42,465 nucleotides of DNA from an uncultured Treponema sp. (lineage in GTDB: Bacteria; Spirochaetota; Spirochaetia; Treponematales; Treponemataceae). Positions 1 through 42,465 of this stretch are shown one piece after another. The notes under the pieces are model-generated. The model saw only the letters and a list, made by a program, of their open reading frames with translations, did no database searches and had not been told where the DNA came from. Position 1 is the stretch's first letter, and every line of letters starts with the position of its first letter. The position numbers were made by a program, and so were the translations under genes. The stretch covers positions 1-42,465 of the forward strand of contig CAMOWQ010000005.1 in assembly GCA_946628495.1 (NCBI GenBank), in the 5' to 3' direction.

Positions 1-14
1 GGAGAAGTTGAAGT

Positions 15-413
15 ATGACATATTATTTAGATGCAAATATTGTCAGCTATCTTCTAAAAGGAAATAAAGATATATTTTCAAAACTTAGTGATTTAGCAAG
101 TAATGATCATACAATTTCTATTCCAAATATTGTTTATTATGAGATAAAACGAGGGCTTCTTGCTAATGGTGCTACAACAAAATTAGACCGCTTTATAAAC
201 TTTGCAAAAGTACTGGGAATAGTAGAATTAAAAACTTCAACTCTTGATATTGAAGCGAAGATTTATGCTGATTTGAAAAACGATGGAAATATTATTGAAG
301 ATGATGATATTTTTATCGGAGCAACAGCACTTGAGAATGACGCTATTCTTGTTACTAATAATGAACGTCATTTAGGAAGAATCAAAGACTTGAAATACGA
401 AGTTTGGTGTTGA
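15..413 (+). CDS. vapC: PIN-domain ribonuclease toxin, VapC family
   Basis: ORF MTYYLDANIVSYLLKGN... with N-terminal YLDANI, central E and C-terminal DDDIFIGATALENDAILVTNNERHL, typical of PIN/VapC; GGAGAAG ribosome site at window start; antitoxin would lie upstream of the window. Confidence 0.88.
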   Translation: MTYYLDANIVSYLLKGNKDIFSKLSDLASNDHTISIPNIVYYEIKRGLLANGATTKLDRFINFAKVLGIVELKTSTLDIEAKIYADLKNDGNIIEDDDIFIGATALENDAILVTNNERHLGRIKDLKYEVWC

Positions 414-485
414 TTCGATTTTTAGTAAGAAAATTATTTAGATTAACTGAATAAAATAGCAAATTCGGCGTAAGCAATTTACATA

Positions 486-645
486 TCGGGTTTTAGGGCT
501 CGCGTGCGCAGCATAGCTGCTTCGAGACTCGCTAAAAACAGTCCACTGGACTGTTTTTGCCTGCGTCGCAGGCCGCTCCCTACCTAGGAGAAGGGGTAGC
601 GGAAAACCGCGAAGTGGGTTGGAGCGAGGGGAAGGCTTTCCCCTT
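486..645 (+). repeat. Composite palindromic repeat, copy A (intergenic)
   Basis: Chain of inverted repeats: AAAAACAGTCC-ACT-GGACTGTTTTT (534-558), GCCTGC-GTC-GCAGGC (559-573), GGGGAA-GGCT-TTCCCC (628-643). Blocks 585-607 and 623-643 recur exactly, reverse-complemented, inside mnmE. Confidence 0.85.
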
Positions 646-669
646 CTTATGAATTTTTATCCCTGTCTT

Positions 670-1854
670 TTATGCCCTTTCAATAATCTGAATGCAAGGT
701 TCGGTTTTTTCCATTATAAGAGGGAAATGGCTTTCTGTAAGAAGAACCGTTTCGCCGTCGCACTGAACAAGAATAGGCTTATCGTAATTTATTCTTATTT
801 TTTCAGCAGAAAAGGTTTTTGAACAGCTGCATTTTTTATTATTGATGTATGAACCGTCGATATAATGATTGTTTACCATAATCAGTTTTGCAAGAGAAAT
901 CTTTTTTGTAAAACAAACGTTATCATCTGTCGGGAAAATTTTGTGTCCACCGCCATAAGTAGAATGTCCGGATTTTCCAAAAACTACAAAAGTAATACGG
1001 TCGTCGGTTTTTGCAAAAACATTTCCGTCTTTATCGAAATATTCGACGTGTGCAGTACCAATCGGTAAATCCTTATCATAAACAAAGGCACTCAAAATAA
1101 CGCACATCTGGTAAATGTTTCCAGGCATTTTGCGTTTGATTGCATTTGTAAGATAGCAGACGTAAGCATCAATTCCGATACTTGCAGAGTTGAAGGCATA
1201 CCAAGGTGCAGGCGGAATATCTCCGTCAGAATATTTTTCTGGATTTTTTTTACATTTTTTGATTTCTTCTGGAGTCGGTGTTTTTTCCGGGTAAACACGC
1301 ACTGCCTGTGCATTTTTGAATTTAAGCGGTGACTGAAGCAGATTCATTGTTTCTTCAAGAGTATGCCCGTCGGTTCCGTCGTTGCCGGTTCCAAGAGGAA
1401 GTCTTATTAAAGTAATATGCTTTGTAATTACGGTATTTTTTGTTTCATCATCATGTGCAAGCTTAAAAAGACTTGTCTGTACTTCAAGAGAAGTTCCATC
1501 GCCACCAGCAGTTATGATGATATGCGCATCTTGCTCGAATGACGGATTGTTTTTGTACTCATCAAGGATTTTTTCAACAAGTTTAACCGTAATTTCCTTG
1601 GCATGACCTGCATATTCAGTACAGATTGTGTTTGTTGTAACAGATGCTGCCTGATTTTCTTTTGATTTTACGGCCTGTGCAGTGTTGGCAAGGACTTTTT
1701 TATAATGAACAGCCTTTTTCTTTTTCCTAAAACAGCCTGCAGTAGGATTTACAATGATATCAAGATAAACGCTCTTCCCATTCCAAAGCGGATTTTTAGA
1801 AATAATCACAGAAAGACAATCCGCAATGTCTTGTGATGTTAATTCAGAACTCAT
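670..1854 (-). CDS. Diacylglycerol kinase / lipid kinase family protein
   Basis: VNPTAG...IITAGGDGTSLEV...RLPLGTGNDGTDG motifs of the DAGK catalytic domain. Confidence 0.85.
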   Translation of the reverse strand: MSSELTSQDIADCLSVIISKNPLWNGKSVYLDIIVNPTAGCFRKKKKAVHYKKVLANTAQAVKSKENQAASVTTNTICTEYAGHAKEITVKLVEKILDEYKNNPSFEQDAHIIITAGGDGTSLEVQTSLFKLAHDDETKNTVITKHITLIRLPLGTGNDGTDGHTLEETMNLLQSPLKFKNAQAVRVYPEKTPTPEEIKKCKKNPEKYSDGDIPPAPWYAFNSASIGIDAYVCYLTNAIKRKMPGNIYQMCVILSAFVYDKDLPIGTAHVEYFDKDGNVFAKTDDRITFVVFGKSGHSTYGGGHKIFPTDDNVCFTKKISLAKLIMVNNHYIDGSYINNKKCSCSKTFSAEKIRINYDKPILVQCDGETVLLTESHFPLIMEKTEPCIQIIERA

Positions 1855-1887
1855 ATTTTTAAATTATTATATAGAAAAAAAAAGATG

Positions 1888-2586
1888 TCAATAAAATTTA
1901 CCAAAATAGCTCATTCGAACTCTATTGTTTTCATCTATAATATCATGGTTTTGTGCAATAGGATTGCAGCCAACATACACTTCTTTTATATTAGTCCAGC
2001 CAGATAAATCTGGAAGACAGGAAATATTATTATTCCATAATATGACTCGCTCAGGATTCAGATTTTTCAATTCATCAATACTATCAAGATTACACATTCC
2101 CAAATCAATATCCTTGAGTTCTGTCAGGTTTTCCAGATATTTTAAGTCCACATTTTTTTGATAGCACAAATCTAATCCTTTCAAATAAATACATTTTGAT
2201 ATCGGTTCATAACTGGAAACAGGATTCCTATTAACACATAAATACGTGAGATGATTTATTTTTGTTATCGGTTCAAGATTCTTGATTTTTCCAGGATATA
2301 AAATTAATGATTCCAGATTTTTAAGTCTTTCTATTCCTTCAAGTTTTTTTGCTGAACCATATTTTGCATTAATGAAAAGTCTTGTTACTTCTTCAAGATC
2401 CTGTTCTGTAAGATGTTTTTTTCCAAGCTGTTTTCTTATAACCCGTTCAAGTCTTGGATTTTCTGGAATAAGCCCGTCAACACGATGTGTATAAAAGTAA
2501 ACAACTGTACATGAAATTAAAATCAGTACAAGTATAATTTTTTTAATTATCACAGATACAGTGCTTTGTATTTTTATCATAAACAA
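1888..2586 (-). CDS. Leucine-rich-repeat protein with N-terminal membrane anchor/signal
   Basis: N-terminal hydrophobic segment IIKKIILVLILISCTVVYF, then LRRs (LKNLESLILYPGKIKNLEPITKINHLTYL...). Confidence 0.75.
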   Translation of the reverse strand: MFMIKIQSTVSVIIKKIILVLILISCTVVYFYTHRVDGLIPENPRLERVIRKQLGKKHLTEQDLEEVTRLFINAKYGSAKKLEGIERLKNLESLILYPGKIKNLEPITKINHLTYLCVNRNPVSSYEPISKCIYLKGLDLCYQKNVDLKYLENLTELKDIDLGMCNLDSIDELKNLNPERVILWNNNISCLPDLSGWTNIKEVYVGCNPIAQNHDIIDENNRVRMSYFGKFY

Positions 2587-2723
2587 ACTCCTCCAATAAA
2601 AGATACCCTCTCCGATGCCATTATTCTGTTGTAATATTCAAGTTCAATAATGCTCTTGTTAATATGGTACATACCATTTTCAAAAAAAAAGCAACAAAAA
2701 AAATGTAATAAGAGGATGAGTAT

Positions 2724-3374
2724 ATGAAAGGTGATTTAAAATTTGGAATCTACGATTTCAGTGATTTTGCAGATGAATTGGATGAAGAACAACTTATTAC
2801 AGTAAATGGAGGAAGAAGTTATGGACAATGTGGTAGTGGAAGTCCTTCTACAACATCGACTCCAAATCAGCAGCCATCTCCGTCTATTCCAACAAATTAT
2901 ACAAATACATCCGTATCTATAGTTTCTTCAGGTTATTGTAATGGTGGTGTTGGTGCTGATTCTGTTTCGACTCCTTATGGTAAGCCAAATAATAAAAAAA
3001 ATTCATCCGAAACACCTTCTGATAATCCACAGCCTAGTTTTACAGACAGTAATCCTAAAAAGAATTGGAAAAAAGAATGGAATCCATATTTTGGTAATCC
3101 TGATTATGAACTAACAGAAAAGGATGGGGTAACCTTAAGAGAAGCAGAATCTGTTTGGGGAAAAATGATAACGAAAGAAGAATCTGATTATTACTTTGAT
3201 TTAATAAAGGCAATAGTTACAGATTCTGAAACTGGAGGGTATGTGTTAGTAACTAGTAGTGGCTATGGTAATGGAACATATACTGAATATTCTTTTGTAG
3301 ATTCTGAAAAAAAATTGCATAATACTTTTATAGATGCTAATAATGATGGGATAATTGATTATGTCACCGATTAA
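2724..3374 (+). CDS. Secreted protein with bacteriocin-type double-glycine leader
   Basis: Leader MKGDLKFGIYDFSDFADELDEEQLITVNGG followed by a C/G/S/T/P-rich segment; C-terminal DANNDGIIDYVTD resembles a Ca-binding EF-hand loop. Confidence 0.6.
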   Translation: MKGDLKFGIYDFSDFADELDEEQLITVNGGRSYGQCGSGSPSTTSTPNQQPSPSIPTNYTNTSVSIVSSGYCNGGVGADSVSTPYGKPNNKKNSSETPSDNPQPSFTDSNPKKNWKKEWNPYFGNPDYELTEKDGVTLREAESVWGKMITKEESDYYFDLIKAIVTDSETGGYVLVTSSGYGNGTYTEYSFVDSEKKLHNTFIDANNDGIIDYVTD

Positions 3375-3804
3375 AAAGATTCTTACAATACAATTCGTTT
3401 TTCTTCTTTCTATATTTTTCTGTTATGGGCAGGAAGATTTTCCTTCTTTATATAAATATTTACAGGCAAATAATTATGAAAAAGTTATAAAATATTCTCC
3501 GTGTGATTATGTAATTTTTGATAAGGCAGAAAAAGATCCTCTTTATATTAGTTTTACTTATGGTGATGAAAGAAATTTGTTTGGAGTTCGTGCTTTTGTA
3601 ATGTTTAAATTTACAGAAATAGGACCGGAAATGACTAACGATTTTATATCTATAGAATTTTAGGATGAAAATAATGTTCGTGTTAAATATGAAAAGGCAA
3701 ACAGAAACATGGATAAGGGAAATCGTACTGTTATATGGGATGGCAATATAGGTCGTAAAGGCTGCATCCAATATGAAAATCCTATTTTACATTTGTGGGA
3801 ATAA
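3361..3804 (+). pseudogene. Secreted protein gene interrupted by an in-frame TAG (3661-3663)
   Basis: ORF MSPIKKILTIQFVFLLSIFFCYGQ... stops at TAG 3661; the same frame continues 46 codons (DENNVRVKYEKANRNMDKGNRTVIWDGNIGRKGCIQYENPILHLWE) to TAA 3802-3804. Confidence 0.65.
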
Positions 3805-3813
3805 ATTTAAAAA

Positions 3814-3960
3814 ATGAAAAACCTAACAATAATAATTCTTTTTGTTTTATGTTATACAAATCTTTTTTCTCAGCCTCTTAACAGTTATCAGCAATGATCA
3901 TAAGATTTCTATGATGAAGCAGGCAGATTCTTTGTATCACGTTAAAAACTGTGGATGATT
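3814..3960 (+). pseudogene. Remnant of a secreted-protein gene
   Basis: Signal-peptide-like MKNLTIIILFVLCYTNLFSQPLNSYQQ, then stops with residual coding-like text (DFYDEAGRFFVSR). Confidence 0.45.
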
Positions 3961-4002
3961 GTATATGATGATTAACAGAAAAAATAATGGAGAGACTTTT
4001 TT

Positions 4003-4584
4003 ATGCATGTTATTAATTTGTTCAAAAAAAATATATTTATATATTTAATATTTCTAACTTTTAATTATGTATATGCATATGAAATAACAGATAAATCTAT
4101 AATTTTGCGTGATGATAAAGGAAATACTTTTTCTCTTCTTATGGATTCTGAAACTGTAAAGTCGTATTTGGGAGAGCCAAAGGAATTAGTTATGTCAAAA
4201 GATTCTGATGGTGATATTTCTGGATATGTTTATGATGGAATAGAATTTTATGTTGATAATTTCTTAAAAAATCAAAGAGAAAAATACCTTGTATGGACAA
4301 TTCTTGTAGAGAATCCAAACTATTTAATTACTTTTAAGAATTTCAGAATTAATGAAACAAGATTTCAAGATGTTTCAAGTTTCTTTAATGTGTCAAATGG
4401 ACAGATATATTCGAAATATTCACCTGATGAATTAAACTTGCTTTGCTGGTTTTCTGTTGAACAATATATGCCTCCTGATACTGAGGATGTACAAAAATAT
4501 GGAGATTTTCTAATAGTTTTAACATTTGATTCAAAAACTCAAATCCTAAAGAAATGTCAGTTTTCTATAGATTATGGTATTTAA
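4003..4584 (+). CDS. Secreted hypothetical protein
   Basis: Signal peptide LFKKNIFIYLIFLTFNYVYA; GGAGA upstream; 193-aa open frame. Confidence 0.65.
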   Translation: MHVINLFKKNIFIYLIFLTFNYVYAYEITDKSIILRDDKGNTFSLLMDSETVKSYLGEPKELVMSKDSDGDISGYVYDGIEFYVDNFLKNQREKYLVWTILVENPNYLITFKNFRINETRFQDVSSFFNVSNGQIYSKYSPDELNLLCWFSVEQYMPPDTEDVQKYGDFLIVLTFDSKTQILKKCQFSIDYGI

Positions 4585-4661
4585 TAAAGTATAATATAGA
4601 AAAATCATTACTAAAAAATGTACTTTTTTAAAAAATCGCAGTAAGATTGACTTGCTTTAAT

Positions 4662-4746
4662 TTGTCGATTATACTCGACAATATAGATAAATATTTGTCG
4701 AATATACACGACGAGTATTGCTTGTTTTATCGATTATATTCGACAA
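4662..4746. promoter_or_regulatory. Three phased ~20-bp quasi-palindromes (candidate operators)
   Basis: TTGTCGATTATACTCGACAA (4662-4681), TTGTCGAATATACACGACGA (4695-4714), TTATCGATTATATTCGACAA (4727-4746); start-to-start 33 and 32 bp; the third abuts the SD of the ATPase gene. Confidence 0.75.
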
Positions 4747-4755
4747 GGAGAACCT

Positions 4756-6039
4756 ATGAATCACGAAATACTAAAGCAAGTTATTTATGATCAGCACGAA
4801 ATTATAAAGAATTTTACAATTGTTCCTCGCGAATATGGGTTTGATCTTAATGCCAATTATGTTGTTATTGGGCTTCGTAGAGCCGGAAAATCCACTTTAT
4901 TATATAAAATTGTTCATGACCTTATTGCACAAGGAACGGATTGGAATCAGATAATTTATATCAATTTTGAAGATGAACGTCTTTCGGAATTTACAGTAAA
5001 TGATTTTAATGACATTCTTTCTGTTCAAGCAGAACTTAGCGAAAAAAAAGGCTGGTTCTTCCTTGATGAAATTCAAAATATTGACGGGTGGGAAAAATTT
5101 GCACGCCGCTTAGCCGACTCAAAGGAGCATGTATTTATTACAGGAAGTAATGCAAAAATGCTTTCGTCGGAAATCGAAAACCGGTTAGGTGGCCGGTATC
5201 TTACAAAATATGTTACTCCTTATAATTTTAGAGAATATCTTACGGCGAAAAACGTTGATTTTTCAGATAAAGCAATTCTTGCAACAAAAGACAGCGGAAA
5301 AATAAAACGTGAAATGGAAACTTACTTTTATTTTGGTGGATTTCCGGAAAATCTTGAATATAAAGACAAACGTGAATACGTATCAAGCATATATCAGAAA
5401 ATTCTTTTAGGTGACATAGCTGCCCGGAATAACATCAGAAATAATACAGGCCTGCGTCTTCTGATAAAAAAAATAGCTGAATCTGTAAAAGATGAAGTGT
5501 CTTATTCAAAATTGCATAATATCCTCAAAACAATTGGTGTAAATATTAGTAAAGATGTCGTAATTGATTATATCGGATATGCGCAGCAATCATTTTTAAT
5601 TTTTGCAATCAGAAATTATTTTTCTAAATTTGTTGATAAAGAAACAACACCAAAATATTACTTTAATGATAATGGCCTGTTAAATCTTTTTTTGAGCAAA
5701 GAAGAACCAAAATTACTCGAAAACCTCGTTGCAATCACTCTTTGGAATAAATATAAAGACAATCTGTATTATCTTAAAGGCAAAAATCTTGATGTAGATT
5801 TTTTTGTTGAAGAAACAGGGCAGGCGATTCAGGTTGCATATTCTGTTGTAAACATTTCTAATGATAGAGAAACAAAATCTCTTATAGAAGCCGCAAAAAC
5901 TGTAAAGGACGCAAAGAGATTTATAATCATTACCTGGGAAGAAGAAAAAGAATTAACTATTGATGGAGTAAAAATCGAAATCATCCCGCTTTGGAAATGG
6001 CTTCTTATTTCCCCTATGATTGAAAAAAACTCCATATAG
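4756..6039 (+). CDS. AAA-family ATPase with DUF4143-like C-terminus
   Basis: Walker A GLRRAGKST, Walker B WFFLDEIQN, sensor ITGSNAKML, C-terminal DVDFFVEETGQAIQVAYSV. Confidence 0.88.
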   Translation: MNHEILKQVIYDQHEIIKNFTIVPREYGFDLNANYVVIGLRRAGKSTLLYKIVHDLIAQGTDWNQIIYINFEDERLSEFTVNDFNDILSVQAELSEKKGWFFLDEIQNIDGWEKFARRLADSKEHVFITGSNAKMLSSEIENRLGGRYLTKYVTPYNFREYLTAKNVDFSDKAILATKDSGKIKREMETYFYFGGFPENLEYKDKREYVSSIYQKILLGDIAARNNIRNNTGLRLLIKKIAESVKDEVSYSKLHNILKTIGVNISKDVVIDYIGYAQQSFLIFAIRNYFSKFVDKETTPKYYFNDNGLLNLFLSKEEPKLLENLVAITLWNKYKDNLYYLKGKNLDVDFFVEETGQAIQVAYSVVNISNDRETKSLIEAAKTVKDAKRFIIITWEEEKELTIDGVKIEIIPLWKWLLISPMIEKNSI

Positions 6040-6109
6040 TAGTATAACAACAGTAGAAAAAATCTATATAGATTAAATCCATACGGAGCAAATCTTAAGA
6101 GGTAAAAAC

Positions 6110-7336
6110 ATGAATGTTGTTGTAATCGGAGCCCAGTGGGGTGATGAAGGAAAAGGTAAGATTGTTGATTATCTTGCTGAGGATGCAAAATATGTTGTTC
6201 GCTATGCCGGCGGACCAAATGCAGGTCATACAATTGTAGTTGATGGAAAACAGTACGCACTTCATCAGGTTCCTTCTGGAATTCTTTATGCAGATAAGCA
6301 GGTTTTCCTTGGTTCTGGAATGGTAATTGATGCAGAAGCTTTCTTTAATGAACTTCAGATGCTCAAAGATAACGGAATCAATTGGGAAGGTCGTGTTTTT
6401 ATTTCTGACCGCGCTCATCTTATTCTTCCACGCTACCGCCAGATGGATAAAGACCGTGATGCAGCCCGCAAACGCCCGATTGGTACAACCGGTCGTGGAA
6501 TGGGTATTGCTTATGCAGAAAAAGCTCACCGCGATGGTGTTCGTCTTGCTGATTTGGACTGGCCGGAAAAAATGGCTGAATTTGACGGTGAAGATAAAGA
6601 ATATTTGGATAAATACCGCGATCGCCTTTTGAGTATGCGTGTAAACATGGCTCAGAAGATGTTTGAAGTAAAAGGTTCGAACATTTTGTTTGAAGGCGCT
6701 CAGGGTGCAATGCTCGACTTGGACAGCGGAACATACCCTTACGTAAGTTCTGGTGCTTCTTGTGCTGCAGGTGCCGCTACAGGTTGTGGAATTGGTCCTC
6801 ACGATTTGGACAAAATTGTTGGTGTTTTCAAGGCTTACCAGACACGTGTTGGTAACGGTCCAATGCCAACTGAATTTAATAACGAAAGCGAAGGTGAACT
6901 TTGCCAGTACGTTCGCGATACAGGCCGTGAATACGGTGTTACAACTGGTCGTGCACGCCGCTGCGGTTATCTTGATTTGGTTGCTTTGCGCTATGCTTGC
7001 CGCGTAAACTCTTTGGACGGACTTGTTCTTACTCACCTTGATATTTACGATGCAATGGATCAGATTGAAGCTTGTGTTGCTTACGACATCAACGGAAAAA
7101 TCGTTACAGACTTCCCTGCAAACGTAAAAGATATGGAAAATGCAAAACCTGTTCTTGAAAAGTTCGAAGGCTGGAAAACTCCACTTAAAGCTTGCCGTTC
7201 TTATGATAATCTTCCAAAACAGGCTAAAGACTACATCAGTTATATCGAAGACTATTGTGGAACACCTGTAACAATCGTTTCTGTAGGTTATGAACGCGAA
7301 GAAACATTTGTAAGACAGAATCCTTGGGAAAAATAA
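6110..7336 (+). CDS. purA: Adenylosuccinate synthetase
   Basis: MNVVVIGAQWGDEGKGKIVDYLAEDAKYVVRYAGGPNAGHT; TTGRGMGIAYAEK; FEGAQGAMLDLDSGTYPYVSS; TTGRARRCGYLD. Confidence 0.98.
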   Translation: MNVVVIGAQWGDEGKGKIVDYLAEDAKYVVRYAGGPNAGHTIVVDGKQYALHQVPSGILYADKQVFLGSGMVIDAEAFFNELQMLKDNGINWEGRVFISDRAHLILPRYRQMDKDRDAARKRPIGTTGRGMGIAYAEKAHRDGVRLADLDWPEKMAEFDGEDKEYLDKYRDRLLSMRVNMAQKMFEVKGSNILFEGAQGAMLDLDSGTYPYVSSGASCAAGAATGCGIGPHDLDKIVGVFKAYQTRVGNGPMPTEFNNESEGELCQYVRDTGREYGVTTGRARRCGYLDLVALRYACRVNSLDGLVLTHLDIYDAMDQIEACVAYDINGKIVTDFPANVKDMENAKPVLEKFEGWKTPLKACRSYDNLPKQAKDYISYIEDYCGTPVTIVSVGYEREETFVRQNPWEK

Positions 7337-7362
7337 AACAAGATAAATAATCTTGAATCAGA

Positions 7363-7410
7363 ATGCCCGGCAGATTGTAATAAAATACAGTTTGCCGGGC
7401 ATTTTTTTTT
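7363..7410 (+). terminator. Rho-independent terminator after purA
   Basis: ATGCCCGGCA...TGCCGGGCAT stem followed by T-tract. Confidence 0.9.
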
Positions 7411-7553
7411 GTTCGTAAGTTTGTGAAAATATGGCATGAAGATATGGCAGATAAGGTAAGCAAAACATAAAAGACCGGCAGGCAAGCCCGACAGAAAAAT
7501 GCGAGTGTTAGGCCTGAAAAATAATTTTCTTTAAAAAAAAAGAAAGTTTTATT

Positions 7554-8402
7554 ATGTTAACAAATATGGAAGTTTTATCTATATATGAACTGCCTTTTCA
7601 GACAGTATTTCTTATGTTTTTAATTTTCAGTTTTGTTGGATGGGTTTCGGAAGTTATTTATGTAGGAATTCTTTCGGAGCATAAATTTGTTAACCGCGGT
7701 TTTTTGCACGGCCCGATTTGTCCTATTTATGGCTTTGGCGGTGTTGTAATTCTTCTTTTGCCAAAAGTTCTTTATTCTACCTGGATACCTCTGTTCTTCT
7801 GTTCCATGATTTTGTGTACCTGCGTTGAATATTTTGCCAGCTGGATTTTGGAAAAGATGTTCCATACTTTGTGGTGGGATTATTCTCATTATAAGGTGAA
7901 CCTGAACGGTCGTGTTTGCCTTGTAAATTCCGTTTTGTTTGGAATTATGGGTGTTGTAACAATTCATTTTGTAATGCCGCTTGTTATGTATTTTATGAAC
8001 TGGTATGGAGAACGCCGTATTGCAATTACTTCGCATATTCTGGGTGGTGTTCTTGCTTTTGATATTCTGCTGACAATTAAAAGTCTTGTTGATTACAATA
8101 TGGCAATCGAGAAAATCAAGTCGTTTAAGGATAACCTTAAATCTATGTACGGTCAGGAAGAATGGTTCAAGAGTTCAACAATTGGTGAAATGCTGGAATC
8201 TGTAAAGGAACGTGCAAAGATTGAAAAAGACAGGTTTAGTCAGGGCTTTATTGATAATCTTGAAACTGTATTGCAGGAACACAAAAAGGTTGATGTCCTT
8301 ATCAGAAAGTTCCCTACTTTAACAAGTAAAGTTTATCACGATGAAATTGCGCATTTACGTGTTAAAATAAAGGAAACTATAAAAGAAAAGATTAAGCATT
8401 AA
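7554..8402 (+). CDS. Putative ABC-transporter type IV (CmpB-like) integral membrane protein
   Basis: FLIFSFVGWVSEVIYVGILSEHKFVNRGFLHGPICPIYGFGGV motif, multiple TM helices. Confidence 0.82.
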   Translation: MLTNMEVLSIYELPFQTVFLMFLIFSFVGWVSEVIYVGILSEHKFVNRGFLHGPICPIYGFGGVVILLLPKVLYSTWIPLFFCSMILCTCVEYFASWILEKMFHTLWWDYSHYKVNLNGRVCLVNSVLFGIMGVVTIHFVMPLVMYFMNWYGERRIAITSHILGGVLAFDILLTIKSLVDYNMAIEKIKSFKDNLKSMYGQEEWFKSSTIGEMLESVKERAKIEKDRFSQGFIDNLETVLQEHKKVDVLIRKFPTLTSKVYHDEIAHLRVKIKETIKEKIKH

Positions 8403-8407
8403 TAAAA

Positions 8408-9712
8408 TTATCTATAGAAACTGTTTTCGCGTATGTATCTTGCTAAATAATTTAATGCATTTTCAGATGGTACACATGCAGACAGCGGTAATATCGGGCC
8501 TAAAGAGGCTGCGAGCCAGTAACGTACGTCGCTTGCCTGAACATCCATTGTTGGTGTTGACCTCTGTACTGGCGAAAGTCCCGATTCAAAACTTAATTCC
8601 TGCTGGCGTGTTTCGCACAAAATCTGCAGCAATGGCAGTCTTTTTTTAGAAGAAGTTGCCGCTATAATCTGCGGAGCAAGGAATTTACGTTTTTGTGAAA
8701 CTGTCATGCCTGGACTGTAAATAGAACGGTAATTCTTAAGTAAACTGCGTTTGAATTCACGGTGTTCAGAAAGTTTAAGAATTGCAGAACTGATTCTATT
8801 CTGATTCATAAGGAATTTAAAATCTTTATACGTAAAATTCTGGAAATCACCTGGTAAAATCTCGCTGTGAATCAGTTTTATGATTGTAAGCAGAGTTTTG
8901 TTGAATGCAGTGTCGCCCGAAGATAATTCTTCCAGTGCTTTTTCCAGATATGTGTTGTTTCCAGGATTTTTATCTAAATCTTTCTTAAAAGCCTTATAAA
9001 GTGTTTCTTCTATGTTCTGTAATTCTTCGTAACCGAACAGGGCTTCTACAAGCATTCCAAATGCATTTACAGTTGGTTCGCTTTCTTTGCCCGGTATTAA
9101 AATGCCTATAAGTTCTTCCTGTTTTGCGTTTGTTACATAAGAAAGAAAATCAGACCATAAAGCTATATTTTCTACGCCTGAATTCTTAAAAGCCTCGTAG
9201 TTTACGTCAATCTGATAAAAATCATACAAAAGCGGAACATAATTTATATTGTGAGAACGTAATCCCAGGTTTTCGATTGTTGCTTCCGGCATGCCTGCAA
9301 AATATTCCTGAGGAATCTGTTCAAGAGATTTTGATTTATTGATGTATTCGATGGAATCAAAATCGGCATTCGCAATAAGAATTTCTGCTTTTTTAACTTC
9401 TTTAGACTGATGTGAAAGAGGAATTTTATCATCAAGCAGATGAATTTCGTAATATTTGCGTTTTGCTTTTCCCTGTTCCTCGTTTAGAATTTTTGTAATG
9501 CTTTCCCTTGTTTTTTCTGGAACATTGTAGAAAGCAAGAACCGGTTTTCTTGTAGCAAAATAAAGAATGAGGATAAGGGCTGTAATTAAAATGAGTGCTG
9601 AAGCTGTACCGGCGATAAAAATTTTCTGTAACTTTGTCAGATGAATTTTATTGCTGAATGAAATTTTTTTGTTTTTTGCAGCAGATTTTTTAGTTTCTTT
9701 CTTTGAATTCAT
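8408..9712 (-). CDS. Membrane-anchored protein, distantly resembling extracellular solute-binding proteins
   Basis: Basic N-terminus plus a single TM (IFIAGTASALILITALILILYFA), then a 400-aa extracytoplasmic domain with segments like NINYVPLLYDFYQIDVNYEAFKNSG. Confidence 0.5.
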   Translation of the reverse strand: MNSKKETKKSAAKNKKISFSNKIHLTKLQKIFIAGTASALILITALILILYFATRKPVLAFYNVPEKTRESITKILNEEQGKAKRKYYEIHLLDDKIPLSHQSKEVKKAEILIANADFDSIEYINKSKSLEQIPQEYFAGMPEATIENLGLRSHNINYVPLLYDFYQIDVNYEAFKNSGVENIALWSDFLSYVTNAKQEELIGILIPGKESEPTVNAFGMLVEALFGYEELQNIEETLYKAFKKDLDKNPGNNTYLEKALEELSSGDTAFNKTLLTIIKLIHSEILPGDFQNFTYKDFKFLMNQNRISSAILKLSEHREFKRSLLKNYRSIYSPGMTVSQKRKFLAPQIIAATSSKKRLPLLQILCETRQQELSFESGLSPVQRSTPTMDVQASDVRYWLAASLGPILPLSACVPSENALNYLARYIRENSFYR

Positions 9713-9933
9713 AATTTTGTCCTTACATACAATAAGGTTTGTTTGAAGAGTTTTTCAAGACCTTGTAATCGATTTTTATTTAAAAAAAATTAAGCATTTA
9801 TCAAACAAAGCTGCTGAAAGGTTGTCTTAATTTTTCCATCTGCAACGTTATTTAAGAGATATCTCTTATAAATTATAATACGATTATGGGCTTTTGCATA
9901 TTTTTTTTTAACATATTTTGATATAGTACAATT

Positions 9934-10863
9934 ATGAATAATAAACATAATATGCAGCTTCTTCAGGAGCTGTCGGAAAAAAACGGACCTTTATGTGTTG
10001 GATTGGATACATCGGTATCCTATATTCCCCAGAATATCATTAAGAGCATCGGAAGTGAAACTCAGGCAGTTTTGGAATACAACCGTGCGATTATAGACCG
10101 CATTGCAGCTGACAAATCGGCATGCTGCTGTAAAGTACAGATTGCATATTATGAAGCGATGGGCATTGAAGGACTTAAAGTTTATTCAGAAACCCTTAAG
10201 CTTGTCCGCAAGGCAGGGCTTATCGCAATTTCTGATATTAAGCGTGGTGATATTGGTGCAACTTCTGAAGCATACGCTAAAGCTCATTTTACAGGCGATT
10301 TTGAAACAGACATCATTACAATAAATCCTTACATGGGTTTTGATACACTTGTTCCATTTTCTAAATATGCAGTTCCAGAATTGGGCGGAAAAGGTGCATT
10401 TGTTCTTCTTTGTACTTCAAATCCAGGCATGCTTGATATTGAACATCAGGAATTAAAAGACGGAAGGCATCTTCTTGAATGCGTTGGCGACGAAATTGCC
10501 CGTATCGGTAAAGAGTACGCTCAGTATTATGCAGAACAGACATGTGGTGTATTCGGCGCGGTTGTAGGTGCAACTCAAGAAAATTATGCACGATTCCTTC
10601 GCGATAAATATGCAGACACATTCTTCCTTATTCCAGGCTATGGTGCTCAGGGTGGAAGTGCAAGAATTGCTGCTACGCTTTTAGACAAGGCTGGTGGTAC
10701 TGTAAATTCAAGCCGCGGTATTTTGTGCGCATGGAAAAAAGATGCAGAACTTGCTTCTAAAATTGAATCTGAAAGTCTTACACTTCAGGATATAGCTGAT
10801 TCTGCTGCAAGGGCAAGCTTGTTTTCAAAACAGGATTTGCTTAATGCAAAAAAGAGTTTGTAA
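9934..10863 (+). CDS. pyrF: Orotidine 5'-phosphate decarboxylase (long, subfamily 2 type)
   Basis: LCVGLDTSVSYIP; KVQIAYYEAMG; SDIKRGDIGATSEAYA; GVFGAVVGATQ; LIPGYGAQGG. Confidence 0.95.
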   Translation: MNNKHNMQLLQELSEKNGPLCVGLDTSVSYIPQNIIKSIGSETQAVLEYNRAIIDRIAADKSACCCKVQIAYYEAMGIEGLKVYSETLKLVRKAGLIAISDIKRGDIGATSEAYAKAHFTGDFETDIITINPYMGFDTLVPFSKYAVPELGGKGAFVLLCTSNPGMLDIEHQELKDGRHLLECVGDEIARIGKEYAQYYAEQTCGVFGAVVGATQENYARFLRDKYADTFFLIPGYGAQGGSARIAATLLDKAGGTVNSSRGILCAWKKDAELASKIESESLTLQDIADSAARASLFSKQDLLNAKKSL

Positions 10864-10901
10864 AAGTTTGTAAAATTGCAGATGTTTAGCAGGTGGTTTA
10901 T

Positions 10902-12857
10902 ATGAAAAAAGATTGTCATGGAAATCCGCTTCCAGTTTATGTTACGGGAAAAGTTGTTGAATGTGCGGCCGTTAATGGTGCAGTTCCGCAGAACAGTGTT
11001 TATTCTTTGAAAGTGCTTGTTCAGAATAAGGATGCAATGCCTGTTCCGGGGCAGTTTTTTATGCTGCATGCTGTTCGGTCAGATGTACTTCTTGGTCGTC
11101 CAATAAGCGTTTATCATGCAGAAAGTGCTGCTGACGGTTCAGTAAAACTTGAATTCCTTATTCTAAAAAAAGGAAAGGGAACGGAAGAATTATGTTCACT
11201 TCGTAATGATGATGAAATCAGGCTTCTTGGACCGTGCGGAAATCGTTTTGATTATGAACCATACAAACATGAATGTTCAGACAAACCAAAAAGTGCTGCG
11301 AATACAGCGGATGCAGCGGGCGAATCTGATGTCGAAAACCAGCAGGAATGTGGCGAAGTTAAAAAAGTGCTTATTGTTGGCGGTGGAATTGGTGTTGCAC
11401 CTGTTGCAGGTTTTGCAGAAAGCCTGCCGGAAAATTCTTATGATTTTTATGCTTCTTTTAAAAGCGGTTCCTACGGTTTAGATAATATTCATCCAGAAAA
11501 ACTTGTAATTACAACGGATGACGGTTCTGTTGGAATTTGTGGAATGCTTCCTGTCGCACTTACAGAAGAAGCTGTAAAAAACGGAAACTACGCGGCTGTT
11601 TATGCCTGTGGGCCTACCCCAATGCTTAAATATGTTAAAAAAGTTGCAGAAGCATGTGGCGTTCCTTGCTGGCTTAGTATGGAATCCAGAATGGCATGCG
11701 GCGTTGGTGTATGTCTTGGCTGCACGATTGATACTACAAAAGGAAAGATGCGTTGCTGTAAAGACGGTCCTGTTTTTGATTCAAGAATTTTGTTTGAAGA
11801 AAATTGCGGGGCAAGTGTGAATTCCAATGCATCTGTAACCGCCCGTGCCGTTTCGGAAAAAGCTGCTGAATCGTCTGTAAAAGCCGCTGCTTCAACTGCA
11901 AAGGTCTGCGCTGATTCTTCTATTAGTTCCTCTTTTGAACCTGATTTATCTGTTACGATTGCAGGCGTAAAATTTCAAAATCCTGTAATCGGTTCTTCTG
12001 GAACATTTGGTTTTGGAACTGAATATGAATCTGTTTTTGACGTAAACAGGCTTGGAGGTATTTCTTCAAAAGGTCTTACTCTTGAACCTCGTCAGGGAAA
12101 CGACGGCATACGTATTTGGGAAACTCCATCGGGACTTATGAATTCCATTGGTTTGCAGAATCCTGGTATTCCTCATTTTATAAAAGAAGAACTTCCGCAG
12201 ATGCTTGCATTAAAACCAGTTGCAATTGCAAATTTAAGCGGTTCAAGTCTGGAAACTTATGTAGAAGGCGCAAAACTTCTTGAAAAATCGGCAGTGCCTG
12301 TAATCGAATTGAATATTTCCTGTCCGAATGTCAGTGCCGGTGGCGCAGCTTTTGGTATGAGCTGCAGTGCAGCCGAGCAGGTTGTTAAGGCAGTCCGAGA
12401 GCAGACGACAAAACCTTTAATCGTAAAGCTTACTCCTCAGTCTACGGAATTGAATGCGGTTGCCCTAAAATGTATAGAATGTGGCGCAGATGCAATTTCG
12501 CTTTGTAATTCTTTCCAGGGAATTGCCATTGATATAGAAAAAAAATCCTTTGTTTTTGACAAAATTAAAGCTGGTTTTGGAGGCCCTGCTGTGCGTCCTA
12601 TTGCAGTTCGCCTTGTGTACGAGCTTGTTCAGGCAATAAAAACGCTGCCAGAAGAAAAACAGGTTCCTGTAATTGCAATCGGCGGTATAGCAACCTGGCA
12701 GGATGCAGTTGAATTCATTATGGCTGGCGCAGATGCCCTGCAGGTTGGTACGGCAACATTTGCAAATCCTATGGCGATGATAGAAATCATAGACGGACTT
12801 TATGCATTCATGAAAAGAAAGGGATATAAGACTCTTAGCGAAATGAAAATTTCTTGA
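10902..12857 (+). CDS. pyrKD: Fused dihydroorotate dehydrogenase electron-transfer subunit and catalytic subunit (PyrK-PyrD)
   Basis: N-terminal flavin/2Fe-2S reductase motifs (GRPISVYH, GGGIGVAPVAGFAE, MACGVGVCLGCTIDT) followed in frame by PyrD (NPVIGSSGTFGFG, LNISCPNVSAGG, VKLTPQ, GGIATWQDAVEFIMAGADALQVGTA). SD AGGTGG favours ATG 10902 over GTG 10893. Confidence 0.95.
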   Translation: MKKDCHGNPLPVYVTGKVVECAAVNGAVPQNSVYSLKVLVQNKDAMPVPGQFFMLHAVRSDVLLGRPISVYHAESAADGSVKLEFLILKKGKGTEELCSLRNDDEIRLLGPCGNRFDYEPYKHECSDKPKSAANTADAAGESDVENQQECGEVKKVLIVGGGIGVAPVAGFAESLPENSYDFYASFKSGSYGLDNIHPEKLVITTDDGSVGICGMLPVALTEEAVKNGNYAAVYACGPTPMLKYVKKVAEACGVPCWLSMESRMACGVGVCLGCTIDTTKGKMRCCKDGPVFDSRILFEENCGASVNSNASVTARAVSEKAAESSVKAAASTAKVCADSSISSSFEPDLSVTIAGVKFQNPVIGSSGTFGFGTEYESVFDVNRLGGISSKGLTLEPRQGNDGIRIWETPSGLMNSIGLQNPGIPHFIKEELPQMLALKPVAIANLSGSSLETYVEGAKLLEKSAVPVIELNISCPNVSAGGAAFGMSCSAAEQVVKAVREQTTKPLIVKLTPQSTELNAVALKCIECGADAISLCNSFQGIAIDIEKKSFVFDKIKAGFGGPAVRPIAVRLVYELVQAIKTLPEEKQVPVIAIGGIATWQDAVEFIMAGADALQVGTATFANPMAMIEIIDGLYAFMKRKGYKTLSEMKIS

Positions 12858-12937
12858 AATGTATGATTTTTATGCTACACTAATTTTGGATAATTGTTTA
12901 AAAAATTTTAATATTCTTAATTATTGTAGAGAGAATT

Positions 12938-15900
12938 ATGAAAAAGTGGCTTTTCTTTTTGATGATTGTCGTTTTCTGCGGCAGTATATATGCACAGGAA
13001 ACGACAGATTTGGCTTCTTCGGATTTTCAAGATGTACAGCAGGAAAATCAGTCGGAAGATTTCGAAGATGAAGATGATGTAGAAAATGATGTTGAGGATG
13101 AAGCTGCTTCTAAAGATGAAAATAAAAAGCAGCGGAAAAAAGAAACTTCGCTTTTGCAGTATCAGACATTTTCGTGGCGGCCTGTTGCAAAGGCAAAGAA
13201 ATACGAAATCAACATTGAAATGTCAACGGACGGGGAAAGTGAATGGACTTCGGCTTTTTCGGAACAGACAACGTTTACCGATATGGAAGTTCTTCTTGCT
13301 CCTGGAAACTACCGCGTTTCCATCAGTTCGTATAATGTTTTGGGGCGAAAAGCAAATACATCCGACTGGATTCCTTTTGTAATTCTCGCAGAAACCCAGC
13401 CATATCTTTATAACAATCTTAAAGTCAGCGAACGATGGAATGCGCCGCTTTTAAAAGTAAGCCCTGCGGGCATTACGCATTTTGATAATCCAAACAACGA
13501 ATTATTTGAAGCAGATGATACGGACAATTCAAGTTTTATGATTCGTTCGTCAGGGGAAGAAGGCCTTAAAGCCCGCGAAGGAGATCCGACTAATTCAATC
13601 TTTATAAAAGGAAAGAATATCTTCTTCCCGAATACCGAATTCTTTCTTGAACCAAAAGAAGATGGTGATGAAGGTGTTTCGTTCAAAGCATTTATGGATA
13701 AACGTGTCCGGGTACCTCTTGAAATTATCCGACGTGACACCGAAAATTCAGGCGTTATTGTAAGTTACGACCCGGAAGTTTTATTCAGCGGTTATTACGA
13801 TTTGGTTGCAGAAAATCCTAGCGGTGAAGAAGCAAAACTCGAAATTCTTGTTATATCAGACCGCAAGCCGCAGATAGATAAATCGCTTTTTGAATACAAT
13901 AACCGTTATAAAATTCCGCTTGTAGAAATCACTACTAATAGAACAAATACACTTAAAGTTGTAGGAACCGGTTTTGCAAGCGATACGCTCTTTTCCTTCA
14001 AACCTACAACGCGTTCAATTACATATCCGTTTGAATCTATTGCAAAAAGGCACGAAGTTGTTCTTTCACCTTCATCACATAAAAGTATAAACGACGAAGG
14101 TTTAATGGAACTGACGTTTGATCTTAATCCAGAAGAATTTAATACAGGCTATTATACTTTTGCCGCAGAAAATACGAATTCAGGACGAGATGCATTTAAA
14201 GTGCTAGTTAAGATGAATTCTTACAACAATAATCCCGAAATCGATACTGTAAAAACAAAGTATTCGAAATCTGATCAGACAATCGATTTTACAATTACGG
14301 GGCAAAATATTGATGAAAACACTGCAATTGTAATGGTTTCGCCTTTTTCTACCGAAAACCGTGCCAACGAACGCATTCCTCTGTATTTTGTGCTTAAAAA
14401 GAAAAAGAAGTTGATTTATCAGGCTAATACGGAAAATCTTGAAACTGGAAAATATGCATTGTATATAGAAAATTCAGCAGCGTATGCAACGGTTTATCTT
14501 CAGATTGATAAGAATAATAAAGTTGCAATGTGCGAACTTACCGAAGACGAAGCAGAAGATTTATTCTTCTGTCCGCCAACTCTACTCACCGAAGAAGAAG
14601 TTGATGTAGAAGAAACTGTAGACGTAAACGTTAAGGAAGAAATTGAATATACGCAGAATCACTATAAAGTTAAGCAGCTGCCGCATGTTCTGTTCCCGTA
14701 TTTTGATATTACATTGGGTATGAATCCAGTCGGCATGAATTTTATTGAACCGATGAGAATTTCGACTTCTTTTGATGTTTTTAACTTTAACTGGCTTAGT
14801 CTTCGTGGCGGTGTAAATTTTGCATTCTTTATACAAGATGAGCGCGTTGAACAAAATTATGTTAGCCTGCTTGGAGAAGTTAGACTTGCAATTCCAGGTA
14901 AATATTTCAGTCCTCATCTTGGAGTTGGAGTTGATTATGCCGTTGATTTGGAAAAATGTATGCCGGAGGATTATTCAAGTGAAAATGCTCTACTAAAAAC
15001 TTCGAAGTATAAGGCTGTTGCACGTTTAGGTGTTACATTACTTAATGTATTTGATATTAATTATAATCTTACGCTTAATAATGCAGATTTTTATATTCCG
15101 CAGCTTAGACAGGGAGCTTCGCCGTATTTTACAGATTATGTTTCTATTGGAATGCGGTTACCTCTTAGTGGAACAAAAACAAAGATTAAACAGATTGATC
15201 AGTTTGCGGAAATTACAAAGCCTGGTGTTGTTAATGGCGAGGAATTGACGGTTAAGAAGGGACGTAAAGTTGTCGGTCTTAAATTTAATGCAGGAACTAC
15301 AAAGGTTGGCGGATTTAAGGGCGATAAAAAGCTTACTGATTTGGTCTTTAGCGATACTGTTGAAGAAATTCTGCCGTCTGCATTTGAAGATTGTGTTAAT
15401 CTTGATACCGTTGAATTTTCTTCATCACTTGTAAAAATTGGTGCTAATGCCTTTAAGAATACTTATGCCGTAAGAGCAATAAAAATTCCAAAAACAATTG
15501 TTGAAATTCAGGAAGGCGCATTTGAAGGCTGGAGCGATGGTCAGGTAATTACTTTGGACTGGTTCGCGGATGATGAAACTCAACGAAACCTGCCTGGTCT
15601 TGATTATAACGATGCATTGATTTTGTATAAGGATAAAACTCCTTATAAAGCAAAATCAAATAAGAAAAAATCTGAACTTGATACCGAAAGAAGACTGGCT
15701 AATTATTCAGACTGGAAAGTCTTCTTCGATAACAATAGTGCAAAATGTACTAGAACTCATGTATATATGAAAGATACTCATGGACGGTACAGAAAAGGCG
15801 TAAAAATGAAAGGTTATATCAAGGACTGGGGCTGGGCTAATATGCAGTTCAGTTTGTTTGGTTCTAGTTATAAAAATAGTTTGAAGGAAAAAAATCCGAA

Positions 15901-16168
15901 GGCAATAAAATTCTACGTTCAGGGTGATGGAAAGACATATCAAATTTCTATTAATGAAAAATGGACTGCAACATTTAAAGCTCCTAAGGGTCATGTTGCA
16001 GAAGTTGTAATTCCATTTGAAGATTTTACTTCACCGCCAAAAACTGGTGGCAGAAAGAAGAATGCCGAAAATATTTTGAATACTTTAAATAAAATTACAT
16101 TTACTCCGACATTTGCTTCAACACCGTATCATTTTGAATTGTCTGTTGCAGGTATCTGTTTTGAATGA
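12938..16168 (+). CDS. Large secreted surface protein with BspA-type LRR segment
   Basis: Signal peptide MKKWLFFLMIVVFCGSIYAQ; acidic linker; repeated Ig-like stretches; beta-rich middle segment; LVFSDTVEEILPSAFEDCVNLDTVEFSSSLVKIGANAFKN (BspA-like LRR); C-terminal beta-sandwich-like region. Confidence 0.75.
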   Translation: MKKWLFFLMIVVFCGSIYAQETTDLASSDFQDVQQENQSEDFEDEDDVENDVEDEAASKDENKKQRKKETSLLQYQTFSWRPVAKAKKYEINIEMSTDGESEWTSAFSEQTTFTDMEVLLAPGNYRVSISSYNVLGRKANTSDWIPFVILAETQPYLYNNLKVSERWNAPLLKVSPAGITHFDNPNNELFEADDTDNSSFMIRSSGEEGLKAREGDPTNSIFIKGKNIFFPNTEFFLEPKEDGDEGVSFKAFMDKRVRVPLEIIRRDTENSGVIVSYDPEVLFSGYYDLVAENPSGEEAKLEILVISDRKPQIDKSLFEYNNRYKIPLVEITTNRTNTLKVVGTGFASDTLFSFKPTTRSITYPFESIAKRHEVVLSPSSHKSINDEGLMELTFDLNPEEFNTGYYTFAAENTNSGRDAFKVLVKMNSYNNNPEIDTVKTKYSKSDQTIDFTITGQNIDENTAIVMVSPFSTENRANERIPLYFVLKKKKKLIYQANTENLETGKYALYIENSAAYATVYLQIDKNNKVAMCELTEDEAEDLFFCPPTLLTEEEVDVEETVDVNVKEEIEYTQNHYKVKQLPHVLFPYFDITLGMNPVGMNFIEPMRISTSFDVFNFNWLSLRGGVNFAFFIQDERVEQNYVSLLGEVRLAIPGKYFSPHLGVGVDYAVDLEKCMPEDYSSENALLKTSKYKAVARLGVTLLNVFDINYNLTLNNADFYIPQLRQGASPYFTDYVSIGMRLPLSGTKTKIKQIDQFAEITKPGVVNGEELTVKKGRKVVGLKFNAGTTKVGGFKGDKKLTDLVFSDTVEEILPSAFEDCVNLDTVEFSSSLVKIGANAFKNTYAVRAIKIPKTIVEIQEGAFEGWSDGQVITLDWFADDETQRNLPGLDYNDALILYKDKTPYKAKSNKKKSELDTERRLANYSDWKVFFDNNSAKCTRTHVYMKDTHGRYRKGVKMKGYIKDWGWANMQFSLFGSSYKNSLKEKNPKAIKFYVQGDGKTYQISINEKWTATFKAPKGHVAEVVIPFEDFTSPPKTGGRKKNAENILNTLNKITFTPTFASTPYHFELSVAGICFE

Positions 16169-16198
16169 TTCTATATTGAATAAAAGGGAGAATGGAAA

Positions 16199-16672
16199 AT
16201 GAAAAGGTTATATACGAAAATATTTTTATTTTCTTTGATGATGGGATTGTCGGTTCTTTGTACTTCCTGTCTTGCTGATGTACTGAATAAGGAACTTGGA
16301 TTGTCAATTCCAAAAGAGCGTGTTCCTAAGGGTATTACAAATGGATCTGTGCAAGAAGAAAAAGAAATATGGTTGAGTTTTGATCCTTGTGGTGGTTGTG
16401 TGTATGATGCTGAACTTGATAAATATATTTTTAATACTTTTGGGATAAATTGGAACAGCAAAACAATATCTTTATCAAGATTTGAACCTTATAGGGATGG
16501 GTATATATTTCAAAAATGGGGTTGTTATATTAAAAACAACGAAGATGTTTATAACTTTGTTGATTCGTTCAATTCTGATGATACACTTTATATTTGGGAT
16601 TTTAATGCAGATGCTATTCTTTTGGAGGCACTCTGGAGTCCAGCGGAAGAAAATGGCAGTTCTAACAGATAA
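16199..16672 (+). CDS. Lipoprotein with InlB B-repeat-like domain
   Basis: Lipobox LCTSC; WLSFDPCGG...ISLSRFEPYRDGYIFQKWGCY resembles Listeria-Bacteroides (B-repeat) domains. Confidence 0.65.
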   Translation: MKRLYTKIFLFSLMMGLSVLCTSCLADVLNKELGLSIPKERVPKGITNGSVQEEKEIWLSFDPCGGCVYDAELDKYIFNTFGINWNSKTISLSRFEPYRDGYIFQKWGCYIKNNEDVYNFVDSFNSDDTLYIWDFNADAILLEALWSPAEENGSSNR

Positions 16673-16687
16673 CGAAAATAAATTTGT

Positions 16688-16799
16688 AATAAAACACAGC
16701 CCGTAAGAGGGCTTTTACAGGTAAAGCTAAAAATTGCATGCGCAATTTTTTTAACGCTTTACGATAGAACACCGGCCGCCAGCGGCCTTACACAGGAGG
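16688..16799 (+). repeat. Three-hairpin intercistronic repeat, copy 1
   Basis: AATAAAACACAGCCCG...GGGCT; AAAAATTGC-ATGC-GCAATTTTT nested in AAAGC/GCTTT; GGCCGC-CA-GCGGCC; ends TTACACAGGAGG. Near-identical to 40001-40121 outside loops. Confidence 0.9.
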
Positions 16800-16800
16800 C

Positions 16801-18672
16801 ATGAAAAAAATGGGAGAAAAAAACGAGGACAATAAGAATGTAAAAAAGGAAAAAGTACTTTTTCCAATCAGTTTTAAGCTGATTACTATTTTTTCTATTC
16901 TTACAATTGCGGTTCTGGCATTAACTACTTTTATGGTTTCTACACTTGTCCGCAGTGACGAGCAGTTAAAGGCAGTGGAAAATAATCATACGATTAACGG
17001 ACGTACCGCACAGACTATTCAGCAGACAATCTTGAATAAACAGTCTGATGCAACGGGCTTTATAAGCATGATAGACTTGATTTCCGATGACAGTCAGCAG
17101 GCGGAAAAAATAAAGACAGCTTTTAATGATTTTTGTACGCGTAATCCGGAAACAGTTTTTATTTATTTTGAAGAGCTCGGTACTAAAGTGAGCCCTGAAA
17201 TTTCCAAAATGTACAAAGAGGCCGACAAAAAGGCTCAGGAATGGATTGAACAGAATGCAAGACTTTCAGACAAAAAGGCAAAGATTTTGAATGCCTCTTC
17301 TATTTTTAACAGGCCTGTTCTTGCAATTGTTTTCCCTTGTGTTTACGGAACTAAAACTACAACAGCGTGCATTGCATTCCTTTCTGACTCCCTTGCAGAA
17401 CTGATGAGTACAGGTTCTTTAAATACAACGTTTCTTGTAAATAAAGACGGACAGGTTCTTGTTCATCCTGATACAGATAAAATTCTTTCATCAGAAAATT
17501 TAAAATATCTTCCTGCCGTAGAAAAAATGATTTCTTCAAAAAATGAAAATGAGCAGAATGTTTTCCCTGATGAAGAAGGCAATCTTTTATTTTATGCTTA
17601 TCACCGAATTATCGGAGATATGTTTGTCGTTACGACAATTTCGCATCATGATGTATTCGAGGCAATCAATCGAACAACTTACCGAATCGTGTTGTTTTCT
17701 ATAGCTGTTATTTTCCTTGCAATCATTATCATAAGATTCTTTAGTAAAACCCTTACTTCTCCAATTGGAAAACTTGTAGATGCAAGCCACGATATTGAGG
17801 AAGGTAATTTTTCTCTTGAATTAAAATCTAAAACCCGCGATGAAATTGGTGTTCTCACATCAAGCTTTAATCACATGGCAAAAGGTCTTGGTGAACGAGA
17901 AATCCTTATGAAAACGTTCAGTAAATTTACGAATAAGACGCTTGCTCAAAAGGCAATTAACGGTGAATTAAAACTTGGTGGCGAAACAAAAAAAGCAACG
18001 ATTTTCTTCTCGGATATCCGTTCGTTTACTGCAATGTCAGAAAAACTTACACCTCAGGAAGTTGTAGAATTCCTTAACGAATATATGACACGAATGGTTG
18101 AATGCGTAAACAAAACAAACGGTATTGTAGATAAGTTTATTGGTGATGCAATTATGGCGGTTTGGGGAACTCCAGAATCAAGCGGGTCTGCTGCAGATGA
18201 TGCCTGGAATGCCGTAAAAGCTGCCCTTATGATGCGTGTTGCTTTGAGTAATTATAACAAAGAACGTGTTGCTGCTGGAAAAGCTCCAATGAGAATTGGT
18301 TGCGGTATTAATACTGGTGATGTCGTTGCAGGACAGATTGGTTCCAGCGAGCGAATGGAATATACCGTAATTGGTGACGCCGTAAACTTTGCAAGCCGAA
18401 CGGAAGCTTTGAATAAGCCGTTTGCAACTGATATTTTGATTACTGAAAATACTTACGATCTTGTAAAAGATAAAGTTGTTGTTGAAGAAATGCCTTCTGT
18501 TCATGTAAAGGGAAAAGAAGGAAATGTTAAGATGTTTGCTGTTGTTTGTGCTGCTGGTGCTAAGGGAATTCAGACTATTCAACAGTTAAGAGCTTTCCTT
18601 GGAGTAGAAGCGCCTGATTTGGCAAAGGTGGATACAAATGAAGAAGAAAAGAAGTACTCAATCAACTCTTAA
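16801..18672 (+). CDS. Membrane class III adenylate/guanylate cyclase with extracytoplasmic sensor and HAMP
   Basis: Two TM segments, HAMP-like linker, cyclase motifs ATIFFSDIRSFTAMSE, VDKFIGDAIMAVWG, GINTGDVVAGQIGSSERMEYTVIGDAVNFASR. ATG 16810 is an alternative start with better SD spacing. Confidence 0.9.
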   Translation: MKKMGEKNEDNKNVKKEKVLFPISFKLITIFSILTIAVLALTTFMVSTLVRSDEQLKAVENNHTINGRTAQTIQQTILNKQSDATGFISMIDLISDDSQQAEKIKTAFNDFCTRNPETVFIYFEELGTKVSPEISKMYKEADKKAQEWIEQNARLSDKKAKILNASSIFNRPVLAIVFPCVYGTKTTTACIAFLSDSLAELMSTGSLNTTFLVNKDGQVLVHPDTDKILSSENLKYLPAVEKMISSKNENEQNVFPDEEGNLLFYAYHRIIGDMFVVTTISHHDVFEAINRTTYRIVLFSIAVIFLAIIIIRFFSKTLTSPIGKLVDASHDIEEGNFSLELKSKTRDEIGVLTSSFNHMAKGLGEREILMKTFSKFTNKTLAQKAINGELKLGGETKKATIFFSDIRSFTAMSEKLTPQEVVEFLNEYMTRMVECVNKTNGIVDKFIGDAIMAVWGTPESSGSAADDAWNAVKAALMMRVALSNYNKERVAAGKAPMRIGCGINTGDVVAGQIGSSERMEYTVIGDAVNFASRTEALNKPFATDILITENTYDLVKDKVVVEEMPSVHVKGKEGNVKMFAVVCAAGAKGIQTIQQLRAFLGVEAPDLAKVDTNEEEKKYSINS

Positions 18673-20536
18673 TGTAAATGATTTTATAATCGGTTTTATC
18701 TGTCTTATAGGCATGTCGGTTTCGCTGGTCTATTTCTGGCGTGATTTGAATGTCTCTTTTATAAATGCAAATAAATCGCCGATTGCAACAATCTATTTTA
18801 AGAAAAACACTGCCCAGAGAAAACTTTCTAACGGAAATATTTGGGAAAGGCTTAAAACTGCAACTCCTATTTATGATGGCGACAGAATCCGTACGGCCGG
18901 GCTTTCCGAAGCATACACGGTTTTTAGCGACGGTACACGTATAGATTTGTACGAAAACTCTTTGATTCAGGTTTATGATTTAAAGAAAAAGCGTTCTGTT
19001 GATTTTGTAAATGGTTCTATGCATGTAAAAGCCGGTAAAAAAGTTCAGCAGAAAGATGATGTGCTTGTAGTAAAGACTGGAACAAAGGTAATTACTTTTT
19101 CCGAAAATACGGCTGCAGTTGTTGCAAAGGATTCTTCTGCCCAGAATACAGAAACTGTTACCGTAACTTCCGGGGCTGTTCTTATGGAAGAAACGGTTCC
19201 TGCTGTAAGTGCTGCAAACGGAAGCAAGCCTAACACTAAAACAACAATTATTCAGGCTGGAGATACCTTCCGTGCCGAAGCCTTGCCAGTGGAAATTAAT
19301 AAATTGGCAGTTCTTATGCCGCCGCCTCATTATTCAATTACGAAAACCGAAAATGGGGATTGCACTCTTCCATTTTTCTGGGAAAATTCCGAACAGATTG
19401 TGCTTGAATTTGCAGAAGATGCTAATTTTACAAAAATAGTTCAGGTTCAGAATCTTGCTTCTTCAAACTGTAAGGCTGCTGTTTATCTTGATTTTGATGG
19501 CGTTGAATCAGTTTTCTGGCGTGCACATGCAACGACTGACGAAGAAATTGCCCTTGCAAATCAAACGGGGGTTGTAGATGAAGCTGGTGGTGATGTTAGT
19601 GCCGGCGGTGTAAATGCTGTAGTGCCGGTTGTTGTTCCGTCGCAAAATATCGAATATGTGACTGGAATTGTAGAAATTCACGAAAATCCTAAGGCTGTTT
19701 TGCAGGAAGTTGCTTCTGAAGTTTTTGGAGAAGAAGTTTCTGAAGAAGTTGTAACTCAGGTTGAAGTTTCGGAACAGGTAAATACATCACAATTGGTAGA
19801 AATTATAAACAAAATGCCTGAAATTCAGGAAACAATAATTCCTGAGCCAGAAGAGGTAATTGCCGAAGAAAGCATTGAAGAAAACCTTATGGAAGAAATT
19901 GTTGAAGAACCGGCAGTAGAAATTGCAGAAGCAGTTGAAACCGTTCAAGAAGTTGTTGAAGAACAAAAAACGGAAGCTGTTGTGCAGACGCCTGTTGTTG
20001 AACAAAAGCCTATCGTAAAAGAAGAACCGAAGAAAGCGGCTTCTGTCCCTGCACCAAAAGCAGAAAAGAAGGCAGAACCTAAAGCAGAGGCTAAACCTGC
20101 ACCAAAAGCAGAGCCGAAAGTTGAACCAAAAACTGAACCTACACCTGTTGTTGTAGAAGATCCTGCAATAACTAAAGCAATGCCTGTTCTTTCGCTTCCT
20201 GCTAATGGTAAAGTTTTTGTTGATGATGATTTTGCCGTAGATGTGCCTGTAATTTCCTTTAAGTGGAATAATGTTGCAACTGCTGAATCTTATCGGTTTA
20301 AGATTATGCTTGGAAATTCGGTTGTTTTTGAAAAGACATTGAAAGCTACAACATTTGAACTTAAAGATGATGACCTTGCCGCTGTTGGTGATAATGGCGT
20401 TTATACCTGGAGTGTAACGGCATTTATGAATAAGGACGGCAAGAAATGGGAAAGCAAGGAAGGTTCTTCTAAGTTCCAGATTCAGTTGGGAGACTTGGAA
20501 AGTGTGTCTGTAGATACAGAAAACCTTCTTCAATAA
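18638..20536 (+). CDS. FecR-domain protein with Pro/Lys/Glu-rich linker
   Basis: N-terminal TM; DGDRIRTAGLSEAYTVFSDGTRIDLYENSLIQV (FecR-like); KAEPKAEAKPAPKAEPKVEPKTEP linker; overlaps the preceding gene by 35 nt. Confidence 0.75.
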   Translation: MKKKRSTQSTLNVNDFIIGFICLIGMSVSLVYFWRDLNVSFINANKSPIATIYFKKNTAQRKLSNGNIWERLKTATPIYDGDRIRTAGLSEAYTVFSDGTRIDLYENSLIQVYDLKKKRSVDFVNGSMHVKAGKKVQQKDDVLVVKTGTKVITFSENTAAVVAKDSSAQNTETVTVTSGAVLMEETVPAVSAANGSKPNTKTTIIQAGDTFRAEALPVEINKLAVLMPPPHYSITKTENGDCTLPFFWENSEQIVLEFAEDANFTKIVQVQNLASSNCKAAVYLDFDGVESVFWRAHATTDEEIALANQTGVVDEAGGDVSAGGVNAVVPVVVPSQNIEYVTGIVEIHENPKAVLQEVASEVFGEEVSEEVVTQVEVSEQVNTSQLVEIINKMPEIQETIIPEPEEVIAEESIEENLMEEIVEEPAVEIAEAVETVQEVVEEQKTEAVVQTPVVEQKPIVKEEPKKAASVPAPKAEKKAEPKAEAKPAPKAEPKVEPKTEPTPVVVEDPAITKAMPVLSLPANGKVFVDDDFAVDVPVISFKWNNVATAESYRFKIMLGNSVVFEKTLKATTFELKDDDLAAVGDNGVYTWSVTAFMNKDGKKWESKEGSSKFQIQLGDLESVSVDTENLLQ

Positions 20537-20564
20537 ATTTTTTTAATAATAAAATATTTTAATA

Positions 20565-20622
20565 AAGGCTGCCTGTAAGGTCGGAATTTTAGCTTCTGAA
20601 ACTTGCCAGGCAGCCTTTTTTG
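20565..20622 (+). terminator. Rho-independent terminator
   Basis: AAGGCTGCCTG...CAGGCAGCCTTTTTT. Confidence 0.85.
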
Positions 20623-20691
20623 TTTGTAATTTATCTGGAATTTTTGCAAAGTTTTAGCTTTTTCTAAACGTAATTTGTTTTGAAATTTTTA

Positions 20692-21438
20692 TTATTTATC
20701 CGTCGTAATTTGCGAAAGAACTTCCCCGATTGGTTCATGAATTACAAGGTCTGCATAAGAATCATGAGGTGTTTCAGATTTGTTCAAAAGAACTAGTTTA
20801 TCTCCCTTAAAATACTGAATTAATCCTGCTGCAGGGTATACTGTAAGCGATGTTCCGCCTATTATAAGTGTGTCTGCCTGACTTATTGCTTCGATGGATT
20901 TATTGATGATATCTTGATTTAGGCCTTCTTCATAAAGAACAACGTCCGGTTTTATAAGGCCTCCGCATTTTTTGCAGTGTGGGAGTTTGTCGGGTTCGTT
21001 TTCGCTTTCGATAATTATCTTTTCATCATAAAATTCACCGCATTTCATACAATAATTACGCAATGTGCTTCCATGAAGTTCGTATACTTCTTTGCTTCCT
21101 GCAAGCTGGTGAAGACCGTCTATATTTTGTGTAATAACAGCTTTTAAAATGCCCGCCTGTTCTAATTCTGCAAGTTTGTAATGAGCTGCATTTGGCTTAA
21201 TTCCCTTTGGTAAAAGCTTAGCACGGTAAAATCTGTAGAATTCTGGGGTATTTGCAAAAAAGAAGCTTCGGCTTATAATTTGCTCTGGAGGATATTTCCA
21301 CTGCTGGTTGTAAAGACCGTCTGTACTTCTGAAGTCAGGAATGCCCGATTCCGTGGAAACTCCGGCACCTCCAAAGAAAACCAATTTTTTGCTTTTTATA
21401 ACAATTTGTTGTAAACTGTTAATTGAATTTTTATTCAT
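20692..21438 (-). CDS. cobB: Sir2-family NAD-dependent protein deacylase
   Basis: VFFGGAGVSTESGIPDFRS; TQNIDGLHQLAGS; C-x2-C Zn sites; KPDVVLYEEGL; IIGGTSLTVYPAA. GGAGGTAACGTTT places the start at MNKNSI. Confidence 0.95.
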   Translation of the reverse strand: MNKNSINSLQQIVIKSKKLVFFGGAGVSTESGIPDFRSTDGLYNQQWKYPPEQIISRSFFFANTPEFYRFYRAKLLPKGIKPNAAHYKLAELEQAGILKAVITQNIDGLHQLAGSKEVYELHGSTLRNYCMKCGEFYDEKIIIESENEPDKLPHCKKCGGLIKPDVVLYEEGLNQDIINKSIEAISQADTLIIGGTSLTVYPAAGLIQYFKGDKLVLLNKSETPHDSYADLVIHEPIGEVLSQITTDK

Positions 21439-21581
21439 AAACGTTACCTCCATGTATAAGCATTTTATACCTATTTTGGCAAATTGGTCATTAAAATGAT
21501 TAATTGTACCGATAATAGAACGGGGATGGATTCGTTTTGTTTTTATAGAGAGTTGTATTACAAATTTTAAGGGGTAGTTTT

Positions 21582-24500
21582 ATGGGCAAAAGAAGTCTGT
21601 ATGTTTGTGTTCTTATTTTGTTCACTGCTTTGAATTTTTCTCTGAATGCACATGGAAAGGGCGATATCGAAGAAATTGATGTTGATAATTTTAACAGCTG
21701 GCAAGAATCTTTTGATTTGGAAGAAAAAAAGCCTGGAAAATATAACATTATGATTACTGCTAAAGACTTTGGTGGTAATACTTATGTCGAAGGTCCGTAT
21801 AATTTATTTTTAGATCCAAAATCAGATTTGCCAATCAGTTCTATAACAAACCCTTATCCACAAATGAGGGTTGTAGGAAACCTTAATATTGTTGGAACTT
21901 GTGTTGACGACGATGCCGTAAAATATGTTGAACTTGTTATTGATGATAATTTTGAACGTCCTATTCGTGCGGAAGGTGCAGAATTCTGGTCTTATTATCT
22001 TGATACATTAAAGATGGAAGAAGGCCCTCATAAAGTTACAGTTACAGGTTATGATATAAATGGTCTTGCAGGAAATCCTGTTTCTGTAAACTGGCAGCTT
22101 GACCGTGCACTTCCTACTACAGAAGTTCTTGAACGTACCATGGGTATGCTTGTTTCCGGTTCTGTAAAATTCATTGGAACTGTAAGCGATGGTAACGGAA
22201 TTAAAGATTTATATTATTCATTGGATCATGGTGAAACATATACTCTGGTAAAAATTGACAGAAAAAAGACTGAATGTTCATTTAATATTACAGTCGATAC
22301 AAAAAAATTTGATGATGGTCCTGCAGTAATCTGGTTCAAGGCAACTGATATGGCAGGTTCAACAGGTTTTTATTCATTCCTTTATTATATTGATAACACA
22401 AAACCTGATGTTCAGATTATTACTCCAATAGATAAAGAAGAAGTTCACGGGAAATTTTCAATTGCAGGTTATGCAAAAGATACAGTTGGTCTTGTGCGGT
22501 TGGCATGGACTTTTGGTGATGCAGCAGGCGAAATACCATTAATTCCTGGTAATCCGTATTGGGCAGTTGATTTTGATACTATCGGTTCTACAGACAAAAA
22601 TCGCAAGTTTGTAATAGAAGCGGAAGATAAGGCAGGAAACGTTGTTACTGTAACAAAGACAATTCCTTTTAATCAGGAACTTGATAAACCTGTTGTAACA
22701 ATTCTTGAACCAGAAGCTCAAGCTGTTTATGACAATAATGGCGATGTTTATATTCGCGGTTCTATAGTTGATGATGACGGTGTAAAATCTGTAGAAATTC
22801 AGCTTGATAATGAAAATCCTATAAAATTTAATACAAAAGGTGTTTTCTATACAAAAGTTTGTAATGCCGCTGAATTAAAGGCTGGAAAACATAAAATTGC
22901 GGTTCGTGCAGTAGATATAGATGATGTGGAAAGCAATCTTACAACGGTAGAAATTATTTCTATTGGTAATCCACCTGAATTTTCTGATTCGTCTATTGTA
23001 ACCGGCAAAGAGTATGATTTATACAAACCTGGAATGGAAATTCATCCTGAAAGTGGAAAAAGTTTTTCTTTGACTGCAACTTCGGGTATTGGCATAAAGC
23101 ATATAAAATATGAATTTAAGAGCGGACGTAATGCTGTTGTTGAAAATGAACAGGATTTAAAGAATGTTCCGTCTTACACTTTTACAGTTCCATTGAATTC
23201 ACAAATTCCACAGGGAATTGCAACTCTTAAACTTTATGCAACAGATAATAATGACAGAACGTCTGAATACGATGCGGTTTTCTATATTACAAATACCTCG
23301 GTTGTAAAAGAAAATCATCCTAGACTTGTTTTTGAAGACAGTACGGTTCAAGCGGACGGTTCAATTATAAGTGATTTTGATCATCCTGTTACTGGCTTCT
23401 TAATTGGTGGAAAGGTTTCTTCTGTAGAAATTGTTCCAGAAACTCCGTTTGCTATTGCAAAAATGTCGGGCAATCAAATTCAGCTTATTCCGCAGAAAGG
23501 TGCAGTTGGTAATTCAGAGCCTGTCGTAGTTCGAGTTACAACTGATAATGGAAAAATTGTTGAAACAAAACCTTTTGTGTTTAAGTCAGATACAGCTTTT
23601 CCAGAAATTAAGATTGATAATATAAAACTTGGTACTGTTCAGCGTCCAAAAGGAAAATTCAGCGTTACAGGAATTGCAACCTGTAAAACTGACGTTGGCA
23701 AAGTTGGCTACAGAGTTATTCCTGTTAATATCGAAATGAAAGGCGGAGTAATTGCTTCTGTTAAGCCTGGCGAAGTTCCTGAAGAATTAAAAAATGTGCC
23801 TTTTGTTATTAATCCTAAAGAACCGGAAGTTCCGGAAGAACCTAAAAAAGATGCAAAAGGAAAATCTAAAGACAAAGATAAAAAAGAAGAAGTAGAGGAA
23901 GAACCTCAGGAACCTGAATTTCCAGACGGTTACTTTACTTTTGATATAAATACTAATACTTACCCTCATGGGGTTTATGTTGTAGAAGTTATTGCAGAAA
24001 GTGCAGGTGGAAATAAAACAGCAAAAGCATTTGCATTCTCTACAATTCCTGACGTAGAAGCTGATGAAAAAGGTAAGATTCCTGTTCCAAAAGCACCTGT
24101 TATTACATGGATTAATGCATTCGATTTTTATGGAATTGCAGTATATCAGGGTAATTTGACGGATAACTTTAAGGTATTCTATAGGGAAGGTCTTGAAGAA
24201 GGTGTAAATCCTATTGAAATGTCTATTGAACTTGAGGACGGAAAAATTGTAACAGGAAAATACAATGCTGTTAAGAGTCCTACATTAAAGGCATTCTTTG
24301 CAAAAGTCGATGAACAGGATTATATGAGTGGTATTCCGATTATTGTAGATCCTGCAGCAAAAGAAGCGCCAAAAGCATATTTGTATATCGATACAACCGC
24401 AAATGTAAATTCTGTTGCATATTCAATTTCGGGCGTGGAAGTTCCTGGTGGACAGGCAAGTGTAACAGGAAATGCAAAGCTTATAAAACCAGAAAAAGAT

Positions 24501-27500
24501 GAAACAAGATGGACTGCAGAAATTCCATTGAATAATCTTCCTTCACGACTTACAAAAATAACAGCAACTGTAAAAGCAGAGTCGTTGCAGCAGGTTGTTG
24601 TTGGAAATATTCTTGTTGTTCGTGATATTCCTTCTGAACGTATTGATGATACGGAAGCTGTTTATTCGGTTATTCCAGCAGACATTCAATATTCAAAAGA
24701 AAAAGAAGCGTATGTTCTTAAAAAAGGCACAACATTTGATTATTATGCAAATCTTAGAATGCCTATTACTGCAAGAATTGTAACAGCCGCAGATGCATTG
24801 CTTCCTGACGATAAAATTCCTACCGCTGAAGAACGCGGCATAGATATAAAGATTGACGGTAAATATATCAGGCTTTCTGCATTAAAAGAAGGCGTGTTCA
24901 ATGGTGTTAAGATTCAGGTAAAAGATGCCTTAGGTGATATTTATGAATCTGACAAATTGAACTTTATAGCAGATTTTACTGCTCCAGAAATGCATCTTAT
25001 TACGCCGGAATCGCAGCAGTGGCTTAACAATATTGTAAAAATTTCCGGTACAGCAAATGATACAATGGGAATCCGCATGGTTGAATATTCAACTAATGGT
25101 GGAACTTCATGGAAAGAGCTTAAATTGCAGGGACCAGGCGGACTTGATGTTATTCCAACTGCCGACGGTTATGATTCGACAAAATATATTGGTGTAACAT
25201 TCAGCGAAGACATTGATATTACGACATTGCCGGACGGTTTGTTCCGTTTGGATTTGCGTGCAACCGATACAGCAGGACAAATCACTGTATTGCGAACAGC
25301 ATGTTTTAAAGATATTACTCCTCCTGAAGTTAAGATTATTGAACCTCTTGATGTTGATACTGTAAACGGTGAAACCCTGATTGTATTTAGAGTTCATGAT
25401 AACGGACTTCTTAGCAAGGCAGAGTATGTTTCGCCACCGGTTCCAGATAAAGCGACAAGTACAGAAAAACAGATAAATTATCTTCCAGGAAAACGTAAGC
25501 AGCTTGAACTTGGAACATTTATAAAAACAGAAGTTGGTACGGCAGATTATCCGAATGATGAAGCAATGTCTTTTGAATTCAGAGATGAAGCTGGAAATGT
25601 TGCTGTAATCGAAGCATGGGATTTTACAATTGATAATGAATCGGATTTGCCAATAACAGAAATTCATCTTCCTGGCGACATGGAAGTAATTACAAGGGAT
25701 TTTACAATTTCCGGTGTAATTTATGATGATGATGGCGATTCTACAATTTATTATAAGATTGATGATAACGAGTTTGTTCAGTATCCGTCGGTAGGAACAA
25801 GTTTCTCTATTAATGTTCCGCTTTCTGCTATGACTGATAACGAACATACTGTAACAATGTATGCAGTTGATATTAATGGTGTAAAAGGTCTTGAATCTAC
25901 AAGAACGTTCAGGGTTTCTCTTGAAGAGCCAAAAGGTTCTGTAGAACTTCCTACTATTGATACATCTGTTCGCGAAACTGTAAGAATTTCTGGTTGGTCT
26001 AGCGATAAGAACGGAATTGCTACGGTACAGATTTCGCTTGATAACGGTAACAGCTATAACGATGTAATTGGAACCGAAGAATGGTATTATGATGTTGATA
26101 CACGTGCCATTCCTGGTGGTACACAGGTAGTATTCTTAAAGATTACAGATAATTATGGTATTCAGGGATTGTATTCAAGTCTTATAAATATTGATAACGA
26201 TGCTCCAATGCTGCAGCTTGAACTTCCACTTGATGATTCTACTACAACCGGAACTTTGTTCTTCTCTGGATTTACTTATGATAATGTTGATGTAACGGAT
26301 TTGTATGTTTCAATTAGAAATCTTGAGCATCCTTCAAGTGTTGATATAAGAAAATTCCCGCTTACAAGAATTATTGGTGAGACAATTGATATTACAAATC
26401 TTGAAAACGGTTTCTACAACATTGAAGTTACTGGAAAAGATAAAGCAGGAAACTCAACTAATGTAAGCCGCAATATTCATCTTGATAAAGATATGCCGCC
26501 AGCTGTTGTTGACGTTTTGTATCCATTAAACGGCGAACATAAAAATGGTGTGTTCTCGATTTATGGTCAGTCATCTTCGGAACTTAATATTAAGAAAATT
26601 AAGCTTTATATTGATGACAGATTTGCAAATGAAACACTTCTTTCTCAGACAGGATTCTTCTCTTTTGAGCTTACGCCGGAAATGCTTCTTGAAGGTGTTC
26701 ATACCTATTATGTAGCAGCCCTGCTTGAAAACGGCAATGAAGTTCCTTCCAGAGTTCAAACGGTAACATATTCACCTGTTGGTCCTTGGATTACAATTGA
26801 TAATTTTACTTACGGTGATTTTGCAATGGACAGACCTTGGATAGAAGGACGTGCCGGTTATTCTATTACCGAAGATGAAGTTCTTCTTTCTAAGACAAAG
26901 GAAGCTTCTAAAGAATTAAAGGAACAGGTTGCAAAAAAGAGGGTTGAAAGAGTAGAACTCAGTTTTGATAACGGAAAGACATTCACAGAACTGTCAAAAG
27001 GTGAACGCTGGATGTTCCGTGTAGAAAACGAAGATATGCCGGAAGGCTATCACTTTATGCTGATTAGAGCTACAATGAAGAACGGTGAAGTTGCAGTAAC
27101 ACGTTCTATCATTCAGATTGATAATACAAATCCTACTGTAAGGTTAATTTCGCCTGCAGCAGGAGGAAGATATAATCAGTCTTTGAATGTTTCGGGACTT
27201 TCTAATGATGAAATTGGTCTTGAATATGTACGGCTTGCTTTGCGAAAAGGTGATAAGGCTTCTTACGAAATTCCATCATTTATTCAAGGTTTGTACTTTG
27301 ATGTAAATGTTTGGGGTGCTACATTATTTGATATAGGTATTGGACTTACAGCATTTGATAATGTTGTAAAAATCCAGTTGCATTGGGGTCAGTATACACA
27401 GGATCAGCGAGATTCGATTTCTAATTTGTTTAATGTTCCTGCGTCGGATATGCGTTACGGAGGAAATAACATAATTGGTGTTAAGATTATTGCAAACATT

Positions 27501-27815
27501 GGAAGCATACCGTTTAGTTATTTCTTTGGTCGTGACTGGGAATGGTTATATGCTACCTTTGCTTTAGGTGCTAACTTTACCCGATTTAATGAGACTAATA
27601 GTGGTAGGGCACAGATTCTGTCATGCTTCTTTGGTCAGATTGAATTCCCTAAAGTTCAGTTGCCGAAAGCCAAGTATTTCAGTGCATTTGCTTTATACAC
27701 GGAAATGGGAGTATGGTTTATTCCTACAGACGTTGCAATTAGTGCAGATGCAGATGTCGTGCCTGACAATATGGTGTTCCAATTTGCAATAGGTATACGC
27801 GTTAATATCTTCTAG
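21582..27815 (+). CDS. Giant (2077 aa) Ig-like-repeat envelope protein with possible C-terminal beta-barrel
   Basis: Signal peptide; many repeats of the form ITPID.EEVHGKFSIAGYAKD..GLVR.. / DGNGIKDLYYSLDHGETY / D.AGN; C-terminal amphipathic strands ending FAIGIRVNIF. Confidence 0.75.
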   Translation: MGKRSLYVCVLILFTALNFSLNAHGKGDIEEIDVDNFNSWQESFDLEEKKPGKYNIMITAKDFGGNTYVEGPYNLFLDPKSDLPISSITNPYPQMRVVGNLNIVGTCVDDDAVKYVELVIDDNFERPIRAEGAEFWSYYLDTLKMEEGPHKVTVTGYDINGLAGNPVSVNWQLDRALPTTEVLERTMGMLVSGSVKFIGTVSDGNGIKDLYYSLDHGETYTLVKIDRKKTECSFNITVDTKKFDDGPAVIWFKATDMAGSTGFYSFLYYIDNTKPDVQIITPIDKEEVHGKFSIAGYAKDTVGLVRLAWTFGDAAGEIPLIPGNPYWAVDFDTIGSTDKNRKFVIEAEDKAGNVVTVTKTIPFNQELDKPVVTILEPEAQAVYDNNGDVYIRGSIVDDDGVKSVEIQLDNENPIKFNTKGVFYTKVCNAAELKAGKHKIAVRAVDIDDVESNLTTVEIISIGNPPEFSDSSIVTGKEYDLYKPGMEIHPESGKSFSLTATSGIGIKHIKYEFKSGRNAVVENEQDLKNVPSYTFTVPLNSQIPQGIATLKLYATDNNDRTSEYDAVFYITNTSVVKENHPRLVFEDSTVQADGSIISDFDHPVTGFLIGGKVSSVEIVPETPFAIAKMSGNQIQLIPQKGAVGNSEPVVVRVTTDNGKIVETKPFVFKSDTAFPEIKIDNIKLGTVQRPKGKFSVTGIATCKTDVGKVGYRVIPVNIEMKGGVIASVKPGEVPEELKNVPFVINPKEPEVPEEPKKDAKGKSKDKDKKEEVEEEPQEPEFPDGYFTFDINTNTYPHGVYVVEVIAESAGGNKTAKAFAFSTIPDVEADEKGKIPVPKAPVITWINAFDFYGIAVYQGNLTDNFKVFYREGLEEGVNPIEMSIELEDGKIVTGKYNAVKSPTLKAFFAKVDEQDYMSGIPIIVDPAAKEAPKAYLYIDTTANVNSVAYSISGVEVPGGQASVTGNAKLIKPEKDETRWTAEIPLNNLPSRLTKITATVKAESLQQVVVGNILVVRDIPSERIDDTEAVYSVIPADIQYSKEKEAYVLKKGTTFDYYANLRMPITARIVTAADALLPDDKIPTAEERGIDIKIDGKYIRLSALKEGVFNGVKIQVKDALGDIYESDKLNFIADFTAPEMHLITPESQQWLNNIVKISGTANDTMGIRMVEYSTNGGTSWKELKLQGPGGLDVIPTADGYDSTKYIGVTFSEDIDITTLPDGLFRLDLRATDTAGQITVLRTACFKDITPPEVKIIEPLDVDTVNGETLIVFRVHDNGLLSKAEYVSPPVPDKATSTEKQINYLPGKRKQLELGTFIKTEVGTADYPNDEAMSFEFRDEAGNVAVIEAWDFTIDNESDLPITEIHLPGDMEVITRDFTISGVIYDDDGDSTIYYKIDDNEFVQYPSVGTSFSINVPLSAMTDNEHTVTMYAVDINGVKGLESTRTFRVSLEEPKGSVELPTIDTSVRETVRISGWSSDKNGIATVQISLDNGNSYNDVIGTEEWYYDVDTRAIPGGTQVVFLKITDNYGIQGLYSSLINIDNDAPMLQLELPLDDSTTTGTLFFSGFTYDNVDVTDLYVSIRNLEHPSSVDIRKFPLTRIIGETIDITNLENGFYNIEVTGKDKAGNSTNVSRNIHLDKDMPPAVVDVLYPLNGEHKNGVFSIYGQSSSELNIKKIKLYIDDRFANETLLSQTGFFSFELTPEMLLEGVHTYYVAALLENGNEVPSRVQTVTYSPVGPWITIDNFTYGDFAMDRPWIEGRAGYSITEDEVLLSKTKEASKELKEQVAKKRVERVELSFDNGKTFTELSKGERWMFRVENEDMPEGYHFMLIRATMKNGEVAVTRSIIQIDNTNPTVRLISPAAGGRYNQSLNVSGLSNDEIGLEYVRLALRKGDKASYEIPSFIQGLYFDVNVWGATLFDIGIGLTAFDNVVKIQLHWGQYTQDQRDSISNLFNVPASDMRYGGNNIIGVKIIANIGSIPFSYFFGRDWEWLYATFALGANFTRFNETNSGRAQILSCFFGQIEFPKVQLPKAKYFSAFALYTEMGVWFIPTDVAISADADVVPDNMVFQFAIGIRVNIF

Positions 27816-27831
27816 GAGTAAAAGGGAATAT

Positions 27832-28944
27832 ATGAGTGGTTTTAATTACACAAAAAGACGGGTTTTAAAGAAATTATTTGTTGTTTTGACGGCATTTATG
27901 CTTACTAGTTCCCTTTTTGCTGTTGAAGAATATGTTAGCATGGTTTATAAGCAGATTGATGATGCGTTTGTCAAAAAATCTGAGGAAATGCTTGATGAAA
28001 TTCTAAAGGATAATCAGAACGATCGTTTTTATTATCTGATGGAAAATTATACTCAGAAAAAAATAAGGCGTCTTATTTTAAGCAATGATTACACTTTTGC
28101 AAAACAGGCAACTCTTGTTGTTATTGATAACAATCTTGATAATCTTGATGCTGTAGAAATGTATTCGCTTATTATCGATGCCATTGCAATTCAGAAAGAA
28201 GCTGAAGAAAAGAAGCAGCTTGCGGCTCAGGCAGAAGCGGAACGAATTGAAAAGGAAAAGGAAAAAGCACGTAATTCTACCGAAAAGGAATATGTTGCAG
28301 CACCAACGGCATCTGGAAAAGGTGTATATCTTTCTGCCGATAAGGATTTACCGTTTACAAGGTATTTGTGGAAAGGTCAGCTTGGAATGGTAAACGTTGC
28401 GGCTGTTGCAATGCCTTCTGTAAAGGAAGTTGAATATGGTGTTTCAGCAGATTTTTCTTTTGAATACACTGCCTCGAAATTTAATCTGGGTATTGATTTA
28501 AGCGGTGGTTTTAACTTCCTGAGTTTTACAAACAGTTCAACTAGCAGCACAATTTTAGTTAATTTTGATATAATGCCGAAATTTTCTTTGACTTTATTGT
28601 CAAGAAAACTTTATTTTAGAGGCGGAATTTCCGATTATATGGTTGGAGTTGAAGGAAGTAAAACTTCATTCTTAACTCCAGCTTTGGGAGTTCAGCTGTC
28701 GCATTTTAAGCTTGGACTTATGGAATTGACCGGTTCGTTTGATTATTATCCGGCACATCTGTGGACTAATCAGTATTTTGCAGGTGGAATGGATGTAAAT
28801 CTTGAATTACCGTTTGCAGAGTTTGATAAAACAAAATGGAACTTTAATTTTACGGTAAAAGACAGATTTAGTATTAACTCAGTGGGATTAGATAACAAAA
28901 TACATTTCGTTGTAGCAATAGGAGCAAAAAATGTTGTCAGATAA
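27832..28944 (+). CDS. Secreted protein, possible outer-membrane beta-barrel
   Basis: Signal peptide VVLTAFMLTSSLFA; coiled-coil then alternating beta-strand segments; SD AAAAGGGAA. Confidence 0.6.
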   Translation: MSGFNYTKRRVLKKLFVVLTAFMLTSSLFAVEEYVSMVYKQIDDAFVKKSEEMLDEILKDNQNDRFYYLMENYTQKKIRRLILSNDYTFAKQATLVVIDNNLDNLDAVEMYSLIIDAIAIQKEAEEKKQLAAQAEAERIEKEKEKARNSTEKEYVAAPTASGKGVYLSADKDLPFTRYLWKGQLGMVNVAAVAMPSVKEVEYGVSADFSFEYTASKFNLGIDLSGGFNFLSFTNSSTSSTILVNFDIMPKFSLTLLSRKLYFRGGISDYMVGVEGSKTSFLTPALGVQLSHFKLGLMELTGSFDYYPAHLWTNQYFAGGMDVNLELPFAEFDKTKWNFNFTVKDRFSINSVGLDNKIHFVVAIGAKNVVR

Positions 28945-30442
28945 ACTTAAGAAAGGAATCTTACTCTTTGTATTCGCACTTATGACGCTAGGGGTATTTG
29001 CAGCTTCTGGAGATGTGTCCGATTTAAAAACCCGTTATATGGATAAAGCGGAAGCAGCATTTGAAGATGGAAATATTACCGATGCCTACAAGAATATAAA
29101 TGCAGCTTTAAGGCTTGCAAGTGAGGATGCAAGTGTAATTACGTTTGCAAGAATGGTTTACCGCCAGAAACTTGAGCAGCTTTTAGAAAAATTTGATGAA
29201 CTGGAACTTGTTGATGTTCAGACGAATCTCGAAAAATATCCGACAGTACAAGATACGAATATAAAAAAATTGCTGAGACAGATTGAGATTGCACAGGAAG
29301 AAGCAGCAAAAGCAGAACAAAAGGCCGAAAAAGAAGCTCAGGAAAAGAAAGAAACAGAACGTTTTGAAGCACAGGCACGTCTTAACCGCGAACAGATAGA
29401 TGCAAGCCGTGCACAGGCAGAAGCAACTAACGCGCAGGCCGAAGAAACTCGTAAACTTCAGGAAGAGCAGGCAAAGACAAACGAAGCAATGCGAGAACAG
29501 AGTGATGCAATTAAACAGCAGAACGAAGCATTGAATAAAGGTCTTCAGGATATTAATACAGGAATTCAGGCTTCGGCAGAACAGTCAAGGCATTCTACAA
29601 AAATCATTGCATTATCTATTATTGGAATTGCAATTCTTATATTTGTTATTATCCTTATTGGAATTGCAATTGCACATTCAAGCTTTAAGCAGTCTCAGCA
29701 GAGACAGGATCAGTATATGCAGGCATTTAAGATGATTGCCGCAAATCAGAATCAGACAAACAGGCTTATGCTTGGTGGCGTTACAGATTTGTACAATGCA
29801 TCTAATCCAACTTTAAGGCTTGCAGGAGCTTCAACATGGAAGCCGGCACTTGGACTACCTGATGTGGAATTTTCGGAAGAGGATCAGGAAGCATTAAAAG
29901 AACTTGCTGTTAAATGTGAAGAAATTGGTGCTCAGATTGATCAGGCAACCGGACGAAAGAATAATTCAAAGAATGTAAGTGAGCTTGTATATAAAGTTTC
30001 CATAAAGTTGGGACTTCCTCAAGGTATGGCAATGTTGAATTTCTGTGCCTCAATGATTTACGATGCAGGTTTCCTTGGAATGGATCCAGAACTTCTTACA
30101 GCTGAATCTCTTACCGACGAGCAGAAAATGGCAATGAAAGAGCATGTTAATCTTGCAGAAAAATATCTTGATTTCGTTCCTAAAAAGTACTGGAGTGTTT
30201 TTGAAGATGCTGCTATGAAACATCACGAAAATATTGACGGTACAGGTTACCCTAAAGGTCTTAAAGGTGATGAAATTCCGCAGATTGCAAGACTTATCCG
30301 TGTTGTAGAAACTTATGTTTCTTTAAGCAGTAAACGTTCTTACCGCGATGCAATGGATAAAGAAACTGCAATTGCAAAATTGCGTGAACAGCCACATTTC
30401 TATGACAGTGCAGTTGTTGATGCACTCGACGCTATCGTATAA
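28931..30442 (+). CDS. Membrane receptor: periplasmic TPR/coiled coil, TM helix, degenerate HD-GYP domain
   Basis: Signal peptide; helical repeat AEAAFEDGNITDAYKNINAALRLA; coiled coil; TM IIALSIIGIAILIFVIILIGIAIAHS; HHENIDGTGYPKGLKGDEIPQIARLIRVVE; 14-nt overlap with previous gene. Confidence 0.8.
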   Translation: MLSDKLKKGILLFVFALMTLGVFAASGDVSDLKTRYMDKAEAAFEDGNITDAYKNINAALRLASEDASVITFARMVYRQKLEQLLEKFDELELVDVQTNLEKYPTVQDTNIKKLLRQIEIAQEEAAKAEQKAEKEAQEKKETERFEAQARLNREQIDASRAQAEATNAQAEETRKLQEEQAKTNEAMREQSDAIKQQNEALNKGLQDINTGIQASAEQSRHSTKIIALSIIGIAILIFVIILIGIAIAHSSFKQSQQRQDQYMQAFKMIAANQNQTNRLMLGGVTDLYNASNPTLRLAGASTWKPALGLPDVEFSEEDQEALKELAVKCEEIGAQIDQATGRKNNSKNVSELVYKVSIKLGLPQGMAMLNFCASMIYDAGFLGMDPELLTAESLTDEQKMAMKEHVNLAEKYLDFVPKKYWSVFEDAAMKHHENIDGTGYPKGLKGDEIPQIARLIRVVETYVSLSSKRSYRDAMDKETAIAKLREQPHFYDSAVVDALDAIV

Positions 30443-30554
30443 TTCATATCTATAAGTCCAGAAGTTTTTGAAAAGAAAGCTTCTGGATGCCTTCTTAATA
30501 TCGTACTTCAAAATATTGGTTAACTCTTGTACTTAGTTTGCCGATAACGAAAGT

Positions 30555-32918
30555 ATGATTATCTTAATTGTTGCATTTTTATTATTCAGCTCAAATCTCG
30601 CGGCTCAAGAATCCAAGCCTTTGTATCAACTTCCCGAAAAAGCATCTGTATTAACAGAAGGAGAAAACGATTCGGGTAACTTTTTAGTTGGTTCAGAACA
30701 AGGATTGTTCCGCGTTACAAATAGAAACAATGTATTTCCGCTTTGGACGGACGGAAGTGTAGAACAGATTTGCCGTATGGAGTTTCCTGCTTCTAAAAAA
30801 AGTGATGAAGGCTGGTTGTTTAGAAGTTCAAAAGGTATTGTTTTTACAGAAGACCTGGAACATTTTGAAGAACGTAATGAAGGCCTGCCATTTTTAACCA
30901 TAAAAAAATACGACGGACAAAAAACGGAACTTGTTAATCAAATTCAGGAATTAAAAGACATTGCAATAAATCCGCTGAATCAGACTCAGATTGTAACGGC
31001 AACAAAAGATAATGTTTATTTCAGCGACGATATAGGTAAAACCTGGAAAAAGCTTGGTTCTATGAGTAAGTCTACTTCCGGTGTAAAAGCAGTTTGTGTT
31101 GCAACGTTAGACGGAGAAACTGTTGTTTTTATGGCTCATCCTATTTATGGACTTTCGTATATTCTGCCTTATGCTGCAAAACCAGAATGGGTTGATATTG
31201 AAAACGGTTTTGATTCAATGCCTTCTATGACAAGTCCGGATGAAATTTCTGATATTCTGTCTGTTGTGCGTACATCTGCCGAAGGAGAACGTTATATAGA
31301 AATTTATATTTCGCAGACATATCTTTCGACAATTTACAGATTGGATTGGGAAAAAAAGGAAGGCGTGCGTCTGTTTAAGGGAGATGAACCTGTTGATACA
31401 ATAGACGGGCTTTCTGTAATAGATAACGTGCTTTTGTATACAAAGCTCGAAGGTTTTGGTTCTTTTGATATTACGACAAATACAAGTCCTGGAACACCTG
31501 TACGCGAAAACGACTGGCGTAAGGCATTTTCTGCTGTTCCGGGAATGATTAATACTGCATGGGTTCCTCAAAGCCGCAGCGGTTTTGCAAAAGGAATTGC
31601 CCTTAATGAATTGTGGATGCTTTATCCCGGAACAATAAACTCGCCTTATGCAGAAAAGGCGAACGGTAAAAAAGCGATTTATGCTTCATCATATCAGTGC
31701 AGAAATCAGCAGGGAATAGATAAATTTAAGAAGATTATAAAAGAGCGTAATATGAATGCCGTTGTTATCGACATGAAGGATGATTACGGCTGGCTTCGTT
31801 ATGATTCTAAAGATCCGCTTATTTTGCAGAAGGGACGTATTACACAGTATGCAGTAGATTTGGATCATTTTATTGATGAATTCAAAAAGGATAATATTTA
31901 TCTTATTGCACGAATTGTAACTTTTAAGGATAAAGTTCTTGCTCAGTATGATAAAGGTAAATATGCGGTCTGGGATAAAAAGACAAAAAAAGCCTGGCTC
32001 GGCATTAAAGATTATGAAGATGTTGTTGATGAAGAAGGCAACGTAATCGGCAAGAACACAGTGTATTATGATGAATATTGGGTTGATCCGTATTCAGAGG
32101 AAGTTTGGGAATATAACGTTGCAATTGCAAAAGAACTGATTGCACGCGGTTTTGATGAAATTCAGTTTGATTATATAAGGTTTCCGACAGACGGTTCCAA
32201 CCTTTACAATGCATATTACCGCTGGCAGAACGACCAGATGGACAAAGAAAGCGCATTGATTTCTTTCCTGTCGTATGCACGCGAAAATATTCAGGCTCCA
32301 ATCGGTATTGATATTTACGGTGCAAACGGATGGTATCGCAGCGGAGCAAGAACAGGTCAGGATACAGAACTTCTTGCTGAATATGTTGATGTTATTGGAC
32401 CAATGTTCTATCCGAGTCATTTTGAACAGTCCTTTTTGAATTATGCGCCTGTTGCCGATAGAACTTACCGTATTTATTATTACGGTTCTATGCGTAATAC
32501 AATTATGTGTAAAAATCGTGCAATTGTTCGGCCATGGATTCAGTCTTTCTACTTGAATTGCAGTTACGACAGATTGTATTATGATTCCGACTATATAAAG
32601 AAAGAATTCTTTGGTGTAAGGGATTCAATCAACCGCGGATATATGTGCTGGAATAATTCGGGTGAATATGGTGTAACGCCTCCTGATATTTCGGATACTG
32701 AACCATTCATCGGCATTTCTTACGAGGCCGACGCAAAGTTTAAGAAGCCTGCGATTGGTAATGCAATGAAGCCTCTTTTTACCGAAGATGTTGATTTGTC
32801 CGTTTTGGACAGCATATTACAGCAGTATCAGGAACCGCAGGGAAAATTCAAACTGAATTATTCACCGTTCCTGCAGGTTAGTCCTGTAAAAAAACATGAA
32901 AATATAGTCCAGGAATAA
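30555..32918 (+). CDS. Putative glycoside hydrolase (DUF4015-type) with N-terminal BNR/propeller-like region
   Basis: VYFSDDIGKTWKKLGSM (BNR-like); AIYASSYQCRNQQGIDKFKKIIKERNMNAVVIDMKDDYG; RGFDEIQFDYIRFPTDG. Confidence 0.8.
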   Translation: MIILIVAFLLFSSNLAAQESKPLYQLPEKASVLTEGENDSGNFLVGSEQGLFRVTNRNNVFPLWTDGSVEQICRMEFPASKKSDEGWLFRSSKGIVFTEDLEHFEERNEGLPFLTIKKYDGQKTELVNQIQELKDIAINPLNQTQIVTATKDNVYFSDDIGKTWKKLGSMSKSTSGVKAVCVATLDGETVVFMAHPIYGLSYILPYAAKPEWVDIENGFDSMPSMTSPDEISDILSVVRTSAEGERYIEIYISQTYLSTIYRLDWEKKEGVRLFKGDEPVDTIDGLSVIDNVLLYTKLEGFGSFDITTNTSPGTPVRENDWRKAFSAVPGMINTAWVPQSRSGFAKGIALNELWMLYPGTINSPYAEKANGKKAIYASSYQCRNQQGIDKFKKIIKERNMNAVVIDMKDDYGWLRYDSKDPLILQKGRITQYAVDLDHFIDEFKKDNIYLIARIVTFKDKVLAQYDKGKYAVWDKKTKKAWLGIKDYEDVVDEEGNVIGKNTVYYDEYWVDPYSEEVWEYNVAIAKELIARGFDEIQFDYIRFPTDGSNLYNAYYRWQNDQMDKESALISFLSYARENIQAPIGIDIYGANGWYRSGARTGQDTELLAEYVDVIGPMFYPSHFEQSFLNYAPVADRTYRIYYYGSMRNTIMCKNRAIVRPWIQSFYLNCSYDRLYYDSDYIKKEFFGVRDSINRGYMCWNNSGEYGVTPPDISDTEPFIGISYEADAKFKKPAIGNAMKPLFTEDVDLSVLDSILQQYQEPQGKFKLNYSPFLQVSPVKKHENIVQE

Positions 32919-32921
32919 TTT

Positions 32922-34424
32922 ATGACTCCAAATCAGTATACGCCCGAAGAACCGATAACTTCCATTGCGACGGCACTTGCTCCGGCCGCTTTGGGAATTG
33001 TCCGTGTTTCGGGCAAAAATTGCATTGAACTTGTAAGTAAAGTGTTCAGCCGCCCGAAAGCATTGTTGGAAGCACCGGGAAATACGCTGGTGTATGGATG
33101 GATTTTGGATAAAGGAGGGGAAAGCCTTCCCCTCGCTACAACCGCCGCAACTGCGTCGTTTTCCGCTACCCCTTCTCCTAAGGGCTCCGCCCCTAAAACC
33201 TCGGGTATAGCTGCTTTGGACGAAGTTATGCTTGCAGTTTACCGTGCCCCAAAATCTTTTACAGGCGAAGATATGGTAGAAATTTTCTGTCATGGCGGGC
33301 CTTCTGTAGTTACTGCAATACAAAATCTTATGCTTAAAATTGGATTTCGTCAGGCAAACCGCGGTGAATACACATTCCGCGCTTATATAAACGGAAAAAC
33401 TGACCTTACAAAAGCCGAGGCAATTAAAGAAATTATAGATTCTCATACAGATGTGTCGCGTTCGCATGCAGCGGGCAGACTTTCTGGAAGCCTTTATAAA
33501 GAAATAGATTCAATCAAGAAACTGATAATTGATACTCTTGCCGCAATCGAAGTTGAAATTGAATATCCCGAAGATGAAGAAACAATTGCAGACAGTTTTG
33601 ACCGTGCCGACATAGAAACTGCAATTCGCCGTTTACAAAGCCTTGTTGATTCCTGGAAAAGCGAGAAACTGTATCAGGATGGAGTGCGTGTAGTACTTGC
33701 AGGGCGGACAAATGCGGGTAAATCTTCGCTGTTTAATGCAATCTTAAAAGAAGAACGCGCCATTGTAAGCGATATAGAAGGTACAACCCGCGACTGGCTT
33801 GAAAGCTGGGCGAGCATAAATGGAATTCCTGTCCGCCTTTTTGATACGGCAGGCCTGCGCGAAACAAGCGACGTTATAGAAGCAAAAGGTGTTGAAATAA
33901 GCCGAAACCTTACAAAAGATGCAGATGTTGTTTTGTATCTTGTTGATTCATCGAGTGGTATTAATGATGAAGATAAGGATTTTATAAAAAATTGCAGAGA
34001 ACCGCTTATTGTCGTGTATACAAAGACGGACGTGCAAACTTTGCCGGACGCGGGTACTGCTTGCACTGGCAGTTTTGCAAGCAAAACTGAAGACGGGGGA
34101 ACAGGAGGAGTTTCCTGCCGTATATCTTCTAAAACTGGCGAAGGGATGGCGGAACTTTACGAAAAAATCACTGCAATTATAACGGCGGGAAATACAAGCG
34201 AGCGTGAACAGGCGGGACTTGGTTCTGCAAGGCAGAAGGAAGCGGTTGCAGAGGCTTTGGAATGTACAAAACATGCGATTATTTCTGCCGACGATAATTA
34301 TACTCTGGATGCGGTTGTTCAGGATTTGGAAGATGCTCTTGATGCTTTGGGCGAAGTAACGGGCGATGTTACTCCTGATGATGTGCTTGGAAGTATTTTT
34401 GCAAATTTCTGTGTAGGAAAATAA
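32922..34424 (+). CDS. mnmE: tRNA uridine-5-carboxymethylaminomethyl modification GTPase MnmE
   Basis: IATALAPAALGIVRVSG; KSFTGEDMVEIFCHGG; AGRTNAGKSSLFNAIL; DIEGTTRDWLE; LFDTAGLRET; C-terminal IFANFCVGK. Confidence 0.97.
   Translation: MTPNQYTPEEPITSIATALAPAALGIVRVSGKNCIELVSKVFSRPKALLEAPGNTLVYGWILDKGGESLPLATTAATASFSATPSPKGSAPKTSGIAALDEVMLAVYRAPKSFTGEDMVEIFCHGGPSVVTAIQNLMLKIGFRQANRGEYTFRAYINGKTDLTKAEAIKEIIDSHTDVSRSHAAGRLSGSLYKEIDSIKKLIIDTLAAIEVEIEYPEDEETIADSFDRADIETAIRRLQSLVDSWKSEKLYQDGVRVVLAGRTNAGKSSLFNAILKEERAIVSDIEGTTRDWLESWASINGIPVRLFDTAGLRETSDVIEAKGVEISRNLTKDADVVLYLVDSSSGINDEDKDFIKNCREPLIVVYTKTDVQTLPDAGTACTGSFASKTEDGGTGGVSCRISSKTGEGMAELYEKITAIITAGNTSEREQAGLGSARQKEAVAEALECTKHAIISADDNYTLDAVVQDLEDALDALGEVTGDVTPDDVLGSIFANFCVGK
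33113..33210 (-). repeat. Composite palindromic repeat, copy B, embedded in frame in mnmE
   Basis: Blocks 33117-33137 (21 nt) and 33158-33180 (23 nt) are exact reverse complements of 623-643 and 585-607; the ...CCCCTAAAACCTCGGG end resembles the CGGGTTTTAGGG end of copy A. Confidence 0.88.
34070..34089. repeat. Perfect 9-bp inverted repeat inside mnmE
   Basis: CAGTTTTGC-AA-GCAAAACTG. Confidence 0.85.
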
Positions 34425-34439
34425 AGCGGGAAAATTTAT

Positions 34440-34898
34440 ATGAAAAATTCATTTTGGGAAAAAGCTGGAAAAATCCTTCCTGTAATTGGAATTATTGTTG
34501 CAATGGGTGGATTTTTTTTGATTTATCGTAATAAAAATCAGGTATCGGAAACTGTAAGACTGCCTTATTACGGTACAAAAGTTGAACAGGTTGCCGACGG
34601 TTCTTATGAAGGAAAGGCGTACACCAGTTATTTGCACGTTCAGCTAAAAGTTACGGTAAAAGATAAAACGATAACGGATATTCAGGTTATTGAAAACGAA
34701 GGTTCAAAAGGTCAGAAAGTGCTTCCGCTTATTGATGAAATGATTTTGCAGAATAAAACTTCCGTTCCTGTTGTAAAAGGTGAAGAGCTTGCAAGCATGG
34801 TTTTTATAAGCTGTGTTGATGATGCGTTGAGAAAGGGCGTCGTTTTGGAAGATGCCCTGGAAAAGGATGTAAAAGCCGATTCGGAAGATGCCTTGTAA
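34440..34898 (+). CDS. FMN-binding-domain-like membrane-anchored protein
   Basis: N-terminal TM; GKAYTSYLHVQLKVTVKDKTITDIQVIENEGSKG...IDEMILQNKTSVPVVKGEELASMVFISCVDDAL. Confidence 0.7.
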   Translation: MKNSFWEKAGKILPVIGIIVAMGGFFLIYRNKNQVSETVRLPYYGTKVEQVADGSYEGKAYTSYLHVQLKVTVKDKTITDIQVIENEGSKGQKVLPLIDEMILQNKTSVPVVKGEELASMVFISCVDDALRKGVVLEDALEKDVKADSEDAL

Positions 34899-34916
34899 GC
34901 CGGTTCAGATGATGAT

Positions 34917-35684
34917 TTATAGGTGTTTTCCCATTGTAAAGCCCCATTCTTCATTACGAAGAATTTCGAAGCCTTCTTTTTTGTAAAAATTAACTGCACG
35001 TTGATTTTCTCCACCAACTCCTAAATGTACGCCTTTAATTCCGGCTGTACGCAAGGCATCGGTAAAAGTTTTAATCAATTCGTGGCCAAGTTTTTGTCCC
35101 TGCATTGCCGGCGAAATATCGATGTGGAAATGCGCAGGATATTCGGAAAGAAGTTTTGTGTTGGTGTCAGGATTGCCCGCTGGAGTTTCGGATGTGGAGA
35201 TGTTATTTGTGGAAATGCCGTCTGAATCTGTGCTTTTTGATTCGCCAAATTCAGTGTTCGTTTTGCACACTTCTTCTTTATAAAAATCATCAACTTCCTG
35301 AACAATCATTGTTTTTAGTGATTTTTCAAAGTCAGATTTATTGTTTTGGTTCAAACGGCAAAAATCTACAAGACCTTTTAAAAATTCACAGCGTTTTTTG
35401 TCAAATGCAAGTGTATCATCACAACCTAAAATATAACCCTGCGGAATTTTGTTGCTGTCTTCCAGAATAAAACTGAATTCTGGTGAATATAAAACATACG
35501 GAGCGGCGTAATATTGTCCAAGAAGAAATTCATCGTTGTAAAATGGAGATGCATCCTGTCCGTTCATGCCGGTTATAAAACAGATTTTATAAACGTAAGG
35601 TAAATCAGAAGGTGTGCATTTTCGGATATTCCAGTTGCGGTTTTGAGGAATATCGGATTTCATTTTTGTAATTTCTGCAGACAT
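34917..35684 (-). CDS. GNAT-family N-acetyltransferase
   Basis: AHFHIDISPAMQGQKLGHELIKTFTDALRTAGIKGVHLGVGGENQRAVNFYKKEGFEIL. Confidence 0.85.
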   Translation of the reverse strand: MSAEITKMKSDIPQNRNWNIRKCTPSDLPYVYKICFITGMNGQDASPFYNDEFLLGQYYAAPYVLYSPEFSFILEDSNKIPQGYILGCDDTLAFDKKRCEFLKGLVDFCRLNQNNKSDFEKSLKTMIVQEVDDFYKEEVCKTNTEFGESKSTDSDGISTNNISTSETPAGNPDTNTKLLSEYPAHFHIDISPAMQGQKLGHELIKTFTDALRTAGIKGVHLGVGGENQRAVNFYKKEGFEILRNEEWGFTMGKHL

Positions 35685-36985
35685 TAATTTTTCTCCGAAT
35701 CAAGTGAATCACGAAGTTTGAAAATATAGTTCCAGTTCAAATATGAATGTATTCCATCGGTTTTAAATGTGATTTTGAAAAGTTTTTGAATGTAAAGGCA
35801 GGCTGCACCTTGTGCAATTTCATAAGTATCTGCTGGTACAAAAACAAATTTAGAACCAAAGTGCTTGCAAACAGAATCGAATTTTGGAACTTCATTCTGA
35901 ACGGTTTTTGTAACAAGTTCCTGATAAGAACCTGGCTGTCCGTGAAGAAATACATATTGAGGATTTAGAAGCGGAACGATAGTTGTTAATGTAGAAAATA
36001 AATCTTTGAGCCATGCTTTGTAGGAATCCTGACGTGTAGAAATTGTGTTGATTACTTCCCACGAAAGACCAGACTGTTTTAAAAAGTCGTTATCCCAAGA
36101 ACAAGAAATATATTCTCCTGCAGAATGATTGCTTCCGCTTATAATATGCCCGTTCATTGCAATTGACATACCGGTTCCAATGCCCTGAGTCTTATCCTTA
36201 TATGTTCTGGCAAGTACGCAAAGAAAGTTTTCGTTTTGATTTCCCTGCATCTGTTTTGAAAGTTGAAGCCAGGCAATGCAGCGTGCGTCGTTTTCAATAA
36301 AAAATGGAATTCCGTATTTTTTATCTAAGAATTTTCCGCAGTCAAAATTCATTAATTTGAATGGATCGGAACGTATTATTATACCGTTGTTTGAATCTAC
36401 AATGCCCGGCATTCCTATTGAAATTCCCAAAACTGGAATGTTGGAAGTTGTCGGGTTCAATTTTATTGTTTGAAGAACAGATTGAATGATTATATCTATA
36501 GTTGCAATAAAAATCTTTTCTGCCGGCTTAAAAATTACAGGTTGTTCGGAATTTCCTGAAGTTGATTTTATTGAATTTTTTATTCCTGCCGAAACAGTGA
36601 TTGTTCCATTCATTTTTGCAGCATGTTCTTCTGCCTGTTTCTGACTCGGCATTTTTGAAGTTTCTGTGTAAAGAATTTCCTTTGAAAAACTCATTACGCA
36701 AAGATTGTATTCGTCGGTTTGGATTTCAAGGCCTATTATGCATCCGAATTTTCTGTTTAACGAAAGAAATGTTGGTTTACGGCCGCCTTTTTCGTTTGAT
36801 TTGCCTCTTTCTCCTTGCACAATGATTTTTTTATCAAGAAGGGAGGAAATAATATTAGAAATTGTAGAGCGATATATACCGGTTTCCCTTGAAATATCAA
36901 CCTGACTTATTTCACCTTTGTTCCAGATTAGCTTAAGGAGGTTTGAAATATTTGAATTTTTCTGAAAATCGTTATTAATATGCAT
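35684..36985 (-). CDS. ROK-family transcriptional regulator (NagC/XylR-like)
   Basis: N-terminal wHTH (LIWNKGEISQVDISRETGIYRSTISNIISSLLDKKII), ROK domain (GISIGMPGIVDS, FIENDARCIAW, GIGTGMSIAMNGHIISGSNHSAGE). Internal ATG at 36985 preferred. Confidence 0.88.
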   Translation of the reverse strand: MHINNDFQKNSNISNLLKLIWNKGEISQVDISRETGIYRSTISNIISSLLDKKIIVQGERGKSNEKGGRKPTFLSLNRKFGCIIGLEIQTDEYNLCVMSFSKEILYTETSKMPSQKQAEEHAAKMNGTITVSAGIKNSIKSTSGNSEQPVIFKPAEKIFIATIDIIIQSVLQTIKLNPTTSNIPVLGISIGMPGIVDSNNGIIIRSDPFKLMNFDCGKFLDKKYGIPFFIENDARCIAWLQLSKQMQGNQNENFLCVLARTYKDKTQGIGTGMSIAMNGHIISGSNHSAGEYISCSWDNDFLKQSGLSWEVINTISTRQDSYKAWLKDLFSTLTTIVPLLNPQYVFLHGQPGSYQELVTKTVQNEVPKFDSVCKHFGSKFVFVPADTYEIAQGAACLYIQKLFKITFKTDGIHSYLNWNYIFKLRDSLDSEKN

Positions 36986-37201
36986 GCAATGCCTTCTTTT
37001 TAAAGATAAGACTGATTTGTGAACATGCAACGGATGTGCTGAAGAATATTCAAACGATGTTTGTTGTTTGCATGTACTAAGTAAGTTTAAATTATTTGCT
37101 TTAAAAAGGCAAATGTTTTGAATGTTTAATTCTTAAAAAAAAATGATAATAGGTAAAATGACTTATGCTTAAAAAATTTTAAGAATAGGGGAAATGTACT
37201 A

Positions 37202-37269
37202 GAAATTCGCTGAATTTCGGTTGCTAGTTTGTTTTTTGATTGGACAAACTAAAAGCGCTGTGTTATGAT
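37202..37269 (+). promoter_or_regulatory. Operator-like inverted repeat plus promoter of the GH20 gene
   Basis: GAAATTC-GCT-GAATTTC (37202-37218); -35 TTGGAC (37240-37245), 18-bp spacer, -10 TATGAT (37264-37269). Confidence 0.6.
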
Positions 37270-37275
37270 TTAATT

Positions 37276-38796
37276 ATGAAACAAGGTATATCATTGATTC
37301 CATATCCATTTTTTCTTGAAGAATGTAAAGGCACCTATCAGGTAAACAAAAATCCTGTAGAAATTGTTTGTAAAGATGCTTCTATTTATTCTCCGATTCT
37401 TGAACAGCTGGTAAAGGTACGTTGTGGCGGTAATGGTGTTGCAATAAAAATAATTAAGGCTGAGGAATTTGAAGGTCATTCTCTTAAAGAAAACGAATCA
37501 TATTGTGTTAAAATTTCGCCTGATTCAATAGACGTTTATTCTGCTTCAAAGCAGGGCGTTTTTTATGGTTTTCAGACAATCTGTCAGCTTTTAATGGCAT
37601 ATAAAAAAGAACTTCCGTGTCTGTTTATTTACGATAAACCTGCATACAGCTGGCGCGGCTTTTTGCTTGATACCTGCCGTTCTTTTTATTCTGTTGATTT
37701 TATTAAAAAGATGATAGGGGCTGCTGCATTCCACAAATTTAATGTATTCCACTGGCATCTTACCGACGATCAGGGCTGGCGGCTTCCTGTTCCTGAATAT
37801 CCTGAACTTGTTGAAAAAGCAACCCAGCGTGCTGCTCATACAATGCCGGAATCAATCGAAGGTGAATATGATGAAGGCGGAGTTAGCAGAAGGTATTATA
37901 CAGAAGAAGAAATCAAGGATATTGTTAATTTTGCTGCAGAAAATTTTATAACGGTTGTTCCTGAAGTTGAATTCCCGGGGCATAGTTCTGCGCTGCTTGC
38001 GGCTTATCCTGAATTTGGTTGTACCGGTGGGCCTTATCATGTAGAAAACCGCTGGGGCATCTTCCCTGATGTACTTTGTCTTGGAAAAGATAAGATTTTT
38101 GATTTTTATGATAAGGTTTTTGATACAATCGACAGGCTTTTCCCTGGAAAATATCTGCATATTGGTGGCGATGAATGTCCGCACGAACGCTGGGAAGTTT
38201 GCCCGGATTGTCAGCGCCGGATGAAAGAACAAAAGCTTGATAATATTTCGCAGCTTCAATCCTGGGGAACTACAAAAATTTCTGAAATTGTACTAAAGCA
38301 CAATAAAATTCCTATTGGTTGGGACGAAGTTCTTGATAATACCGAAAAAAAGCCTTTGCCTGATGAAGTAATCGTTCAATCCTGGCGTGGCTTCGAAGGC
38401 GGAGAAAAAGCTGTTTCGCTCGGGCATACTGTAATAATGTCGCCGGTTAGTCATTGTTATATGAATTTTAAGAATTACCCGAGTTTTGAAGAACCTGGAA
38501 GGCTTGGTTGTACTACGGTAGATAAAGCTTATTCTTATACACCTGTTACAGAAAAAATGTCAGATGAATGTAAATCAAAGGTAATTGGTGGAGAATGTTC
38601 TTTATGGTCAGAAGCATTGCCTTCATCAAAAGTGGCAGAGTATCTTATTTTCCCAAGATTCTGTGCACTTTCGGAAGCAATGTGGCTTGATGAAAAAAAT
38701 AAAGACTTTGAACGTTTTGAAAAAGCGCTTCCATTGCATAAACAGCGGCTAAAAGAGATGAATATTTTGTATTACGACGGAAGAATCAGAAATTAA
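37276..38796 (+). CDS. Beta-N-acetylhexosaminidase, GH20 family
   Basis: YSWRGFLLDTCRSFYSVDFIKKMI; FHWHLTDDQGWRLPVPEYPEL; VPEVEFPGHSSALLAAYPE; HIGGDECPHERW; IGWDEVLD. Start taken at MKQGISLIPYPF. Confidence 0.95.
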   Translation: MKQGISLIPYPFFLEECKGTYQVNKNPVEIVCKDASIYSPILEQLVKVRCGGNGVAIKIIKAEEFEGHSLKENESYCVKISPDSIDVYSASKQGVFYGFQTICQLLMAYKKELPCLFIYDKPAYSWRGFLLDTCRSFYSVDFIKKMIGAAAFHKFNVFHWHLTDDQGWRLPVPEYPELVEKATQRAAHTMPESIEGEYDEGGVSRRYYTEEEIKDIVNFAAENFITVVPEVEFPGHSSALLAAYPEFGCTGGPYHVENRWGIFPDVLCLGKDKIFDFYDKVFDTIDRLFPGKYLHIGGDECPHERWEVCPDCQRRMKEQKLDNISQLQSWGTTKISEIVLKHNKIPIGWDEVLDNTEKKPLPDEVIVQSWRGFEGGEKAVSLGHTVIMSPVSHCYMNFKNYPSFEEPGRLGCTTVDKAYSYTPVTEKMSDECKSKVIGGECSLWSEALPSSKVAEYLIFPRFCALSEAMWLDEKNKDFERFEKALPLHKQRLKEMNILYYDGRIRN

Positions 38797-38826
38797 AGTG
38801 GGTTTGCTTTCGGAGGTTAATTTTAT

Positions 38827-40005
38827 ATGATTTGTCTTCATAATGGTATTGTACTTAATGGAATTTCTTCTACCGACGAACGTGCTGCAGTTTTGATTGA
38901 CGGTGAAAAAATCCTTGATGTTTTTACCGAGCAGCGTTTTGAAAAAAAGACCTTTGGACCAGATGTAGAGATTATTGATGTCAAAGGCAATTTTATATAT
39001 CCGGGACTTATAGATACACATATCCATGGGTTTAAGGGGCACGGAACGGATGTTTGTTCTACAGAAGGCATTCTGCAAATGTCCCTCGATTTAGCTCAAT
39101 ATGGAGTTACTTCTTTTTTACCGACCCTTTATCCTTCTTCAATTCCAGATATGATAGAAAGAATAAAGGCAATTGTTGCTGCAATGGGACACGAAGAAGG
39201 CGCGCATATTATGGGAATGCATCTTGAAGGTCCTTTTATCTCTCCTCAAAAACTGGGCGTTCAAAGACCGGAAACCTTGCAAAAACCAGACATCAATATC
39301 ATGGAACAGTTATGGAATGCTTCTGACGGGCATATTGTAAATATGACAGTTGCCCCTGAACTTTCTGGAATGCGTTCTCTTGCCTTGTATTGTATTGATA
39401 AAGGCATCGTTCTTCAGGCCGGGCATACTAACGCCGAATACGAAAACATGATAGAAGGAATACAGGTTGGTATTTTGCATTCAACTCATTTTTTTAATGC
39501 AATGAGCCAGCTTCATCATAGAAATCCGGGAGCAGTTGGAGCAATCCTTACGCATCCCGAAATGTCCTGCGAAATTATAGCAGACGGAGTTCATGTTCAT
39601 CCGGCATTATTCAAACTTCTGCAACAGGAAAAATCAAATGAACAGATTGTACTTGTTACCGATGCGCTTACACCAACGGTTCAAAGAACGGGAACTCTTA
39701 TGGCAAATGGCGAGGAAGTTGAATTTACTGGTGGTTGTTTCCATAGAAAGAGCGACGGAGTTATTGCAGGTTCAGGTTTGACGCTTAAAAAGGCAATGAA
39801 AAATATGGTCGAATTCGGCTATTCACGTGCGGATTCAGTTCGATTTGCAACATCAAACCCGGCAAGAATCATGCATTTTAATAAAAAAGGAATTCTTGCG
39901 CCAACGTACGACAGTGATGTAGTTGTAATGGATAAACAGTTTGCCGTAAAGCTTGTAATGATTAGCGGAAAAATTGTGAAGAATAAATTATCAGAAGAAA
40001 AATAA
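38827..40005 (+). CDS. nagA: N-acetylglucosamine-6-phosphate deacetylase
   Basis: YPGLIDTHIHGFKGHGTD; HLEGPFISPQKLG; AGHTNAEY; THFFNAMSQLHHRNPGAVGA; LVTDAL; SDVVVMD. Confidence 0.95.
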   Translation: MICLHNGIVLNGISSTDERAAVLIDGEKILDVFTEQRFEKKTFGPDVEIIDVKGNFIYPGLIDTHIHGFKGHGTDVCSTEGILQMSLDLAQYGVTSFLPTLYPSSIPDMIERIKAIVAAMGHEEGAHIMGMHLEGPFISPQKLGVQRPETLQKPDINIMEQLWNASDGHIVNMTVAPELSGMRSLALYCIDKGIVLQAGHTNAEYENMIEGIQVGILHSTHFFNAMSQLHHRNPGAVGAILTHPEMSCEIIADGVHVHPALFKLLQQEKSNEQIVLVTDALTPTVQRTGTLMANGEEVEFTGGCFHRKSDGVIAGSGLTLKKAMKNMVEFGYSRADSVRFATSNPARIMHFNKKGILAPTYDSDVVVMDKQFAVKLVMISGKIVKNKLSEEK

Positions 40006-40121
40006 AACACAGCCCGCCAGCGGGCTTATGATAGTGGGTAAAGCTAAAAATTGCTGGCGCAATTTTTTTAACGCTTTGCTATAAAACACCGGCCGCCTAC
40101 CGTGCGGCCTTACACAGGAGG
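40001..40121 (+). repeat. Three-hairpin intercistronic repeat, copy 2
   Basis: AATAAAACACAGCCCG-CCAG-CGGGCT; AAAAATTGC-TGGC-GCAATTTTT in AAAGC/GCTTT; GGCCGC-CTACCGT-GCGGCC; ends TTACACAGGAGG. Confidence 0.9.
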
Positions 40122-40125
40122 AAGT

Positions 40126-40947
40126 ATGAGACTTGTTGTAAAAAATAATTATGAGGAATGTGCAAAATGGACTGCTGATTATATTGCAGGTAAGATTTCG
40201 GAATTTAATCCAACACCTGACAATCCTTATGTGCTCGGACTTCCTACTGGCAGTACGCCGCTTGGTATTTACAAAAGGCTCATTGAACTTAATAAAAAGG
40301 GCTGCATATCTTTTAAAAATGTAATTACATTCAATATGGATGAATATGTGGGTTTGGATGCAAATCATCCGCAAAGTTACCACTATTTTATGTATAAAAA
40401 TTTCTTTGATTATATTGATATCAAAAAGGAAAACATTCATATCTTAAACGGCATTGCAGAAGATCCTGCCCGCGAATGTGAACTTTACGAAAAGGTAATC
40501 AGCGATGCCGGCGGAATAGATTTGTTTTTGGGCGGCACGGGAAACGACGGGCATATTGCTTTTAATGAACCTGGTTCTTCGCTTACGGCACGTACAAGAA
40601 TCAAAACTCTAACGGAAGACACCCGTATTGCAAATTCCCGCTTTTTTGGTGGAGACATAAATCAGGTTCCTAAGACCGCATTGACGGTTGGAATCGGCAC
40701 AATAACAGATGCAAAGGAAGTTGTAATTGTGATGAACGGTTTTGCAAAGGCACAGGCATTGCAGCATGCAGTAGAAGAGCCTGTTTCGCAGATGTGGCCT
40801 GTTACAATTCTGCAGATGCATAAAAAGGCAGTTATTGTTGCGGACGAAGCCTGTACCGATCAGCTTAAAGTTGGCACGGTAAGGTATTTTAAGGATATTG
40901 AATCACGCATTCCAGATACATTTGCGGGGCGTTTTGCAGATATTTAA
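40126..40947 (+). CDS. nagB: Glucosamine-6-phosphate deaminase
   Basis: [76 protein letters not shown] at 40116-40121 supports ATG 40126. Confidence 0.97.
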
Positions 40948-41034
40948 GACGAGCTGCATGTAAAAAATTGCACGGAATCTTTTTTGGGAAGTTTGACGGC
41001 AAATTAAATGATAAGATGAATAGGCGGAGAAAAA

Positions 41035-42348
41035 ATGACGATTGATGAATTTCTAAAAAAATATGATTTTAATCTTCCTGATGTAAAAAATCTTACAATA
41101 TCAATCATGCAGGATATGGAAAGCGGACTTTCTGAAAAGGCACGGTATACTAAAACTTCCGAGCAGCCTATGATAATTGCCTCCAGCCGTATTCCGCAGG
41201 GCAAACCGAAAAACGACACTGCAATTGTAATAGATGCGGGCGGTACAAATTTCCGTTCGTGCCTTGTTCAGGTTGATTCAAATTCTAATTTTAATATCAC
41301 CGAAATTCATAAAACGTTCATGCCTGCAACAGACCGCGAACTTTCTAAAGATGATTTTTATGATGCAATTGCACAAAATCTTGATTATCTTAAGGATAAA
41401 GCTGAAAAAATAGGTTTTTGTTTTTCGTATGCAATGGAAATGACAAAAGACGGCGACGGTAAAGTAATGTACTTTTCTAAAGAAGTAAAAGCGCCGGAAG
41501 CAGTAGGCACGTATGTCGGCAAGGAATTGAAAAAGGCATTGCAAAAACGCGGATGGACTAAAATCAAAAAAATTACAATGCTGAATGATACAACTGCTTC
41601 TCTACTTGCGGGAGTTGCTCAGTCTGGTGGCAATTCAAATTACAGTTCGTATATCGGTTTTATTTTAGGAACAGGAATTAACAACGCGTACATCGAATAC
41701 GATAAAATCGGCAAAGCGGATGATGATTCTGATGAACATATTATAGTCTGCGAATGCGGAATGTTCAGTCAGGTAGGGCAAAGTGCTTTTGACCGCGAAT
41801 TCGATAAAAAATCAAACGTGCCTGGAGCATCAAAACTGGAAAAAATGTGTTCGGGTGTTTATGTAGGCGGTGTTGCATTTAACGAAATTGCCTTTGCCTG
41901 TAACGAAGGCCTTTTTTCTGAAGGATTTGCCCGCGAATTTGAAAAACTTTCAGGCATTACGCCTTATAATATTGATATGTATCTTGCAAATGCAGACCAG
42001 CTTTTGAATAAATCTGTGGCTTGTGAAAGTGTGCTTGCTAAATGCATAAAATGTGAAGAAGACAATTCGGTTTTAAAAACACTTCTTTCGCTGCTGCTTG
42101 AACGTTCAGCATGCATCGTTTCGGCGGTGCTTTCTGCGTCCGTATTAAAAAGCGGCAGGGGAACGGCGGAGAATGCGCCTGTATGTATCGTAGCAAATGG
42201 TTCAACATTCTGGAAAAGCTTTAATCTAAGTCAGAAGGTTTCCGAAATATTAAAAGAAACTTTAAGCGGCAACTGGCAGCGTTATTTTGAAATCATAAAA
42301 GTTTCGGATGATATAGTACTTGGTGCTTCAATTGCTGCGATGATGTGA
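41035..42348 (+). CDS. Hexokinase of the eukaryotic-type (Hexokinase_1/2) family
   Basis: AIVIDAGGTNFRSCLVQV; GFCFSYAME; TMLNDTTASLLAGVA; GFILGTGINNAYIEY; ACIVSAVLSASVLKSGRG. Confidence 0.88.
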   Translation: MTIDEFLKKYDFNLPDVKNLTISIMQDMESGLSEKARYTKTSEQPMIIASSRIPQGKPKNDTAIVIDAGGTNFRSCLVQVDSNSNFNITEIHKTFMPATDRELSKDDFYDAIAQNLDYLKDKAEKIGFCFSYAMEMTKDGDGKVMYFSKEVKAPEAVGTYVGKELKKALQKRGWTKIKKITMLNDTTASLLAGVAQSGGNSNYSSYIGFILGTGINNAYIEYDKIGKADDDSDEHIIVCECGMFSQVGQSAFDREFDKKSNVPGASKLEKMCSGVYVGGVAFNEIAFACNEGLFSEGFAREFEKLSGITPYNIDMYLANADQLLNKSVACESVLAKCIKCEEDNSVLKTLLSLLLERSACIVSAVLSASVLKSGRGTAENAPVCIVANGSTFWKSFNLSQKVSEILKETLSGNWQRYFEIIKVSDDIVLGASIAAMM

Positions 42349-42465
42349 TGCTAAAGAAAGATTTTTTTTTAACATCGCCGTTGTAACATAGAACTTGATA
42401 TAAGATATATTTTAATATTTAAAACAATTTTCCATCATTTGGATTTGTTGACGTGTAAGTGAAAA

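Follow-up and report, generated by a model that had tools for sequence, protein, structure and literature searches.

A palindromic element with three hairpins was found in frame inside the mnmE gene of an uncultured Treponema, and 35 clear copies of it were detected in the source genome. The element is very probably selfish DNA that is tolerated in frame as a translated linker. Elements of this kind were already known; new in this family are the three-hairpin anatomy and the spread across phyla.

The mnmE insert and its copies in the source genome

The features of the two copies in the window (the whole stretch of 42,465 nt that was analysed) are given in Table 1. The preliminary description had reported a dispersed palindromic repeat inserted in mnmE with the reading frame kept; the repeat was confirmed, and the mnmE ORF stayed open throughout. 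The limits were partly revised: those of the mnmE copy were refined, and for the intergenic repeat, which had been given as both 585-643 and 486-645, the wider range was the better limit.

Table 1. Positions in the window of mnmE, its inserts and the intergenic copy
Feature	Position	Strand	Basis
mnmE, 500 aa, intact host gene	32922..34424	+	ORF reading; Pfam TrmE_N, MMR_HSR1, MnmE_helical; PDB alignment
Element copy within mnmE, 84 nt = codons 66-93, GESLPLATTAATASFSATPSPKGSAPKT	33117..33200	+	covariance-model core 33117-33176, E 3.5e-18; end AAAACC at 33200
Hairpin H1, GGGGAA-AGCC-TTCCCC; stem extended by GA (33115-33116) and TC (33133-33134)	33117..33132	+	
Hairpin H2, hypervariable yet paired	33140..33161	+	
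Hairpin H3 and tail, CCTAAGGGCTCCGCCCCTAAAACC	33177..33200	+	
SGIAA, 5 additional non-homologous codons from the element end to the conserved LDEV strand	33201..33215	+	orthologue alignment
Second palindrome, different family, CAGTTTTGCAAGCAAAACTG, in frame in the mnmE G4-G5 loop	34070..34089	+	within 34057-34115
Whole intergenic copy (156 nt) with an H3 enlarged by nested palindromes	488..643	-	

A 21-nt block and a 23-nt block had been described as common to the two copies, and both were recovered. The search found the 21-nt block, GGGGAAAGCCTTCCCCTCGCT, exactly at 33117-33137 (+) and 623-643 (-), with 0 matches expected from shuffles at up to 3 mismatches. The second block was a 31-nt match of 90% identity, within which 23 nt, GTTTTCCGCTACCCCTTCTCCTA, were identical on direct reading. 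Overall, the two copies shared two matching blocks of 31-32 nt (90-94%). The GC content was 0.61 for the mnmE copy versus 0.37 for the window.

The preliminary description had mentioned neither the second palindrome in the same mnmE nor the spread of the family over phyla. The inverted pattern of the CAGTTTTGCAAGCAAAACTG family was found at 8 genomic loci, versus 1 for a reversed control, and palindromes resembling CAGTTTTGCAAGCAAAACTG were also seen in metH and the GH31 gene. The window further contained a 61-nt repeat of 92% identity, GGTAAAGCTAAAAATTGC...GCAATTTTTTTAACGCTTT, at 16720-16780 and 40037-40097, which is unrelated to the hairpin element.

The source genome is a MAG of 2.57 Mb (82% complete, 203 contigs) from a congener of Treponema bryantii. 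The 35 copies were detected with a covariance model built from the 55-nt element core; one more match (E 0.016), overlapping another copy, was excluded, and copies C8 and C93 lay at contig ends and shared flanks. BLAST gave 18 matches, partial ones included. Absence of further copies would have refuted the preliminary description, and 35 copies across the genome removed that objection.

Fourteen of the 35 copies lay wholly within 12 genes, all in frame, nine in one orientation and five in the other. The host genes were mnmE, gltB (two copies), metH (two copies), carB (in the N-terminal half), coaE, murI, folE2, and those of a GH31 glycosidase, an ABC-F protein, an ABC exporter, an MFS transporter and a DUF763 protein. 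Pfam confirmed most host proteins, and metH was identified by sequence reading without Pfam. The other 21 copies lay between intact ORFs and not in broken genes (one overlapped a 95-aa ORF taken as spurious), and many of them directly followed a stop codon. Genic copies were far rarer than random placement predicts (P about 7e-17, with the expectation taken from the window coding fraction of 0.937, a greedy ORF estimate), consistent with most insertions into genes having been purged. Genic copies were recognised through open frames, so that the set is biased towards in-frame cases. Element lengths modulo 3 (remainders 0/1/2) were 6/1/7 for genic versus 6/5/7 for intergenic copies, which hints at frame selection in numbers too small to use.

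Structure of the element

The element was about 70-160 bp long and GC-rich, with three hairpins. The consensus order was GGGGRAAGYCTYCCCC (H1), TCGCT, the variable H2, GCTACCCCTTCT, H3, and then AACGCCCC or AAAACCCC. GGGG and CCCC formed the two ends, and part of the purine-rich 5' flank (AGGA in the source genome) extended H1. H3 took the form GCGGGG...CCCCGC or CCTAAGGGG...CCCCTTA, while H2 ranged from a few pairs up to stems of about 30 bp with unrelated sequences, and further repeats were nested inside H2 or H3 loops. One element copy from a Fibrobacter MAG had a CGTC-like repeat, TCATCCCCGCGCAGGCGGGGATCTCC, within its H2 region (L137:3055-3182, minus strand).

The GTDB contig scan supplied 99 copies for a covariation analysis of H1 and H2, in which 96.9% of cells paired. 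Double changes were counted in 164 cells; shuffles gave 53, and slid partners 20 at most. The alignment of these 99 copies was fitted to the structure and thereby favours pairing; a MAFFT alignment of the first 13 copies showed the same pairing pattern.

The kept pairing of stem 2 under complete change of its sequence, together with the many intergenic copies just past a stop codon, would also be compatible with an element retained for a host function of its hairpins (transcription, mRNA stability or chromosome structure), the genic copies being by-products. However, the element was present in 50 of 59 sampled congeners at 0-61 copies each, with 0 in several; its position and orientation relative to genes were not fixed; and no Rfam family matched it. 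A host function was thus considered unlikely.

Filled and empty sites and selection on the insert

MnmE was present in 58 of 58 congeners searched, and in most of them the alignment stopped at residues 61-76 and restarted at 86-99. Pfam domains and MnmE crystal structures aligned to both flanks of the insert, and for T. maritima TrmE (1XZP) the alignment broke off at residue 87 and resumed at 89, with residues 66 and 99 of the query on the two sides. The segment had been called unexpected in MnmE, and orthologues with the same segment but without the nucleotide repeat would have refuted the preliminary description; the crystal structures skipped the insert and most orthologues lacked it, so this objection failed.

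Among 29 aligned MnmE orthologues, with insert families assigned by peptide signature, L025 and L028 carried the element at the same site as the source mnmE. The loop that separates motifs G4 and G5 was a second site: it contained the element in reverse in L022, L023, L025, L028 and L036 and forward in L029. Another palindromic family (PEPVEG) was found at one site or the other in L020, L031 and L040. The mnmE genes of L025 and L033 shared 94% DNA identity over 1437 nt, and L033 had neither insert, which makes its site an empty one. Relative to L033, the first L025 insertion was 174 nt, a multiple of 3.

Of 29 GltB orthologues, most had no insert at either site of the source genome. L259 carried the element at both sites, L251 at site A and, in reverse, L277 at site B. 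The same loops have been filled repeatedly and independently in different species, by the element in one orientation or the other and by different palindromic families.

Further palindromic repeats that read as translated (PEPVEG / LRQAQEPQ and HAELVSAST) were seen in the same MnmE and GltB loops of L020, L031, L040, L254, L255 and L253, T. bryantii XBD1002 included. A dispersed peptide segment near HGFDFANAKSNSKKETSLDVSNPCDN occupied both GltB loops in L249 and one in L252.

Comparison of L025 with L028 gave a dN/dS of 1.13 for the first insert, versus 0.03 for the remaining MnmE (small numbers: 10 synonymous and 31 nonsynonymous changes), and neutral evolution was thus observed for this one insert. 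On codon comparison alone, the value would match the expectation for a tolerated, unconstrained linker and would equally fit an untranslated insert.

The preliminary description had stated that the insert appears to be translated. Intact frames, the absence of stops and the strong constraint on the flanking protein agreed with this, but no peptide evidence was available; translation is inferred, as is continued MnmE function. Strong hairpins and an insert dN/dS near 1 would also be expected if the insert were present in the mRNA and absent from the protein, through RNA removal or through ribosome bypassing, of which the byps elements in yeast mitochondria are an example. Such an insert would need neither to keep the frame nor to avoid stops, yet all 14 genic copies of the source genome do both, and genic copies elsewhere and the 174-nt L025 insertion are likewise frame-keeping and free of stops. 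Loss of the insert before or during translation was considered very improbable, and a translated linker remained the preferred reading.

Distribution, possible mobilisation and comparison with known elements

Across the phylum, 13 of 125 sampled genera had matches. An exact-motif scan of GTDB contigs gave at least 120 stretches. Among the matches listed, record titles named Treponema, Fibrobacter, Chitinispirillia, Prevotellaceae, Bacteroidales, Nitrospirae and others; the Treponema isolates among them included T. bryantii (B25, XBD1002), T. ruminis RU1, JC4 and C6A8, and Rickettsia was not among the matches listed. Whole-genome counts were 3-64 in Fibrobacter MAGs, at least 150 near-identical copies in one Prevotellaceae MAG, and 73 in one Nitrospirae MAG. 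The 23-nt H3 plus tail was identical in Fibrobacterota and Spirochaetota copies. In Fibrobacter genes for an RlmL-like methyltransferase, the element was in frame at one site in four MAGs and absent from others, which indicates that it is native there and not carried on stray contigs; misbinning of contigs may explain the single matches seen in a small number of MAGs from other phyla. Viral contigs rarely contained the 21-nt motif (7 of 2.9 million), so that phages are not obvious carriers.

Two ORFs that joined genes were also observed. In Treponema RGIG8034 (L172:3795-5987, minus strand), the element lay between OppC and OppD, both in one 730-aa ORF, an element-bridged gene fusion. In L186:1202-5593 (minus strand), CarB and DapF formed one 1463-aa ORF, with the element in the linker joining the two CarB halves.

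The source MAG is fragmented, as its 203 contigs and 82% completeness show, and several matches outside Treponema come from MAGs, so an artefact of assembly or binning had to be weighed, as had a pseudogene. The complete isolate genome of T. ruminis RU1 nevertheless contained 44 copies, one of them in frame in gltB. Copies were also present in T. bryantii isolates, inserts occupied the same site in separate genomes, and the low dN/dS of the remaining MnmE does not fit a pseudogene. An artefact can practically be dismissed.

Under the selfish-element reading, a non-autonomous element would spread through gut Treponema and some neighbours, and most surviving copies would be intergenic. A genic copy would survive only with the frame kept, a stop-free frame and a permissive surface loop. 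The stop-free readings would mostly be GESLPLA...SATPS or, reversed, GEGVAE...RGRLSP / SEGETSP, and the translated insert would form a polar, flexible linker, about 25-35 residues long, whose sequence is under little or no selection.

That an enzyme acting in trans actively transposes the element is inferred. The proposal of a mobile unit was supported by the range of copy numbers among congeners and by near-identical expansions, although neither a transposition event nor a mobilising enzyme was observed. No mobilising gene was identified, and no target-site duplication was visible in the element flanks or in L025/L033, whose flanks differ. A larger transposon flanked by elements was not found in the 150-copy Prevotellaceae MAG, where the single inverted pair examined showed simple repeats and no transposase. 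RAYT was judged an unlikely mobiliser: in a search of 59 congeners and 14 selected genomes, Y1_Tnp was absent from most high-copy genomes, and the source genome gave only a 54-aa fragment match.

CTAC (GTAG on the opposite strand) was among the most conserved columns, and conserved GGGGTAGCGG on the complementary strand adjoins the variable hairpin; the element could on these grounds be a disguised RAYT-mobilised GTAG REP. However, the GTAG is internal and not at the element end, and Y1_Tnp was not found in G287 (99% complete, at least 22 copies), G048 (51), G051 (61) or the 150-copy G312, which leaves this explanation scarcely tenable. GTAG REPs, some of them intragenic, have been described in O. 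terrae (PMC3733652). The Treponema element resembles GTAG REPs and REPINs in its dispersed hairpins and conserved GTAG, and differs from GTAG REPs in its greater length, internal GTAG, three hairpins and lack of RAYT in most high-copy genomes. CGTC-tagged REPs are palindromic, intragenic in R. conorii, reported from Spirochaetes and Bacteroidetes, and without a dedicated transposase (PMC3733652). These have one stem of 8-9 bp, a loop of 4-5 nt and a terminal CGTC, none of which the Treponema element shares; no terminal CGTC was found in the aligned copies. Bacterial MITEs (ERIC, NEMIS, RUP) are shorter than 200 bp and have no coding capacity of their own, and ORF fusions have been reported for them (PMC2229807). 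In contrast, the Treponema element has no terminal inverted repeats of 15-30 bp, only GGGG...CCCC, and most MITEs are A+T-rich, unlike the mnmE copy.

The closest likeness was to the palindromic elements of Rickettsia and Wolbachia, which are likewise short, genic and intergenic, and in frame in conserved genes. The Rickettsia elements (RPEs; Ogata et al. 2000, 2002) are reviewed in PMC2229807, and the original papers are also cited in PMC3733652. The parallel with Rickettsia elements drawn in the preliminary description was strengthened by the many copies, genic and intergenic, in both orientations and several frames, in core genes, with empty sites in relatives. RPEs are palindromes of 105-146 bp that lack a transposase of their own and occur both between genes and, with the frame kept, inside conserved ones; a gmk enzyme bearing one is cited as translated and still active (PMC2229807). 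The Treponema element differs in having three separate hairpins instead of one long stem-loop, a middle stem that is hypervariable yet paired, and other host phyla, several of which contain the family. By analogy, it appears to work like RPEs and to be a separate family, without a direct sequence comparison with RPEs. A description of the element was not found in the literature searched, in which a sequence text search gave unrelated papers only.

Most in-frame palindromic elements known so far come from Rickettsia and Wolbachia, and other organisms have supplied only scattered cases. The present family places them in central metabolic enzymes of Treponema, a genus of dozens of species, some of which are cultured and free-living. 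Since empty and filled sites occur in near relatives, the question of neutral inserts versus new protein parts becomes testable by proteomics and comparative genomics. A wider reading is possible but doubtful at present: an undescribed class of mobile DNA with an unknown, non-RAYT mechanism may cross phyla in fibre-degrading gut communities, renew its middle hairpin as a unit (pairing kept, stem sequence wholly changed), and recurrently supply core enzymes with in-frame linkers and even gene fusions such as OppC-OppD. With the family also present in MAGs of Fibrobacterota, Bacteroidota and Nitrospirota, one may ask by what route such a small hairpin element moves between phyla.
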